Assembly: GCA_944325665.1 (NCBI GenBank)
Contig: CALVAY010000001.1
Coordinates: 62,001 to 126,000 of the forward strand
Source: Candidatus Gastranaerophilales bacterium
GTDB lineage: Bacteria; Cyanobacteriota; Vampirovibrionia; Gastranaerophilales; Gastranaerophilaceae
Reading direction: 5' to 3'
Length of the DNA: 64,000 nucleotides
Below the pieces are notes generated by a model. The model was not told the DNA's origin. It ran no database searches and saw nothing but the letters and a program-made list of their open reading frames with translations. Below are positions 1 to 64,000 of the stretch, piece by piece (positions within the stretch are counted from its first letter, which is position 1; each line of letters begins with the position of its first letter). The translations under genes and the position numbers were made by a program.

Positions 1-662
1 ATCAAAAACTTTTAGAAGAAGCTCCTTCACCTGCTATTAGCGAAGATATAAGAAAAGCAATGGGCCAAGCTGCTGTTAATGCTGCAAAAGCTATTAACTA
101 CGAAGGCGCAGGTACAATTGAGTTTTTACTTGATGAAACCGATCCAAAAAATAAAAAATGGTATTTTATGGAGATGAACACAAGGGTTCAGGTTGAACAC
201 TGTGTTTCTGAAATGATTTCAGGAGTTGACATCGTAAAAGAACAGGTAAGAGTTGCGGCAGGTCAAAGGCTTAGCGTAAAACAAGAAGATATTTGCCTAA
301 GGGGCCATGCTATTGAATGCAGAATTAACGCTGAAGACCCTGACAGAGACTTTATGCCTTTTGCAGGTAAAATTGAAGGCTACATTGCCCCCGGTGGTTT
401 TGGCGTAAGAGTTGATTCGCACGTTTACACGGGATACAAAATTCCGCCTTATTACGATTCAATGGTAGGCAAATTGATTTGTTGGGGTAAGGACCGCGAA
501 GAAGCCAGAAACAGAATGCTAAGAGCTTTAAACGAATACGTTATTACGGGTATTAAAACTACAATTCCTTTCCACAGGGAAATTTTAAACGATGACGTAT
601 TTATCAGCGGTAACTTTAACACAAGCTTTTTAGAGAAAAGCTTTAAGAAAAATGCAGATTAA
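1..662 (+). CDS. accC: Acetyl-CoA carboxylase biotin carboxylase subunit, 3' part
   Basis: The frame is open from base 3 and ends at TAA 660-662, giving the last ~219 residues of an ATP-grasp biotin carboxylase; the start lies outside the window. Visible family motifs are EMNTRVQVEH (catalytic region), RGHAIECRINAEDP and PPYYDSMVGKLI, in the order found in bacterial AccC. The enzyme carboxylates biotin on the carrier protein AccB in the first step of fatty-acid synthesis. Its last 11 bases overlap the start of the next gene, so the two are probably co-transcribed. Pyruvate carboxylase shares this domain, but the protein ends right after it, as AccC does. Confidence 0.95.
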   Translation, partial: QKLLEEAPSPAISEDIRKAMGQAAVNAAKAINYEGAGTIEFLLDETDPKNKKWYFMEMNTRVQVEHCVSEMISGVDIVKEQVRVAAGQRLSVKQEDICLRGHAIECRINAEDPDRDFMPFAGKIEGYIAPGGFGVRVDSHVYTGYKIPPYYDSMVGKLICWGKDREEARNRMLRALNEYVITGIKTTIPFHREILNDDVFISGNFNTSFLEKSFKKNAD

Positions 663-1770
663 TTTTGATAATAAAATAAATGAAATAATTAAAATTTTAG
701 CCCTTGAAGCCGAGCGTTTCGGGGTTAAAATTTATTTCATAGGCGGCTTGGTGCGAGATGTCCTTATGGGCAAAAAGCCTTTGGATATTGATATTTTAGT
801 CGAAGGGGATGCTATTGAATTCGTCCAATCTCTTGGCGACTTTGTTCAAATAAAGTCTTTGCATAAAGATTTTGGCACGATAAAGACGCAAATTTTAGAT
901 GTAGATATAGATTTTGCTTCAACAAGAAAGGAAATTTATCCGATTTCAGGATGTTTGCCCACTGTTGAAAAAATCGGCTGCAAGCTGGAAGAAGACTTAA
1001 TAAGACGTGATTTTACAATTAACGCAATGGCTTTTTTAATTAATCCTAATCTTGATTTTACTCTTGTAGATAAATTTTCAGGCCAAGAGGACTTAAAAAA
1101 AGGTATTTTAAGACTATTGCACGACAACAGCATAATTGACGACCCCACAAGGATTTTAAGGGGATTAGATTTTGAGCTTAGGTTTAATTTTAAGTTTGAT
1201 TCAAATGCTCAAAAATTAATTCAAGAGTATCTTAAAGCTCCAAATCGCGAGGGTTTAAGTGTTGATAGGGTAATTTTAACGCTAAGGAAGCTTTTTTGCT
1301 CTCCTGATAGGGCGCAAAAGGCATTTAGAGAGTTTTTAAAGAGAAATTATTATAAAATTTTATTTGATAAATGTGATTTAAATTATTCGGAAATAGAAAA
1401 AGCCGTTTCGCTTTTTTCGCCCGAAAATCTCTCCGAGGTTTATATTAACTACATATTTGCTCAAAATATAGAAAAAAAAGAGTTTAAAAACAGGGTTGAA
1501 ATATATAAATATTTTAAAACCTTAAATGTTGAAGATTTGTGCGTGTATTGGGCAAAAACCAAGGATGATAATGCAATTTTGTATTTTAATAAATTAAAAA
1601 ATGTTGAGCTTAAAATCTCGGGTCAGGATTTATTAAATTTAGGTTTTAAGCAAGGCAAGATTTTCGGTGAAATTTTTGACGCTCTACTTGAAGCTAAATT
1701 GGCTGATAATTGCGATATAGAAAGCTTTGAGGACGAGATTGAATTTGTTAAAAACAATTTTTTAAAATAA
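652..1770 (+). CDS. tRNA nucleotidyltransferase (CCA-adding family, class II)
   Basis: A 372-residue class II nucleotidyltransferase/poly(A) polymerase-family protein. The head-domain signature GGLVRDVLMG (residues 31-40) is followed by the metal-binding pair D45/D47 in LDIDILV, then RRDFTINAMAF, then DDPTRILRG. These enzymes add or repair the 3' CCA end of tRNA. The usual LRAxRF after the DPTR motif reads LRGLDF here, so the conserved Arg is Asp. Cyanobacteria, Aquifex and Deinococcus can split the activity into separate CC-adding and A-adding enzymes, so specificity cannot be assigned from this copy alone. The start overlaps the accC stop. Confidence 0.85.
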   Translation: MQINFDNKINEIIKILALEAERFGVKIYFIGGLVRDVLMGKKPLDIDILVEGDAIEFVQSLGDFVQIKSLHKDFGTIKTQILDVDIDFASTRKEIYPISGCLPTVEKIGCKLEEDLIRRDFTINAMAFLINPNLDFTLVDKFSGQEDLKKGILRLLHDNSIIDDPTRILRGLDFELRFNFKFDSNAQKLIQEYLKAPNREGLSVDRVILTLRKLFCSPDRAQKAFREFLKRNYYKILFDKCDLNYSEIEKAVSLFSPENLSEVYINYIFAQNIEKKEFKNRVEIYKYFKTLNVEDLCVYWAKTKDDNAILYFNKLKNVELKISGQDLLNLGFKQGKIFGEIFDALLEAKLADNCDIESFEDEIEFVKNNFLK

Positions 1771-2105
1771 CCATACTTTAGTATGAGAAAATTTAAACTC
1801 TATTATAATGTATTATCTCTTAAAAAAAACGTAATATGATAATGTCAAAACAAGGAACGACAATTACATATTTTGTAAAAAGTTAATTGGATGACAAAGG
1901 ATGATAATAAATTTCCCCATGGTCTTTATGCCTTCGTTGGCTTGCTTTGGAGCGATTTTTATCGTTCTTGTATGAAACCTTGAAGAAAATTATTTATAAG
2001 TTTTGTAAAAACTTCGAAAAAAGATGTTAAAAATTTTCAAAATGGGTGAATTACTAATTTATACACAAGGAAGTATTTTTAGTCAATCGAAAGGAGATTC
2101 AGATT
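1771..2105 (+). promoter_or_regulatory. Flagellin leader region with several CsrA-type sites
   Basis: This 335-bp region before flagellin holds no convincing gene. ACAAGGA occurs at 1850-1856. ACAAAGGATG occurs at 1894-1903. ACAAGGAAGT at 2065-2074 matches the CsrA consensus ACANGGANGT exactly. A further GGA at 2093-2095 sits in the ribosome-binding site AAAGGAGA. Spacing between the last two GGA cores is 24 nt, like the paired sites of Bacillus hag. A perfect 7-bp hairpin (AAGTTTT/AAAACTT, loop GTA) lies at 1998-2014. A possible -10 box TATAAT is at 1804-1809 without a clear -35. No good sigma-28 promoter was found. Confidence 0.55.
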
Positions 2106-2978
2106 ATGGCTATTGTGGTTAACACAAACATTCAATCTTTACAAGTTCAAACAAACTTAAACAATGTTTCAGACGCGATGAACCAAGCTATGAAGAGAAT
2201 GACTACCGGCTTGAAAATCAACTCTGCAGCGGATGATGCAGCTGGTTTGGTAATTTCAAAAGGTATCGAAACTCAAACTCGTGGTTCTCAAGTAGCTAAA
2301 AGCAACGCTCAATCAGGTGTTAACTTGATGGAAACAGCTGAAGGTAACTTGGCTGTTATGCAAGACAACTTCATGAGAATTCGTGACTTGACTTTGCAAG
2401 CTATGAACGGCGGTCAAACAACTGACCAATTACAAGCTCTTCAAGACGAAGCAACAGCTCGTTTAGCTGAAATCGACAGAATTGCAACAGGTGCAAAATT
2501 TAACACATTTGACCTATTTGGTGGCGCAACTCACGACAGCGATGCTGAAGAAGTAACTCTTCAAATCGGTACAGGTAGTGATGATGCAGTTGATACAATC
2601 ACAATTTCTGATGTATTTAACGATGCTCACGTTTCTACCCTAACAGGTACAGGTGCATTTACATCAAAATTCGTTGACGGTGCTGACCCTGCTGCCCTAA
2701 CTGATATGCAAGACCAATTAGATGCAATTGACGCAGCTATCGCTGAAATTTCAGCAAGAAGAGGTACAATTGGTGCTGTTACAAACAGATTAGATTCTGT
2801 AATGAGTCAGTTAGATACACAGTATCAAAACTTATCAGCTGCAAATTCACGTATCGTGGATGCTGATATCGCAACTGAGTCATCTAACTACACTAAAAAC
2901 TCAATTCTACAACAAGCATCAGCTGCTCTATTGGTTCAAGCAAACCAACAACCAAACATTGCATTGTCTTTAATATAG
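2106..2978 (+). CDS. fliC: Flagellin
   Basis: A 290-residue flagellin made almost only of the conserved D0/D1 domains. The N-terminus carries the NTNIQSL and GLKINSAADDAAG signatures; the C-terminus has ANSRIVDADIATES and ends NIALSLI. The variable D2/D3 part is short (roughly residues 140-200), giving a small filament subunit. R91, L95 and E115 align with the Salmonella TLR5 contact residues R90, L94 and E114. The start follows AAAGGAG with 7-nt spacing. Codon use is biased like the other highly expressed genes here. It is monocistronic and ends at a strong hairpin terminator. The convergent fliW-csrA operon encodes its predicted regulators. Confidence 0.97.
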   Translation: MAIVVNTNIQSLQVQTNLNNVSDAMNQAMKRMTTGLKINSAADDAAGLVISKGIETQTRGSQVAKSNAQSGVNLMETAEGNLAVMQDNFMRIRDLTLQAMNGGQTTDQLQALQDEATARLAEIDRIATGAKFNTFDLFGGATHDSDAEEVTLQIGTGSDDAVDTITISDVFNDAHVSTLTGTGAFTSKFVDGADPAALTDMQDQLDAIDAAIAEISARRGTIGAVTNRLDSVMSQLDTQYQNLSAANSRIVDADIATESSNYTKNSILQQASAALLVQANQQPNIALSLI

Positions 2979-3001
2979 TAGATAACTACTTATTAAACAT
3001 T

Positions 3002-3038
3002 TTGAACCCTCAAGTTATACTTGGGGGTTCAATTTTTT
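3002..3038 (+). terminator. Flagellin rho-independent terminator
   Basis: Arms 3002-3014 (TTGAACCCTCAAG) and 3020-3032 (CTTGGGGGTTCAA) pair with one G-T wobble around a 5-nt loop and are followed by six T residues. The stop codon of the convergent TPR gene lies in the loop. Confidence 0.9.
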
Positions 3039-3617
3039 CTCTATTTCTTTTTTAAATTCAAGCGCGGGAAAATAATCGGGCGCTGAATTTAGTGCGTTAA
3101 TTATGCTTTTATATGCTTCTTTATATTCTTGTTCAAGATAATAAGCCTGTGCTTCAATAAAGTGTGCTTCAGGGTCTTGAAAGAACATTTTTTTTGACTC
3201 TGCTAAAAACTGGTGAGTTAACTTATAATATTCATTTGCAAATAGAACCCTTGCGATAAATTTATACGTTTCAGGATTGCTTTTGGCAAAAATGTTGCAA
3301 GCGCTTATCATATTCTCTGCCCAGTCAAGGTGATTGCTTATAATAAAAAGATTTATATAAACCTCTAAAAATGCCCTGACTTGAAAAAAGGTTGGCTGTT
3401 CTTTTACTTTTAGTTTTATTATATCAAGTACAATTAGTCCCCATTTTGTTGCAATATCAGGAGATTTTTCCTTTTTCCAATAGTCTTTTGCTTTTTTCTC
3501 ATCACCCAATAAAAGTGAGCACAAACCCGCTTCATAGTAGACTTTTCCCACATCAAAAAGCCTCAAAGCCTCTTTATAATCCCCAATATAAAATAATTCT
3601 TTTGCTTTGTTGAGCAT
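3015..3617 (-). CDS. TPR-repeat protein
   Basis: A 200-residue soluble, helical protein with TPR-like repeats at both ends (AKELFYIGDYKEALRLFD near residue 5; EAHFIEAQAYYLEQEYKEAY near residue 150). No signal peptide or enzyme motif is visible. It starts just after the csrA stop and is the last gene of the exported TPR-fliW-csrA operon, facing flagellin. A helper role in flagellar regulation or assembly is only positional inference. Confidence 0.7.
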   Translation of the reverse strand: MLNKAKELFYIGDYKEALRLFDVGKVYYEAGLCSLLLGDEKKAKDYWKKEKSPDIATKWGLIVLDIIKLKVKEQPTFFQVRAFLEVYINLFIISNHLDWAENMISACNIFAKSNPETYKFIARVLFANEYYKLTHQFLAESKKMFFQDPEAHFIEAQAYYLEQEYKEAYKSIINALNSAPDYFPALEFKKEIEKKLNPQV

Positions 3618-3618
3618 A

Positions 3619-3888
3619 TTAGTTTGTGTTTTTAAGTTTATCTAAAAGATTGAAATCAGACTTTCCTTGAGTATTTTTGCTTATTGTATCCAAGGTTTTA
3701 ATGTCTGCATTATGCGACATTTCATTTGCTTTTTTGATTTCTTTATATATTTCTTCTCTAAATACCTGCACGTTGCTAGGCGCTTTAATACCAATTTTAA
3801 CGGCATTTTTGTAAGTTTCAAGTATAACAACTTCAATGTCGTCATTTATAATTAATTTCTGATTTAATTTTCTTGTAAGTATTAACAT
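3619..3888 (-). CDS. csrA: Carbon storage regulator CsrA
   Basis: The N-terminal ~60 residues are canonical CsrA: MLILTRKLNQKLIINDDIEV, then VKIGIKAPSNVQVFREEIYKEI. The second segment includes the V-x-R-E-E-I RNA-binding strand, with the conserved Arg at about residue 44. CsrA dimers bind GGA loops in mRNA leaders and block translation. At 89 residues it carries a polar tail of ~25 residues beyond the usual length. The start codon overlaps the fliW stop (TAATG), so the two are translationally coupled. The GGA motifs ahead of flagellin (1850-2095) are its likely target. Confidence 0.96.
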   Translation of the reverse strand: MLILTRKLNQKLIINDDIEVVILETYKNAVKIGIKAPSNVQVFREEIYKEIKKANEMSHNADIKTLDTISKNTQGKSDFNLLDKLKNTN

Positions 3889-4379
3889 TATTTATCGCTC
3901 TGTTTAGCTGCTGCCGTTTTTTCTTCGGTTTTTTCTTCTTTTTCAAACAAGGGGTGTTTTACCGAAAATTTATTATCTTTTAGTATTATTTGCATTGCAT
4001 TTTTGTTTGTAGTGTTCACTATAATTGGTGCAAGCAAATTAATTGTTGCTCCTTGAGGGTTGGTTTGAGGTATTGTTACGATATTAAGTGCTAAAACCTC
4101 TTCGGCCCCTTTTATACCCAATTTAAGTGCATCCTCATCGCTCAATTCAAATTGATAATCAATATCAAAATAACTGCATAGTGTAATAGGGAATGCTAAA
4201 TCTTTATCCTCAACAGATTGCAGCCACTTAAAAGGTGAGTCGGGCCTGTAATCAATCAGGGTAAATTTTTTGTGATTAGGGTAACCTATAATAGGAGATA
4301 TAAAATTAAAGAGCAGGTTGCTATCTATTTCTATCTCTCCAAAACGTGTGGTTTGTATTTTTTCTAAATTCTTTTCCAT
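3888..4379 (-). CDS. fliW: Flagellar assembly factor FliW
   Basis: A 163-residue FliW-family protein. Visible features are the N-terminal TTRFGEIEID strand, the FKWLQSVEDKDLAFPI segment and the NPQGATINLLAPI segment typical of the family. In Bacillus, FliW binds free flagellin or CsrA and releases CsrA repression as flagellin is exported. It lies immediately upstream of csrA with a 1-nt overlap, the usual arrangement. The charged C-terminal tail (EKEEKTEEKTAAAKQSDK) is an extension. Confidence 0.93.
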   Translation of the reverse strand: MEKNLEKIQTTRFGEIEIDSNLLFNFISPIIGYPNHKKFTLIDYRPDSPFKWLQSVEDKDLAFPITLCSYFDIDYQFELSDEDALKLGIKGAEEVLALNIVTIPQTNPQGATINLLAPIIVNTTNKNAMQIILKDNKFSVKHPLFEKEEKTEEKTAAAKQSDK

Positions 4380-4387
4380 ATTCTTCT

Positions 4388-5236
4388 CTAGTTGTTACTG
4401 CCAAAGTCAAATCCTGACATGCCTTGATTCATAAGCATGGACTGAATTAATTCAGGACTTATGTTCTGCGTGCCTTGTGAATTTTTTTGTGCCATCAGAT
4501 AAGGCAGCAAGTTCACAAAATTATTGTTATTGTTGTTATTATTGTTATTTTGCATACCTGCACTTAGCATGCTTAATTGTGCTAACTGCGGATTGTTGTA
4601 CATTTGCATATTTTGAAATTGATTCATATATGCCATATTCATTGGGTTGTAGCCGACTTTTGCAAGTATTTTAACAGCGGCTGCAATTTGAGCATCGGTT
4701 GGTTCAAGTTCATCTTTTGCATCATTTATGAAATTATAATGCTCCATATTCGGTTTTTTATCCGCATTAAATGTTTCTTGAATGTTTTTCAATTCTTGCT
4801 GTTGTATGCTTTTCTTTAGTTCGGGGTGCATAAACTCGCCTGATTCAATAAATTTTGAGATATCTTCGCTTTCTTTATCGGTGGCTTTAAAACAAGTTTT
4901 ATTTTGAGGATTATCAAGGCAAGACAAAGCTTTTTTGGAGTAATCCACAAGAACCTTTTCACTTCCTTGATTAACTACCATTTCGTAATGTTTTTTTGCT
5001 TCATCTTTAAGACCGATTTTTGTATAAACAAGTGCCAAGTAGTACTTTGCGAAAATATCATTTGGGTTTTTCTTTAGCGCCTCTTGCATATCTTGTATGC
5101 AGCCTGTGTAGTTAGCTTTTTTGTAGTTTGCAATTCCCGAGTAAACCTCTTTGCTTACAGCTTTTGTAGCTGCGTAAGATAGGCCTGTGGTCAGGATTAT
5201 TGTAAACGCCAATATTAAACTCGTAATTTTTTTCAT
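4388..5236 (-). CDS. Exported TPR protein with polyasparagine tract
   Basis: A 282-residue protein with a signal peptide (MKKITSLILAFTIILTTGLSYA) and two TPR units (about residues 30-100). The middle is charged, and the C-terminal part is rich in Asn, Gln and Met. Residues 230-239 are ten consecutive Asn, encoded by mixed AAC and AAT codons. The start follows AAGGAAG. It lies 8 nt before fliW and is the first gene of that operon, so it may share flagellin-linked regulation. Function unknown; the location is presumably periplasmic or on the surface. Confidence 0.75.
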   Translation of the reverse strand: MKKITSLILAFTIILTTGLSYAATKAVSKEVYSGIANYKKANYTGCIQDMQEALKKNPNDIFAKYYLALVYTKIGLKDEAKKHYEMVVNQGSEKVLVDYSKKALSCLDNPQNKTCFKATDKESEDISKFIESGEFMHPELKKSIQQQELKNIQETFNADKKPNMEHYNFINDAKDELEPTDAQIAAAVKILAKVGYNPMNMAYMNQFQNMQMYNNPQLAQLSMLSAGMQNNNNNNNNNNFVNLLPYLMAQKNSQGTQNISPELIQSMLMNQGMSGFDFGSNN

Positions 5237-5261
5237 ACTAAACTTCCTTATTCATTATTAT

Positions 5262-5289
5262 TTTATAATGTTTTTTGCCGAAAAGACAA
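5262..5289 (-). promoter_or_regulatory. Promoter of the exported TPR-fliW-csrA operon
   Basis: On the minus strand, TTGTCT (5284-5289) and TATAAA (5262-5267) are separated by 16 bp, about 25 bp upstream of the first ATG of the operon. This is a good sigma-70-type match. No sigma-28 box was seen. Confidence 0.5.
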
Positions 5290-5472
5290 GAATTTTAACG
5301 TTATTTACAAAAATGTAATATATTTAATGTAGCGAACTTTTTTGAAATTTATTCAATGTAATTTAAGATTTTCATACAAAAAGTGGAAAAAACTTAAAAA
5401 GACTATATTTAATTTTCCCTCAACGATATAATATAACATGAATTTGTGAACTATTTAATTTTAGGATTGGTA

Positions 5473-5703
5473 ATGAAAATTAAAATTCGAGAAACGGCGA
5501 AAGAAAAGAAAGGATACAGTCTTTATAAACTTGCGAAGGAATTAAACTTGCCACAGCAAACGGTTTATTCCTGGGCAAACGGAAGAACACAACCGTCGTA
5601 TGAAAATATGGACAGATTGTGTGAAGCGCTTGACTGTACTATTGCTGACTTGCTTGAGTGTGAACCAATCCAGCACAAGTTAAATTTAAGAAGCTTGGGC
5701 TAA
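5473..5703 (+). CDS. XRE/Cro-family helix-turn-helix regulator
   Basis: A 76-residue single-domain HTH protein: SLYKLAKELNLPQQTVYSWA forms the HTH and the domain ends with CEALDCTIADLLE. The ATG at 5473 is preferred because AGGA lies 7 nt before it; a GTG at 5446 is in frame but has no ribosome-binding site. TATAAT at 5427-5432 is a possible -10. Proteins of this size resemble stand-alone Cro-like repressors. No partner toxin or phage gene is adjacent. Confidence 0.85.
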   Translation: MKIKIRETAKEKKGYSLYKLAKELNLPQQTVYSWANGRTQPSYENMDRLCEALDCTIADLLECEPIQHKLNLRSLG

Positions 5704-5704
5704 A

Positions 5705-6124
5705 TTATTTTTTTAGCAAAGTGCTCTCTTCTCTTAAAAGCATTTTGTTTAAGATTTCGGCACAATTTTCAACTATATTTGTGCAGTTTGCTTTTCTCTC
5801 AGGAGAACCAAAATCGAATCCCGAGCTTAAGACTTTGCAACAGGCAGCTTTGTGGGATTTTTTAAATTCATCAATAAATTCTTTTGCTAAAGCTCTTGCT
5901 TTATTTGTTTTATTTTTACCGTGTAAATAGCCTAAAACCATTTGTGAGCCTGCGACAGCACCGCAAAGACAACCGCTTGACATGCCACCTGAAAAAGAGG
6001 TTGCAATATTTAAACACTCTTCGCTTAAAAGCCCTGTATCAATAGCTGCTTTTACAATACTTTCCGAGCAAGAATAGCCGTTTTTGTAGTTTTCAACAGC
6101 TAATTTTTTTAAATCGTTTTCCAT
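5705..6124 (-). CDS. C_GCAxxG_C_C-family putative redox protein
   Basis: A 139-residue protein with conserved, spaced Cys residues: GYSCSES near residue 16, SSGCLCGAVAG near residue 50, AACCKVL near residue 95 and NCTNIVENC near residue 113. This is the pattern of the C_GCAxxG_C_C family, whose function is poorly known and thought to involve redox or metal binding. The start has GAGGA about 10 nt upstream. It converges with the HTH gene, with 1 bp between stops. Confidence 0.75.
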   Translation of the reverse strand: MENDLKKLAVENYKNGYSCSESIVKAAIDTGLLSEECLNIATSFSGGMSSGCLCGAVAGSQMVLGYLHGKNKTNKARALAKEFIDEFKKSHKAACCKVLSSGFDFGSPERKANCTNIVENCAEILNKMLLREESTLLKK

Positions 6125-6163
6125 ATAAAATCCTCAAATCTGTATAACCTTATAATAGCACAA

Positions 6164-6191
6164 AAAGAGGGGTTATTAACTACCCCTCTTT
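6164..6191 (-). terminator. Terminator after the SLH gene
   Basis: Perfect 10-bp inverted repeat (AAAGAGGGGT/ACCCCTCTTT, 8-nt loop), with a T run on the minus strand just after the SLH stop. Confidence 0.85.
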
Positions 6192-6210
6192 CACCTCATT
6201 TATCAGAGGA

Positions 6211-8091
6211 TTATTTATCGCAGCTTAGGCGTTGTTCGCCAAATGCGATAGTAACTTTTTCTTTCGGGTTAACTTTTGAAATTGCCATACCGTTCGGGTC
6301 AACAAGGTATGTAATTTCATCGGCTGATGTTTGAAGTGTGCCTAAAGTACCTGATAGAGCTGTTCTTGTTAAGTCAACAGGAGCTTTGAACGCAGTTTTT
6401 AAGCCGTCTTGATAGCTTCTGCCTGCTGCTCTGAATTTACCTGATAACAATTCGCCCGTACCTGTACCTGCTTGGTCGAAAATTGCTTCGGTTGCACTAG
6501 CGATACCGATAGCTGCACCACCGATTGTTCTTCCTGCTGTACCCAATACAGAACCTACCCAAGTGAACGGGAATTCTATTGCACGAACAAGGAAGTTAAC
6601 ATCTTTTTGTTTTTGAACCATTGCTGTGTGTACTTGGTTTGGCAACATTTCTTTGCATTTACCGTATGAAATTTCGTTGAAAGATAATTTTAATGCGCCG
6701 CTGTTGCATTTTGAAGGACGTACAACCTCTGTTACTTTACCTCTTACTGTTGAGCCGCAAGGGAAAGTAGTACCGTTGATTGTAATTTCGTTAAGTGTTG
6801 TTGCTGCGAATTGTTCGCCGACATTTGCGTTTTTGGCATTAATAATATCGTTCATTGAAAGTTCAAGTGTAGGAATTTGTACACAAGTTTCGGTTTCTGT
6901 GTATGTTTTCATGTTGTCTTGGCAAGGAGCACAAGCAGATTTAACATCTTTGTCGTAACCGCCTGCTACACGTACACCTTGAAGCATTGAGCTGATTTCA
7001 GCCCTTGTTGCTTTTTGGTTAGGACGAATTTTTGAGCTTGCTTCGTCTTTTAGAGCACCGTTGTCAATAGCTTTAGCTACACATTCTTTTGCCCAAGCCG
7101 GAACTTCGCATCCGTCAGAGTATTTTGATAAGATTTCGTCAGCTTTGCAAGCGTCCATAGGGCAGTTGATACCTTTTGATAAAATTGCAAGAGCTTCTGT
7201 TCTTGTGATGTTTCCGTTTGGTTTAAATAAACCGTTTTCGTAGCCCTTAATCATATCAGCGCTAACACCTTTGTTAATCGCTTCATAAGCCCAGTGTGAT
7301 TTGGGTACGTCAGGGAAATTACCTGCTTCAGACAAACATTGGTCGTCTAAGTTATAGCCTTTAACAACCATTGTAGCCATTTCAGCCCTTGATACGTTTT
7401 TGTTTGGTTTAAAGAATTTGTCAGGATAACCTACAACTATACATTGTTCGGTTAAACGGTTAATGTCTGCACTTGCCCAGTAGTTATCGGGTACATCGGG
7501 GTACATTTGATCACCAATGTTTGCAGCCATACCTGTTGTGTTGTTTGGGACTAATTCTTTGGTAATTTTTTTTGCCTCCATGCTTGTTGGAGATGATACG
7601 TTTGGTGCGGGGCAGCAGTCTGTTTGAGGCATATCTTGGATAATTGGTGCTGCTGCTCCTGTTGTGCAAGAATCATCAACCATAACGCCATTGTATGCTT
7701 CAAGCAGGTTATCGTTAACTGTTGCAGAATTGTTTTCACCTACGACTGAAGAATTAGCGTTTGTGTAGATTGAGTTAGGGTAAGCGTAAGTTTGCAAACC
7801 CGGTTGTTTTGCTTTTTCACAATTTGTTGGAGCATTGCATCCGCAATCTGTGCTTGCTGCTGCACCTGTCTGGCATGGGTCGCATTTGTGTTTTTTCTTT
7901 TTCTTTTCTTTTTTGCATTTGCATGGTGATTGATTACACTTTGAGCAAACTGCATTGTCCGGTGTTACTTTTTGTATTGCATCGGGGCAGCCGCAATCAG
8001 AAGTTAGAGGGCATGCCGCAAAGCTTACGGGAACCGTAAGTGCAAATACTGAAGCTACCGTTGCGCTTAGTACAAAATTTTTAATAGTCAT
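6211..8091 (-). CDS. SLH-domain exported surface protein
   Basis: A 626-residue exported protein. The ATG at 8091 is chosen because GGAGG sits just upstream and a signal peptide (MTIKNFVLSATVASVFA..SFAA) follows. Residues 27-95 form a Cys- and Lys-rich region with many CxC/CxxC pairs. Three SLH domains follow at about 197-245, 258-308 and 322-372 (YPDVPDNYWA, FPDVPKSHWA, YSDGCEVPAWA). The C-terminal third contains a Gly/Ala-rich segment. SLH domains hold proteins to pyruvylated wall polysaccharide, and a pyruvyl transferase is encoded at 15314-16414. No porin barrel like the cyanobacterial SLH-OprB proteins is recognisable. Biased codon use suggests high expression. Confidence 0.85.
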   Translation of the reverse strand: MTIKNFVLSATVASVFALTVPVSFAACPLTSDCGCPDAIQKVTPDNAVCSKCNQSPCKCKKEKKKKKHKCDPCQTGAAASTDCGCNAPTNCEKAKQPGLQTYAYPNSIYTNANSSVVGENNSATVNDNLLEAYNGVMVDDSCTTGAAAPIIQDMPQTDCCPAPNVSSPTSMEAKKITKELVPNNTTGMAANIGDQMYPDVPDNYWASADINRLTEQCIVVGYPDKFFKPNKNVSRAEMATMVVKGYNLDDQCLSEAGNFPDVPKSHWAYEAINKGVSADMIKGYENGLFKPNGNITRTEALAILSKGINCPMDACKADEILSKYSDGCEVPAWAKECVAKAIDNGALKDEASSKIRPNQKATRAEISSMLQGVRVAGGYDKDVKSACAPCQDNMKTYTETETCVQIPTLELSMNDIINAKNANVGEQFAATTLNEITINGTTFPCGSTVRGKVTEVVRPSKCNSGALKLSFNEISYGKCKEMLPNQVHTAMVQKQKDVNFLVRAIEFPFTWVGSVLGTAGRTIGGAAIGIASATEAIFDQAGTGTGELLSGKFRAAGRSYQDGLKTAFKAPVDLTRTALSGTLGTLQTSADEITYLVDPNGMAISKVNPKEKVTIAFGEQRLSCDK

Positions 8092-8133
8092 TCTTCCTCC
8101 TTTTATTGAAGATGCGTTTTGTTTGAAATGAAA

Positions 8134-8168
8134 AAATGCATAACTCATTTTTATTGAATTATGCATTT
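8134..8168. repeat. Inverted repeat upstream of the SLH gene
   Basis: Perfect 10-bp arms AAATGCATAA (8134-8143) and TTATGCATTT (8159-8168) with a 15-nt spacer, in the untranslated region before the SLH gene. It could be an mRNA hairpin or an operator; no T run follows on either strand. Confidence 0.5.
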
Positions 8169-8245
8169 GATAAACTATATCTTCATTACCATAAAAGGTT
8201 ATTCAAAAGGACTATTTAAATAAACCTTATTGGGCTTAAGTTCAA

Positions 8246-8563
8246 TTATATTTCAGAGATTAAATAATTAGCAATCCATCTGAAATCTTGTGATTTTTCT
8301 GCAAGCTTTCTTAGGGGAGCAATTGAGCATTCGCCAAGTCTGATTAAACTCATTGCAATAACGCCTCTTTGAGTACCTTTAGCGTTTTCTAATCTGTCAA
8401 CAAGCAAATCTGCTACATCTTCACCCATGCCAACAATTCTGTTTTCAATTTCATTTTTTGTTTTATTGTCAGCATCGTTAAGCATTTTAATTAATGTATC
8501 AAGTTTTTCTTCTACATTTGAAGTTTCAACAAATGTTCTTCTTGTGTTTAATACAGCTTGCAT
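8246..8563 (-). CDS. Small HEAT-repeat-like protein
   Basis: A 105-residue, all-helical, acidic protein. The pattern NRIVGMGEDVADLLVDRLE, then AMSLIRLGECSIAPLRKLAE, resembles HEAT repeats as in PBS-lyase/HEAT scaffolds. The start has AGGAG upstream. It stands alone between the SLH gene and enolase. A protein-binding role is inferred from the fold only. Confidence 0.65.
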   Translation of the reverse strand: MQAVLNTRRTFVETSNVEEKLDTLIKMLNDADNKTKNEIENRIVGMGEDVADLLVDRLENAKGTQRGVIAMSLIRLGECSIAPLRKLAEKSQDFRWIANYLISEI

Positions 8564-8682
8564 TTTTATCTCCTGTTGCTTTATTTTCTAAAAGTATAAA
8601 CCAAAAAAAATCAAAACCCTGTTTTATTTATACAATCTTTATATCGTTATTAAGATTGTTATAAAATTATTTAAAATGCGTA

Positions 8683-8710
8683 TTGCATGGTACTTTTTAT
8701 GTGCGATAAT
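8683..8710 (+). promoter_or_regulatory. Enolase promoter
   Basis: TTGCAT (8683-8688), 16-bp spacer, GATAAT (8705-8710), with TG one base before the -10 (extended -10). The transcript would start near 8717, 30 nt before ATG. Confidence 0.6.
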
Positions 8711-8743
8711 CTACTTGAGGATACTCAAAAAGAAAGGTATTAA

Positions 8744-10057
<1,314 letters not shown>

Positions 10058-10077
10058 TTTGCACATATAAGCAAATT

Positions 10078-10112
10078 AAAAGCGATGCGTCTTTAGATGT
10101 GTCGCTTTTTTT
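10078..10112 (+). terminator. Enolase terminator
   Basis: A 14-bp stem with three G-T wobbles (10078-10091 with 10096-10109), TTTA loop, followed by T residues to 10112. Confidence 0.88.
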
Positions 10113-10177
10113 ATTTTAAAAATGAACATTTTTAAAACTTGTTCGTTATTAAAATGTAGGAGTTGAAGGATTTAATT

Positions 10178-10480
10178 ATGAAGAAAAAATTATGTGCTTT
10201 GTTTTTATGTTGTGCTTGCGTTTTAACTTTTGGCTTAATTAGCCCCGCTGAGGCAAAATGCTCAAATGTCGGTGCAGCTATTGGCGGTGTTGTAGCAGGT
10301 GTTGCAATAGGTGCGATTGCAACTAATGCGCTTTCAAGACCTTGTCCTCCTCCCCCTCCTCCAAGAATGCATCATCCAAAATATAAAAAACCCTGTCATT
10401 GCAGAGGTCGTGCACATATGACGACTTGCTGCAATTACGCATATCCTGCTTATGTTAATTACAGCTGGCGAATAAGATAA
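10178..10480 (+). CDS. Small exported glycine-zipper/proline-rich protein
   Basis: A 100-residue exported protein. ATG 10178 is chosen because AAGGA lies upstream and a signal peptide follows (MKKKLCALFLCCACVLTFG..AEA). After the signal come a glycine-zipper-like helix (GAAIGGVVAGVAIGAIA), a run of six Pro, then a basic region with several Cys and His residues. Glycine-zipper proteins are often membrane-associated. Function unknown. Confidence 0.65.
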   Translation: MKKKLCALFLCCACVLTFGLISPAEAKCSNVGAAIGGVVAGVAIGAIATNALSRPCPPPPPPRMHHPKYKKPCHCRGRAHMTTCCNYAYPAYVNYSWRIR

Positions 10481-10506
10481 TTTCTTGTGCTGCCTTGATT
10501 ATTAAG

Positions 10507-10515
10507 TGGTATAAT
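10507..10515 (+). promoter_or_regulatory. Extended -10 promoter of hydG
   Basis: TGGTATAAT (10507-10515) is a perfect extended -10, placed so that transcription begins about 18 nt before the hydG ATG. No clear -35 is seen. Confidence 0.45.
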
Positions 10516-10539
10516 AATGCTTGTAAGAGAGGTAGTAAA

Positions 10540-11958
10540 ATGTATAATCCAAAATCACACAAGGCAGAAGAATTTATCTGTCATCAAGAAATTTTAGACA
10601 CGCTTGAATATGCACAAAAAAATAAGAATAATATTGAAATTGTCGATAAAATACTTGAAAAAGCCCGCCTTAAAAAAGGCTTAACACACAGAGAAGCAGC
10701 AGTTCTTTTGGATTGCGATATTCCCGAGAAAGTTGAGGAAATTTATGCTTTGGCTCGAGAAATTAAACAAGATTATTACGGTAACAGAATTGTGCTTTTT
10801 GCGCCCCTGTACCTGTCCAATTACTGTGTAAACGGTTGTGTTTACTGCCCGTATCACTTAAAAAATAAGCACATTCCAAGGAAAAAATTAACTCAAGAAG
10901 AGATAAGACAAGAGGTTGAAGCACTTCAGGATATGGGACATAAGCGTCTTGCCATTGAATCTGGCGAAGATCCTGTTAACAACCCTATTGAGTATATTTT
11001 GGATTCTATTAAAACAATTTATGACGTTAAACATAAAAACGGCTCAATTCGCCGTGTGAACGTTAATATAGCGGCAACAACCGTTGAAAACTACAAAAAA
11101 TTACACGATGCGGGAATTGGTACATATATTTTATTCCAAGAAACTTATCATAAAGAAAGTTATGAAAAGCTTCACCCGACAGGCCCAAAACACAATTACG
11201 CTTACCACACGGAAGCAATGGATAGGGCAATGGAAGCGGGCATTGATGATGTAAGCTTGGGCGTTTTATTCGGTTTAGAATTATATCGCTACGAATTTGC
11301 AGGACTTTTAATGCATGCTGAACACTTAGAAGCTGCTTTTGGCGTAGGCCCTCATGCGATAAGTGTTCCAAGAATTAAACATGCTGATGATATTGACCCT
11401 GATGCTTTTGATAATGGTATTGATGATGATACTTTTGCCAAAATTGTTGCCTGCATTAGAATTGCAGCTCCGTATGTTGGTATGATTATCTCAACAAGAG
11501 AGTCAAAAGAATGCAGAGAAAAACTTTTGAACTTGGGCGTTTCTCAAATTTCAGGCGGTTCAAAAACAAGTGTCGGGGGCTACTTCAAACCAATGCCTGA
11601 CAGTGAAGATTCTTCTCAATTCGACGTTTCAGACAGACGTCCTTTGGATGAAGTTATAAAATGGTTAATGGAGTTAGGTTATCTGCCAAGCTTCTGCACA
11701 TCTTGCTACAGGCAAGGTCGAACAGGGGACAGGTTTATGGAGATATGCAAAAGTCAACAAATACATAACTTCTGCCAGCCAAACGCTATTATGACACTAA
11801 AGGAATATCTTGAAGACTATGCTTCGGATGAAACCAAAAAGCTTGGTAATGAGCTTATTTCAAAAGAAGTTGAGTTAATTGAAAACGAAAAAATAAAACA
11901 GGTTGTAAAAGAAAATCTTAAAAAAATCGAACAAGGCGAAAGAGATTTTAAGTTTTAG
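10540..11958 (+). CDS. hydG: [FeFe]-hydrogenase maturase HydG (radical SAM tyrosine lyase)
   Basis: A 472-residue HydG. It has the radical-SAM motif CVNGCVYC (C96, C100, C103) and the second-cluster motif CX2CX22C (C386, C389, C412), which separates HydG from ThiH. HydG cleaves tyrosine to supply CO and CN ligands for the H-cluster of [FeFe]-hydrogenase. ATG 10540 is chosen because GAGAGG precedes it. HydE, HydF and the hydrogenase are not in this window. Presence of HydG implies H2-producing or H2-consuming fermentation. Confidence 0.95.
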   Translation: MYNPKSHKAEEFICHQEILDTLEYAQKNKNNIEIVDKILEKARLKKGLTHREAAVLLDCDIPEKVEEIYALAREIKQDYYGNRIVLFAPLYLSNYCVNGCVYCPYHLKNKHIPRKKLTQEEIRQEVEALQDMGHKRLAIESGEDPVNNPIEYILDSIKTIYDVKHKNGSIRRVNVNIAATTVENYKKLHDAGIGTYILFQETYHKESYEKLHPTGPKHNYAYHTEAMDRAMEAGIDDVSLGVLFGLELYRYEFAGLLMHAEHLEAAFGVGPHAISVPRIKHADDIDPDAFDNGIDDDTFAKIVACIRIAAPYVGMIISTRESKECREKLLNLGVSQISGGSKTSVGGYFKPMPDSEDSSQFDVSDRRPLDEVIKWLMELGYLPSFCTSCYRQGRTGDRFMEICKSQQIHNFCQPNAIMTLKEYLEDYASDETKKLGNELISKEVELIENEKIKQVVKENLKKIEQGERDFKF

Positions 11959-11974
11959 CTATAAAGGAGGGTGA

Positions 11975-13063
11975 ATGAAAAAGAATATAATTTCTTTACT
12001 GCTTTTAACGTTTTCTATGAGTACTTGTCTTGCTTTTGCAGCGACAGGTGAACTGGATTTTAACAACGAAACTTATGTCCGCAGATTGCCTGACATTAAG
12101 CCCCAAAAATTTTATACTGCACAAAACGACTATGTATTAAAAAAACCTAAAAAGTTGTCAGCAAGTGCAATATCATTGTTTTATTCGCCGGAGATAATTA
12201 CTGTTGAAGAAATGGCAGCAGGCACAGATTATACTTTTAAGAAACAGTATTCAACTGTGGGTAGAACTTTTAACAGTGATGACAAATATGCAATCAGTTT
12301 TCTTGGCAGATCAGGGGGCAGAAATCTTTATAGTATTTTAAAAATAACTTACAATGATATTTATGGAATTAACTCTTCTCAGCTTTATGTTAATCTTCCA
12401 AAAACCCATGCAAAGAAGCCAAAACAAGCAATAAAAACTTATGATGAAAAGTATTTTGATGCATTTTTAAATTTGGATGCAAATGTATATGACAAAGATA
12501 ATAACATATTGCCCCAAAAAACAATTTTTAAGTATGACGGCAAAGAGTTTGTATTAAAATTTGCAAGAAGTAAAAAATCAAAAGACGGAAGCAATTATTA
12601 TCTGCCCGAAAATGAAACTTTGGCAGATTATAACGCAATTATAAGGCTCAATTACCTTAGTAACCTGAAAAATAAAAAAGCAGGCTATGTTGTTGAAACA
12701 TTAGAAGAAGATTTTATCAAAAATGCAGGCTACAAGGAGATGACTAAGGAAATAAAAGATGATGAAGCAATATATTCATCTATTGCTTTTATTGTTAACA
12801 ATAAAGATAAGTCAAAACCGCAAGAGCAGGTGCGCTATACCTTGTATAAAATTAAGCGAGAAAAAGGCGTTATGAAAACTTTTGAATACAGCTTTGATTT
12901 TCCAAAGACTGCCGATTACTTAAAAAAAGCACAGGAATTGGATGAAAGACTTGTTAAGTATGCAAAAAATGAAGAAATACCTGAACTTGTTAAGAAAAAT
13001 TTTGGTGTTTTGCCAAAAGCAATGAGTTATTCAAAGTCTTTTTATTCGGTTGGTGTTAAATAA
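11975..13063 (+). CDS. Exported protein of unknown function
   Basis: A 362-residue protein with a signal peptide (MKKNIISLLLLTFSMSTCLAFA). It is preceded by an excellent ribosome-binding site (AAAGGAGGG), 16 nt after hydG. The mature part is Lys- and Tyr-rich and mixed alpha/beta, with no motif recognised. Spacing suggests co-transcription with hydG, but no functional link is evident. Confidence 0.75.
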   Translation: MKKNIISLLLLTFSMSTCLAFAATGELDFNNETYVRRLPDIKPQKFYTAQNDYVLKKPKKLSASAISLFYSPEIITVEEMAAGTDYTFKKQYSTVGRTFNSDDKYAISFLGRSGGRNLYSILKITYNDIYGINSSQLYVNLPKTHAKKPKQAIKTYDEKYFDAFLNLDANVYDKDNNILPQKTIFKYDGKEFVLKFARSKKSKDGSNYYLPENETLADYNAIIRLNYLSNLKNKKAGYVVETLEEDFIKNAGYKEMTKEIKDDEAIYSSIAFIVNNKDKSKPQEQVRYTLYKIKREKGVMKTFEYSFDFPKTADYLKKAQELDERLVKYAKNEEIPELVKKNFGVLPKAMSYSKSFYSVGVK

Positions 13064-13082
13064 AAATAATTTTTAAATTTAA

Positions 13083-13107
13083 AAGCGGGGTTTTAAACCC
13101 CGCTTTA
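13083..13107. terminator. Bidirectional terminator
   Basis: Near-perfect palindrome AAAGCGGGGTTT/AAACCCCGCTTT between convergent stops (the exported protein on plus, fusA on minus), with T-rich sequence on the plus side. Confidence 0.85.
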
Positions 13108-13130
13108 TTTTGCCTTGTCTAAGTTTCTGC

Positions 13131-15218
13131 TTATGAGTTAGAAACGCCTGATTTTGAGATAATTTCAGCTTCAACGTTAGCAGGAACTTGTTCGTATTTG
13201 CAGAATTCCATTGAGAAAGTACCACGGCCTTGAGTTTTTGAACGGATGTCTGTTGCGTATCCGAACATTTCAGCCAACGGAACGATTGCACGAACTTTTT
13301 GAATACCTGTTCCTTCAATCATTTCCATACCTTCTACACGGCCTCTACGAGATGAAATATCACCGATGATATCACCTGTATTTTCTTCAGGAACTTCGAT
13401 TTCAACTTTCATCATAGGTTCAAGGATACAAGGTTTAGCTTTTTTGATACCGTCTTTCATAGCCATAGAACCTGCGATTTTGAACGCCATTTCTGAAGAG
13501 TCAACATCGTGGTATGTACCATCGTAAAGTGTAACTTTAACGTCGATTACAGGGAAGCCTGCTACGATACCGCCTTCAAGGGCTTCTTCCATACCTTTTC
13601 TGGCCGGTTCGATGTATTCTTTAGGAATAGCACCACCGACGATTTTGTTTTCAAATACAAATCCGGCATTTTCTTCAGCGGGTTCGATTTTAACTTTAAC
13701 GTGTCCGTATTGACCACGACCACCTGATTGACGGATGAATTTAGAGTCTTGATCAGCAGTACCTCTGATTGTTTCACGATAAGCAACTTGAGGTTTACCG
13801 ACGTTAGCGTCAACTTTAAATTCTCTCATCAAACGGTCAACGATGATGTCAAGGTGAAGTTCACCCATACCGGAGATGATTGTTTGTCCTGTTTCATTAT
13901 CTGTTTTAACTTGGAATGAAGGGTCTTCTTCGGCAAGTTTTTGTAATGCGATACCCATTTTATCTTGGTCAGCTTTTGTTTTAGGTTCGATAGCAACCGA
14001 AATAACAGGTGTCGGGAATGTCATTCTTTCAAGGATGATAGGAGCTTTTTCGTCGCATAGTGTATCACCTGTTGTTGTATCTTTAAGACCAACCGCAGCA
14101 CAGATATCACCAGCGTAAACTTCTGTAATTTCGTTTCTTTGGTCAGCTTGCATTTGAACAAGTCTTGAAATACGTTCTTTTTTGCCGTTTGTAGCGTTAA
14201 GAACATATGAACCTGATGTCAATTTACCTGAGTAAACTCTCATAAATGTTAAACGACCAACGTAAGGGTCTGTCATAACTTTGAAAGCAAGAGCTGAGAA
14301 AGGTTCATCATCTGATGAATGACGTTCAACTTTTGTGCCGTCATCCAATTCGCCTTCAATAGCTTTAACATCAATTGGAGAAGGCATTAATTCAACAATT
14401 GAGTCAAGAAGCAATTGAACACCTTTGTTTTTAAATGCTGTACCGCAAGTAACAGGAACGATTTTGTTTCCGCAAACACCTTTTCTTAGGCCTTTTTTCA
14501 ATTCTTCAATTGAAAGCTCTTGACCTTCAAGGTATTTTTCCATTAAATCGTCGTCAACTTCAGCGATTGCTTCAACCAAAGCTTCTCTGTATTTTTTAGC
14601 ATCTTCCATCATTTCAGCAGGTACATCTTCAACTTTAATATCTGTACCTAAATCGTTTGTGTAGATGTATGCTTTCATTTCAAGAAGGTCAACAAGACCT
14701 ATAAATTTATCTTCAGCACCGATTGGAAGTCTGATTGGGTGAGCATTTCCGCCTAATCTGTTTCTAATTTGGTCAACTACACGGTAGAAGTTAGCACCTG
14801 TTCTGTCCATTTTGTTAACAAAAACCATACGAGGAACTTCGTAACGGTTAGCTTGACGCCATACTGTTTCAGATTGTGATTGAACACCACCTACTGCGCA
14901 GAATACTGCAACAACGCCGTCCAATACCCTTAGTGAACGTTCAACTTCGATTGTGAAGTCAACGTGTCCGGGGGTGTCGATTACGTTGATTTGGTGGTTT
15001 TTCCAATATGAAGTAACCGCAGCAGACTGAATTGTGATACCACGTTCTCTTTCTTGTTCCATAAAGTCGGTAACTGCTGCACCGTCGTGTACTTCACCGA
15101 TTTTGTGAGTTTTACCGGTGTAGAACAAAATACGTTCTGTGGTAGTTGTTTTACCTGCGTCGATGTGCGCTGCGATACCGATGTTTCTGATTTTATCCAA
15201 AGGTGTCTTTCTTGGCAT
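13131..15218 (-). CDS. fusA: Elongation factor G
   Basis: A 695-residue translational GTPase catalysing ribosome translocation. Motifs: [13 protein letters not shown] (P-loop), RGITIQSAA (switch I), [12 protein letters not shown]. Full domain set, with [10 protein letters not shown] in domain IV and SRRGRVEGM in domain V. The start follows AAGGA. The gene is not next to rpsL, rpsG or tuf as in many bacteria. Codon use is strongly biased. Confidence 0.98.
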
Positions 15219-15313
15219 ATCTTTTTCCTTTTCTAAATTATAATAATACTTATAACTTTATTTTCGCATAAAAATAAAGCTTGACAAGGAAAAATTTTGT
15301 TTTGCAAAGTTCT

Positions 15314-16414
15314 TTAAACAAAATCTTTTAAGCCTTTTCCGACTATACATGGAATGTTGTGTTTATCAAAAAAGTTTTGAAAATTTTCAAATTTTTTGTT
15401 AAAGTTTTCGTTAAACTTCGTATAATCAAGGTTTTCATACATTTCGTACAAGTCAAATTTTTTGGGCAATTTTGTAATAAAGGGCAGCTCAAAATATTCA
15501 ACCATTTCAAGCACTCTCATATCTCTTGCGTAGATTAAAGCGGGGATGTTACACAAAATTGAGATTAAATTCCCGTGTATTCTTGAACCGAAAGCAAAGT
15601 TATAACCGCCTTCTTTTATGAAATGCATCCATTTTGGTATGTCTTCAAAAAGTTTTATTCTGCCTTGTTCAAGTAGTTTTAAGGCACAGTTACCAAAACG
15701 GAGTTTTAAAGCCAAGTTGCTGTATTTTATCGGGTGAATTTCCTTATAATTAAGTTTTAGGATTTTGTGAAATCTGTCCTGGCAAACAAAAATACTTTCA
15801 AGATATTGTTCGAAAACCTCATTAATTTTTCTGTCTTTTAGGCAATTTGTTCCGTTAATTATAGGTTTTAGCTCTGTTTTATTAAGTTTTTTCGGGTTAA
15901 TTTTAAAGTCCTTCCCAAACATAAAAATTGAAGGGCAACCTGTTACCCAATAATCTTTATAACCGAGTTTTTCAAATACTTCGGCTGTTTTTTGTCCTCT
16001 TAGTGCAAAGTTCCCCCCTGTTTTATATGTTGCTTCAATAAAGTTGCAGCATTCTTTTTTGAATTTGTTTAAAAATTTATATTCCGTGTCATTAATGTCG
16101 GCTTGTAATCCGATACCGATAAAATATACAGGTATTTTAATTTTTCCAAGGGCAAGAGCAAGTTCGTCAAGCCAATTTTTGCATTTTGCGTTAATAAAAT
16201 TTGCACTTGAAATTAATACTATATCAAAATTGTTGCTTATTCTTTCAAAGTCTGTAATTTCATCAAGATTTTTGTTCGAGAACTCAACCTGACACTCTGG
16301 ATTATTTAAAAACGTTTCCAGTGCTAAGTTAAATAAAAAATTTCCTGAATTACCATTGTAAAAACCATCTTGCGATGCGGTTTTGCCCATACAGCAAAAT
16401 ATTCTTTTAGGCAC
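15314..16414 (-). CDS. Polysaccharide pyruvyl transferase family protein
   Basis: A 366-residue protein with the family's C-terminal signature FAFGSRIHGNLISILCNIPAL (about residues 273-293) and an N-terminal segment that begins with CMGKTASQDGFYNGNSGNF. Relatives such as CsaB transfer pyruvate from PEP to cell-surface sugars, creating the ligand for SLH domains. An SLH protein lies at 6211-8091. The start is GTG with GGAG upstream. It sits 19 nt after trmD, so it is likely the third gene of the rimM-trmD operon. Exact substrate unknown. Confidence 0.8.
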   Translation of the reverse strand: MPKRIFCCMGKTASQDGFYNGNSGNFLFNLALETFLNNPECQVEFSNKNLDEITDFERISNNFDIVLISSANFINAKCKNWLDELALALGKIKIPVYFIGIGLQADINDTEYKFLNKFKKECCNFIEATYKTGGNFALRGQKTAEVFEKLGYKDYWVTGCPSIFMFGKDFKINPKKLNKTELKPIINGTNCLKDRKINEVFEQYLESIFVCQDRFHKILKLNYKEIHPIKYSNLALKLRFGNCALKLLEQGRIKLFEDIPKWMHFIKEGGYNFAFGSRIHGNLISILCNIPALIYARDMRVLEMVEYFELPFITKLPKKFDLYEMYENLDYTKFNENFNKKFENFQNFFDKHNIPCIVGKGLKDFV

Positions 16415-16433
16415 CCTTTAACTCCTTCTTATA

Positions 16434-17138
16434 CTATATTTTTTTTTTAACCTTCTCCCACAAGTCGGGACGACGCTCTTTTGTACGCTTAATTCTCTCG
16501 TTAAGCCTAAATTTTTCAATTTCCTGATGATTTCCGTTTAATAATACCTCGGGAACTCTCATGCCCCTGTATTCTCTTGGTTTTGTATATTGCGGATGCT
16601 CCAAAAGCCCGTCCAATCCTTCAGAAAAGCTGTCATCGACGGCAGAGTTATCTTTACCTAAAAAGCCGTGTAAATTTCTTGAAACGCTGTCTATAATACA
16701 CAATGCACCAAGTTCGCCCCCTGTTAGGACATAATCCCCTAAAGATATTTCTCTTGGCTTTAGTCCGAGGCGAATTCTTTCGTCAAAGCCTTCGTATCTG
16801 CCGCAAAGCAGAATTATTTGTTCTTTTTGAGCAAGCTCTTTGCTTATTTTTTGGTTATAAACTTCACCTTGAGGAGTTAGCATTATAAACTCGGAATTTT
16901 CAAGTCTTTCAATGCTTTCGTAAGCCTCAAAAACAGGTGGTGCCATCATTACCATACCGTCTGAACCGCCATAGGGTGTATCGTCAACCCTTCTGTGCTT
17001 ATCGTGGGTAAAATCTCTAGGATTTGTTGTATTAACTTCGATTATTTTATTTTTAACTCCTCTGCCCAAAAGTGCACAAGAGCAGTAGTTTTCAATTATT
17101 TCGGGGAAAAGCGTGATTACATCAAATCTTAATCCCAT
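16434..17138 (-). CDS. trmD: tRNA (guanine37-N1)-methyltransferase
   Basis: A 234-residue SPOUT methyltransferase. Diagnostic segments: FDVITLFPE at the N-terminus, PYGGSDGMVM, LCGRYEGFDERI and EISLGDYVLTGGELGA (SAM-binding knot). TrmD makes m1G37 in tRNAs to prevent frameshifting. It overlaps rimM by 10 bp, the usual rimM-trmD pairing, but rpsP and rplS are not present here. Confidence 0.97.
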   Translation of the reverse strand: MGLRFDVITLFPEIIENYCSCALLGRGVKNKIIEVNTTNPRDFTHDKHRRVDDTPYGGSDGMVMMAPPVFEAYESIERLENSEFIMLTPQGEVYNQKISKELAQKEQIILLCGRYEGFDERIRLGLKPREISLGDYVLTGGELGALCIIDSVSRNLHGFLGKDNSAVDDSFSEGLDGLLEHPQYTKPREYRGMRVPEVLLNGNHQEIEKFRLNERIKRTKERRPDLWEKVKKKI

Positions 17139-17635
17139 GGTAAAAGTCCTTTTATGGGTTTGATTATGACTTTTTTGTTTTTAATATCGACAATAGGGAC
17201 AAGTTCTTTTACAAACGGGATAAGGATATTTCCGTATTTTTCATCTTGCGGTTTTACACATAAAATATCGTTGCCTGAGTTTGTTGCAATATATTCAACC
17301 GTACCTATTAAATCATCCTTATCGTCAAAGACATTAAGTCCCTTAAGTTCGTCAATTAAGTACTCTTCCTCTTCAAGCTGTTTTTTGACATCTTCTTTTG
17401 CAAGGTAAATTTTTTCGCCTTTATATTTTAAAAGCTCGTTTATGTCTGAAATTTCTTTAAATTTCACTATTGCGATATTTTTTTGAAAACGAATTCTTTC
17501 AATGGTTAAATTAACTCCGCCAACTACGACATTTTTTGCCTCTTGGAGTCTTTTTGCATTAGAGTAGCCTACTTTGGCTTCCCCTTGAATGCCGAAAAAG
17601 TTCGTTATTTTACCTATCGAGATTAGCTCTTCCAT
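17129..17635 (-). CDS. rimM: 16S rRNA processing protein RimM
   Basis: A 168-residue RimM: ISIGKITNFFGIQGEAKV at the N-terminus and a PRC-barrel-like C-terminal half ending NKKVIIKPIKGLLPWD. It assists maturation of the 30S head. ATG 17635 is chosen over an in-frame TTG 18 bases upstream. No Shine-Dalgarno sequence precedes it; instead TATAAT ends exactly 6 nt before ATG, so the message is probably leaderless. Confidence 0.93.
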   Translation of the reverse strand: MEELISIGKITNFFGIQGEAKVGYSNAKRLQEAKNVVVGGVNLTIERIRFQKNIAIVKFKEISDINELLKYKGEKIYLAKEDVKKQLEEEEYLIDELKGLNVFDDKDDLIGTVEYIATNSGNDILCVKPQDEKYGNILIPFVKELVPIVDIKNKKVIIKPIKGLLPWD

Positions 17636-17641
17636 AGCTTG

Positions 17642-17650
17642 ATTATAGCA
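17642..17650 (-). promoter_or_regulatory. rimM extended -10, leaderless arrangement
   Basis: On the minus strand TGCTATAAT (TATAAT 17647-17642) is followed by CAAGCT and then ATG. A start site 7 nt after the -10 would fall on the A of the ATG. No good -35 was found. Confidence 0.5.
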
Positions 17651-17665
17651 CAAATAAAAAAACTT

Positions 17666-17717
17666 TATTGCCCAAAAGGGTAAGATGTGTTTTTTAATTA
17701 TACCTTATCGGGCAATA
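17666..17717. repeat. Inverted repeat between rimM and the LuxR-type regulator
   Basis: Perfect 8-bp arms TATTGCCC (17666-17673) and GGGCAATA (17710-17717), 36 nt apart, in the divergent promoter region. It could be an operator for the adjacent response regulator. It is not terminator-like. Confidence 0.45.
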
Positions 17718-17784
17718 GTGTAATTAGCATTTAGTTTTAACATTAAAAGCGAAAGGGATGATTATTAACGAAAGGTTAGACATT

Positions 17785-18477
17785 ATGGCAACACAAGCAA
17801 GGGTGTATTTTGAAACGCAAGAAATTAAGGTGGTTATTGTTGAGGATTATAAACTCACTCGTGTAGGTTTAAGATACGCACTTAACCAAATCGAAAACAT
17901 TAATGTAATTGCAGAGGCGGAAAACGCTCAAGAAGGTATTGAAATTATCAAAAGAGAGCGTCCCGATGTAGTGTTAATGGATTTAGGTCTGCCCAATATG
18001 AACGGACTTGAGGCGACAATTAAAATTAAGGAGTTTGCTCCCGAAACACAAGTTATAATTTTAACTTCTCATGACAGAGAAGAAGAGGTTTTGGCTTCTT
18101 TTGGCTCGGGTGCAAGTGCATATTGCCTTAAAGACATTGACCCTCAGGCACTTTCAAATGTAATTAAATGTGCTGCAAGAGGCGCTTGCTGGATTGACCC
18201 AGCCGTTGCAAAAATGGCTTTGAAACTTTTCCCAAGGCCTGAGAACGCAGAGTTTTTATCTAAAGCAACAAATCAAGATCCCAAGGGACATTTAACCGAA
18301 AGAGAACAAGAAGTTTTAAAATTATTGGTGCAAGGTAAGTCTAATACTGAAATTGCAAAAGAATTAATTGTTAGTGTTCACACTGCAAAAGCGCACGTGT
18401 GTTCAATTTTGCAGAAGCTGTGCGTGGATGATAGAGTTCAAGCTGCAGTTAAGGCTATAAAAGAAGGTTTAGTGTAA
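17785..18477 (+). CDS. NarL/LuxR-family response regulator
   Basis: A 230-residue two-domain regulator. The receiver domain has the acidic pair E20/D21, phospho-acceptor D66 (LMDLGLPN), ILTSHD and a CLKD lysine. The C-terminal LuxR HTH is HLTEREQEVLKLLVQGKSNTEIAKEL. ATG 17785 has AAAGG about 9 nt upstream; an in-frame ATG at 17758 lacks correct spacing. No histidine kinase is adjacent. Targets unknown. Confidence 0.92.
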   Translation: MATQARVYFETQEIKVVIVEDYKLTRVGLRYALNQIENINVIAEAENAQEGIEIIKRERPDVVLMDLGLPNMNGLEATIKIKEFAPETQVIILTSHDREEEVLASFGSGASAYCLKDIDPQALSNVIKCAARGACWIDPAVAKMALKLFPRPENAEFLSKATNQDPKGHLTEREQEVLKLLVQGKSNTEIAKELIVSVHTAKAHVCSILQKLCVDDRVQAAVKAIKEGLV

Positions 18478-18510
18478 GCTTTCTTAAAAGGAGTTTTTAG
18501 AGTTGTAAAT

Positions 18511-18532
18511 AACCCCGCTTTATGGCGGGGTT
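18511..18532 (+). terminator. Terminator after the response regulator
   Basis: Stem AACCCCGC/GCGGGGTT with loop TTTATG, followed by TTATTGTTTTT. Confidence 0.8.
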
Positions 18533-18564
18533 TATTGTTTTTATGTTTGATATTGTACTGATTT

Positions 18565-18977
18565 TGCTTGACTCAATAGCGCTGTCATTGGGAGTGTTGA
18601 TTCGCGTATTAAAAGCCATGTTTTCTTTCTTTTGGTTCTGTTTTCTTTCTTTTTGCATTGGCGTCTGAAACAAAAAGAAAGAAAATGAACAAAGTGGGTT
18701 TAGAGTGTAAAGCCAAATATTATTAAAGGCTCACTATACTCCTGCGGGTCCTCAACCGGCTCACAGCCTCGATTATCCTACGTCGCCTATCAATAGTATC
18801 GTAAATGCCAAACTCGTCGTTTGTCATTTACTCACTCTGGCTTGCGTTTTCGAGCTTCGCTCGGGTACGGTTACGCCCTGTCGGCAAGGCTCTTCGCCTT
18901 CCCGTTCGGGCTTCACACACCTAAGGTTCACTCGCTCTCAAGCAGTGCAGTCGCACTAGCTTTCGAGCTTCGCTCGG
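18565..18977. repeat. Hairpin-rich non-coding island
   Basis: About 410 bp without a credible gene, locally richer in GC than its surroundings. A 15-bp perfect stem runs TTTTCTTTCTTTTTG (18641-18655) with CAAAAAGAAAGAAAA (18671-18685). A 15-nt direct repeat TGTTTTCTTTCTTTT sits at 18619 and 18639. A 17-nt exact repeat TTTCGAGCTTCGCTCGG occurs at 18848-18864 and 18961-18977; each copy folds as CGAGC-TTC-GCTCG. Further small hairpins are AAGGC/GCCTT and CCCG/CGGG near 18886-18910 and AGTGC/GCACT near 18944-18957. The second 17-mer abuts the typA stop codon. Possibly a REP/MITE-like element or a decayed insertion. Confidence 0.55.
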
Positions 18978-20765
18978 TTATTTCTTGAAGTTTAAGTTAG
19001 CCTTTCTCATTCTGACATTCAAAGGTGTAACTTCAACTAATTCGTCATCTGCAATATATTCAAGGCAATCTTCCAAGCTCATAATTTTCGGCGCCTGAAG
19101 TGTTACCATAACATCAGCGGTAGCAGATCTCATATTTGTAAGTTTCTTTGTTTTGCAAACATTAATCGCAAGGTCTTGGGGTCTGTTGCATTCGCCTACA
19201 ATCATGCCTCTATATACCTTTGTTTTTGGTGTTACAAAGAACACACCGCGGTCTTCAAACTGATGAAGCGCATATGGAATTGCCTCGCCGTCTTCAAAAG
19301 CAATAAGCGAACCTGTTCTTTGGCGAGATATGTCGCCTGCGTATTCTCCATAGTGTGAAAAGGTATGGTACATAATACCTTCGCCTTTTGTCATTCTCAC
19401 AAAGTCAGACCTAAAGCCTATAAGCCCTCTTGCAGGAATAAGAAAATCAATGTTTGTGCGTTTTTCGCCTGTTTCCATGTTTTGCATTTGAGCTTTTCTT
19501 GAGGCAAGTTTTTCAATGACAGAACCTGCGTATTCTTGTGGTACGTCAACAATCAGATTTTCATACGGCTCAAGCGTATGCCCGTCTTCTTTTTTAAAGA
19601 TTACTTCAGGTTTTGAAACTGCAAACTCATACCCTTCTCTTCGCATTGTTTCGATTAAAATTCCAAGGTGTAATTCGCCTCTGCCTGAAACTTTGAAAAC
19701 ATCAGTAGAGTCAGTATCTTCAACCCTTAGAGAAACATTTTTTTCCAATTCAAAATAAAGTCTTTTTCTTAACTGTCGGCTTGTTACAAACTTGCCCTCT
19801 TGTCCCGCAAAGGGTGAGTTGTTAACGGAAAAGTTCATCTGAAGTGTCGGTTCGTCAATTTTAATTAAGGGAAGTGCAACGGGATTTGTCAGGCTTGAGA
19901 TTGTTTCCCCTATTTGAATATCTGCAAAGCCTGCAATACCTACGATATCGCCTGCACCTGCTTCTTCAATTTCAACTCTGCCAAGGTCTTTAAAGCCAAA
20001 CAGCTTCATAATCTTGCCTTTTTGCATTGTGCCGTCTGCCTTAATCAGCGTAACTTGTTCACCTGAGTGCAACACGCCGTTTTTAATTCTTCCTATTGCG
20101 ATTCTTCCGACGTAGTCGTTGTAATCAAGAGTTGTTACCTGAAACTGAAGTGTTAAGTCGTCATCAGCCACGGGCGGTTGAATATTTTCCAAAATGCAGT
20201 CCAAAAGCGGAAGCATGTCTTTTTCTTCATCTTCAAGTTCTTTTTTTGCAAACTTATGAAGCGAGCTTGCATAAATTATCGGGAAATCGATTAAATCTTC
20301 TCTGTCGGTTAATTCAGTAAACAAGTCAAAAACTTTATCTAAAGTGCCATTTGGGTCTGCACCTTGTTTGTCAATTTTATTAACCACAACGATAATTTTA
20401 ATACCCAGTTCAAGCGCTTTTGAAAGCACAAAACGGGTTTGCGGCATAGGGCCTTCTTGAGCGTCAACAATAAGCAAAGCACCGTCCACCATGCCTAAAA
20501 CACGCTCCACTTCACCGCCGAAGTCTGCGTGCCCTGGGGTATCCACGACGTTAATTTTAACCCCTTTGTAATTAATTGAAATATTTTTGGATAAAATTGT
20601 AATACCGCGTTCTCTTTCGATATCGTTGTTATCGAGAACTCTTTCTTGAGTTTCCTGATGTTCTTTAAAAACACCCGTTTGACCCAAAAGACAATCAACA
20701 AGAGTTGTTTTACCGTGGTCAACGTGTGCAATAATAGCTATATTTCTGATATTTTTCTTTTTCAT
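18978..20765 (-). CDS. typA: Translational GTPase TypA/BipA
   Basis: A 595-residue GTPase: [15 protein letters not shown] (P-loop), [34 protein letters not shown], and C-terminal [22 protein letters not shown] typical of TypA rather than LepA or EF-G. It acts on the ribosome, often under stress and in 50S assembly. ATG 20765 is chosen because AAGGA lies 9 nt upstream; the frame extends 11 codons further without a better signal. Confidence 0.96.
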
Positions 20766-20809
20766 TGTTGTCAATCCTTCTTTAGATAAGAATATCATAC
20801 AACAAAAAA

Positions 20810-21361
20810 TTATATTGTTAAGTCAGCTTTTTTTGTTACAAATTCCTCGCCAACATGTCTATAGTGCCGATACATTATGCTTGTTAATCTTCCACTATTG
20901 TCCATGTTGAAAAACAACTTTGTTTCCGGTTTTTCTATATTGTCCCCATCTTCTACCATTTTTAGTAAATTTTGATCACGACGAATAAAAATGTTCTGCC
21001 TTAAGATTTTATGCAGTTTTTCGCTTCCAGGCTCCATGCGTATTTCTTCCTCTAGTTCAATAAGTTCTTTTTTTGCCTGTGCGTTTATTTCTCTAGCTTT
21101 TCTTGCTTCTTCACCTGTAAAAATGTAGGGTTCCCCCTTTATTCTTCTAGCGTATATTCCTGTTTGTCTGTTGTAATCTCCTATTTGTGCACGTAAGAAT
21201 GAACCAATTTTTCTTGAAGTCTCTTTATCATAAACAGAGGATTTTGTGCTTTTCATTGTGTCAACGACAGCCATTGTTGCTGGGTCAAGCTTGTGTTCTT
21301 TACTAAATATAGGGTTTGTGTCAGAAGTTATTTTTATTGCTCTTTGAAATGATATTTGCAT
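20810..21361 (-). CDS. Lineage-specific protein with N-terminal SFQRA motif
   Basis: A 183-residue, charged, mostly helical protein without signal peptide, membrane segment or recognised domain. It begins MQISFQRAIKI, sharing the [ST]F-x-x-A motif with two other orphan proteins in the window. Residues 80-125 are rich in Glu, Lys and Arg and may form a coiled coil. Start supported by AAAGGAGAG. Divergent from glyA. Function unknown. Confidence 0.65.
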   Translation of the reverse strand: MQISFQRAIKITSDTNPIFSKEHKLDPATMAVVDTMKSTKSSVYDKETSRKIGSFLRAQIGDYNRQTGIYARRIKGEPYIFTGEEARKAREINAQAKKELIELEEEIRMEPGSEKLHKILRQNIFIRRDQNLLKMVEDGDNIEKPETKLFFNMDNSGRLTSIMYRHYRHVGEEFVTKKADLTI

Positions 21362-21477
21362 AATTACTCTCCTTTGTATGTATAAAACTGGTAAAAAAAT
21401 ATTTTGCTAAAAATAACTTTACTAATAACTCTTTTAAAAGTAAAATTTAGATAATAAAATATTTTGGAGGGGATTGA

Positions 21478-22725
21478 ATGGAACTTGATATTATAAAAGA
21501 TAAAGATTTTGAAGTTGCAAGTCTTATTAAACAAGAACTGGAACGCCAGCAAAACACAATCGAGCTTATTGCAAGCGAAAATTTTACCTCTGAAGCTGTT
21601 ATGGCAGCCCAAGGGAGTGTTTTAACGAATAAATACGCAGAAGGCAAACCCTATAAAAGATTTTATAACGGTTGCGAAAACGTTGACAAAATTGAAGAGT
21701 TAGCAGTTGAAAGATGTAAAAAACTGTTTGGAGTTGACCATGCTAATGTTCAGCCCCACAGCGGTGCTCAGGCCAATATGGCAGTATTTTTATACGCACT
21801 AAAACCCGGTGATACCATTATGGGTATGGACTTATCAAACGGCGGACACCTGACTCACGGCTCACCCGTTAACTTTTCGGGACTTTATTTTAATGTTGTA
21901 AGCTACGGTGTTAACGACAACGGTGAAATTGACTATGAAGATGTTAAAAATAAAGCTTTAGAGAATAAGCCGAAATTAATAATAGCAGGTGCAAGCAATT
22001 ATTCTAAAATCATTGATTTTAAAAAGTTTAGAGAAATAGCAGATATGGTTGGCGCATATCTTATGGTTGATATTGCTCACATTGCTGCTCTTGTTGCAAC
22101 AGGATTGCACCCTTCACCCGCTCCTTATGCGGATTTTGTTACAACAACAACGCACAAAACCCTAAGAGGGCCTCGCGGCGGTATTGTTATGTGCAAGCAA
22201 GAGCATGCTCAAGGCATAGATAAAGCTGTTTTCCCGGGTATTCAAGGCGGGCCGTTAGAGCATGTAATTGCTGCTAAAGCAGTTGCCCTAAAAGAAGCTT
22301 TAAGTGATGAATTTAAACAATACGGTAAAAATATTATTGAAAATTCAAAAGCACTTTCAAATGCCCTTATGCAAGAAGGCATTGATATTGTAGGCGGTGA
22401 AAGTGAAAATCACCTTATGACCGTTGATTTAAGAAAGTTAAATAAAACAGGTAAGGATGTTGCTAATATGCTTGAGAGAATCGGCATTACTGCTAACAAA
22501 AATACCGTTCCGAATGACCCGCAAAGTCCTTTTGTAACATCGGGTGTCAGAATCGGTGTTCCTGCCGTAACTACAAGAGGCTTTAAGGTTGAAGATATGA
22601 AAACCCTTGCAAAGATTATTGCTGACGGTATCTTAGAGCGTGAAGATGAAGCGGTTCTAAGACAAAGAAGTTTAGAGCTTTGCAAAAAATATCCTTTGTA
22701 TCCTGAAATGTCTTGTGGGGTGTAA
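21478..22725 (+). CDS. glyA: Serine hydroxymethyltransferase
   Basis: A 415-residue PLP enzyme converting serine and tetrahydrofolate to glycine and 5,10-methylene-THF. Motifs: [37 protein letters not shown] and [14 protein letters not shown], with PLP lysine K227. The usual AHIAGL reads AHIAAL. The start follows GGAGG. The next gene begins 2 nt after its stop. Confidence 0.98.
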
Positions 22726-22727
22726 AA

Positions 22728-23789
22728 ATGATAAAACTTACTCAAGCTCATATTCTGGGTGCAATTATAGCTTATCTTTTGGGAATTTTTATAGTTCCTT
22801 TGGTGATTTATTTTTCAAAAAAAGCAGGACTTGTTGATGTCCCAAATGAAAGAAAAATCCACCACGGGCCAATATCAAGGCTGGGCGGCATAGCAATATG
22901 GATTTCGGTTATGCTTACCTTCTTGTTTTTGGTGCTTTTAAGTTATTATCCAAACGGTGTCGGTTTGTCAGGCATAATCGTAGGCGGTTCTTTAATGTTC
23001 CTTTTAGGCTTGATAGACGATATTTTCTGTCTTAATGCAAAATTTAAATTATTTATTCAAATTGCTATTGCAACAATGGTAATACTTTTGGGTATAAGAA
23101 TTGATGAACTTTATGTTCCTTTTATGTCAAACCCTCTGCCTTTAGGCTTTTGGGCTTATCCGATAAGTCTTTTATGGATTGTTGGTATTTCAAATGCTAC
23201 AAATTTTATAGATGGTGTTGACGGGCTTGCAGGCTCAATTGTTACAATAGCTTGCATCGCAATAGGTATCGTATCATTTGTCGTAACGCCCCCTTCGCCG
23301 ATTTCTGCCCTTGTGGCATTTATCTTAATGGGTGCAATGCTTGCGTTTTTAACCTTTAACTATAACCCTGCCAAAATATTTATGGGGGATTCGGGCGCAC
23401 TTTATGCCGGCTTTTTGCTTGCAACCCTTTCTATTAAAGGTATTATGAACAACGCAACAAGCCCTGTTATGTATCTTCCCTTTATAATTTTAGCTGTTCC
23501 AATTTTAGATGTTGCATTCTCAAGTATCAGAAGAATTATGAAAGGTTCAAGCCCGTTTGTTGCGGATAGCGAACACATACACCACAAACTTTTGCACCAT
23601 GGTTGTTCACAAGATAAAGTTGTCCTTATTTTGGCGACTTTTGCGTTCGCTTGCGCGATAATTTCCATTCTTATTGCAGGTTCGTTCAGCAAATATTTCA
23701 TTAACGCAGTAGTTTTAGTTGCTCTGTTGTTAATTTTAAATATGATTTCAAAAGCAATAAAAAAGACGCAAAACAATGAGCAGCAATAA
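22728..23789 (+). CDS. wecA: Undecaprenyl-phosphate sugar-1-phosphate transferase (WecA/TagO type)
   Basis: A 353-residue integral membrane protein with ~10 hydrophobic segments. Motifs of the MraY/WecA family: KIHHGPISRLGGIAIW, LGLIDDIF, NATNFIDGVDGLAG, KIFMGDSGALYAGF and HIHHKLLHHG. The HIHH motif indicates the WecA/TagO branch, which starts polysaccharide or wall-polymer synthesis by loading GlcNAc-1-P on undecaprenyl phosphate. ATG 22728 has GGGG before it. In an operon with glyA; overlaps the next gene by 14 bp. Confidence 0.93.
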   Translation: MIKLTQAHILGAIIAYLLGIFIVPLVIYFSKKAGLVDVPNERKIHHGPISRLGGIAIWISVMLTFLFLVLLSYYPNGVGLSGIIVGGSLMFLLGLIDDIFCLNAKFKLFIQIAIATMVILLGIRIDELYVPFMSNPLPLGFWAYPISLLWIVGISNATNFIDGVDGLAGSIVTIACIAIGIVSFVVTPPSPISALVAFILMGAMLAFLTFNYNPAKIFMGDSGALYAGFLLATLSIKGIMNNATSPVMYLPFIILAVPILDVAFSSIRRIMKGSSPFVADSEHIHHKLLHHGCSQDKVVLILATFAFACAIISILIAGSFSKYFINAVVLVALLLILNMISKAIKKTQNNEQQ

Positions 23790-24093
23790 AAACAGACGTT
23801 GGTACGATATTGACCCTTCAATTTCTTTGGCGGTAAAATTGCTTGAAGGTACGGATAAGCCTGCACAGCTTTATTGCGCAAATTACATAATTGAAGAGGC
23901 AAAAAATCGCGGTGTTAAGTTAAATGTAGAAGATAAAAGTTCTTTTAATTATCTTTGGAAACGCTGGCAGGATGCAGACGAGAAGATGTTTGAGGCAATG
24001 GAATATTTTAAGAATATTGACTTTGACACAAAAAAACAGTTATCATTGGAGATAATTGAATATATCAATAAATACAAAAATGATAAGAAATAA
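23776..24093 (+). CDS. Small hypothetical protein downstream of wecA
   Basis: A 105-residue charged, helical protein rich in Lys, Asp and aromatics (WYDIDPSISLAVKLLEG near the N-terminus, FNYLWKRWQDADEKMFEAME in the middle). No domain recognised. The 14-bp overlap with wecA implies translational coupling. Confidence 0.7.
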   Translation: MSSNKNRRWYDIDPSISLAVKLLEGTDKPAQLYCANYIIEEAKNRGVKLNVEDKSSFNYLWKRWQDADEKMFEAMEYFKNIDFDTKKQLSLEIIEYINKYKNDKK

Positions 24094-24132
24094 TTAATGT
24101 TTTTGTTTGATAAATTCAATGTGTGTTTTGAG

Positions 24133-24138
24133 TATTAT
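24133..24138 (+). promoter_or_regulatory. Possible -10 of a leaderless spoIID-like gene
   Basis: TATTAT lies exactly 6 nt before the ATG at 24145, and no Shine-Dalgarno is present. No clear -35. Same geometry as rimM, the sigma factor gene and the fucose synthase gene. Confidence 0.35.
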
Positions 24139-24144
24139 ATTTAC

Positions 24145-25023
24145 ATGAAGAAGTTGGGATTAAAATTTTTGTTACTTTTTGCACTGTGCATTTTTGCACT
24201 GCAACCTGCTTTTGCAATTAAAATCGGACTTGACGACGGAATTAAGCAAACCTATATCGGTTCATCAAAAAAAAGTGCGGTTTATGACGGTAAGACAGGT
24301 AAGGAATTATACAGGCTTAATCCCTTTATTCCTTATACTTTAAGAGCTTATAATAACGCCGTTGTGATTAAAATTGACGGTAAATATTTTAGCTTTGGCA
24401 CAAACTATGTAATTATAAAACCGCTTGAAGAGAAGTGTTTCCTTGCAACCAAAAAACGTTGGTATCGAGGAGAGATGATTGTTTATAACATTGACAAAAA
24501 ACTTGTTGTTATAAACAGTTTGCCGATTGAAGAATATCTTTTAGGTGTTGTACCCTCTGAAATGCCTTCAAAATGGAATAATGAAGCACATAAAGCCCAG
24601 GCGATTGCGGCAAGAAGTTACGCGATTGCCAATTTAGGAAAAAGAAAACACAGCGGTTATGACTTAAAAGACACTCCCTTAGACCAAGCTTACGGCGGTG
24701 CAAGTGCTGAAACCCCTCAAACAACAAAAGCGGTTATGTCAACAAGGGGAATTGTACTTACTTACAACGGAAAAGTAATCCCTGCGTATTATCATGCCTC
24801 ATCAGGCGGGCAAACCGTTTCGTCAGGCGCTGTTTGGGCAAAAGATTTACCTTATATTAAATCCGTCCCTGCTTATGATGACGGCATAAGAAAAAACGGA
24901 CATGGCGTCGGAATGAGTCAACATGGGGCGAATAATCTTGCAAATAAAGGCTATAACGCTTATCAAATATTAAATTATTTTTACAAAAACGTAAAATTTT
25001 CTGTTGTTAAAACTCAACTATAA
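24145..25023 (+). CDS. SpoIID/LytB-domain exported protein
   Basis: A 292-residue protein with signal peptide (MKKLGLKFLLLFALCIFALQ..AFA). The SpoIID core follows: PIEEYLLGVVPSEMP, EAHKAQAIAARSYAIA, YYHASSGGQT and NGHGVGMSQHGANNLA. SpoIID proteins are peptidoglycan lytic transglycosylases or amidase activators; outside spore-formers they serve general wall remodelling. ATG 24145 is chosen because the signal peptide starts there; an in-frame ATG at 24097 adds 16 residues before it. Confidence 0.85.
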   Translation: MKKLGLKFLLLFALCIFALQPAFAIKIGLDDGIKQTYIGSSKKSAVYDGKTGKELYRLNPFIPYTLRAYNNAVVIKIDGKYFSFGTNYVIIKPLEEKCFLATKKRWYRGEMIVYNIDKKLVVINSLPIEEYLLGVVPSEMPSKWNNEAHKAQAIAARSYAIANLGKRKHSGYDLKDTPLDQAYGGASAETPQTTKAVMSTRGIVLTYNGKVIPAYYHASSGGQTVSSGAVWAKDLPYIKSVPAYDDGIRKNGHGVGMSQHGANNLANKGYNAYQILNYFYKNVKFSVVKTQL

Positions 25024-25145
25024 TAAGCTTTTTGGATGATTTTTTGTAAAAAATGCCATTATTTGGACTTTTTAAATAAAAAAAGCTTGCCAAATGCCCA
25101 TAAATAGGTATAATAGAGGGGTAAATATGGAAAGGGGTTCATAGA

Positions 25146-25418
25146 ATGAACAAAGAAGAATTAGTAAAAGCTATTGCTGAAAAAGCTAAAGTTTCACAAA
25201 AACAAACAGCAGAAGTTGTTGCTTCTCTTATTGAAACAGTTCAAAAAACAGTAGCTAAAGGTAAAAAAGTTACTCTAGTTGGCTTTGGTACTTTTGAAGC
25301 TAGAAAAAGAGCTGCAAGAGTTGGTCGCAACCCTCAAACTGGTAAAGAAATTAAAATCGCTGCAAAAACTGTTCCTGCTTTTTCAGCTGGTAAAAAATTC
25401 AAAGAATTAGTAAAATAG
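25146..25418 (+). CDS. hup: DNA-binding protein HU
   Basis: A 90-residue HU-family histone-like protein: MNKEELVKAIAEKAKVSQKQTAEVV, VTLVGFGTFEARKRAAR, GRNPQTGKEIKI and AFSAGKKFKELVK. It dimerises and bends DNA. AAAGGGG lies upstream of the start. Single-gene unit with its own terminator. Confidence 0.97.
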   Translation: MNKEELVKAIAEKAKVSQKQTAEVVASLIETVQKTVAKGKKVTLVGFGTFEARKRAARVGRNPQTGKEIKIAAKTVPAFSAGKKFKELVK

Positions 25419-25433
25419 TTTTGAATTTCTATA

Positions 25434-25467
25434 AAATCCGCCTCTGTAAATGGGGGCGGGTTTTTTT
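25434..25467 (+). terminator. HU gene terminator
   Basis: Stem AAATCCGCCTC/GGGGCGGGTTT (with T-G wobbles), 8-nt loop, followed by seven T residues. Confidence 0.85.
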
Positions 25468-25531
25468 ACTTGTAAAATTAAAATAATTTATGATAAAATA
25501 GCAAAGTTAGATAATATAAGGAGATACAACA

Positions 25532-26065
25532 ATTAATAAAGAAATCAAGGCTCAAAAGGAATTAGTCAATGAGAAAATAAGAGCAAAGGAAGTAAGGCTC
25601 ATTGACGATGAGGGAGTTAACCATGGACTTGTTGCCACCTCAAAAGCGCTTTCAATGGCACAAGAAAAGGATTTAGACCTAGTTGTTGTATCACCCAATC
25701 AGTCCCCTCCGGTTGCAAAAATTATGGACTGGGGCAAATATAAATACGAAACGGAAAAACGCGCAAAAGAAGCAAGAAAAAAGCAGCATACTGTTGATGT
25801 TAAAGAAGTTAAGATGCGCTATAAAATCGATACGCACGATTACGAAGTACGTCTTAAAAGTGCGAAGAAGTTTTTAACTTCAGGTAACAAGGTTAAAGTT
25901 GTTGTTATGCTAAGAGGTCGTGAGATGCAACACAGCAAGCTTGCGCTTGACCTTGCAACAAAGTTTTTGGCTGATTTTGAACAAGGAAGCTATACACTTG
26001 AAAAAGCTCCCGCACTTGAGGGAAGAAATGTTGTAATGGTTTTAGCTCCTTCTTCAGGAAAGTAG
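25532..26065 (+). CDS. infC: Translation initiation factor IF-3 with ATT start codon
   Basis: A 177-residue IF-3 read from the ATT at 25532, which is 8 nt after AAGGAG. The N-terminal domain INKEIKAQKELVNEKIRA..VRLIDDEG continues in frame into VSPNQSPPVAKIMDWGKYKYE; the C-terminal domain holds VKEVKMRYKIDTHDYE and VKVVVMLRGREM. An ATG-only start (25655) would remove most of the N-terminal domain. E. coli infC also uses ATT, which lets IF-3 control its own synthesis. The usual rpmI-rplT partners do not follow. Confidence 0.93.
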   Translation: MNKEIKAQKELVNEKIRAKEVRLIDDEGVNHGLVATSKALSMAQEKDLDLVVVSPNQSPPVAKIMDWGKYKYETEKRAKEARKKQHTVDVKEVKMRYKIDTHDYEVRLKSAKKFLTSGNKVKVVVMLRGREMQHSKLALDLATKFLADFEQGSYTLEKAPALEGRNVVMVLAPSSGK

Positions 26066-26083
26066 TAAATTAAAATTTTGCCA

Positions 26084-26116
26084 AAATAAATCCGCCCTAA
26101 TGAGGCGGATTTATTT
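26084..26116. terminator. Bidirectional terminator between infC and the pilin gene
   Basis: Perfect 13-bp stem AAATAAATCCGCC/GGCGGATTTATTT with loop CTAATGA; T-rich on the plus side (TTTATTTTTATT) and on the minus side (ATTTATTTTGG). Confidence 0.88.
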
Positions 26117-26686
26117 TTATTCCGGATATCCTGACCAAGGGTAAAGGTTTGAACTCCCGTCTTCATTAAAGCCAACAACAAAGAGATCTGTTAATAATAT
26201 TTCTTGCCACTCGGGATCATCCCAATCACATCCGTTCCCGCCGTTTTTGCAGCTTGCTTTGGATAAATTACCTGCGTCTAAATTTGACGGCCCTTTATCG
26301 CCATTTACGTCAACTAAAAACTCGGCACCCCATTCGCCCATGTAGTCAATTTTATATGCCATACCATCAGCTGTATAAAATATTGGTGGAGCCCAAACTG
26401 CCATTGCTACTCCCGGAACTGGCGTGTATGAGCTGTATGCAACTTTTACAACATTCATGTTATTTATTAGGGCGTCTATAAAATCTTCATAGTCTTTAAA
26501 CGTGTATCCGTCTTTAACTTCAGTTAATTGTACTGCTTGAGACAATACCGAGTGAGCTTTTTTAGCAGCTGTTTTAAATTCTTGTTGTTGAGTTTTAACA
26601 ATAACCGAAGGAATTGTAAGAGCTGCCACAACTCCAATAATAGCCAAAGTAATTAACACTTCAGCAAGTGTAAACCCTTTTTTCAT
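26117..26686 (-). CDS. Type IV pilin-like protein (prepilin N-terminal motif)
   Basis: A 189-residue protein with a prepilin leader MKKG followed by FTLAEVLITLAIIGVVAALTIP, with Glu at position 5 of the mature form. This is the cleavage/methylation site used by prepilin peptidase (encoded at 37137-38090). The C-terminal part is polar with two Cys and many Trp/Asp residues. It may be a pilus or type II pseudopilus subunit. The start follows AAAGGA. It is monocistronic. Confidence 0.85.
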   Translation of the reverse strand: MKKGFTLAEVLITLAIIGVVAALTIPSVIVKTQQQEFKTAAKKAHSVLSQAVQLTEVKDGYTFKDYEDFIDALINNMNVVKVAYSSYTPVPGVAMAVWAPPIFYTADGMAYKIDYMGEWGAEFLVDVNGDKGPSNLDAGNLSKASCKNGGNGCDWDDPEWQEILLTDLFVVGFNEDGSSNLYPWSGYPE

Positions 26687-26783
26687 TAAGATTCCTTTCT
26701 TCGTGTTTTTTCCTATATACTTTTATAGTGCCACAAATTACACTTATTCTAACATTTGGAATTTAATTTTCGCAAAATAAAAA

Positions 26784-26806
26784 GTCTTTTGCAAGGCAAA
26801 AGACTA
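26784..26806 (-). terminator. Terminator of the flagellar operon
   Basis: Perfect 10-bp stem AGTCTTTTGC/GCAAAAGACT with a 3-nt loop; on the minus strand it is followed by TTTTATTTT. It lies just after flgL. Confidence 0.85.
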
Positions 26807-26833
26807 AAAATGGTAAGTTTATATGATTTTTGT

Positions 26834-27748
26834 TTATATATAGTTTAACAAGGACACTTGTTGCATAATTGTAGCTCCTGCTTGCAATGATGCCTGAAGA
26901 GCCATTTGATACCTTGCAAGTTCGCTTGCTGCTTGGATTAAATCCGTATCTTCGATACTTGATTTCCCTTCAGTTAAATTTAAGGTAAAGTCTGAATTAA
27001 TAGCACTTGTTGCATCAAGCCTTTGTACCCTGTTTGACATAGTAGCCTGAGCTGCCGTTACGTTTTTTATCTCATTTTGCAGAGGTGTTAGGCAAGCACT
27101 GACTTCAAGCGGGTCAAAATCTGCTGTATTAAGTGAGTCGGTCAAGTTTTTAAGGGTTGCAAAAAGCCCTGAGTTTTCGTCTCCGAAAATTTCTTGTCCG
27201 TTGACATTAAGCGCTATTGTAGTGTCTTTAGAAATTTCAACGTTTCTTTCCCAATCGCCATCTTGAGGAGTTCCTTCGTAGGTTACGTTAAAATCATCAT
27301 CAAGAGTATAAGGTCTTGTTGTTGTATTTGAACCTGAGAAAATATATTTATCTTGATATTTTGTATTTGATAATTGTTCAATTGTTTTAATTCTTGAATT
27401 TATCTCATCTCTTATTGCTTCAATTGATTCGTCGGAATTAGTTGAGTTAGCAGCCTGAAGTGCAAGCTCGTTTATTCTTTGCAGATTTTCATTCACAAGC
27501 CCCAAGGTATCATAAGACATTGAAAGCTCTTCTTTTGCTGTTGCAATATTTTTCGACCAGTCGCTTAGTTGTCCCAACTGGGTATTATATTTCATAACCT
27601 TTGTACCTTCAATGGGGCTTTGACCCACAGAGGTAAGCTTTTTGCCAGTGCTTATTTGTTCGTAAACCGAATAAATACCCGATAAATTTTTATTTAAGGT
27701 GGTATTCATTAAGCCTGAAGTCATTTGAGACGTAATTCTGATTGTCAT
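26834..27748 (-). CDS. flgL: Flagellar hook-filament junction protein FlgL
   Basis: A 304-residue flagellin-like junction protein: MTIRITSQMTSGLMNTTLNKN at the N-terminus, ISTGKKLTSVGQSP, NELALQAANST, DKYIFSGSNTTTRPY, and C-terminal ELARYQMALQASLQAG. It joins the hook to the filament after FlgK. ATG 27748 is chosen because AAGGA lies 9 nt upstream; an in-frame TTG two codons earlier lies too close to it. Last gene of the minus-strand flagellar operon. Confidence 0.93.
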   Translation of the reverse strand: MTIRITSQMTSGLMNTTLNKNLSGIYSVYEQISTGKKLTSVGQSPIEGTKVMKYNTQLGQLSDWSKNIATAKEELSMSYDTLGLVNENLQRINELALQAANSTNSDESIEAIRDEINSRIKTIEQLSNTKYQDKYIFSGSNTTTRPYTLDDDFNVTYEGTPQDGDWERNVEISKDTTIALNVNGQEIFGDENSGLFATLKNLTDSLNTADFDPLEVSACLTPLQNEIKNVTAAQATMSNRVQRLDATSAINSDFTLNLTEGKSSIEDTDLIQAASELARYQMALQASLQAGATIMQQVSLLNYI

Positions 27749-27760
27749 AGTCAAATATCC

Positions 27761-29293
27761 TTATTTTCCAAGATTTACAAGCACCTGATAAATTTCATTT
27801 GCGGTATTAAAGACCCTTGCAGAGGCTTCATACGCCCTTTGAAATTTAATCATATCGGATAACTCTTCATCAAGGTTAACTCCTGTTATACTTTGATAAT
27901 TTGTTTTTGCTGATTCGTTTAGCGCGTTAGCTGTTTCAAGTTTTGAATTTATATTATCCTCTTGTATGCCGACTTCGCCTGCAAAATGAGTTAAAAAGCC
28001 TTCAAATGTTGTATTATTTGCACCGCCAAAAGTGCTCATAGTGTTTTTATCTCTTAATTGCGCACAAGCAATTATATTGTCTGCATTGCCGACATTTTTC
28101 TCCCAATCTGCAACTGAGGTGTCAACTCTTGCTGCTGCAACAAGGTTTGGATTATCAATTACCGCTTGATTAACAGTTAATTTTCCGTCAACAAAAGTGA
28201 AAATCGGCTCTGTTGAATCAATTAAAATCATCTCACCCGTAGCAGGGTCAGTACCAAGGGCTTTTGCTTGAATATCGCCGTCTTGATATGTTTGAACATT
28301 GTTAACTTCATTTGCAAAAGCGTTTGCCATCTCGTTGATTTTACCTATCATCGAGCTTATGGTAATTGTGCCGTCGTCTTTTGTGTTGACCATATCAAGC
28401 ACACCGCCGACGTAACCGCCTGTTATTTCATCATTAATGTTTGCATACAAGAGGTTTCCGTCCATATCTTGCGCTTGTATAACGGCAGGTGTTGTTGCAT
28501 CTCCCGCTACAAGTTGGAATTTAACCTTTTGTTCGGCACCGTTTACAAGCTCAACATTACCTGCTCTGACATTAACGGTTCCGTTGGATTTGTATTCGAC
28601 ATTAATGTCCATATAGCCTGATATTTGGCTTAAAAGATTTTCTCTTTCGTTAATTAAGCTGCTTGAGTTTGCCTCGCCAGCGATTGCGATTTGTTTATTT
28701 ATTTCGCTTAATCTTTCAAGACTTTTGTTGAAGTCCTGAAGCCCCATATAAAGATCGCTTTGCTCTACTGATGCAGGCTGTTGCCAGTTTCCGACAAGTT
28801 CTTTTTGAAGGTCGTTTAATGAGCCTTGAATTGAGTTAAACTTTGCTGCAATATCTTGAGCGCTTTGAACATAAAGCTTTCTTAAAGAAGGGTCGGTGGG
28901 GTTTTGACTTAGGTTTTGTGCGGCAGAAAAGAAGCTTTCAAAGCTTGCGGCTAAACCCTGGTCTCCAAGTTCGTTAGTAATGCTTGAAAGTTGGGACATA
29001 ATTGAGCTTAAGGTGTCGTAGTATTGATAATTTGAGTTAGCATCTCTTGCGCTTTGTGCGGCTGCCGAGTCTGCGTAGCTTGTAATTTGAGAAATTTTAG
29101 CACCGTTAAGCCCCCTAATTTGGCTATAAACGCTGTCTCCATAGCCGTAAGTAGGGTTAGTTGCAAAATCCGCTCTCAGTTTTATGTAACCTTCAACATT
29201 CATATTTGCTAAGTTGTGTGAAACAACCGCAAGTGCATGTTGGTAATTATTCATTGACTCTCTGCCAATGTTCATTGTTTGTTGAATTGTCAT
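27761..29293 (-). CDS. flgK: Flagellar hook-associated protein 1 FlgK
   Basis: A 510-residue FlgK. The N-terminal rod/hook motif is ALAVVSHNLANMNVEGYIK. LAASFESFFSAAQNLSQNPTDPSLR lies near residue 115. The C-terminus has VNLDEELSDMIKFQRAYEASAR..LVNLGK. It is exported through the flagellar type III system. It lies 12 nt before flgL and after flgN, the usual order. Confidence 0.95.
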   Translation of the reverse strand: MTIQQTMNIGRESMNNYQHALAVVSHNLANMNVEGYIKLRADFATNPTYGYGDSVYSQIRGLNGAKISQITSYADSAAAQSARDANSNYQYYDTLSSIMSQLSSITNELGDQGLAASFESFFSAAQNLSQNPTDPSLRKLYVQSAQDIAAKFNSIQGSLNDLQKELVGNWQQPASVEQSDLYMGLQDFNKSLERLSEINKQIAIAGEANSSSLINERENLLSQISGYMDINVEYKSNGTVNVRAGNVELVNGAEQKVKFQLVAGDATTPAVIQAQDMDGNLLYANINDEITGGYVGGVLDMVNTKDDGTITISSMIGKINEMANAFANEVNNVQTYQDGDIQAKALGTDPATGEMILIDSTEPIFTFVDGKLTVNQAVIDNPNLVAAARVDTSVADWEKNVGNADNIIACAQLRDKNTMSTFGGANNTTFEGFLTHFAGEVGIQEDNINSKLETANALNESAKTNYQSITGVNLDEELSDMIKFQRAYEASARVFNTANEIYQVLVNLGK

Positions 29294-29313
29294 TTTAAAC
29301 TCCCTTTAAAACT

Positions 29314-29715
29314 TTAGGCTTCTTCCGTGATTGAAGAAATATCAAGACCGCTTTCCTGATTTTTCTTGCCCATGCGATTATAGTCATCGCTTTTGGATGA
29401 CGTTATGTTTAAAATTCCCTCAAAAATTTTATTTATAACGCCAAGTGAATGATTAATTAACACTTCGTTATCTTTTTGAAGTTTTCCTATTTTTGAGGTT
29501 AGCTCGTTAAGCTCGTCTTTTTGCGCCTGATTAAGGCTAAAAGTATCTTTTTTTTCGTATATTATTTTAATTTCGTTATACAAACAAATTAATTTTTCAT
29601 CAGTCGAATTTAGGCCTTCTAAATCCTTTTTGATTAGTGCCTGCTGCTTTTGTTTAAGCAGTTCGAGTATATTAAGATAACATTCTTTAATTTTTTCAAA
29701 AGTTATTTCGCTCAT
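29314..29715 (-). CDS. flgN: FlgN-like flagellar export chaperone
   Basis: A 133-residue, fully helical, charged protein (LLKQKQQALIKKDLEGLNSTDEKL). Size, predicted coiled coil and position directly before flgK match FlgN, which chaperones FlgK and FlgL. FlgN sequences diverge strongly, so the call leans on context. Confidence 0.7.
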   Translation of the reverse strand: MSEITFEKIKECYLNILELLKQKQQALIKKDLEGLNSTDEKLICLYNEIKIIYEKKDTFSLNQAQKDELNELTSKIGKLQKDNEVLINHSLGVINKIFEGILNITSSKSDDYNRMGKKNQESGLDISSITEEA

Positions 29716-29729
29716 CTTTACCTTTAAGT

Positions 29730-30017
29730 TTATGCGCTGTAATCTGCAAGTACGCTTCTTCCGTATGTAAGACCGTAGTTAATGTCTTCATCCGTTATAT
29801 TTTCGCCAATTTGGCTTGCATATTTTCTTATGTCCTCTACGTCAACATTTTTAAATAAATCATTTTGAATTAGCTTCATATCCTCTTCTTTTGTATCTTG
29901 AGGCTGAATTTCCTGCGTTTTTTGAAAATTTTGCTGTTTATTTACGGCATAATTATAAAAAATTCTGTTTATTGCCTGAGAGTCTGCTATTTGGTTTGTA
30001 TTTGCCGATATGTTCAT
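29730..30017 (-). CDS. Small flagellar-operon protein (FlgM position)
   Basis: A 95-residue polar protein between flgJ and flgN, where the anti-sigma factor FlgM is often found. The N-terminus is disordered and Gln/Asn-rich. The C-terminal part VDVEDIRKYASQIGENITDED is helical and ends GRSVLADYSA. I see no convincing FlgM signature and no FliA-type sigma-28 gene here except the SigF-like gene at 38080. FlgM or another export substrate is possible. Confidence 0.6.
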   Translation of the reverse strand: MNISANTNQIADSQAINRIFYNYAVNKQQNFQKTQEIQPQDTKEEDMKLIQNDLFKNVDVEDIRKYASQIGENITDEDINYGLTYGRSVLADYSA

Positions 30018-30028
30018 TTTATTTCCTT

Positions 30029-30376
30029 CTATGAGTTAACGCTTTTTTCCATTTGTTGATATATTTGTTTTGCAAAGCCTATGTTCGAAGTTGGCGAGTT
30101 TGCGACATCTCTGCCTATTTGGTTGAAAAGTATGGATTTAAAGTTGTCCATGTATTTTGAATCATTTCCAAATAGAGAATTTTCTCTATCAACCGTTTTG
30201 TCCATTTGGGTAAGCATTTTTGAAACAAGAATTACCTCAAATTCTTTTGCAACTTTTTTTAACTGCTCTTTTTGCGTACCGCTTGCCCTTACGGTGTTGA
30301 TAAAGTCATAATCTACGCCTTGAGAGTGTGTTGTTGGAATATTATAATTTTGTATCGAATAAAAATTTTCGCTCAT
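30029..30376 (-). CDS. flgJ: FlgJ-type rod-binding protein, no muramidase domain
   Basis: A 115-residue protein equal to the N-terminal rod-binding domain of FlgJ: LKKVAKEFEVILVSKMLTQMDKT and the C-terminal IGFAKQIYQQMEK. The peptidoglycan hydrolase domain found in gammaproteobacterial FlgJ is absent. A separate lytic transglycosylase is encoded at the head of the operon (34554-35150) and may supply that activity. Confidence 0.88.
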   Translation of the reverse strand: MSENFYSIQNYNIPTTHSQGVDYDFINTVRASGTQKEQLKKVAKEFEVILVSKMLTQMDKTVDRENSLFGNDSKYMDNFKSILFNQIGRDVANSPTSNIGFAKQIYQQMEKSVNS

Positions 30377-30384
30377 TTTTAATC

Positions 30385-31506
30385 CTAAATTATTTGTAAG
30401 TCTGCTTGTAAACTGCCTGACATTCTAAGCGCCTGAAGAATTGCGATTAAATCTGTCGGAGTAACGCCGATTGAGTTTAGTGCGTTTACCAATTCGCCAA
30501 GCGTTGAGTTTGCCTTCATTTCAATCAAACTTCCTTCTTTTTTCTCAATTTCTATTTGAGCATTTGTTACGCCGACAGTTTGACCTTGTGAAAACGGTGC
30601 AGGCTGAGATACATCGTTAAATGCCTGAATGTTAACAGTTATACCGCCATGCGCAACTGCTGCGGGCATAAGTTTTGCATCGGCGCCGATTACAACAGTT
30701 CCCGTTCTTTCGTTAATGATTACCTTTGCTTTTTCCCTTGGTGCGTTTACTCTTATATTTTCAAGAATTGAAATGAAAGCAATTCTGTCTGTTCTGTATC
30801 TTTGCGGAATGGTTACTCTGATGCTGCCGCCGTCAACTGCGATTGCTTCGGTTACGTTTTTATTAATGACATCTGCAACTTGAGCTGCAAGAGTGTAGTC
30901 CGCTTTATCTAAAAGCAAGGTTAAAGACGTTTCATCGCCGATTGCGCTTATAATATCTCTTTCAACTATCGCACCGTTAGGCACTCTGCCTGTTGTTGTA
31001 ACAGATGTTCTTGAGCTTGAACCGCCTGCTTTTGCACTTGCTCCGCCAACAGACAGCGGGCCTTGGGCAACCGCAACGATTTCGCCGTTTGGCGCTCTTA
31101 ATTGTGTTTGAACCAAAACACCGCCTTGAAGGCTCTTTGCGTCAGCCATTGCAGAAACCGTTACGTCAACCCTGTCCCCGTTTTTTGCAAAAGGCGGGAT
31201 TGTAGCGGTAACAATAACTGCTGCCGTTGCACCTTTTTGGATGTAGTTTGACTGGTCAATTACTGTGCCTAAATTTTGCAGCATTTGTTGGCTTGTCATT
31301 TGCGTATGACGAGAGTTATCACCCGTATTTTGCAAACCTACGACAAGACCGTAGCCGACAACTTGGTTTTCTCTTACCCCTTTTATGTGGGTTATGTCTT
31401 TAATTCTTACAACCTGCTCGCTTATTGCATCCGAAACAGATGTGTTGAAAAGCAAGGCCGCTATTATTAAAGTTGTTGAAATTAATTTTTTAAGCACTTT
31501 TGTCAT
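30385..31506 (-). CDS. flgI: Flagellar P-ring protein FlgI
   Basis: A 373-residue periplasmic protein with a signal peptide (MTKVLKKLISTTLIIAALLF). Family segments: RIKDITHIKGVRENQVVGYGLV, NGDRVDVTVSAMADAKSLQGG and INERTGTVVIGADAKLMPAAV; it ends TPTDLIAILQALRMSGSLQADL. It forms the ring in the peptidoglycan layer around the rod, assembled with FlgA. Confidence 0.97.
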   Translation of the reverse strand: MTKVLKKLISTTLIIAALLFNTSVSDAISEQVVRIKDITHIKGVRENQVVGYGLVVGLQNTGDNSRHTQMTSQQMLQNLGTVIDQSNYIQKGATAAVIVTATIPPFAKNGDRVDVTVSAMADAKSLQGGVLVQTQLRAPNGEIVAVAQGPLSVGGASAKAGGSSSRTSVTTTGRVPNGAIVERDIISAIGDETSLTLLLDKADYTLAAQVADVINKNVTEAIAVDGGSIRVTIPQRYRTDRIAFISILENIRVNAPREKAKVIINERTGTVVIGADAKLMPAAVAHGGITVNIQAFNDVSQPAPFSQGQTVGVTNAQIEIEKKEGSLIEMKANSTLGELVNALNSIGVTPTDLIAILQALRMSGSLQADLQII

Positions 31507-31517
31507 CCTTTTGTTAA

Positions 31518-32132
31518 TTAGAAAATATGTCTCATGAAACGATATAGAACACCTTCGTTTTGACCTCTTGATACCGTTCCGGCGCCTGACATTGCAAATT
31601 GCAAGTTAGCTACTTGATTTGAGCTTATTTCGCCCTGTTGGTCAATCCATCTTGGGTCAACAATTCCCGAAACCAAAAGGTCAACACGCTCGTTCGCATT
31701 TACAAGAGTTTTTTTACCTTGTACCAAAAGATTTCCGTTTGGTAAAAGCTGTATAACCTGAACTGCTACCTTGTCTTGAATACCAAGGCGTCTTTGAGTG
31801 TTTGTGCTTCCCGAAACGGAAATTGTTCCGCTTGTGTTATTTAAAGCGCCCTTTAAACTTGTTTTAAAAATTGTGTTTAGCGCCCCGGTTAAATTTTCAA
31901 GAATACTTGATGTTTTTTCTGTTTCATAAACACCGGTGTCTGTTAAAGTCGGCACTTCATCAATTACGATTGTAACCAAGTCGCCCACGTTTCTTGCTCT
32001 AACAGAGCTGTATAGCGGTCTTGGTTCAATAAAACTTGTTTGAGTTGCATTAAGTGAAAACAAGCTTTCAGCACCCGCCTGAGCCAGCATTAATGCAAAT
32101 ATTGAAAATGTAATCGCAAGTTTTTTAATCAT
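31518..32132 (-). CDS. flgH: Flagellar L-ring protein FlgH, apparently not a lipoprotein
   Basis: A 204-residue FlgH: RARNVGDLVTIVIDE, GIQDKVAVQVIQLLPNGNLLVQG, VSGIVDPRWIDQQGEISSNQVA and the C-terminal GVLYRFMRHIF. It forms the outer-membrane ring, implying a diderm envelope. The signal peptide (MIKKLAITFSIFALMLAQAGA) lacks the lipobox Cys used for lipidation in E. coli-type FlgH; there is no Cys in the N-terminal region at all. Confidence 0.94.
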   Translation of the reverse strand: MIKKLAITFSIFALMLAQAGAESLFSLNATQTSFIEPRPLYSSVRARNVGDLVTIVIDEVPTLTDTGVYETEKTSSILENLTGALNTIFKTSLKGALNNTSGTISVSGSTNTQRRLGIQDKVAVQVIQLLPNGNLLVQGKKTLVNANERVDLLVSGIVDPRWIDQQGEISSNQVANLQFAMSGAGTVSRGQNEGVLYRFMRHIF

Positions 32133-32146
32133 CTTTATTGTCCCTT

Positions 32147-32869
32147 TTAAATTTTTACCGTTACTTCGTTTTTGTCGCTTACTTCCGCGTTGTATATTTT
32201 ATTGTATTTTAAGCTTCTGACAGTAATGTTATCCCCGATACTTCCTTCTTTTAGTGCTCTTCCGTCTATCGTGATTTTAAGATTTCCTTCGGATTTAAAA
32301 ACTATATTCACCATAGAATCTTTAATAACATCGGGTTTTGTTCTTATGTAGTTTTTTAAAACAGGTGAGCCTTTTTGAATGTTTCTCGTTGCAAGACACT
32401 GATTTTTCGGCATTTTGTTCATTGTTTGAGAAATATATTGTCCTATTTCAACTCTTTTTACCGCAGTGTTTGAACTGTTAATGGCTTGCTCTCTTGCTAT
32501 CGGATTTATTGCACAGAGAACATCTCTAAAGACAAGAGTGTTTACGCTTATTGGAAAAGATTTTACAAATGTGCCGTTGTCGTAAATTGAAACTCTTTTA
32601 ATATCTCTTGGCATAAAGCCTTTAAAGTTTGATTTGACAACGATTTTTGCTTCACCCTTTGTTTGAATTTTCTCTTGCGGCATATTTAAAATTTTTACTT
32701 CAACTTCGCCGCCGCCAAGCTCTGCAAGCTCTTTTTGCGTTTGTTGTTTAATTTGAGTGCTTATTATTCCGTATAATTCTTCGCTTGTAATACTTTGTGC
32801 ATGGCAAAGTTGTGCGCTAAAGATTGCACAAAATGTTAATATTAAAATTTTACCGAATAATTTTTTCAT
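32147..32869 (-). CDS. flgA: P-ring assembly chaperone FlgA
   Basis: A 240-residue exported protein (signal MKKLFGKILILTFCAIFSAQ..CHA). The C-terminal SAF-like domain contains RNIQKGSPVLKNYIRTKPDV and ends with DNITVRSLKYNKIYNAEVSD. FlgA helps FlgI polymerise in the periplasm. It sits between flgG and flgH. Confidence 0.88.
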   Translation of the reverse strand: MKKLFGKILILTFCAIFSAQLCHAQSITSEELYGIISTQIKQQTQKELAELGGGEVEVKILNMPQEKIQTKGEAKIVVKSNFKGFMPRDIKRVSIYDNGTFVKSFPISVNTLVFRDVLCAINPIAREQAINSSNTAVKRVEIGQYISQTMNKMPKNQCLATRNIQKGSPVLKNYIRTKPDVIKDSMVNIVFKSEGNLKITIDGRALKEGSIGDNITVRSLKYNKIYNAEVSDKNEVTVKI

Positions 32870-32871
32870 AT

Positions 32872-33657
32872 TTATTGAAGATTATTTGTTACCTGAAGTA
32901 TGTTTGAAGCTGATGTGATTATTTTTGAATTGGATTCAAAAGCTCTTTCGGCTTTGATTAGGTTAATCATTTCTTCTACCGTTTGAACGTTTGAACCTTC
33001 CAAGAAATATTGCTGGATTGTTCCGTATCCGTCTTGTCCTGCTATACCCGGTACAGGTACGCCCGAAGCGGGTGTTTCAACATAAAGGTTGTGCCCTATT
33101 GCATTAAGACCGGAATTGTTTTGGAATTTAACGATTTGAAGCTGTCCGACCTGTGTTTGCTCGGGCTGTGAACCAACCTTGACTGATACCATACCTTGAG
33201 GAGTGATTGTAATTTCTTTTGTGTTTTGAGGAATTTGAATAGGCGGCATAAGCTGATAACCGTCAGTTGTGGTTAAAGTTCCGTTTGCATCCATTTTAAA
33301 GGAGCCGTCTCTGGTGTAGGCGATTGTACCGTCATCAAGAGTAATTTGGAAAAAACCGTCCCCTTCAATAGCTACATCAAGGTTTCTGCCTGTTGATTGC
33401 ATAATACCCGTTGTAAAAATTCTTGTTGTTGCTGCGGTTTTAACACCAAGCCCGATTTCTACACCGACAGGCTGATAAGTACCTTGCCCCATTTGAGCGC
33501 CTGATGCTCTTTCAACTTGTGAAATTAAGTCTTGAAATTCTGCACGAACCTTTTTAAAACCGTATGTGTTTACGTTTGCCATGTTGTTGGCAATTACATC
33601 CAGATTGGTTTGTTGTGCTATCATACCTGTTGCGGCTGTGTGTAGTGATCTTAACAT
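32872..33657 (-). CDS. flgG: Flagellar distal rod protein FlgG
   Basis: A 261-residue rod protein: MLRSLHTAATGMIAQQTNLD, VIANNMANVNTYGFKKVRAEF, and C-terminal YFLEGSNVQTVEEMINLIKAERAFESNSK. The length matches the ~260 residues of FlgG. Exported by the flagellar type III system. Confidence 0.95.
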   Translation of the reverse strand: MLRSLHTAATGMIAQQTNLDVIANNMANVNTYGFKKVRAEFQDLISQVERASGAQMGQGTYQPVGVEIGLGVKTAATTRIFTTGIMQSTGRNLDVAIEGDGFFQITLDDGTIAYTRDGSFKMDANGTLTTTDGYQLMPPIQIPQNTKEITITPQGMVSVKVGSQPEQTQVGQLQIVKFQNNSGLNAIGHNLYVETPASGVPVPGIAGQDGYGTIQQYFLEGSNVQTVEEMINLIKAERAFESNSKIITSASNILQVTNNLQ

Positions 33658-33681
33658 TTTATTTTTCTAACTCCTCAAGCT

Positions 33682-34557
33682 TTAGCCTTTTATAACTCCT
33701 AAATCAATGGCCCTTGAAACGGTATCGCCTTGTGTTTTAACTATTTTCGCCATTGCCTCGTATGAACGTGTTACGTTAATTGTGTTTACCATTTCCCTTA
33801 TGGTGTTTGTATTTGAACTTTCAAGCATACCCTGATGCATTGTAAAACCTGTTTGAACAGTTCTCATTTGCGGATTTGCTCCCTCGGGGATTACAAATTT
33901 TCCTTCACCGGGGGAAGATAATCTTGTTTTGTCCCCAAAATCCACAACTTGGATTTGTTGCAGAGTTCTCGGGTTGTCGGGGTCTGTTCCTTGAATAACT
34001 CCTCTTTCTGTTATGTGCAGGTCTTTAGTTGTGTCAATTCTGTTGTTTGGGTTGTTTTCTTCTTCCTCGGGGTCAAGAACTATTCGAATTCTCCTGTTTT
34101 GCGTGTCCATAACCCAATCACCCTCTTTTGTTACAAGGTAATAATCTTGTGTCATTTGAAAATTACCCGCACGAGTGTAGTAATAGTCTTTTTCTTCGTA
34201 AGGTACATTGTCGGGAACTTCTTGTTTTCTTATTTTAAAGAAACCTTCTCCTTGAATACCCACGTCCAATTTATTTCCGGTTGTAATTAATCCGCCTTGA
34301 GAAAAATCTATATACGTTCTGTCGGCCATATTACCAAGGCTTAGCGAACCTACGTTTTTAAATCTTGTATCTTTGGGATTGTTTGTAATCGGTACTTGTT
34401 TAACTTCAACCTGTGCTTGCATAAGGTCTTTAAAAGTTATGTTGGATTTTTTAAAACCAACCGTATTAACGTTTGCAAGGTTGTTTGCAACGACATCTTC
34501 ATGCTTAATTAAGGAAAGCATACCCTTTGTTGCCGATTCAAGCCCTCTTGTAATCAT
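33682..34557 (-). CDS. flgF: Flagellar proximal rod protein FlgF (FlgF/FlgG family)
   Basis: A 291-residue member of the basal-body rod family: EDVVANNLANVNTVGFKKSNI and the C-terminal HQGMLESSNTNTIREMVNTI. It differs from FlgG by a variable central insert rich in Asp, Asn and Glu (EEEENNPNNRIDTTK). Paired with flgG, it most likely acts as FlgF. It overlaps the upstream lytic transglycosylase gene by 4 bp. Confidence 0.85.
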   Translation of the reverse strand: MITRGLESATKGMLSLIKHEDVVANNLANVNTVGFKKSNITFKDLMQAQVEVKQVPITNNPKDTRFKNVGSLSLGNMADRTYIDFSQGGLITTGNKLDVGIQGEGFFKIRKQEVPDNVPYEEKDYYYTRAGNFQMTQDYYLVTKEGDWVMDTQNRRIRIVLDPEEEENNPNNRIDTTKDLHITERGVIQGTDPDNPRTLQQIQVVDFGDKTRLSSPGEGKFVIPEGANPQMRTVQTGFTMHQGMLESSNTNTIREMVNTINVTRSYEAMAKIVKTQGDTVSRAIDLGVIKG

Positions 34558-35150
34558 AGTTTGCCCCCTTTCATATTTTCATAAAGGGACATAATATTTT
34601 TTACATAGTTTTGAGTTTCCTTATATGGCGGAATATCTCCGTATTTCATAACCGCATTGGGCCCTGCATTATAAGCGGCAAGAGCTAATTTAGGGTCGTT
34701 ATCAAATCTGTTTAACATTGATTTTAAATATTTAACCCCGCCTTCAATATTTTGTTCGGGGTCAAAAGCATTCTCTACCCCAAGGCTTTTAGCTGTTGCA
34801 GGCATTAATTGCATTAATCCCATTGCTCCGCATTTTGACTTTGCGTCCGGATTAAAGCCTGACTCCTGTTTTACTACGGCTTTTATAAAATCAGGGTCTA
34901 AATTATTTTTTTGTGCATATTTTACAATTAAGTTTTCAATATCTTCTTTTGAATTTTTAAAGTTAATTTTTTCAATACTGCTTTTGCTCTCGCCCATTTT
35001 CTCATCAAGAATTTTCTTGAATTCAACCGCAGGAGCACTGTTTGAGGTAATATCATCCCCGTCCGTATTTAAAATACGGTTAATATTATTTTCGATAGAA
35101 CTTAACCTTCTTAAAGTTAAGTCCAGACTTGTAATTAAGCCCTCACTCAT
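34554..35150 (-). CDS. Lytic transglycosylase (SLT domain) in the flagellar operon
   Basis: A 198-residue protein with a C-terminal SLT fold (about residues 70-190). The catalytic Glu is in VVKQESGFNPDAKS; GAMGLMQLMPATAK, NIEGGVKYLKSML and LALAAYNAGPNAV follow. There is no signal peptide, so export may use the flagellar apparatus. As first gene of the operon, and with a FlgJ lacking its own hydrolase, it probably opens peptidoglycan for the rod. The start follows GAGGTAGG. Confidence 0.88.
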   Translation of the reverse strand: MSEGLITSLDLTLRRLSSIENNINRILNTDGDDITSNSAPAVEFKKILDEKMGESKSSIEKINFKNSKEDIENLIVKYAQKNNLDPDFIKAVVKQESGFNPDAKSKCGAMGLMQLMPATAKSLGVENAFDPEQNIEGGVKYLKSMLNRFDNDPKLALAAYNAGPNAVMKYGDIPPYKETQNYVKNIMSLYENMKGGKL

Positions 35151-35292
35151 AATATATAAACCTACCTCTTACCATTTATAGGCACATTATTTCGCCTACA
35201 ATATAAATATACCCTCACACCCGTTTTATTCTCATCAATCAAACGATGTAATTTTTTCAAAAAAATTAATCTAAAGATCAATTTTTTTCATT

Positions 35293-35320
35293 AAAAAATC
35301 CGACGTGTGTCGGATTTTTT
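35293..35320. terminator. Bidirectional terminator
   Basis: Perfect 12-bp stem AAAAAATCCGAC/GTCGGATTTTTT with loop GTGT. It ends the small gene at 35325 on the minus strand. Confidence 0.88.
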
Positions 35321-35324
35321 GGGT

Positions 35325-35567
35325 TTATTCAAAAACTTTTGATATGAAACAAATTGCATCCATTAGAGTATCTTTAACGAAGTCTTTTGCAAGTTTATCA
35401 AGCGGTCTGTTATCTATATGTTCAAATGCCATTAAAATCGGGTCTTTTGTTCGTCTGAAAGATGGAACAATGCTTCTTGCATCCATATAATCCAATTTTG
35501 ATTTTAAGCCTTCTGTATTTTCAAAGTGGCAAATTTTTTCTTCAAAATTAAAAATTGTAGTTTCCAT
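35325..35567 (-). CDS. Small hypothetical protein
   Basis: An 80-residue protein beginning METTIFNFEEKICHFENTEG, with a helical C-terminus (LDKLAKDFVKDTLMDAICFI). No signal peptide or domain recognised. GAGGAAAA precedes the ATG and a terminator follows, so it looks like a real single-gene unit. Confidence 0.6.
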   Translation of the reverse strand: METTIFNFEEKICHFENTEGLKSKLDYMDARSIVPSFRRTKDPILMAFEHIDNRPLDKLAKDFVKDTLMDAICFISKVFE

Positions 35568-35759
35568 CTGTTTTCCTCGTTTATATATTGTATATATATA
35601 AAAAATATACCGCTTAAAAAATTGCCTTTTTATTCTAAAAATGTTTAAATTTTGTTAACAAATATAAACAAATTACTTAAATAATCAGGGTAATAGCAAA
35701 TATTTTTCTTTTTGTGTTTTATAGTTGTGTGTTGTGTTTCTTGTAAATAGGATTAGCAA

Positions 35760-37154
35760 ATGAAGGTAGCAAAAGTAAACAGCGGAAATAATTCGGTAAG
35801 TTTTGGAAGAGCCCTGGGCCCTGAGGAGATGAAAAAGGCATATCAGACTTCAAGAGATGCCAGAGCTGCATTGGGCTTTAAAGATGGAAGCTCAATTTTG
35901 GTTTTACCTTCGGATAAAATTCCAAAAACTCAAGATGCACCTACCCTTAAAGGTCAATTAGACTCTTTTTTGGGGTATGTAAAAAATATTTTAGGTATTA
36001 ATTCTGTTGAAATAGTAGGCGACGTTGATGCTCAACAAAGTGCCACAATTTACGACACTTTAAGCGAACAGGGTATAAGCGTATATAAAAAACTCGGTTT
36101 CTCTGAGCCTGATAAGCTTGAACAAAGTGTAAGAGACTTAGCTAAGAGTTCTTACGGTATTAGAATTGAAGAAGCACACAAATACACGCCCGAGCAGCTT
36201 ACCTTAATAGAAGATACTTTTAAGGCTGCAAAAGGTGAAAAATTCGACCCTAAAATGCTAATATTTGATGCACATAAAGACGGCGGCGTTTTTGATTGGA
36301 GCAAGCCAAGTGTTTCTGATAAATTTAAGGGTAGAATAATAACAGGTTCTTCTGACTGGGCAAATAACGAAGGCGGTCTATGGGGAACTGCAAGTTTTCA
36401 TACTGACAGAATGGGAATCCCCCAAGGAGAATTTGTACACGGCCTAAGAAAAAAAGGTGAAGCGTCTTTATGGGATATAATTCAAGATACTTCAGGCGGT
36501 TCGCAATTTGCTAAAGGTCAAGGCATATTAAAAGATGAACTAAGGCCTGTGGTAGAGCTTTCTGAGCCCAGAGTTTTTGCCGCTGCAAAAAGGGCAGATG
36601 TTGCTATGTCAAAACATTTGTACAAACATTTTGATGATTTAATTCCTGATGCAAATGTAGATATAGCAGGCTTTGAAGCGGCCTATAACGCGTCAGTTCA
36701 AAAAGGATATGCCGATAACTGGTTCGATTCTCTTGAAAGAGTTATGAGTGCAAGAGGATTGGATAAAACTCAAAGCGATTTATATTCAAGAGTTGTAGGC
36801 TTTAGAAATGCTATTTTTGCAAAAGGTGCAACAACTGCTGCGGATTTAGCTTCCAGTGCAACCGAAGAGATAAATTCTTCTTATTCTGATGTTTCAAATA
36901 TTGTAATTAGAGAAGCTGAAAGAAGAAAGGCTGCAAATGCCGCTCTTGAAGCTTTAAGCGACCCGTTGCCTAAAAATAATTTTAACAAAATCTTAGATAC
37001 TGCAAGGAAAAACAAAGCTTTACTGGCTTTTGGCGGTGTGGTTGCGCTTTCTGCCGTAGTTATTAAAACTATGAGCTCGTATAACAAAGAAATACAAGAA
37101 AAGTCGCAAATTGCAACTCCAAAATCCGAAAGGGTTTTAGACAAAGAAGCCTAG
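35760..37154 (+). CDS. Lineage-specific protein with SFGRA motif and C-terminal membrane anchor
   Basis: A 464-residue protein not recognised from any family. The N-terminus MKVAKVNSGNNSVSFGRALG carries the [ST]F-x-x-A motif shared with two other orphans. The body is mixed alpha/beta, with a Trp/Gly/Asp-rich stretch (GSSDWANNEGGLWGTASFH) near residue 200. A hydrophobic helix (LLAFGGVVALSAVVIKTM, about residues 420-440) lies near the end, followed by a polar tail, as in tail-anchored proteins. No classical signal peptide. The start follows AGGA. Its last 18 bp overlap the convergent pilD gene. Confidence 0.7.
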   Translation: MKVAKVNSGNNSVSFGRALGPEEMKKAYQTSRDARAALGFKDGSSILVLPSDKIPKTQDAPTLKGQLDSFLGYVKNILGINSVEIVGDVDAQQSATIYDTLSEQGISVYKKLGFSEPDKLEQSVRDLAKSSYGIRIEEAHKYTPEQLTLIEDTFKAAKGEKFDPKMLIFDAHKDGGVFDWSKPSVSDKFKGRIITGSSDWANNEGGLWGTASFHTDRMGIPQGEFVHGLRKKGEASLWDIIQDTSGGSQFAKGQGILKDELRPVVELSEPRVFAAAKRADVAMSKHLYKHFDDLIPDANVDIAGFEAAYNASVQKGYADNWFDSLERVMSARGLDKTQSDLYSRVVGFRNAIFAKGATTAADLASSATEEINSSYSDVSNIVIREAERRKAANAALEALSDPLPKNNFNKILDTARKNKALLAFGGVVALSAVVIKTMSSYNKEIQEKSQIATPKSERVLDKEA

Positions 37155-38090
37155 TATTTCTTTTGAGTAGAATATCATAATCAATGCAGCGAAAATTAAG
37201 GCCGGACCAAAAGGCATATAGAAGAAGTTTTGCTCAACGGTGTTATTTTTGATGCCTTTAAATATTGTAATTAAGCACCAAAGAAGTGCAATCAGTATAA
37301 AGGGCAGAATGTAAAAATATAAACTGTCAAAATTGTCCAAGATTTTTATCGCTATAAGGCAAAATATAGTTGTAATCAGTGCAAATGCGCTTTTGTAGCG
37401 CTTTTGTTTGAAATGTTTGTAAATAAGCATAGGAAGTGCTGCTACTGCTTGCAATAAAATGCTTAAAAATATTACAAAAACAAGTGTTTTTGCTCCAAAA
37501 AATGCCCCTAAGCCCATTGCAATAAGCGTATCGCCCTCGCCAAAGGCCCTTGTTTTAACCGTTAGAGTTCCTATGTGCGCTAAAATTTCAAAAATCAAAT
37601 AACCCAGTGCAATGCCTAAAACGCTCTCTATAATTGAAATTGAATTATAATTAAAAATATTATAAATTACACCAAGTGCGATTAAAATATATGTATGCAG
37701 GTCAATTATAACCTGCTCTTTAAAGTCTGTTATGCAAATTAGGATAAAAATTGATGAAATTAAGCACAATAGAAGAGTTTTTAGGCTTAGTGAAAAATTA
37801 AGATAGAAAATAACGTATAAAATTGCGTTTGAAAGCTCTACAAGAGGGTATTGCAGGGATATTTTTTCCTTGCAAAACTGGCATTTCCCGCCAAGAAAAA
37901 TATAAGCTAAAACAGGAATGTTTGTGTACCAATTTAATTGTTTTTGGCACTTGGGGCACTTAGAAGGGGGATAAACAATACTTTCGCCGCTTAAGCCTCT
38001 AAGTGCTACGACATTTAAAAAACTTCCTATAACAAGCCCGATTACTCCGATAAAAATTGCCAAAGTAAGGGTAAGAGAATCAACGTTCAT
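37137..38090 (-). CDS. pilD: Prepilin peptidase (A24 family)
   Basis: A 317-residue membrane protein. The N-terminal Zn-type region CPKCQKQLNWYTNIPV..CQFCKEKIS is followed by several membrane helices. The two catalytic Asp are in ITDFKEQVI and FGEGDTLIAMGLGA. It cleaves and methylates prepilins such as the protein at 26117-26686. Its start overlaps the end of the sigma-factor gene by 11 bp, so the two are co-expressed. Confidence 0.93.
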   Translation of the reverse strand: MNVDSLTLTLAIFIGVIGLVIGSFLNVVALRGLSGESIVYPPSKCPKCQKQLNWYTNIPVLAYIFLGGKCQFCKEKISLQYPLVELSNAILYVIFYLNFSLSLKTLLLCLISSIFILICITDFKEQVIIDLHTYILIALGVIYNIFNYNSISIIESVLGIALGYLIFEILAHIGTLTVKTRAFGEGDTLIAMGLGAFFGAKTLVFVIFLSILLQAVAALPMLIYKHFKQKRYKSAFALITTIFCLIAIKILDNFDSLYFYILPFILIALLWCLITIFKGIKNNTVEQNFFYMPFGPALIFAALIMIFYSKEILGFFV

Positions 38091-38898
38091 ATTTTGACAT
38101 GCCTCGTCTTGTTATGAGGTTGAATAGCTTATCCAAGGCTTTTTTAAGTTTTCTTGATACCTGCATTTGGGACATATCAAGCCTTTGAGAGATTTCTCTT
38201 TGATTTAGTCCTTCAAAATAGTTTAAAATAATAAGCTGTTGCTCATCACTGTCCAGCTTTTTAATAGCTTCATTTAAAATTAATCTGTTTTCAAAGTCGG
38301 CAATGATATTTTTTTGACTTTCATCAACCAACCTGTCTCCGATTGTGGCACTTGTGTTTTCTTCGTTTCCGATAATCTGATCAATTGAAATTGCCGTTGT
38401 TCTTCTATCCAGCTCGTAAACCTCTTCAATTTTCTTTTCGCCAATTTGAAGAGCTTGGGCTAATTCTTTATCGGAAGGAGTTACGCCTAGTTTTTCGGTT
38501 AATTCCATTGTGATTTTATGTACACGATAAGAAAGCTCCTTAATTTCCCTTGGTGCTCTTATAATCGTGCTTTTATCCCTTAAGTAGTGTCTTATTTCAC
38601 CTGTTATAAGGTAGGTGGCATAAGTTTTAAAGTTTGAACTTATCTCGGGTTTAAAAAGGTCAATCGCTTTAATTAAGCCCAAAGCACCTACTTGAGTAAT
38701 ATCTTCAATAGGGTCGGTAGAACGTCTTGCAAGAGACCTTGCAACCCTTTTAACAAGGGGCATATAGGCAAGAGTTATCAGTTCTCTTAAGTGCCTTTTT
38801 GTGGCTTCATCTTCAGTTGCTTTATATTCATCAAGCCACTCACTTGCCCTGTTTTCGGGATCTATGACATCATTTGTGTTTGGAATTTCCTGAGCCAT
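38080..38898 (-). CDS. Group 3/SigF-SigB-type RNA polymerase sigma factor
   Basis: A 272-residue sigma-70-family protein with regions 2, 3 and 4. Region 2 reads DITQVGALGLIKAIDLF..FKTYATYLITGEIRHYLRDKS; region 4 reads QQLIILNYFEGLNQREISQRLDMSQMQVSRKLKKAL. The GEIRHYLRD core groups it with SigB/SigF rather than the housekeeping sigma. In cyanobacteria SigF controls pilus and motility genes; here it is co-transcribed with pilD, which fits. It might also serve the flagellar genes. No Shine-Dalgarno precedes ATG; a strong promoter lies directly upstream. Confidence 0.88.
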   Translation of the reverse strand: MAQEIPNTNDVIDPENRASEWLDEYKATEDEATKRHLRELITLAYMPLVKRVARSLARRSTDPIEDITQVGALGLIKAIDLFKPEISSNFKTYATYLITGEIRHYLRDKSTIIRAPREIKELSYRVHKITMELTEKLGVTPSDKELAQALQIGEKKIEEVYELDRRTTAISIDQIIGNEENTSATIGDRLVDESQKNIIADFENRLILNEAIKKLDSDEQQLIILNYFEGLNQREISQRLDMSQMQVSRKLKKALDKLFNLITRRGMSKYER

Positions 38899-38904
38899 AA
38901 AACG

Positions 38905-38934
38905 ATTATACCATTTGTTTTACATTTATGACAA
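38905..38934 (-). promoter_or_regulatory. Promoter of the sigma-factor gene, leaderless arrangement
   Basis: On the minus strand TTGTCA (38934-38929), 18-bp spacer, TGG before TATAAT (38910-38905), then CGTTTT and ATG. This is a near-consensus promoter whose start site would fall on the A of ATG. It fills the 38-bp gap after metG. Confidence 0.65.
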
Positions 38935-38936
38935 CA

Positions 38937-40490
38937 TTATTTTTTAACTGCAAACTCTGAATCCATTCTTAAAAATACGGGTTGAATTTCAGATTTTTCA
39001 ATTAATTTGCCTTCTTTTATCATTTTTGCACTAAGCTCATCTAAGTTCATATTTATGTCGATTTTAAGCTGTTGAGCCATTTTTTGAGCAATGTTAGGGC
39101 AATAAGGATAAATTAATACCGCAACTTTTGTCATTAAATCTAAAATTGAATATAAAACTTTGCCGCACTCGTCCATTTTGCCTTCTTTAGCCAAAGTCCA
39201 AGGTGCATTGTCGTTTACGTACTTGTTTGCCATATCTACAAGCGAAATAATTTCAGCAGCCGCTTCTGAGAGTTCAACTTTGTCAAAATGCTCTTTGACC
39301 TTTGAAATTGTTTCAATAGAAGCTTTTGTAAGTTCGCCTTCGCAAATATGTTGAGCCAAAATATTGCCGTCAAAATATTTTGTCAGCATATTTAAAGTTC
39401 TGTTTAGCAAATTACCCATATTATTTGCCAAATCCGCGTTAACGCGTTCTTTAAAGTCCTCATCAGAGTAGTTGCCGTCTTTTCCGCCTTGAGCCGATGT
39501 GCACATAAAATAGCGAAAAGCGTCCGGCTCTTTTAATTCAAAGGCGTCCATTACGGTTTTTGGCGAAATAACATTACCTGTTGATTTTGACATTTTATTT
39601 TTGTCTATTGTAATCCAGCCGTGGGCATAAATTGTTTTAGGCAACTCAACGCCAAGAGCCATAAGGATTGCAATCCAATATATCGAGTGAAATTTTAAAA
39701 TATCTTTTCCGATAATTTGAAAATTAGCAGGCCAGAAAGTTTTGAATTTTTCATCGCTTTCGTCGTTTGGATTGTATCCGAGAGCCGTAATATAGTTGCT
39801 AAGTGCGTCTATCCAAACGTAAATTACCTGTGTCGGATCGGATTTAACTTCAATACCCCAGTTTACGTTGGTTTTTGCACGTGAAACAGAAATATCTTCT
39901 ATGTTTTCAAGTTGGTTTAAAACCTCGTTTGCTCTGAATGAAGGCATAATAAAATCGGGGTTTTCTTTGATATGCTTGATTATTGCATCTTTGTATTTTG
40001 TTAATTTGAAGAAATAATTTTCTTCACTTACAAGTTCGGGTTTTTTGCCGTGTATCGGGCAGCAACCGTTTTCATCCAAGTCTTTTTCACTTAAGAAGCA
40101 TTCGCAGCCGCTACAATACAACCCTTCGTATTTATGTTTATAAATATCTCCTTTTTCGAGCAGTTTTTCAAATATTTCCTGAACGATTTTTTTGTGGTCT
40201 TCATCTGTTGTTCTGATGAATTTGTCGTAATTAATATCAAGAAGTTCCCAGCATTGTTTAAACTGGTCAGCATTTTTATCGCAAAGTTCTTTTGGGGCAA
40301 TATTAAGCGATGCTGCTGTTTTTTGGATTTTTATACCGTGTTCGTCAACACCTGTTAAAAAGAAAGTTTTTTCAACTCTTTGTTTAAAGTGTCTGAAAAG
40401 TACGTCCGTTAATATTTTTTCGTAAGCATGACCTATGTGCGGTGCACCGTTTACATAGTCAATTGCTGTTGTTACCATAAATTTATTCAT
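38937..40490 (-). CDS. metG: Methionyl-tRNA synthetase
   Basis: A 517-residue class I synthetase: N-terminal ATAIDYVNGAPHIGHAYEK (HIGH-type motif PHIGH) and KMSKSTGN. A zinc-knuckle insert reads YCSGCECFLSEKDLDENGCC. The C-terminal tRNA-binding dimer domain seen in E. coli MetG is missing, as in many shorter bacterial forms. The start follows AAAGGA. Confidence 0.97.
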   Translation of the reverse strand: MNKFMVTTAIDYVNGAPHIGHAYEKILTDVLFRHFKQRVEKTFFLTGVDEHGIKIQKTAASLNIAPKELCDKNADQFKQCWELLDINYDKFIRTTDEDHKKIVQEIFEKLLEKGDIYKHKYEGLYCSGCECFLSEKDLDENGCCPIHGKKPELVSEENYFFKLTKYKDAIIKHIKENPDFIMPSFRANEVLNQLENIEDISVSRAKTNVNWGIEVKSDPTQVIYVWIDALSNYITALGYNPNDESDEKFKTFWPANFQIIGKDILKFHSIYWIAILMALGVELPKTIYAHGWITIDKNKMSKSTGNVISPKTVMDAFELKEPDAFRYFMCTSAQGGKDGNYSDEDFKERVNADLANNMGNLLNRTLNMLTKYFDGNILAQHICEGELTKASIETISKVKEHFDKVELSEAAAEIISLVDMANKYVNDNAPWTLAKEGKMDECGKVLYSILDLMTKVAVLIYPYCPNIAQKMAQQLKIDINMNLDELSAKMIKEGKLIEKSEIQPVFLRMDSEFAVKK

Positions 40491-40532
40491 TTTTTTGTCC
40501 TTTTTTCTTTCAGAAAAATTATATAACGAAGA

Positions 40533-41837
40533 TTAAATGTCGTAAATAAGCTGAGGTTCGACAACAGGATTTTCGCTGATTTTAATTGCCTCTAAGGCAG
40601 AGTTCACCGCCTCTTTAAGCTTTTCTTCTTTAACATCGTTATAATAAAGCTCAATAATTACATCACCCTTGTTAACTTTAGATGCAATCTTGTGTTTTAG
40701 AATACAGCCTGCCAAATAGTCGATTTTATCTGTTTTTTTATCCCTTCCTGCACCTAATAATTTGCAGGCACGAGCGATTTTTAGGGCATCAAGCTCTTTT
40801 ATATAACCGTCCTTTTGTGCTTTAATTTCATAAACATTTTTGGCGCGTCCAAATAAGCTGTAATCATTTATCACATCTTTATTTCCACCTTGATACGAAA
40901 TGATTTTTTCAAACATTTCAAGAGCTTTGCCGTTTTTTATAACCTCTTTTATTTTTTCTTCCGCTTCTTCTTTTGTCTTGCAAAAATCGCCCGAGATTAG
41001 AGTCTTTGCAACAATTTCCAAAATGACTTCCCATAAGTCTTTTTGGTAGTTTCCTTTTAAAAACTCTATACTTTCAATTATTTCAAGGCTATTTCCGATA
41101 TGTGTCCCTAAAGGCTGCTCCATTGAGCTTATTATGGCTGATATTTTTCTGTTTAATAATGCACCGGTTTTTATCATAAGCTCTGCAAGTTTTTTTGCAT
41201 CCTCTTTTGTTTTAATAAAAGCGCCCGAGCCGTATTTAACGTCAAGAACAATTGAGTTTGCACCGCTTGCAATTTTTTTGGACACAACTGAAGCACAAAT
41301 TAAAGCCATATTATCAACCGTTGCCGTTACGTCTCTAAGCGAATATATTTTGCCGTCGGCAGGGGTTAAATTCGGACTTTGAGAGGATATTGCGGCATTA
41401 ATTTCCTTAATTTGTTTTAAGAATTCATCTTTTGACATTTCGCATCTGAAATTTGGAATTGATTCCAATTTATCAACAGTTCCGCCGGTGTAGCCTAAAC
41501 CTCTGCCTGATAATTTTGCGCAAGTTACCCCAAGGCTTGCTAAAATCGGGATTAGGGCGATTGTTACTTTATCTCCTACGCCGCCCGTTGAGTGTTTATC
41601 TGCAACAAAATTGCTGATGTGTGAAAAATCTAATACTTCGCCTGATTTTACAAAAGCCTCAGTCATCCAAGCGGTTTCTTCCTCGTCTAAGTTTGAAAAG
41701 CAAACTGCCATAAGCCATGCGGACATTTGATAGTCTTCTATTTCGCCTTTTGTGTAACCGTCAACAAGAAAAAATATTTCTTCTTTTGTGTGTTTTTTGC
41801 CTTCTTTTTTCTTTTGTATTAAATCAACCGCTCTCAT
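40533..41837 (-). CDS. pdp: Pyrimidine-nucleoside/thymidine phosphorylase
   Basis: A 434-residue nucleoside phosphorylase of the DeoA/Pdp family: DKHSTGGVGDKVTIALIPIL (phosphate-binding), KLSGRGLGYTGGTVDKLESI and LDVKYGSGAF. It cleaves pyrimidine nucleosides with phosphate, feeding salvage. Distinguishing thymidine-specific DeoA from broad Pdp needs alignment. Third gene of the transporter-rlmH-pdp operon, 9 nt after rlmH. Confidence 0.92.
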   Translation of the reverse strand: MRAVDLIQKKKEGKKHTKEEIFFLVDGYTKGEIEDYQMSAWLMAVCFSNLDEEETAWMTEAFVKSGEVLDFSHISNFVADKHSTGGVGDKVTIALIPILASLGVTCAKLSGRGLGYTGGTVDKLESIPNFRCEMSKDEFLKQIKEINAAISSQSPNLTPADGKIYSLRDVTATVDNMALICASVVSKKIASGANSIVLDVKYGSGAFIKTKEDAKKLAELMIKTGALLNRKISAIISSMEQPLGTHIGNSLEIIESIEFLKGNYQKDLWEVILEIVAKTLISGDFCKTKEEAEEKIKEVIKNGKALEMFEKIISYQGGNKDVINDYSLFGRAKNVYEIKAQKDGYIKELDALKIARACKLLGAGRDKKTDKIDYLAGCILKHKIASKVNKGDVIIELYYNDVKEEKLKEAVNSALEAIKISENPVVEPQLIYDI

Positions 41838-41846
41838 TAGTTTCTC

Positions 41847-42260
41847 CTATTTATGATATGGTTCGTTGTTTAAAATTCTGTATGATCTATATATTTGCTC
41901 GATTAAAATTAAAACAGCCTCTTGATGCAAAAAGGTTAATTTTGACATCGAAAATTTAAAATCTGACATATTTCTTACTTTTTCATCAAGCCCTTGCGCC
42001 CCGCCTATAAGGAATAAAATTTCATTTTCGCCATTGTTTTCTATCTGTCTTAGCTTTTGGGCAAATTCAACGCTTGAGAGGGCTTTTCCTTCTATTTCAA
42101 GTGTTATTATGTAAGATTTTGTCCTGTTTTTTAAAAATTCAAATATATTATTTACTTCAAGAACCTCGACTTTATTAAGGAGTCTTTTTTTAAATTCATC
42201 TACTCCTAACTTAAAGTAAGGTTCTTTGATTTTTCCTTCTAAAACTATTTTTATATTCAT
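41847..42260 (-). CDS. rlmH: 23S rRNA (pseudouridine1915-N3)-methyltransferase RlmH
   Basis: A 137-residue SPOUT methyltransferase: ILFLIGGAQGLDEKV (SAM site) and FLHQEAVLILIEQIYRSYRIL with terminal NNEPYHK. It methylates helix 69 of 23S rRNA. The ATG overlaps the transporter stop (TAATG). Confidence 0.96.
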   Translation of the reverse strand: MNIKIVLEGKIKEPYFKLGVDEFKKRLLNKVEVLEVNNIFEFLKNRTKSYIITLEIEGKALSSVEFAQKLRQIENNGENEILFLIGGAQGLDEKVRNMSDFKFSMSKLTFLHQEAVLILIEQIYRSYRILNNEPYHK

Positions 42261-43582
42261 TAAACTATGTCTTTGTAGCCGTCAGTGCTGTTTAGCAGGT
42301 CATAATTGATTTCGTTTTCATTATCGGCAATAATTGCAGCTACAACTGCGTCGGACGCAACGTTAAGAGTTGTCCTCATCATATCCGCAAGTCTTTCAAG
42401 CGCAAACAGGAATGAGAAACCTACAACAAGCTGCTCCGGTGTTAAGCCAATTCCGTTTAGAACAAGCGCGATTGTAATTAACCCTGCCCCAGGAATACCT
42501 GCTGAGGTTGATGAAGCAATCATGGCTAAGACTGCAATTTGTACAATAAGTGCTAAACTTAGCTCTATACCGTAGGTTTGAGCCAAGAAAATTACTGCAA
42601 CAGTTTGTACGAGTGCTGTTCCGTCCATATTTAATGTTGCACCCAAGGGAAGAACAAAAGAGCATATTTTATTTGAGATACCTCTTTTTTCGCAGCAAGT
42701 AATGGTTAACGGTAATGTAGCCGAGCTTGATGCCGTACCAAAGGCAACCATAATAGCCTCTGTAATTGCTGTGTATAATTTTCCGACCGGAACTTTTGAA
42801 AATATTTTCATTAAAAGCGGATAAGTTACAAAGAATTGAATTGCAAGACCCAAGGTAATTACAAGGAAATACTTCCATACCCCGTTAAACATTTCTATAC
42901 CGAAACTTCCGACAGAGCTTGCAGTTAAGGCAAAAATACCGGGGGCTGCAAGATACATAATCCAATCAGTTACCTTCATTGTTGCTGCAAAAATGCTTTC
43001 AAAGAAGGAAACAACAGGTCTGTTTATTTCTCCGACTTTTGCTAAAGCTATTGCAAAAGTAAGAACAAAGATAATGATAGGTATCATTTGACCTTGTCCG
43101 AGTGAGTTAAACGGATTTTTCGGAATCATATCAAGGAACATTCCCGCCATATTAGCTTTTTGCTCGGCTATTGCACTTGCAACAAAGCCTTGAAGTTGTT
43201 GAGCAACATCAGGGTTAATAAAGCTTTGTGCACCAAGACCGGGTTTAAATATTAACGCCAAAACAGCACCGATTGTAACGGCAACGGTTGTAATGATTAA
43301 ATAATAGAAAATCATTTTCTTGCCGAACTTTGCAAGCTGTTTATTGTCGCCAATGTTTGAAACGCCGATTACGATAGCGCTTATTACAAGCGGAATTACA
43401 ACCATCTGAATAATATTAATAAAGCCTTGTCCTATGAAATTTAAAACCTTATTAATTAAAGGATAGCTGTCGGAGGGGAATAATATGCCCACGATTATAC
43501 CTGCTATAAGACCGAAAAATATATGCCAGTTTCTCTTTATGCCTAATAAAATGGCAATTAATATCTGCATATGTATTCCCAT
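42260..43582 (-). CDS. Dicarboxylate/amino acid:cation symporter
   Basis: A 440-residue membrane protein of the DAACS family (GltP/DctA/SstT). It has about eight membrane helices, with the re-entrant-loop signature FGTASSSATLPLTI and the substrate motif LGATLNMDGTAL; SSTSAGIPGAG forms the second loop. Substrates are acidic or neutral amino acids or dicarboxylates; which one cannot be told from sequence alone. The start has AAGGA 9 nt upstream. Confidence 0.93.
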   Translation of the reverse strand: MGIHMQILIAILLGIKRNWHIFFGLIAGIIVGILFPSDSYPLINKVLNFIGQGFINIIQMVVIPLVISAIVIGVSNIGDNKQLAKFGKKMIFYYLIITTVAVTIGAVLALIFKPGLGAQSFINPDVAQQLQGFVASAIAEQKANMAGMFLDMIPKNPFNSLGQGQMIPIIIFVLTFAIALAKVGEINRPVVSFFESIFAATMKVTDWIMYLAAPGIFALTASSVGSFGIEMFNGVWKYFLVITLGLAIQFFVTYPLLMKIFSKVPVGKLYTAITEAIMVAFGTASSSATLPLTITCCEKRGISNKICSFVLPLGATLNMDGTALVQTVAVIFLAQTYGIELSLALIVQIAVLAMIASSTSAGIPGAGLITIALVLNGIGLTPEQLVVGFSFLFALERLADMMRTTLNVASDAVVAAIIADNENEINYDLLNSTDGYKDIV

Positions 43583-43710
43583 AATTTTAATTCCTTATTC
43601 CTTTTTAATCTCACTTTTTTTAATATTACAACTATTTTTGAACTCTGACAATACATGTAATATTCGCAAAATACCCTAAAAGCCTTATTTATAGCTTTTT
43701 TAAAAAAATT

Positions 43711-43726
43711 TCATACATACGTATGA
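43711..43726. repeat. Short inverted repeat before the TPR-GGDEF operon
   Basis: TCATAC-ATAC-GTATGA (43711-43726) in the 223-bp divergent intergenic region. Operator-like by shape only. Confidence 0.3.
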
Positions 43727-43805
43727 TTTTTGAATTTTTTAGATAAAGCACAATCATGCTAACCCGTTAAAAATACTAATTGTACAAATTTTTTAAAGGA
43801 CTTTT

Positions 43806-45464
43806 ATGTTCAAGCAAAAAACTCACGGCACAATTTCGCCTAAATTCGAAACCGAAACAAATAATTCAATGCTTTTAGCTCAAAAGGCTCACCAGCGTTA
43901 TCTTTTGCACTCATCAACAGAAGATTTAACTCAGGCAATTAATTATTATATAGAGGCACTTAAAGCTAATCCAAATGCATCAAACGCCTATTTTAGACTT
44001 GCAAGCCTATTGCATAACAATGGTCAAATAGGTATCGAATCGGCAATTGAGCAGTGTAAACGTGCAGTTGAGCTTGACCCTAAAAACCCTAATGCGCATA
44101 TGTATTTAGGTTATTTTCTGTCTTTAAATGCCCAATATGATGAGGCAGCAGAACATTTTAAACAGGCAATTAAACTTAAGCCTTTAAAATCTTCAAGAAC
44201 AAGACTTGTTATGGCGCTTACTTTGCTTGAGAAAATGAAAACCAAAAAGAAAACATTGGCTGATTTTTCTTCGGCACTATATTATATTTTCTCAGGTTCC
44301 GTTTTGTTTATGTTTGACAGTGCGGGCGTTAAAATGTTTCTTAAAAATTTGGCTGATGATATTAGCTTTATTAAATACAGAACCTTTGGCGAAATATTAG
44401 AGAAAACAAATAACGATAAAGAAGCTTATAATTTATACTCTAATGCATTGGATAGAACAGGCAACAAGGCTGTCTTTTATGAAAAAATGGCAAACATTGC
44501 CAAAAAGAAAAAACGCTACGATGTTGCGCTTCAGTGTTATCAAAATGCAGTTGAACTTTCTTGCGAAAGTCCTATGAGTATTGTTAGCGCGATTGAATTT
44601 ATCGAAGAATATTATCCTGAAAAAGTGGATGATTTAATAGACTTATATACAATTTTAACTGCAAGAGCACCTGAACTATCAAGATGCTACTATGAACTTG
44701 GACATCTGTATCTTAAAAAAGAAGATAAAATCAGTGCCGTTAACGCATTTAGTTTGGCGTTGAAAAATGAGCCTGAAAATCCGTTTTATCTTAATTCTCT
44801 TGCGTTTGCATATGTTCAATTGGAACAGTATGACGGAGCTATTGAGCTTTATCAAAAAGCGCTAAACCTAAATCCTGATAACGAGTGGTCAAGCGTTGTA
44901 GCGCAAGCATTGGCTGCGATATATCACCAAGTGAAGGGAAATTCTGACGCCGCTCTTTCAATGCTTCAGAATGCACTTCTTTTGACAAAAGAAAAAGCAC
45001 CTATTTATCAAGCTATTGCTGATGTTTACTATGATATCGAAGATTTAGATCGTGCTATTGAATATTATAATCATTCGCTTGATGAAAATTGCGACAACCC
45101 AAAAGCTTATTCTCGTCTTGCAATGGCTTATTGGGAAAAAGACTATATCGAAAAGGCTATAATATATTATTCAAAAGCAATTGACTTAGACCCTGAATAT
45201 GATATTGCATACAACAATTTGGGTGTAATTTTCTTAGATGGTTTAGGTGATGCAAATCGTGCGTTAGCATATTTTGAAAATGCGGTAGATATTAATCCTA
45301 ATTATGTTTTAGCACATTTTAATATCGGTCGTGCGTATGAAATTTTGGGTCAAAAGATAGACGCTGCGAAGAAATATCAAATAGCGTTGAATATCAATAA
45401 AATTAACCCCGAAGTTGATTCGCAAATGATTGAAGATATGCTCTATAAGCTTTTTGAAGCCTAA
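43806..45464 (+). CDS. Large TPR-repeat protein
   Basis: A 552-residue soluble protein built of many TPR units, e.g. NASNAYFRLASLLHNNGQ, NPNAHMYLGYFLSLNAQYDE, CYYELGHLYLKKEDKISA and IAYNNLGVIFLDGLGD. No signal peptide. TPR arrays form binding scaffolds. The start follows AAAGGA. First gene of an operon with a second TPR gene and a diguanylate cyclase. Confidence 0.82.
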   Translation: MFKQKTHGTISPKFETETNNSMLLAQKAHQRYLLHSSTEDLTQAINYYIEALKANPNASNAYFRLASLLHNNGQIGIESAIEQCKRAVELDPKNPNAHMYLGYFLSLNAQYDEAAEHFKQAIKLKPLKSSRTRLVMALTLLEKMKTKKKTLADFSSALYYIFSGSVLFMFDSAGVKMFLKNLADDISFIKYRTFGEILEKTNNDKEAYNLYSNALDRTGNKAVFYEKMANIAKKKKRYDVALQCYQNAVELSCESPMSIVSAIEFIEEYYPEKVDDLIDLYTILTARAPELSRCYYELGHLYLKKEDKISAVNAFSLALKNEPENPFYLNSLAFAYVQLEQYDGAIELYQKALNLNPDNEWSSVVAQALAAIYHQVKGNSDAALSMLQNALLLTKEKAPIYQAIADVYYDIEDLDRAIEYYNHSLDENCDNPKAYSRLAMAYWEKDYIEKAIIYYSKAIDLDPEYDIAYNNLGVIFLDGLGDANRALAYFENAVDINPNYVLAHFNIGRAYEILGQKIDAAKKYQIALNINKINPEVDSQMIEDMLYKLFEA

Positions 45465-45480
45465 TTAAAGACAAAATAAA

Positions 45481-46554
45481 ATGTATAGAATTTTACAATT
45501 TTTTAAAAATACAACCGTAAGGTTAATAAGTTTGGCTCTGCTTTTGCTCTTTTTGCTAAGCATATTTTTGTTTTTTGATGCTTATGTAAGACAAGCAAAA
45601 AAAGGAGTCAGTTTTTGGTGGGTTTATCGCGGCGACAAATATTATAAGCAAAATAAACCTCAAAAAGCCATTGAGGCTTACCAAAAAGCCCTTAAATATC
45701 ACCCTAATCACTATCGTGCAAGGTATAATCTTGCAAATATTTATGTCGTTTATGAAGATTTTTACGGTGCTTTGGATGAATACTCAAATGCTCTTGAAAT
45801 TAAACCAGACTTTACGGTTGCAAGAATAGACTACGCCCTTGTGCTCTCCGGTGCAACTTTTAATCACGATAGAGCAATCGAAGAGTATAAAAAAGCGATT
45901 GAAATCAAGCCAAAGTGGGTCTATATTCCGTTTTTTATAAACAACAGAAAAACTTTTAAATACAATAAGGCAATTGCATATTATAATATGGGGCTTGCAT
46001 GGCGAGCTAAGTCAATGCTTGTCGGTGAAAATAAATTTTGTGCAAGAGAATACCTCAACAATGCTGTTGAAGCCTACAAAAACGCCCTTAAAAGCGTAAA
46101 AAGTTATGAAATATATTATAACTTAGCACTTGCAAACCAACTTCTAAGAAATAATGAAGAGGCGGGACTTAACTACTGTAAGGCGATAGAGCTTGCGCCG
46201 CTTAATTATGAAGCACATTATAATCTTGCAATTTTGTTGAGGGATATGAAATTATACAGAGATTCGCTGGAAGAGTTTAAAAAAGCGGGTTTGATACTTG
46301 ATATTGACGGCGATAGCGTTAAAACACGCTATATTTATGATGTCTTATCAGATGTTACTCAAAAAATGGTACAACAGGGTGATTATAATTATTTAGTTGA
46401 GCACATTGATGACAATTCTCACAAAGACGGGTATAATCAAGCTGAGCTTACTTATGTGGGCGGCAAGCTCGTCGTTAGTGATGAGTTTGATAAAGCAGTA
46501 TTAAAAAACTTTAGAACCTGCTCTGCAAAAGTGCATTTTGAAAATCTTGATTAG
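45481..46554 (+). CDS. Membrane-anchored TPR protein
   Basis: A 357-residue protein with one N-terminal membrane helix (LISLALLLLFLLSIFLFF, about residues 15-33) and a TPR domain (GDKYYKQNKPQKAIEAYQKA, RARYNLANIYVVYEDFYGAL). The TPR part is probably exposed on one face of the inner membrane. It lies 16 nt after the large TPR gene and 8 nt before the GGDEF gene. A signalling or assembly scaffold is inferred from context. Confidence 0.75.
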   Translation: MYRILQFFKNTTVRLISLALLLLFLLSIFLFFDAYVRQAKKGVSFWWVYRGDKYYKQNKPQKAIEAYQKALKYHPNHYRARYNLANIYVVYEDFYGALDEYSNALEIKPDFTVARIDYALVLSGATFNHDRAIEEYKKAIEIKPKWVYIPFFINNRKTFKYNKAIAYYNMGLAWRAKSMLVGENKFCAREYLNNAVEAYKNALKSVKSYEIYYNLALANQLLRNNEEAGLNYCKAIELAPLNYEAHYNLAILLRDMKLYRDSLEEFKKAGLILDIDGDSVKTRYIYDVLSDVTQKMVQQGDYNYLVEHIDDNSHKDGYNQAELTYVGGKLVVSDEFDKAVLKNFRTCSAKVHFENLD

Positions 46555-46562
46555 GAGTAAAA

Positions 46563-47951
46563 ATGGATTTTAAAACTCTGTATAATTTTATTAACAAGCT
46601 TACGGCAGTATTTGAAAAGTCTAAGACAAGAAAGGATTTTATCTTAGGCTTAGAGACCGTATTTTTAAAAGTTTTAAAATTGGACAGTCTTAAAATCTAT
46701 ATTTTAGATGAGTTTTCATACTCTCTTAAGGATTTTGAAAAACCTTGGGAAAACTTGGGGGATGATGAAAATAACTCAAAGCTGAAGGAAATTATTAACT
46801 CATTTTTAGCTCAAAAAGAGAGCTATAAAATTTCAGAAAACGTAATATATATACCAATTTATGATGATATTAAAATTCTTGGTCTCCTAAAATTGGTATT
46901 GGATGAAAAAATTACGCCTGAGGATGAATTTTTTGAAATTGCATCTTTAGTCAGAGGGCAAATTTCATACGCTGTATTGAATTTCAAGTTTAGAGAAAAA
47001 ACTCAGCTGAATACGAAGTTTTATCAAACAATCAGAAATATTGCAAAATTAATCGAAACCCAATATGAGCTAAGCTACATTTTACCCGTATTAGGCGAGA
47101 TGATAGACAGTTTTATTTACGAACACTTAATTTATATCTTTATTAAAACTAAAAATAAAAAAGAATATAAACTTGTTTGGCCAAAAAATATTAAAGACGA
47201 AAGAATTTATACTTATTTAGAAGAGCTTAACCCAAAAAGCGGAATAACCCTAAGGAGAGACGGAAAGGTGGGTATTTTCCCTCTTTTAAGCGAGCAAAAG
47301 CTACTTGGTGCGGTTGTTGCTTATAATCCGTTTGATAAATTAAATGAAAATGAAATAAATTATCTTGATGAAATATCAAAACAGGCTTCAATTACAATTG
47401 AGCGTGCAAATGAGTATATGAAGGTTTTAAAAGATGCAACGCTGGATGCCCTTACGGGATTAAACAACCGTCATCAGTTTGCATTAAGGTTAAGAGAAGA
47501 AACAGCGACGGCTAAACGTCAAAATGCTCCACTATGCTGTATTATGACCGATATTGACTTTTTTAAATCGGTTAACGATACATACGGGCACGCTGTCGGA
47601 GACTGTGTCTTAAAAAATGTTGCCAAGACTATTAAAAAAGAACTTCGTGAAAACGACATCCCTTCTCGCTATGGCGGAGAAGAGTTTGCAATTTTACTTC
47701 CTCACACAACGCTTGAAGAGGCGGAGCTTGTAGCAAAAAGGCTCAGAAGTGCGGTTGAGAGAAAAAAAATAAATATTGAAGAATATAATATTGAAGGCAT
47801 AAAGCAAATCGGCGTAACAATATCAATAGGGGTGAGTGCCTATAATAAAGCCGATAAAGAAATTGAAACATTGTATCAAAATGCTGATAAGGCGCTTTAT
47901 GAAGCAAAAGAAAGCGGCAGAAACAGAGTAGTTGTTTACAGGGCTTCTTAG
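46563..47951 (+). CDS. Diguanylate cyclase with GAF-like sensor region
   Basis: A 462-residue protein. Residues ~10-285 look like two GAF-type sensor modules (the segment LRRDGKVGIFPLLSEQKLLGAVVAY is typical). The C-terminal GGDEF domain has DALTGLNNRHQF, MTDIDFFKSVNDTYGHAVGD and GGEEF at 371-375. R362-x-x-D365 lies five residues before it, forming the inhibitory I-site. It should synthesise c-di-GMP with product feedback. AGGAG precedes the ATG. c-di-GMP commonly switches motility and surface life, which suits the flagellar and pilus genes here. Confidence 0.92.
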   Translation: MDFKTLYNFINKLTAVFEKSKTRKDFILGLETVFLKVLKLDSLKIYILDEFSYSLKDFEKPWENLGDDENNSKLKEIINSFLAQKESYKISENVIYIPIYDDIKILGLLKLVLDEKITPEDEFFEIASLVRGQISYAVLNFKFREKTQLNTKFYQTIRNIAKLIETQYELSYILPVLGEMIDSFIYEHLIYIFIKTKNKKEYKLVWPKNIKDERIYTYLEELNPKSGITLRRDGKVGIFPLLSEQKLLGAVVAYNPFDKLNENEINYLDEISKQASITIERANEYMKVLKDATLDALTGLNNRHQFALRLREETATAKRQNAPLCCIMTDIDFFKSVNDTYGHAVGDCVLKNVAKTIKKELRENDIPSRYGGEEFAILLPHTTLEEAELVAKRLRSAVERKKINIEEYNIEGIKQIGVTISIGVSAYNKADKEIETLYQNADKALYEAKESGRNRVVVYRAS

Positions 47952-47993
47952 TTTTTTATTAAGAAATGTTTCAAAAGTTGTCATTTCACATGT

Positions 47994-48018
47994 TGCAAAA
48001 TTACTTTTTGCATATAAT
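47994..48018 (+). promoter_or_regulatory. Possible regulated promoter of the GT35 gene
   Basis: TATAAT at 48013-48018 directly follows an inverted repeat TGCAAAA/TTTTGCA (47994-48000, 48006-48012) placed where a repressor would cover the spacer. No clear -35. The leader to the ATG would be ~110 nt. Confidence 0.4.
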
Positions 48019-48132
48019 GGTATGGCAAAATTATTTAGTACTTTTGGATTATTTTTTTATTTAACAGGAATTAGAAATCTCTTTGTGCTAAGATTTTGTG
48101 TGTATGGTAGTAAGTATTGAAGGAATTTAAAA

Positions 48133-49827
48133 ATGGCTTTACCAAATGTCGCATATTTCTCAATGGAAATAGCATTAGACCAATCATTAGCAACTTATTC
48201 AGGTGGTCTTGGCTTCTTGGCGGGTGCTCACATGCAGTCTGCCGGTTATCTTCAAATGCCTATGGTCGGCGTTACAATGCTTTGGTCATACGGTTATTAT
48301 GACCAACGTATCGACGAAAAAGGCGAAGTTGAAGTAGCATACATCAGAAAGCACTACGACTTTTTAACAGATTTAAACATTTACACAACCGTTAAAGTTT
48401 TCGGTGAAGACGTAAAAGTTAAAGCATACAGAGTTGAAGGCGACTTGTTCGGCTCTTGCCCTGTTTATCTTTTAACAACAGATATTGACGGCAACTCTGA
48501 ATGGGCAAGAAGAATTTCTCACAAACTATACGACGGAGATGAAAAAATCCGTATCGCTCAAGAAACAATTCTTGGTATCGGTGGTGTAAGAATTCTTCAA
48601 GAAGTAGGTTATCCGTTTGACGTAGTTCACATGAACGAAGGACACGCTCTACCTGCCGCATTTGAACTTTTAAGACAATTCAACGGCGATTTAACAGCTG
48701 TTAAGAGAAAAACCGTATTCACAACTCACACTCCTGTTGCCGCAGGTAACGAAGTTCACTGGGTTGATACTTTAATGGAAGGCGGCTTCTTTGCAGGTTG
48801 TCCTCGTGATAAAGCAATTGAACTTGGCGGTGAAAACTTCTCGTTAACTGTTGCTGCTCTTAGAATGTCAAGAGTTGCAAACGCAGTTTCTCAGCTACAC
48901 GGCTTAGTTGCAAACAAAATGTGGGATTGGGTTCAAGGCAGATGTCCTATCCGCGCGATTACAAACGCTGTTAACCAACACTACTGGCAAGATTCAAGAT
49001 TTGCTTCTGCTGAATCTTATCAAGAGTTATTAGACGCTAAAAAAGAAATGAAAAAGGATTTATTCCAATACATTTCAGATACTCAAGGTAAGAGATTTGA
49101 CCCCAACGTTTTAACTATTACCTGGGCAAGAAGATTTGCAGATTACAAACGTGCTTGGTTAATCTTAATGGATAAACCGCGTATTGAAAAACTTTTGAAC
49201 GAAAACAAAGTTCAATTAATCTTTGCAGGTAAATTCCACCCGGATGATACAATGGGTAAAGAAATGTTCAACAAAATCCTAAAAGAATCATACACAATGA
49301 AAAACGTTGTTGTTTTACCGGGTTATGAACTTGCTTTATCTGCAAAACTTAAAAAAGGTTCTGATATTTGGTTAAATACACCTCTAAGACCTTTTGAAGC
49401 TTCAGGTACTTCAGGTATGTCAGCTAACCTAAACGGTGCATTGCACTTCTCAACTTATGATGGTTGGACAGTAGAAGGTACATTCCCGGGAATCAACGGT
49501 TACACAGTTGAGTACCCCGGTCTTGACGATGATATTCCATGGGAAGAAAGACACTGGAAAGATCACCAATGCGTAATGAACACATTGGAAAACGAAATCA
49601 TTCCTACTTACTACAACAATCCTGATGAGTGGGCAAGATTAATGCGTCAAGCTAAAAGAACTGCTGAAGCATACTTCAATTCAGACCGTATGGTTATTGA
49701 ATACTATAACCGTGTATATAAACCAATCGCTCACGGCGGTTCTCAAGCAGGTCTTGAAGAAGAATCTGATGCTAAAATTGCAGAAAATCCAAACCTTGAT
49801 GCTTGGACTTTCTCTAACATAAAGTAA
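48133..49827 (+). CDS. GT35 alpha-glucan phosphorylase homologue lacking the PLP lysine
   Basis: A 564-residue protein aligning with the short bacterial/archaeal GT35 phosphorylases: YFSMEIALDQSLATYSGGLG, VVHMNEGHALPAAFELL, FTTHTPVAAGNEVH, WARRFADYKRAWLI, FAGKFHPDDTMGKEM and DIWLNTPLRPFEASGTSGM. The family motif EASGTSGMK, whose Lys holds PLP, reads EASGTSGMS: codon 430 is TCA. ITNGVHxxTW also reads ITNAVNQHYW. PLP phosphate is the acid catalyst in this family, so phosphorolysis as known is unlikely. Codon use is strongly biased, as in highly expressed genes. It may be a different glycosyltransferase or a structural or regulatory glucan-binding protein. Confidence 0.85.
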   Translation: MALPNVAYFSMEIALDQSLATYSGGLGFLAGAHMQSAGYLQMPMVGVTMLWSYGYYDQRIDEKGEVEVAYIRKHYDFLTDLNIYTTVKVFGEDVKVKAYRVEGDLFGSCPVYLLTTDIDGNSEWARRISHKLYDGDEKIRIAQETILGIGGVRILQEVGYPFDVVHMNEGHALPAAFELLRQFNGDLTAVKRKTVFTTHTPVAAGNEVHWVDTLMEGGFFAGCPRDKAIELGGENFSLTVAALRMSRVANAVSQLHGLVANKMWDWVQGRCPIRAITNAVNQHYWQDSRFASAESYQELLDAKKEMKKDLFQYISDTQGKRFDPNVLTITWARRFADYKRAWLILMDKPRIEKLLNENKVQLIFAGKFHPDDTMGKEMFNKILKESYTMKNVVVLPGYELALSAKLKKGSDIWLNTPLRPFEASGTSGMSANLNGALHFSTYDGWTVEGTFPGINGYTVEYPGLDDDIPWEERHWKDHQCVMNTLENEIIPTYYNNPDEWARLMRQAKRTAEAYFNSDRMVIEYYNRVYKPIAHGGSQAGLEEESDAKIAENPNLDAWTFSNIK

Positions 49828-49843
49828 TGTAGAAACTTTATAT

Positions 49844-49880
49844 AATAGCGAGCAGGGTAAAATATCCTGTTCGCTATTTA
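49844..49880 (+). terminator. Terminator after the GT35 gene
   Basis: 13-bp stem with one G-T wobble (49844-49856 with 49866-49878), followed by TTATTTTTATG. Confidence 0.82.
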
Positions 49881-49926
49881 TTTTTATGATAAAATTTTTT
49901 TATGAAGTAATAATTTGGAGAAAAAA

Positions 49927-51414
49927 ATGGAAGCTACTAATAACAGCACAATTTCCAGTATTCGAGAGAACAGAATACAAAAACTTAACGACTTAACAGA
50001 TAAAGGAATTAATCCTTATCCTTATTCTTTTGATAAAAACATATCAGCAGATGCTCTGCAAAAAAAATATGCAGACCTTGCGGCAGGTGAAGAAACACAA
50101 GATTCATACAACGTTGCGGGTCGTATTATGGCGATTAGAAATACAGGCATGTTTATTGACCTGATGGATGATTCAGGCAAAATTCAAATATTTTCTCACA
50201 AAGAAAATTTGGACCCTGATAAACTTGCGATTGTAAAAATGCTTGATGTTGGCGATATTGTCGGTTTTACAGGTGATATAAGAAGAACGCCAAGGGGCGA
50301 GTTGAGTATTAAAGCTCGTGATGTAAAATTATTGTCAAAATCACTTCTTCCTCTGCCTGAAAAATTCCATGGCTTAACAGACGTTGAAATTCGCTACCGT
50401 CAAAGATATGTTGATATGATTATGAACCCTGAAGTGCGCGATACTTTTAGAAAACGTTCTTTAATCATTCAGAAAATAAGAGAATACTTGTGCAATCAAG
50501 GCTTCCTTGAGGTTGAAACTCCAATGTTGCACGCTCAAGCAGGCGGTGCGTCAGCCAGACCTTTTGAAACTTATCACAATGCTCTTGATATGCCTATGGT
50601 TTTAAGAATTGCACCTGAGTTACACTTAAAAAGACTTCTGGTTGGTGGCGTAAGCGAAAAATTATTCGAAATGAACAGAAACTTCAGAAACGAAGGTATA
50701 GATACACGCCACAACCCCGAATTTACTATGATTGAATTGTATCAAGCATACGTTGATTACAATGATATGATGGTGCTTTTGGAAAATCTTGTTTCAACTG
50801 TTGCACAAGAAGTTTTAGGTACTATGGTTATTGAATACCAAGGCAAGAAAATTGACCTTACACCGCCTTGGGATAGAAAAACCATGATTGGTGCAATAAA
50901 AGAATTTACAAATATTGACTTCAATGAATATTTAACAATTGATGAAGCAAGAAAACAAGCTGAAAGCATTGGTATTCACATTGATGATACCGACAGCTGG
51001 GGCAAAATTTTGGATAAAGTTTTTGAAGAAAGAGTTGAACCTAATTTAGTTCAACCGACTCACATTATCGATTATCCTCGTGATATATCTCCTCTTGCTA
51101 AAGTTCACAGGGATAACCCTCGTCTAACAGAGCGTTTCGAAACTCGTGTGAATGGTTGGGAAATTTCAAATGCATTTTCTGAGCTTACTGACCCAATTGA
51201 CCAGCGTAACCGTTTTGAAGCGCAAGCAAGAGAAAAAGCCATGGGGGACGAAGAAGCTTGCGGTATTGATGAAGATTTTATATGCGCTCTTGAGCATGGT
51301 ATGCCACCGGCAGGCGGTATGGGTATCGGTATAGACAGGCTTGTAATGCTTTTAACCGATTCTCCTTCAATACGTGATGTAATCGCATTCCCTACAATGC
51401 GTCCAAGGGGATAA
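49927..51414 (+). CDS. lysS: Lysyl-tRNA synthetase, class II
   Basis: A 495-residue class II synthetase. The N-terminal OB fold reads VAGRIMAIRNTGMFIDLMD. Motif 2 is FEMNRNFRNEGIDTRHNPEFT; motif 3 is GMPPAGGMGIGIDRLVMLLT. ATG 49927 is chosen because GGAG lies 6 nt upstream. It is monocistronic with a strong terminator. Confidence 0.97.
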   Translation: MEATNNSTISSIRENRIQKLNDLTDKGINPYPYSFDKNISADALQKKYADLAAGEETQDSYNVAGRIMAIRNTGMFIDLMDDSGKIQIFSHKENLDPDKLAIVKMLDVGDIVGFTGDIRRTPRGELSIKARDVKLLSKSLLPLPEKFHGLTDVEIRYRQRYVDMIMNPEVRDTFRKRSLIIQKIREYLCNQGFLEVETPMLHAQAGGASARPFETYHNALDMPMVLRIAPELHLKRLLVGGVSEKLFEMNRNFRNEGIDTRHNPEFTMIELYQAYVDYNDMMVLLENLVSTVAQEVLGTMVIEYQGKKIDLTPPWDRKTMIGAIKEFTNIDFNEYLTIDEARKQAESIGIHIDDTDSWGKILDKVFEERVEPNLVQPTHIIDYPRDISPLAKVHRDNPRLTERFETRVNGWEISNAFSELTDPIDQRNRFEAQAREKAMGDEEACGIDEDFICALEHGMPPAGGMGIGIDRLVMLLTDSPSIRDVIAFPTMRPRG

Positions 51415-51432
51415 ATATTAAGTTATGTTACT

Positions 51433-51469
51433 AATTGCGGTTATGATTTGCCAATAACCGCAATTTTTA
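51433..51469 (+). terminator. lysS terminator
   Basis: Perfect 12-bp stem AATTGCGGTTAT/ATAACCGCAATT with a 9-nt loop, followed by TTTATTATTTT. Confidence 0.85.
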
Positions 51470-51514
51470 TTATTTTATGTTTTTATAACAACAGTAATAA
51501 AGGTTAGGTTTTAA

Positions 51515-52828
51515 ATGGATAAAGTGCAATTAAGTTTGGATGGTTTTCAAAAAAGCTTAAATACTCCAAAAAAACAAAACGGAGTTAAAATGGCACCTGC
51601 TCCTGCTATTGCTCAGCAAGGCGAAGATGTTGTTGATATTAAATCAAACGGCAACAAAAAGAAAAAAGTTGCTTTAGCTGCAACACTTTTGGCACTTGGT
51701 GCAGCGGGCACGGGTATCTATTTTGCCGTTAAAAAGGGCAAGCTAAATATTGATGCCGTAAAAAACTTTTTTGCAAAAAAAGAAATTCCTCAACCTGCTC
51801 CAAAAGAACCTGCTCGCGTACTGGATGAAACAGGTGGTGGAATAAAAGATGCTGCTCAAAGCGCTCTTAAAGACGCAGCTCGCATTGGTGATGAGGCCGC
51901 TGAACAAGCAGCTCAAACTGGCAAAAAAGAAGCTTCATCGCTTCCGCAAGATGCCGGTTTTGCTCTTGGTGCTTTTGGTCTTGGCCTTGTAGCTAAAGGC
52001 TTAAGAGAGGCAAGAGAATCAGAAGATGCTCAAATAGAAGAATTAAAAGACTTGCTTAAACAAAAAGCAGACTTTATTGAAAATGATGAGATACCTTTGA
52101 TAGAACAAGAAGGCTCTCAATATTACGATAATTATTCTCAAGGTATTATTCCTGCAATAGAAAAAATGAAACCCTCGGTTGAATTTGTTGAAAATACAGC
52201 AAAGCAAGTTTGCACGTTGTATGAAAATATTGTATCAGGTGCGCCAAGGGAAAGTATAACAAGAAATTATACTCTTGAAACAAACCCCGATACCGGTGCA
52301 GATGTTTTAACTGTTTTAACACAGGGTAATATACCTTCTGCGGTTGCTGTTTTCGACAAAGACGGCGCTCTAGTTCAACTGGAGATTTATAACTCTTCAA
52401 AACATGAAACTCCTGTCGTGAAATCAAGATTTTTAAGAGACACAATAGGCAAAACTTATATGTCTCACTTGGTTAAATATAATCCTTCCACAGGAAAAGT
52501 TGCAGGAACTTTGACATTTGATGAAAACAATCAGGTAAAATCATACTTGGCAAGAGACAGAGAAGGCAAATTAAGCAAAGTATTCTTTATTGAGCCTAAT
52601 TCTCAAGAGCTTGAGTCCGTTGTAGTTCCAAACCCTGCCGGTACCAAATGTGCAAGAAGATACTACTATGACCAACAAGGCAATGTTTCAAGTGTTGATG
52701 TAAGACCTTCTGCGGACTTGCCTGAAAGAAAATATTATTTCAGAGAAGATGAGCTTGCAGGCTTGGAATTAATGGACAAAAAAGGCTTGAAACCATTGTT
52801 CTATTTGCCTTTAGATTGCGAAGATTAG
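51515..52828 (+). CDS. Lineage-specific single-pass membrane protein with beta-repeat domain
   Basis: A 437-residue protein of unknown family. One membrane helix (VALAATLLALGAAGTGIYFAV, about residues 52-72) is flanked by Lys runs. Next come a Pro/Ala linker, a helical segment and a C-terminal domain (from ~250) of loosely repeated units of the type FDKDGALVQLEIY / FDENNQVKSYLARD / YDQQGNVSSVDV. A similar unit pattern is found in the protein at 57580-58470. The N-terminus MDKVQLSLDGFQKSL weakly resembles the motif of the other orphans. It overlaps the xer gene by 4 bp. Confidence 0.65.
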   Translation: MDKVQLSLDGFQKSLNTPKKQNGVKMAPAPAIAQQGEDVVDIKSNGNKKKKVALAATLLALGAAGTGIYFAVKKGKLNIDAVKNFFAKKEIPQPAPKEPARVLDETGGGIKDAAQSALKDAARIGDEAAEQAAQTGKKEASSLPQDAGFALGAFGLGLVAKGLREARESEDAQIEELKDLLKQKADFIENDEIPLIEQEGSQYYDNYSQGIIPAIEKMKPSVEFVENTAKQVCTLYENIVSGAPRESITRNYTLETNPDTGADVLTVLTQGNIPSAVAVFDKDGALVQLEIYNSSKHETPVVKSRFLRDTIGKTYMSHLVKYNPSTGKVAGTLTFDENNQVKSYLARDREGKLSKVFFIEPNSQELESVVVPNPAGTKCARRYYYDQQGNVSSVDVRPSADLPERKYYFREDELAGLELMDKKGLKPLFYLPLDCED

Positions 52829-53697
52829 TCTTTGTTAATTTTGAAATAGACTTCTTTTAGCCTTGTTTTGCTTATGTGGGTATAAAGCTGCGTGGTTACA
52901 ATGCTCGAGTGTCCTAAAAGCTCCTGAACCACTCTTAAATCAGCACCGCGCTCAAGAAGGTGTGTCGCAAAAGAGTGTCGGATTGTGTGAGGGGATATAT
53001 CCCTGTTTATTTTTTTGCCAAGATTGTGTATAAAGGTGTAAATGTATTGTCTGGTTATTTTTTCACCGTTTTCTTTTATAAAAACGTATTTTTCATTTTT
53101 CTTATTTTTAACGGCAAGGATAATCTCTCTTTCTTTAAAGTAACTTTTAAGAGCCTCTTTTGCTTTTGAGCCGATTGGGATAATTCTTTCTTTTGAACCT
53201 TTGCCCATGGTTCTTACAATTCCTGTTTTTAAATCCGTATTTTTCATCTCAAGATTTGTAAGTTCAGACACCCTTAAGCCTGTTGCATAAAAAACCTCAA
53301 GTAAGGCTCTATGCATTTTATCCAACTTTTGAGATAGCAGCTTTTCTATTTCATTAACGCTTATTACCTTTGGCAATTTTTTGGCAACTTTTGGCGAACT
53401 AAGTGATAAGGCGGGATTTTTACTTAACTGTTCTTGATATGATAAATATCTGAAAAAACCTTTGATTGAGGCTATTTTTCTTACAATACTTGTAGGGCTT
53501 AATCCTTTTTTGGCTAGATTTCTGTTATATTGGCTTAAATTAATTCTTTTAATTTCGCAAGGAGAGTGAATGCCTTCGTTTTCAATATATTCTATAAAAT
53601 CAAAAATATCTCTTAAGTAAGCTTGCACAGTGTTTTTTGACAATGCTTTTTCTACTTCAAGATAATTAAGATAATTTGAAACCAATTCTGAGAACAT
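52825..53697 (-). CDS. xerD: Tyrosine recombinase XerC/XerD
   Basis: A 290-residue tyrosine recombinase. Catalytic residues lie in YATGLRVSEL (Arg), SPHTIRHSFATHLLERGAD (His-x-x-Arg), LGHSSIVTTQLYTHI (His and nucleophile Tyr). The full length without phage-type extensions, next to ftsZ, indicates the chromosome-dimer resolvase. XerC versus XerD is not separable by eye. No Shine-Dalgarno; TAAGAT lies 6 nt before the ATG. Confidence 0.92.
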   Translation of the reverse strand: MFSELVSNYLNYLEVEKALSKNTVQAYLRDIFDFIEYIENEGIHSPCEIKRINLSQYNRNLAKKGLSPTSIVRKIASIKGFFRYLSYQEQLSKNPALSLSSPKVAKKLPKVISVNEIEKLLSQKLDKMHRALLEVFYATGLRVSELTNLEMKNTDLKTGIVRTMGKGSKERIIPIGSKAKEALKSYFKEREIILAVKNKKNEKYVFIKENGEKITRQYIYTFIHNLGKKINRDISPHTIRHSFATHLLERGADLRVVQELLGHSSIVTTQLYTHISKTRLKEVYFKINKD

Positions 53698-53721
53698 AAC
53701 TATATCTTATCATTTGTTCAA

Positions 53722-53757
53722 AAAAAAGACTTCCTGTAAAATAAGGAAGTCTTTTTT
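53722..53757 (-). terminator. ftsZ terminator
   Basis: Perfect 13-bp stem AAAAAAGACTTCC/GGAAGTCTTTTTT with a 10-nt loop, between ftsZ and xerD. Because of the A/T arms it could act on both strands. Confidence 0.88.
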
Positions 53758-53773
53758 GTTTATTTTTTATTTT

Positions 53774-54988
53774 TTATAGTCTGTTTTTAGGGTTTAAAAA
53801 CTCGGGAATATCAAGCAAGCTGCTTGCAGTTGATTCGTGGCTTTGGTGTACTTCGTTTGCAGCTGATGTTGAAGGAGTACTTGCACTGCTGCCAAGTCCT
53901 GCAAATGATAAGCCGCTTGTAGAAGTTGTTGAGCTTGCTGAGCCAAAGAAGTCAGCAGCAGAAAGCTTAAATTCTTCTTTTGAGCTTACTGTGTCGCCAC
54001 CTTTAAGTTCAAAACCTGTTGCGATGATTGTAATCATAATCTCGCCTTGGATTCTATCGTCAATTACAGAACCAAAGATAACTTCAGCATCATCTGAAAC
54101 AGCGTCGTGAATTACGCTTGCAGCTTCATTAACTTCATGAAGAGTCATATCGGGGCCGCCTGTTACGTTCATTATGATGCCTGTTGCACCGTTAATTGAT
54201 GTTTCAAGAAGTTTAGAGTTAATTGCAAGCTTAGCAGCTTCCATTGCTCTGCCTTCGCCTGAAGATTTACCGATACCCATTAATGCTGAGCCTGAAGACT
54301 GCATAATTGTCTTAACGTCGGCAAAGTCAACGTTAATTAAACCGGGAACCGTAATTATATCTGAAATACCTTGAACACCGCATAATAGAACTTCATCAAC
54401 AACGCTAAATGCGTCTCTCATAGTTGTTCTTCTTTCAACTACTTCGATTAATTTATCGTTGGGGATGACAATTAGAGCGTCAACGTTTTCTTTTAATTTT
54501 TCTAAACCTTGAAGAGCTTGTGTCATACGACGTTTGCCTTCAAATTGGAAAGGTTTTGTAACAACGCCGATTGTAAGAGCGCCAAGTTCTTTTGCTATTT
54601 TTGAAACAACGGGAGCAGCACCTGTACCTGTTCCGCCGCCCATACCTGCTGTAACAAAGACCATATCAGAGCCGTCAAGTGCAACAAGTAAATCTTCTCT
54701 TGATTCTTCTGCTGCTTTTTCACCGATTGACGGGTTACCGCCTGCACCAAGACCTGCTGTCAATTTAGCACCAAGTTGAATTTTCTTTGATGCTGCTGAC
54801 ATTTCAAGAACTTGTGCGTCGGTGTTCATTGCCCAAAATTCAACGCCTGATAAACCTGCTTTAATCATCTGGTTAACTGCGTTTCCACCGCCACCGCCAA
54901 CACCGATAACTTTTATATTGGCTTGTGAATTATATCTGTTGTAATCAGATGCTTGTCTGTCATAACTGTCTAATTTGAACTTTTCCAC
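53774..54988 (-). CDS. ftsZ: Cell division protein FtsZ
   Basis: A 404-residue tubulin-like GTPase: [22 protein letters not shown], and the T4 loop [15 protein letters not shown] Ser/Thr-rich linker follows and the C-terminal peptide is [13 protein letters not shown], the site bound by FtsA-, ZipA- or SepF-type partners. The start is GTG, with GGGGG about 10 nt upstream. No ftsA or ftsQ is adjacent, as in cyanobacteria, where ftsA is absent. Confidence 0.97.
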
Positions 54989-55176
54989 TTAAATGGCCCC
55001 CATTATTTTTCATTAATAATTTTACTATATTTTAAAAGAGTTTATATGTAAAGCACTCCTGCTTAAATTATCAACCAATGTTAAGATAAATTCAAATTTT
55101 TTTGCATAGCGGTATAAATATTGTCTGTTCTTGCTTAATATTTTGCAACAATGCCTTATTTTATTTTTGTTTTATT

Positions 55177-55182
55177 TATAAT
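55177..55182 (+). promoter_or_regulatory. -10 box of a leaderless GDP-fucose synthase gene
   Basis: TATAAT, then six T residues, then ATG at 55189. There is no Shine-Dalgarno. A -35 is not clear in this T-rich stretch. Confidence 0.4.
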
Positions 55183-55188
55183 TTTTTT

Positions 55189-56124
55189 ATGAATAAGAAA
55201 ATTTTTGTAGCGGGTCATAGAGGTTTAGTCGGCGGAGCAATTTTAAGAGAGCTCCAAAGAAAAGGTTATACTAATTTTGCACTGAGAACCCACAGTGAGC
55301 TTGATTTAGAAGATACAAAAGCGGTTGATGAGTTTTTTAAAAGCGAAAGACCTGATTGGGTATTTTTAGCAGCTGCCAAAGTAGGCGGAATTTACGCTAA
55401 TAACACTTATCCCGTTGATTTTCTTTTGAACAATTTAAAAATTCAAAATAATATTTTTGAAAGTGCTTTTAAGTATAAAGTTTCAAAATTTATGTTTTTG
55501 GGTTCTTCCTGTATTTACCCAAAAAACGCTCCTCAGCCTATTAAAGAAGAATATCTTCTTTCTTCAAAACTTGAGCCTACAAATGAACCTTATGCTCTAG
55601 CTAAAATTTGCGGTATAAAACTTGCGAACGCTTATAACAGGCAGTACGGAACAAACTATATTTCAGTTATGCCCTGTAACTTATACGGCATAGGGGATAA
55701 TTATCATCCTGAAAATGCCCATGTTGTTCCTATGTTAATCAGAAGATTTCATGAAGCTAAAATGCGTGGCGATAAGACAGTCAGTGCTTGGGGAACGGGT
55801 ACACCTTTAAGAGAATTTTTATTTTCTGATGATTTAGCAAGCGCTTGTGTTTATTTAATGGAAAATAAAAACGCAGATGAAATTGGCGAATTTATAAACA
55901 TCGGCTCTGGCAAAGAAAGAACAATTAAAGAAATAGTTGAGCTTGTAAAGAAAACAGTCGGTTTTGAAGGTGAAGTCGTTTGGGATAAGACAAAACCGGA
56001 CGGTACGCCGAGAAAATTAATGGATGTTTCAAGGATAAACTCTCTTGGCTGGAAGGCACAAGTAGAGCTTGAAGAAGGTTTAAAAATTGCTTATAAGGAT
56101 TTCCTTGAAAGATATTCAGATTAA
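55189..56124 (+). CDS. fcl: GDP-L-fucose synthase
   Basis: A 311-residue SDR-type epimerase/reductase: NAD(P)-binding GHRGLVGGAILREL, AAAKVGGIYANNTYP, SSCIYPKNAPQPIKEE and the catalytic EPYALAK (Tyr-x-x-x-Lys). It converts GDP-4-keto-6-deoxymannose to GDP-L-fucose for surface polysaccharide. ATG 55189 is chosen because the Rossmann strand begins right after it; the frame extends 29 codons upstream without a signal. The partner dehydratase gmd is not in the window. Confidence 0.92.
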   Translation: MNKKIFVAGHRGLVGGAILRELQRKGYTNFALRTHSELDLEDTKAVDEFFKSERPDWVFLAAAKVGGIYANNTYPVDFLLNNLKIQNNIFESAFKYKVSKFMFLGSSCIYPKNAPQPIKEEYLLSSKLEPTNEPYALAKICGIKLANAYNRQYGTNYISVMPCNLYGIGDNYHPENAHVVPMLIRRFHEAKMRGDKTVSAWGTGTPLREFLFSDDLASACVYLMENKNADEIGEFINIGSGKERTIKEIVELVKKTVGFEGEVVWDKTKPDGTPRKLMDVSRINSLGWKAQVELEEGLKIAYKDFLERYSD

Positions 56125-56201
56125 GATTTTATAAATTTCTTTGACTAATCGCAAAAAAACGTAGATAATAAGCCATGAAGATTTTTTAAGGAGATTAGCC
56201 G

Positions 56202-57548
56202 ATGAACTACATTCCCGAACACGGAAAAACATTAACAAAAGACGAAATTAAACAGATTATCTGTGAAAACGACATCCATCTTATCAGACTTCAGTTTGTT
56301 GACATTAACGGGAATGTAAAAAATCTTTGCGTTCCGTCGTCTCAAATTGACAAAGTTTTAAACAATGAATGTATGCTTGACGGTTCTTCCATCAAAGGTT
56401 TCAGAAGCATTGAAACCTCAGATATGTATTTTTACCCTGACCTTGCAACATTTGCTGTATTACCTTGGAAAGATGCCGGAAATAAGAACGTAGCGAGAAT
56501 TATTTGCGATATTCATAACGCAGACGGTACACCCTTTGAAGGCTGCCCCAGATGCAACTTAAAAAGAGTTATTAAAGAAGCTCAAGATATGGGCTACACT
56601 TTAAATGCGGGTCCTGAGGCTGAGTTTTTCTTATTTAAGAGAGATGAAAAAGGTAAACCGACCCTTGAAACTCACGATGACGCTTATTATTATGATGTTG
56701 CACCTGATGATAAGGGTGAAGATATAAGAGCGCAAATGGTTGATGCACTTCAAAAAATGGGTTTTGAAATTGAAGCCAGCCACCACGAGGCAGCTCGAGG
56801 TCAGCATGAGATAGATTTTAAATATGCAGACGCTATTACAACAGCTGATAACGTTGTTACTTTTAAATATGCAGTAAAAGCTGTTGCAGATAAGCACAAT
56901 CTTCACGCTACCTTTATGCCCAAGCCGATTTTCGGTATTAACGGTTCAGGTATGCACTGCAACATTTCACTTTTTAAAGACGGTAAAAACGCTTTCTATG
57001 ATGAAAATGCGCCGTATCAACTATCGAGTGAAGCAATGTACACAATCGGTTCTATGATGCAAAACGTAAGTGCTTTTACTGCTGTTTGTAACCCCCTTGT
57101 TAACAGCTATAAAAGGCTTGTGCCGGGGTATGAAGCTCCTGTTTACATTGCTTGGTCATTAGCTAACCGTTCAGCTCTGATAAGAGTTCCTGCTAAGCGT
57201 GGAAATGCTACACGTGTTGAGCTTCGCTCACCTGATCCTACTTGCAACCCTTATCTTGTTTTTGCGGTACTTTTGACTTGTGCCATTGAAGGTATTAAAA
57301 ATAAAATTGAACCTCCAAAACAAATTGAAGATAATATTTACGATATGTCATCTCAGCAAAGGCTCGACAGAGGCATTTACTCTCTTCCGGGCAGCTTGAA
57401 TGAAGCTCTCTATTTGATGAAAAAGTCTGAACTTGTTAAAAAAGCTCTTGGCGAGCACATCTTTAATGAGTTTGTTTCATCAAAAGAAAAAGAATGGGAT
57501 AACTACCGTATTCGAGTAACAGATTGGGAATTAAGACATTACCTATAA
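56202..57548 (+). CDS. glnA: Glutamine synthetase type I (alpha type)
   Basis: A 448-residue GSI: LDGSSIKGFRSIETSDM, AGPEAEFFLF, EASHHEAARGQHEIDFKY, FGINGSGMHCNISL, KRLVPGYEAPVYIAWS and NATRVELRSPDP. The length and NIYDMSSQQR in place of the adenylylation-loop Tyr region indicate the alpha form, which is regulated by feedback rather than adenylylation. It fixes ammonium into glutamine. AAGGAG precedes the ATG. Confidence 0.96.
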   Translation: MNYIPEHGKTLTKDEIKQIICENDIHLIRLQFVDINGNVKNLCVPSSQIDKVLNNECMLDGSSIKGFRSIETSDMYFYPDLATFAVLPWKDAGNKNVARIICDIHNADGTPFEGCPRCNLKRVIKEAQDMGYTLNAGPEAEFFLFKRDEKGKPTLETHDDAYYYDVAPDDKGEDIRAQMVDALQKMGFEIEASHHEAARGQHEIDFKYADAITTADNVVTFKYAVKAVADKHNLHATFMPKPIFGINGSGMHCNISLFKDGKNAFYDENAPYQLSSEAMYTIGSMMQNVSAFTAVCNPLVNSYKRLVPGYEAPVYIAWSLANRSALIRVPAKRGNATRVELRSPDPTCNPYLVFAVLLTCAIEGIKNKIEPPKQIEDNIYDMSSQQRLDRGIYSLPGSLNEALYLMKKSELVKKALGEHIFNEFVSSKEKEWDNYRIRVTDWELRHYL

Positions 57549-57551
57549 TTA

Positions 57552-57574
57552 AAAGCCCCTTGATAAGGGGCTTT
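57552..57574. terminator. Bidirectional terminator
   Basis: AAAGCCCCTT/AAGGGGCTTT with a 3-nt loop between convergent stops, followed by AATTTTT on plus and AATTATAGG on minus. Confidence 0.8.
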
Positions 57575-57579
57575 AATTT

Positions 57580-58470
57580 TTAAAGTTTTATTATGTAATC
57601 GGCGTATAATTTTTTGGCATCAGAGAATTTTATATATTCTATTGCCTTATTTTTATCAAAGGATATTCTGTAGTCATTTTTTGTATAAAAACTTTTATTA
57701 TTTTCTGTCTGCAAGAAACTGCTTTCTGTAGCCGTTGAAATTGGAGTGTTAACATATTTGCCAATATATTCCTCAAAATCTTCATTTGAGTTGTATATAA
57801 AAGCTTCCTGCACACTTGTAAATCTTTCTGTAGAGTAACTATCAAGCATAACTTTAGCCGGTTTGTTGTTCTTGAATGCGTATATTTTGCCCTGACGGTT
57901 TGATTTTGGGGTTACTTCTACATCTTTTTCATATCGGTTTAGTTTACCGTTTGAAAATTTGTAAACTTCGTCTATCTTGGTATTATCATCCGATATTTTA
58001 ACACCAAGCATTACAGTGGCAGTTTTTTTCTTTTTGTCTATGGAGTATATATTTACCTCTCCTGTTTGTGTATCTGCTTCTCTTATGTATATTTTGCCAT
58101 CGGGCTTAAGTGAGGTTATTTTATATACATTGCCAAACAAATCACTTTCGTGTATCTCTGTTACTCCATTTTCTTTTTTTGGTGTAAAAACCGTGTTTTC
58201 AGGCGCATTTTTGATACCTGTGGGGTCATCAAGAATGTCTTGTATCTTTTTTTGGTATTTTTGTGAATGCGCTAAGATAGTTGAAGCTTGGACTTTTTCC
58301 TTTTCTGCGGCATCTTTTATTCTTGCTATATCTTGCTTGGCACTTTCTACTTGTTTTTGCGCTTCTATAATGTATTCTTTTGGAAGTGTTGTTTGTTTCT
58401 CGTCTTTTTGCGGTTTTTCAGCACCCCTAAATGTGTTTGTTTTATATAAACTTACTGGTGAAATCTTCAT
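57580..58470 (-). CDS. Lineage-specific protein with N-terminal TFRGA motif
   Basis: A 296-residue protein of unknown family. It starts MKISPVSLYKTNTFRGAEKP, with the [ST]F-x-x-A motif, followed by a Lys/Glu/Gln-rich coiled coil (about residues 30-80). A beta-rich domain of loose repeats follows (KPDGKIYIREADTQTGEVNIY, SNGKLNRYEK, RQGKIYAFKNNKPAKVML), resembling the C-terminal half of the protein at 51515-52828. There is no signal peptide or membrane helix. AAAGGA precedes the ATG. Separated from the ATP synthase operon by a terminator. Confidence 0.65.
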   Translation of the reverse strand: MKISPVSLYKTNTFRGAEKPQKDEKQTTLPKEYIIEAQKQVESAKQDIARIKDAAEKEKVQASTILAHSQKYQKKIQDILDDPTGIKNAPENTVFTPKKENGVTEIHESDLFGNVYKITSLKPDGKIYIREADTQTGEVNIYSIDKKKKTATVMLGVKISDDNTKIDEVYKFSNGKLNRYEKDVEVTPKSNRQGKIYAFKNNKPAKVMLDSYSTERFTSVQEAFIYNSNEDFEEYIGKYVNTPISTATESSFLQTENNKSFYTKNDYRISFDKNKAIEYIKFSDAKKLYADYIIKL

Positions 58471-58494
58471 TTTAATATCCTTTTTGCTAAAAAT

Positions 58495-58519
58495 TCAGGT
58501 GCTTATACAAAACACCTGA
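58495..58519 (-). terminator. Terminator of the ATP synthase operon
   Basis: TCAGGTG (58495-58501) pairs with CACCTGA (58513-58519), extended by A/T pairs; on the minus strand it continues ATTTTTAGC. Confidence 0.8.
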
Positions 58520-58541
58520 TTTTTTTTATTTGCAAATTATT

Positions 58542-59513
58542 TTATTTTAAAGCGTCTGCTCCCGATACAACCTCGTTTAGCTCTTGGGTAATTTGGGCCT
58601 GACGAGCCTTGTTGTAATCTATTGTCAAAACTCTTATCATTTCCTGCGCGTTATTTGTAGCGGCACTCATAGCAGTCATTCTTGAGGCAAGCTCTGACGC
58701 CTGTGCTTCTAAAAATGCTTGGAAAATAATGTTTGTTATATACATCGGAACGATTTTTTGTAAAACAGAGTACAAATCAGGCATAAAATCGCTTAAGGGG
58801 CATATTTTATGCTTGCTCTCAATGTGTTCCACCTTGTGCTCTTCATCGAACTCTTTTTTGTGAAAGGCTTTTATTTCTTCTTCCCTTACAACAGGCAAAA
58901 GTGTCCATTTTTCAACCTTATAGGTCATCATATTAACATAGCGTGTTGTAATGAGCTCAATTGAATCTATTTCCTTATTTACAAATTCCTTGGCTAAGTC
59001 TTGCGCTAAAATTAGCGAATTTGTAGAATCGGGGTCATCCATAATGCTTGTATAGACCTCTTTGATTTCAAAATCAAGATTTCTTTTGGCATTATTTAAT
59101 GCGGGATATGCCTTTTGACCAGCAAGGTAGAGTTTTACCTTTTTACCTTCATCGAGTGCCTTTTTTATCTCATTTATGGTGTATCTTACGATGTTTGCAC
59201 TGTATGCACCTGCAAGACCTTTGTTTGAGGACATAACAACAAAACCGACTGTTTTAATCTCTCTTTTTTCAAGAAGTTTTGGGTAGTTTTCAATCTCTTG
59301 TTTTACTTTAATGTTTTCAAGGGTTTCACTGCCCAAAGACTCAAAGACTTTTGAGAACATTTTATACAGTTCAAAAGTAAACGGACGAGACATTTTAACG
59401 GCATTTTCGGCTTTTTTGACTTTTGCTGCCGCAACCATTTTCATTGCTCTTGTTATCTTTTGAGTGTTTTGAATACTTGTTATTCTGTCTTTTATGTTTC
59501 TTAAATTAGCCAT
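58542..59513 (-). CDS. atpG: ATP synthase gamma subunit
   Basis: A 323-residue central-stalk subunit: MANLRNIKDRITSIQNTQKI, TRAMKMVAAAKVKKAE, and the C-terminal ELASRMTAMSAATNNAQEMI..LTIDYNKARQAQITQEL. It rotates within the alpha3beta3 head. It is the last gene of the operon; beta and epsilon genes, which usually follow in most bacteria, are absent. Confidence 0.96.
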   Translation of the reverse strand: MANLRNIKDRITSIQNTQKITRAMKMVAAAKVKKAENAVKMSRPFTFELYKMFSKVFESLGSETLENIKVKQEIENYPKLLEKREIKTVGFVVMSSNKGLAGAYSANIVRYTINEIKKALDEGKKVKLYLAGQKAYPALNNAKRNLDFEIKEVYTSIMDDPDSTNSLILAQDLAKEFVNKEIDSIELITTRYVNMMTYKVEKWTLLPVVREEEIKAFHKKEFDEEHKVEHIESKHKICPLSDFMPDLYSVLQKIVPMYITNIIFQAFLEAQASELASRMTAMSAATNNAQEMIRVLTIDYNKARQAQITQELNEVVSGADALK

Positions 59514-59514
59514 T

Positions 59515-61038
59515 TTAATCCTTTTTAAAGATATTTTCTTTAAAGTTTTTAAGCTGATTTCTCAAATCTTCTTTGTCTTTATCATCAAGTGCTGCGCCGT
59601 TGTTCAACTTTTCTTCCAACTCTTGCATATTTGAGCAGAAGTAATCAAACCATTGGTCTTTAAAGGTTGCTACAAATTTATTTTCAACATCATCCAAGAA
59701 GCCTTCGTTGCCTGCAAAAAGGATTGTAACCTGTTTTGCAACACTAAGAGGTTTGTATTGAGGCTGAATAAGAATTTGAGTAAGCTTTTCACCCTTTAAA
59801 AGCTGTTTTCGTGTAGAGGGGTCAAGGTCTGATGCAAACTGTGCAAAAGCTGCAAGTTCTCTGTATTGTGCAAGGTCAAGACGTAATTGCCCTGCAACTT
59901 GTTTAATAGCTTTAGTTTGAGCTGCACCACCTACACGAGAAACGGAAATACCTGCGTTAATTGCGGGTCTTTGACCTGAATTGAAAAGGTTTGACTCAAG
60001 GAAAATTTGACCGTCCGTAATTGAAATTACGTTTGTCGGAATGTACGCTGATACGTCCCCTGCTTGTGTTTCGATAATCGGAAGTGCTGTAATTGAGCCG
60101 CCGCCAAGTTCATCAGACAGTTTACAAGCTCTTTCCAATAGTCTTGAGTGCAAATAGAAAACATCACCCGGGTATGCTTCACGTCCCGGAGGTCTTCTTA
60201 GAAGCAAACTCATTGCACGGTAAGCTTGAGCGTGCTTTGTTAAATCGTCATAAACTATTAAGACGTGCTTGCCTTGTTCTAAAAATTCTTCGCCTATTGC
60301 GCAGCCTGCAAAGGGTGCGATGTACTGCAAGGGCGCACTTTCGTTCGCGCTTGCACTTACGATTATTGAATAATCCATTGCACCGTTTTCTTCAAGAGTT
60401 TTTGCTAACTGTGCAACGGTTGAAGTTTTTTGTCCGATTGCAACATAGATACATATTACATCTTGACCCTTTTGGTTCAAAATTGTATCGATTGCAATTG
60501 CTGTTTTTCCTGTTTGTCTGTCTCCGATAATTAATTCCCTTTGACCTCTTCCGATAGGTGTTAAAGCGTCAATTGCAGTTAAACCTGTTTGAAGGGGCTG
60601 ATGTACGGATTTTCTTGTAATAATCCCGGGGGCAACACGCTCGATTGGACGTGTTTTCGAGCTTTCTATATCGCCCTTGCCGTCAAGGGGTTTACCTGTC
60701 GGGTCAATAATTCTTCCTATAAGACCTTCACCAACGGGAACAGATGCGATTTTGCCCGTTGATTTAACTTGCATACCTTCTTTGATTTTTGTATATTCAC
60801 CCAAAATTACGACACCGACATTATCTTCTTCAAGGTTCAAGGTAATACCCAAAGTTCCTTCTCCGTCTTGAAACTCGACAAGTTCGGATGCCATAACGTT
60901 TTTAAGTCCGTAAATTCTTGAGATACCGTCTGAAATTTCAAGAACAGTACCTGTGTTTACAACTTCGCTTACGCTGTCGAAGTTTTTAATTTTTTCCCGA
61001 ATTATTGAACTAATCTCATCAGGTTTAATTGCTACCAT
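59515..61038 (-). CDS. atpA: ATP synthase alpha subunit
   Basis: A 507-residue F1 alpha subunit: GIVQ-like start replaced by [21 protein letters not shown]-loop [35 protein letters not shown] and the arginine-finger region [13 protein letters not shown]. Non-catalytic nucleotide-binding subunit. Starts 12 nt after atpH. Confidence 0.97.
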
Positions 61039-61050
61039 ATCTTTTCCTCT

Positions 61051-61599
61051 TTATTTAATTATTGCTTTTTTGATTTTTTCAAATTTATTTTTTAACGAAC
61101 TGTCAAAAACATCATCGCCAATTTTATAAATAAGTCCTGCTATGATTGACTTATCGGTTTTGTAGTTAACAATGACATCTTTATTCAGTTTTTCTTTTAA
61201 TTTGTTTTCAATCTGATTTTTAAACTCATCCTCTAGTGTAACTGCTGATGTTACTTCGGCTTTTACGATGTTGTTTAACTTATCTAAAAGGTTGTTATAA
61301 ATTCTTATAATTTCTAAAATCAGCTCAAATCGGCCTTCTTTTACAAGCAATTTTAAAAAGTTCATAATTAACGTATCTGTATCAGCCTTAAACACTTCCC
61401 CGATAATTTCTTCCTTTTGATTAATTGAAATAACAGGGTTTTTAAGTACTTCAAACAGTTCGTTTGAACTTTGTAAAATTTCTTTTATGTTTTCAAGATT
61501 TTTGCAAATAACAAGATTGGATAGCTCCGTAGTTTTATCCAATTCAAGAAGCGATTTTGCGTATCTTAAGGCTATGAGTTGATTTTCGCTGCTATTCAT
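61051..61599 (-). CDS. atpH: ATP synthase delta subunit
   Basis: A 182-residue peripheral-stalk subunit: ALRYAKSLLEL at the N-terminus, FLKLLVKEGRFELILEI in the middle, and the C-terminal segment KSIIAGLIYKIGDDVFDSSLKNKFEKI typical of delta/OSCP. It overlaps atpF by 8 bp. Confidence 0.92.
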   Translation of the reverse strand: MNSSENQLIALRYAKSLLELDKTTELSNLVICKNLENIKEILQSSNELFEVLKNPVISINQKEEIIGEVFKADTDTLIMNFLKLLVKEGRFELILEIIRIYNNLLDKLNNIVKAEVTSAVTLEDEFKNQIENKLKEKLNKDVIVNYKTDKSIIAGLIYKIGDDVFDSSLKNKFEKIKKAIIK

Positions 61600-62095
61600 T
61601 TATTTTCAACCCTTCGAGTTCTTCAATACTTTTTTTGATAAGTTCGTTGTGATAATTTGGATTGTTCTCAAGCGTTTTGATTAGGTGTTCTTTTGCAAGC
61701 TCAAGCGAGGCTAAAGCAGTTTTTTCTTTGAGTTTTAGGGCAGTTTTTTTGTCCTCTTTCTCAAGTGCTTTTTTTGAATTGGTTTCAATATTTTCAACTT
61801 GCTTGTTGGCTTCATAAAGTATTTTTTCGCCCATATTTTTGGCATTAATTTCAGCCGTGTCGAATATTTTTTTAATATCCTGAGCAATGTTTTTAACTTC
61901 ATCAAGCGCTAAATTAAGTTTAGTTTGGGATTCTTCTTTTGCTTTTGTGGAATTATTTACGCTTTCTTCCACCTTTTTTTGTGCGCCTTCAAGCTTGCTT
62001 TTGACATTTAGGAACTTAATAAGCAATATGATTAAAAAAAGCAAAATTGCAAAGTTAAAAGTATTTGATTTTACAATTAATGTCCATATTTCCAT
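61592..62095 (-). CDS. atpF: ATP synthase b subunit
   Basis: A 167-residue protein with one N-terminal membrane helix (FNFAILLFLIILLIKFL) and a long charged coiled coil. It forms the stator stalk with b' and delta. It lies between b' and delta, the cyanobacterial gene order. Confidence 0.9.
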   Translation of the reverse strand: MEIWTLIVKSNTFNFAILLFLIILLIKFLNVKSKLEGAQKKVEESVNNSTKAKEESQTKLNLALDEVKNIAQDIKKIFDTAEINAKNMGEKILYEANKQVENIETNSKKALEKEDKKTALKLKEKTALASLELAKEHLIKTLENNPNYHNELIKKSIEELEGLKINE

Positions 62096-62101
62096 AAGTT
62101 A

Positions 62102-62572
62102 TTATTCCTGCATAATCTTATCTACAAGCTCGGAATTTTCCCCTGAAACTTTTTGTTCGCACTGAATAAATTTATCGCAGATAAGCTGAGCTAAATTACT
62201 TACTTCGCCCTTAAGCTCACTGGACGCTTCTTTTGCTTCATCCAAATTTTGAAGTCTTTTTTGCTCAAGCTCTTCCTTTGCTTTTATTTTAGCACTTTTG
62301 GTCATCTCCTCTTTTTTAAGATTTAATTCCCCGATTTTTTTATCAATGCTGTCCTTAGCTTCAATGTGTGCTTGATTTAGCTTGTTTTGTTTGTCGTCGA
62401 GAACGGATTTTGCCTTCTCGTCGTTGTTTTTTGCTTCATTATAGTTTTCATCAATAAAATTTTTACGCTTTTGAATTATCTCACAAATCGGCTTGTATAA
62501 AATAGCGTTCATTATGAGAGTAAAAAGTATAAAACTTATAAATGCAACTATGAATGTAGCGTTAAATTCCAT
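62102..62572 (-). CDS. atpF': ATP synthase b' subunit
   Basis: A 156-residue second b-type subunit: N-terminal helix FNATFIVAFISFILFTLIMNAIL, then YKPICEIIQKRKNFIDENYNEAK and a coiled coil. Two different b-type genes are typical of cyanobacteria, chloroplasts and some other phototrophs. It lies directly after the c-subunit gene. Confidence 0.9.
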   Translation of the reverse strand: MEFNATFIVAFISFILFTLIMNAILYKPICEIIQKRKNFIDENYNEAKNNDEKAKSVLDDKQNKLNQAHIEAKDSIDKKIGELNLKKEEMTKSAKIKAKEELEQKRLQNLDEAKEASSELKGEVSNLAQLICDKFIQCEQKVSGENSELVDKIMQE

Positions 62573-62588
62573 TTTTATGTCCTTTTAA

Positions 62589-62834
62589 TTAGCCGATTAG
62601 CTGCAATGCGATAAATAAAGCATAAATTGCTGTTGCTTCAGCAAGACCTAAGCCGATGATGAAGTTGATGAAAGCTTTACCTGCGATTTCAGGTTGTCTT
62701 GCCATAGATTCAAGCATACCTTTTGTTGCAATACCGATACCGATACCGCCGCCGATTGCACCAAAGCCGATTGCAATACCTGCACCCAATTTGCTAAATG
62801 CTGCAACTTCTGTTGCTAATTGTTCTACTGCCAT
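62589..62834 (-). CDS. atpE: ATP synthase c subunit
   Basis: An 81-residue two-helix proteolipid: GAGIAIGFGAIGGGIGIGIA, the loop ARQPEIAGK, and LGLAEATAIYALFIAL with the ion-binding Glu. Compared with the Na+-type c subunit of Ilyobacter, the Gln of helix 1 is Ile and the Ser after the Glu is Ala, so proton coupling is more likely. GGAGAATAC precedes the ATG. Confidence 0.96.
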   Translation of the reverse strand: MAVEQLATEVAAFSKLGAGIAIGFGAIGGGIGIGIATKGMLESMARQPEIAGKAFINFIIGLGLAEATAIYALFIALQLIG

Positions 62835-62846
62835 AGTATTCTCCTT

Positions 62847-63530
62847 TTATTCTTCTTTATTTATAGCTAATGCAATGTAAGTTGTCGAAAGCAGTGTGAA
62901 TACCAATGCCTGTATTAAGGCAACGAAAATTTCAAATGCCATAAACGGCAGCGGCACAAAGTATGCACACATACTTGCAAAGGTAAAGACTAAAATTTCA
63001 CCTGCTAAAATGTTTGCAAAAAGTCGGAGCGCAAGTGAAAAAGGTCTTACAAATAATTCTAATAAGTCAACAAGAGCAATCATAATCCCGTCAACTTTAA
63101 AGTTGTGTATAAAGAATTTAAAGCCTTTTGCTTTAATTCCGTAGAAAATATAATAAATAGAAACTACAATTGCCATTGCAGCTGTCATATTTATATCGTT
63201 ATTAGGTGAGGCAAGTTCTCCCTGATGAAGGTGTATAAGTCTCCAAGGCAACTGCCCGATTAAGTTAGCGGTTAGAATAAACATAAATAACGTAAGTAAG
63301 AGAGGTAAGTGTTTTTTTGCTTCTTTTTCACCCATATTTGAAGTTGCTATGTCTGAAAAATAATTTACTATACCTTCAAATACTAACTGTATTTTACTTG
63401 GAACAAGCGAAAGCTTTCTTGTGGCAATAAAAGCGATGATAATTAAAAGTGCCATTGTAAGCCACATTGTAATTATCGTGTCTAAATTTACGCTCATCCC
63501 CAAAATTTGGGCGCTTAAATGCTCTCCCAT
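62847..63530 (-). CDS. atpB: ATP synthase a subunit
   Basis: A 227-residue membrane subunit with the essential Arg in RPFSLALRLFANILAGEIL. It has five or six helices and ends with FVALIQALVFTLLSTTYIALAI. It forms the proton half-channels with the c ring. AAAGGA precedes the ATG. First gene of the operon; no atpI is seen before it. Confidence 0.95.
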   Translation of the reverse strand: MGEHLSAQILGMSVNLDTIITMWLTMALLIIIAFIATRKLSLVPSKIQLVFEGIVNYFSDIATSNMGEKEAKKHLPLLLTLFMFILTANLIGQLPWRLIHLHQGELASPNNDINMTAAMAIVVSIYYIFYGIKAKGFKFFIHNFKVDGIMIALVDLLELFVRPFSLALRLFANILAGEILVFTFASMCAYFVPLPFMAFEIFVALIQALVFTLLSTTYIALAINKEE

Positions 63531-63611
63531 TTTTTTGTCCTTTGTATTCTAATTCTTTTCAAGTCAATAATACACGCATATTTTCATTTTGTTTTGGTCT
63601 AAACGTATGAA

Positions 63612-63641
63612 ATTATACAAAAAAATCCTTACACTTTTCAA
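63612..63641 (-). promoter_or_regulatory. Promoter of the ATP synthase operon
   Basis: On the minus strand TTGAAA (63641-63636), 18-bp spacer, TATAAT (63617-63612). The predicted 5' leader is ~75 nt. The 329-bp region 63531-63859 otherwise holds only a doubtful 50-codon frame. Confidence 0.6.
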
Positions 63642-63859
63642 AAGTAGGATTGACAAAGTTGAAGTATTTATTTTTTCAATGTTTAAAACAATTTTTAAAT
63701 CTTTAGGTCTAAATCTTTCTATCCACCCCAAATGCCCTAAAATTAAACCTTTTAATTGATGAATAAATACATTTCGGGGGGTATATTCAATAGTGTGGGA
63801 GATAAAAAAATAACCCGTTAAGTGTAATTTTTAATGATTAGAGATATTCGGAGGAGAAA

Positions 63860-64000
63860 ATGAGAAGAGCTGATTTTAAAAGAAAATCAAGAGTTATTGT
63901 AGTTGACGATAATTACGATCATGCATCGGGTATTCGTGAATTAATTAATCTTGAGCAAGATTATGAAGTTATTGCAAATGCAGGAAATGTTAATGTTGCA
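63860..64000 (+). CDS. Response regulator receiver domain, 5' part
   Basis: 47 codons to the end of the window: MRRADFKRKSRVIVVDDNYD, with the acidic DD pair, then ASGIRELINLEQDYEVIANA. This matches the first beta-alpha-beta unit of a receiver domain, of the same type as the LuxR-family regulator at 17785-18477. GGAGGAG precedes the ATG. The output domain lies outside the window. Confidence 0.85.
   Translation, partial: MRRADFKRKSRVIVVDDNYDHASGIRELINLEQDYEVIANAGNVNVA

Follow-up and report, generated by a model that had tools for sequence, protein, structure and literature searches.

The island of about 0.4 kb that separates a response regulator gene from typA in the window analysed here, a 64,000-nucleotide stretch of a Candidatus Gastranaerophilales genome, is in all likelihood a nest of self-folding non-coding repeats, in which one element, module A, represents a family of predicted triple helices and the GC-rich part is made up of genus-specific hairpin modules that turn up in changing combinations. 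The locus itself is ordinary, a pile of repeats, and its interest lies in the triple helix of the A family, which is backed by covariation across multiple species. As a rule, the case for triple helices in bacterial chromosomes consists solely of sequence motifs. Natural versions of module A change both of their pyrimidine arms together, as mirror images of each other, a behavior that neither a hairpin nor a copying error explains. This joint change makes the triple helix testable by the genetics of natural variants. Comparative analysis of these versions provides strong evidence for a selected triple helix in the A family.

Composition and surroundings of the island

An earlier note on this DNA had placed the island between two convergent genes, and this arrangement holds, with the response regulator gene on the plus strand and typA on the minus strand (Table 1). 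The best-matching relatives of the response regulator belong to records named Candidatus Gastranaerophilales or Galligastranaerophilus. The host genome (G000) comprises 1.65 Mb in 30 contigs, with a completeness of 97.19%. Consistent with the previous impression that no coding frame fits, the island lacks any ORF of at least 80 amino acids, and a coding relic was rejected on this basis. No match in the window reached the Rfam gathering score, with the region 18480-18985 giving sub-threshold hits only, and a repeat search revealed no TIR pair at the island ends.

Several features described previously were recovered at precise positions, including a perfect 15-bp stem (18641-18655/18671-18685), a 15-nt direct repeat with a spacing of 20 nt (copies at 18619 and 18639) and an exact 17-nt repeat, TTTCGAGCTTCGCTCGG (18848-18864 and 18961-18977), whose second copy abuts the typA stop codon (18978-18980). 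Five perfect hairpins (stem of at least 5, loop of 3-6) are present in the island; dinucleotide shuffles contained 1.34 ± 1.20 of them, and in 10 of 500 shuffles there were as many as five. The elevated GC content applies to positions 18720-18977 (0.53), but not to positions 18565-18720, whose value of 0.36 equals the window mean. What had been treated as a single island is instead a series of several unrelated elements, and the 15-bp stem and the 20-nt-spaced repeat are parts of one of them, module A.

The suggestion of a repetitive non-coding element is borne out by 20 matches (E <= 0.01) to the query 18560-18980 in the host genome, which hit different parts of the query, and by the spread of the module families over related genomes, so that the sequence is neither single-copy nor unconserved. 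The island query matches 32 of 58 related genomes (host included) and all 15 genomes of the same genus. Exact 14-mers present at least four times in a 416-kb sample of the host genome uncovered few islands, and the copy counts given here therefore rest on similarity searches.

Table 1. Features of the island and its flanking genes (positions refer to the window).
Feature	Start	End	Strand	Remarks
Response regulator gene	17758	18477	+	Left neighbor; domain matches to PF00072 and PF00196 (receiver and LuxR-type DNA-binding domains)
Terminator-like hairpin	18511	18532		AACCCCGC/GCGGGGTT; sole separator of both genes in L053-L055
Degenerate left remnant	18572	18606	+	Other copy matching at G000:C5:99-237
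Module A	18621	18693	+	Predicted Y-Y-R intrastrand triple-helix element; model R1, 76.3 bits, E 2.7e-13
A arm1	18621	18633	+	Predicted pyrimidine third (Hoogsteen) strand; first direct-repeat copy of the earlier note
A basal stem b	18635	18638	+	GTTC; pairs with 18687-18690; b/b' covary
A arm2	18641	18654	+	Pyrimidine Watson-Crick strand
A arm3	18672	18685	+	Purine strand; reverse complement of arm2
A basal stem b'	18687	18690	+	GAAC
Module B1	18740	18787	-	Minus strand GGCGACGTAGGATAATCGAG...CCCGCAGGA; relatives in P12 of RNase P RNA and at other loci
Hairpin	18801	18831		GTAAATGCCAAAC/GTTTGTCATTTAC
Partial Z end	18848	18864	-	First copy of the 17-nt repeat; hairpin CGAGC-TTC-GCTCG
Core hairpin module	18862	18925	-	64 nt; two stems around a conserved C.C mismatch
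Module Z	18926	18977	-	Hairpin AGTGC-AGTC-GCACT and terminal CGAGC-TTC-GCTCG; ends at typA stop codon
typA gene	18978	20798	-	Right neighbor; TIGR01394, 908.6 bits

Mirror covariation in module A

Module A is composed, in this order, of arm1, a hinge with GTTC, arm2, a loop, arm3, a T and GAAC. In the predicted fold, the hairpin formed by arm2 and arm3 would take up arm1 in its groove, where arm1 would run in the same direction as the purine arm and serve as the third strand, and the 4-bp basal stem would close the triple helix below. For comparison across versions, we parsed the collected loci for pyrimidine-purine hairpins preceded by a pyrimidine run that exceeds in length every purine run on the downstream side, obtaining 69 versions with 52 distinct arm1/arm2 pairs from 104 loci. 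The parser accepts only hairpins in which arm3 is the reverse complement of arm2, so that the match between these two arms does not test the fold; what does test it is the mirror relation, along with the basal stem.

In the strict register at the hinge, 39 of the 52 pairs are perfect mirrors and 13 fail, compared with a mean of 4.1 and a maximum of 12 mirror-perfect pairs in 5000 permutations of arm1 among the versions. Owing to the common descent of the versions, neither these counts nor those that follow for the arms and the junction pair can be read as probabilities. When registers from -2 to 2 are admitted, 48 pairs are mirror-perfect (permuted mean 8.7, maximum 18) and four fail, with 21 of the 52 being direct-perfect (permuted mean 5.8, maximum 12). 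Among the 16 pairs with an asymmetric C pattern, the mirror relation is perfect in 15 and the direct relation in none. These pairs comprise eight C patterns, or seven without L137, the sole failing pair, which probably represents a hairpin formed by chance, outside the family. The copy in the window fits at 13 of 13 arm1 positions, although its arms are nearly symmetric, so that this copy alone cannot tell a mirror from a direct relation.

Given the mirror relation, arm1 and the purine arm run in parallel, which places T opposite A-T and C opposite G-C. At neutral pH, C+.G-C triads are weak. Paired swaps preserve the basal stem b/b' (GTTC/GAAC, CTTC/GAAG, CAGC/GCTG, CAAC/GTTG, GTCTA/TAGAC, CTTA/TAAG and GTACA/TGTAC). 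The order of Hoogsteen pyrimidine, pyrimidine and purine strands along one strand is the one that defines class IV of Holder et al. (2015). Mirror covariation together with a covarying basal stem is, at the sequence level, the signature of a single-strand triple helix of this class. The covariance analysis suggested in the earlier note thus reveals covariation in the basal stem and mirror arms of module A and in the stems of the core module described below.

Distribution of module A

The family was searched with a covariance model derived from 21 copies (A2, followed by R1). In a class-wide search (E <= 1e-4, strict filters, at most 14 candidates scored per genome), A was detected in 157 of 382 genomes, representing 29 of 97 genera, and at this threshold it was absent from the other 225, as well as from four listed genomes of the host's genus (G005, G007, G008 and G014). 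Thirty genomes picked from the 157 for divergence and genus spread all match A, with a maximum of 28 copies in G205.

In G042, the hairpin-and-arms core is identical in all 11 fetched copies of A, which occupy different sites, and in most of 12 records the module is located inside a TIR-bounded element. Since some of these copies sit within longer inverted-repeat elements, their sequence context suggests that other transposons can carry A along in this genome. The A-bearing element of G042 (L203-L213) is about 350 bp long and has the inverted repeats ACCGATAATATTTTTTATGTAA and, further out, TTAAGTTAATTTT.

The flanking genes of 54 A loci, based on ORFs predicted by length only, show the directions (+,+) in 15, (-,+) in 12, (+,-) in 10 and (-,-) in 10 cases relative to the module, and in 7 loci the flank on one side could not be assigned. 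Given this absence of a gene-direction bias, a terminator or 3'-UTR role for module A was rejected.

The GC-rich hairpin modules

For the core module, 87 matches were reduced to 47 distinct sequences, 36 of which were aligned and used to build model R2. This model has a single match in the window, the core itself (85.0 bits). Among 35 distinct copies, 97.1% of 348 cells are paired and 61 cells are changed on both sides, compared with 24.7 ± 3.8 in shuffles, none of 500 of which reached such a value. Sliding the partner by 1-3 columns left at most 48.2% of the cells paired, a control that leans towards the proposed structure because this structure was named after viewing the copies. The stems are almost free of wobble pairs, and the loops on the typA-sense strand are mostly of the G...A type (GAA, GAGA, GAAGA, GATGA). 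Folding of this strand relative to shuffles yields z-scores of -3.57 for the core (-28.4 kcal/mol) and -3.77 for Z, with the other strand of the core reaching -23.1 kcal/mol (z -2.63). R2 matches 19 of 58 relatives: each of the 15 genomes of the genus has 5-21 copies, the host having 18, and of the 43 genomes outside it four match, namely G016 (nine copies), G019, G026 and G039.

Among 22 distinct sequences downstream of the Z end, 11 are A-runs of at least 6, so that the other strand reads as a terminator hairpin, a T-run and then Z; by eye, these 11 represent five different terminators, because several are the same site in different species. Two of the remaining neighbors are the end of typA, and nine continue into other modules. 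B1, core and Z are met again elsewhere in other arrangements, frequently placed immediately behind an intrinsic terminator's T-run, and also in an arm of RNase P RNA.

Modules within RNase P RNA

The host genome contains one rnpB match, located at a contig end and cut within an elongated region. When aligned to RF00010, it displays a long insertion, containing a B1-like module, in one arm, which we take to be P12. Between conserved flanks, this arm measures 46-49 nt in G001, G003, G008 and G013, about 78 nt in G006 and 86 nt in G002 (counted by hand), 163 nt in G011, 167 nt in the host, about 167 nt in G007 and G010, and 292 nt in G004; in G005 and G009, it runs into a contig end. Within P12, the R2 core is found twice in G004 and once each in G011 and G009, and in G005 twice on the 5' contig and once beside the 3' half. 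It is always oriented opposite to the plus strand of the window, and its strand is the RNA strand in all four genomes that carry it in P12. Within the rnpB loci, R2 also has matches outside rnpB (L254, L257 at 653-713, L019, and L263 at 343-405). At the default threshold, G012 and G014 gave no rnpB match. In the host, a tRNA gene and rnpB lie close together (L019, 142-230 and 1249-1667).

Short tandem repeats, reportedly described by Vioque, are said to lengthen P12 of RNase P RNA in heterocystous cyanobacteria. Unlike these, the P12 inserts reported here are hairpin modules common to intergenic islands, and the arm varies from about 46 to more than 290 nt across species. The presence of such modules in an essential ribozyme illustrates the extent of invasion that RNase P RNA tolerates in a peripheral arm. 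In cyanobacteria, P12 can be dispensable (PMC2858038).

Filling of the same site in related genomes

Among 80 loci fetched with the response regulator, five (L051-L055) retain a convergent typA directly after it. In L053, L054 and L055, the site is empty and consists of 64-71 bp with one terminator hairpin followed by the typA end. By contrast, L051 (211 bp) and L052 (182 bp) contain other mixtures of modules, and the spacing in the window is 501 bp. With three of five sites empty and two carrying other modules, the site between terminator and typA is filled differently in different species. These empty and differently filled orthologous sites agree with the mobile-element relic considered previously, but the search for a transposase was negative. 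The window shares with L051 and L052 a TypA terminus of ...FKK-stop, whereas in the empty-site loci L053-L055 the frame reads on for several more codons. At the 3' end of an apparent pilC-type gene (judged by eye), module arrays occupy the same intergenic site in at least eight species, with different modules (L013, L177, L188, L193, L197, L199, L200 and L202).

Distant-mode searches of 50,697 phage and 72,556 plasmid records gave no match to the island, nor did viral contigs searched with two patterns, and a phage or plasmid origin was rejected on these grounds.

Proposed origin and spread of the modules

In the reading that we favor, dispersed repeats would have piled up between the shared terminator of the convergent genes and the typA stop codon. 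The modules may spread non-autonomously, with the folded single strand as a substrate, and may survive at sites that tolerate hairpins, such as 3' ends or a peripheral RNA stem; the triple helix of A would form in the cell. With the terminator displaced, the typA transcript would be extended at its 3' end by about 0.4 kb of folded sequence, and the island is likely to have little effect on the host. It is also possible, if rather doubtful, that A is mobile and needs a three-stranded fold of a single strand (RNA or DNA) in order to spread. Selection would then keep arm1, arm2 and arm3 together, with the triple helix being the form that is copied or inserted, and A would be the first repeat family with a triple helix as part of its life cycle.

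Among the candidate mobilizing enzymes, no transposase tied to the modules was found, nor could a target duplication be made out. RVT_1 has no match in the host and is present in 8 of 14 same-genus genomes; as G000 has no RVT_1, a reverse-transcriptase relic (group II intron or other retroelement) was rejected.

The modules might instead have grown neutrally, by replication slippage and hairpin-templated repair, with no mobile step. Such a process would be in keeping with tandem arrays (three 108-bp repeats in G000:C11), with the nested module orders X-core-X and Z-core-Z and with the near absence of wobble pairs from the core. However, the same modules occur at unrelated sites of one genome, identical A elements are found in different flanks, and palindrome correction does not yield mirror repeats. 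We consider neutral growth an unlikely account.

It is quite unlikely that the modules are REP-type elements mobilized by a Y1 tyrosine transposase, or RAYT. REP/REPIN systems with a RAYT (PMC3733652 and PMC3116915) resemble the island in consisting of short palindromic intergenic repeats in arrays, and on its minus strand B1 shows GTAG ahead of an imperfect palindrome, as is typical of GTAG-REPs (PMC3733652). Of the tags of REP/RAYT elements, GTAG or CGTC beside a palindrome, GTAG is seen in B1 only and, by eye, not in core, Z or A. The island also differs in that several families are mixed in it and in that the host has no RAYT gene: although Y1_Tnp genes are present in 10 of 39 relatives, Y1_Tnp (PF01797) has no match in the 97.19%-complete host genome and is found in only 1 of 15 genomes of the genus. 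Moreover, the three RAYT loci inspected carry a different palindrome and none of the window modules. In these loci (L154, L153 and L151, from G002, G015 and G019), Y1_Tnp is accompanied by inverted palindromes of the GTAGGTTGGG type at a spacing of about 280 nt, which probably constitute a REP family with its own RAYT, distinct from the modules of the window.

The mirror symmetry of A might also serve to form H-DNA, or another non-B form, in the duplex, with the hairpin arm being incidental, an explanation that we regard as very unlikely. H-DNA needs a pyrimidine mirror repeat, which the arms of A provide, and by the class scheme in PMC4666352 either strand of A could form a triplex. Against this possibility, arm3 is the reverse complement of arm2 in all counted versions, albeit as a parser requirement, and paired swaps have preserved the basal stem, for which H-DNA has no need. 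In addition, the junction pair is G.T in 34, A.T in 26, G.C in 5, A.C in 0 and another pair in 4 of the 69 versions, as a folded Y-Y-R strand would allow; the presence of G.T without A.C indicates the Y-Y-R strand as the one that folds.

Highly improbable, finally, is a functional structured RNA or typA 3'-UTR element (acting in stability, processing or termination) that is kept for the benefit of the host, because the better-than-shuffled folding of the GC-rich part on the typA-sense strand, the covarying core stems and the orientation of the core along the RNA strand in P12 are set against empty or differently filled typA sites in relatives, the lack of a window match at the Rfam gathering score and the indifference of A to the direction of neighboring genes. 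Based on the state of these sites and the Rfam result, a single functional ncRNA was rejected, and of the structured RNA envisaged in the earlier note, the covarying stems and arms stand, but a functional RNA made of the island as a whole, whose module mix at this site varies between species, is not supported.

Comparison with known repeat systems

The nest of self-folding repeats invites comparison with several systems. Searches of open-licence literature turned up no publication on the repeats themselves. Elhai and colleagues are said to have described, in 2008, small dispersed repeats of cyanobacteria that are very short, nested and mosaic and lack an enzyme of their own. The likeness to the present modules is one of description, and those repeats belong to another cyanobacterial class.

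For module A, the closest counterpart is the intrastrand triplex motif (ITxF) of Holder et al. (2015; PMC4666352). This paper defines class IV by the order Hoogsteen-Y, Y, R, treats both H-DNA and intrastrand forms and describes an E. coli motif that is multi-copy, intergenic and free of strand bias; the motif studied is G/C-rich, of class II, with 9-nt stems, and proteobacterial. Module A likewise has a 5' Hoogsteen pyrimidine domain followed by pyrimidine and purine domains and is multi-copy, intergenic and without strand bias. Judged by these sequence features, it belongs to the class IV intrastrand triplex motifs. Unlike the studied motif, A is A/T-rich, has arms of about 9-17 nt and an added covarying basal stem, and occurs order-wide in the Gastranaerophilales, and its third strand is backed by mirror covariation across versions.

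The repeats probably hinder genome assembly in this poorly cultured order, since they are found at many contig ends: 12 of the 20 host matches are located within 300 bases of one, as expected of repeats that break assemblies. At another contig end (L280, start of G014:C5), tandem GAGCTACCAGGGCA fragments, which resemble part of a tRNA gene but include no whole tRNA according to ARAGORN, alternate with B1.
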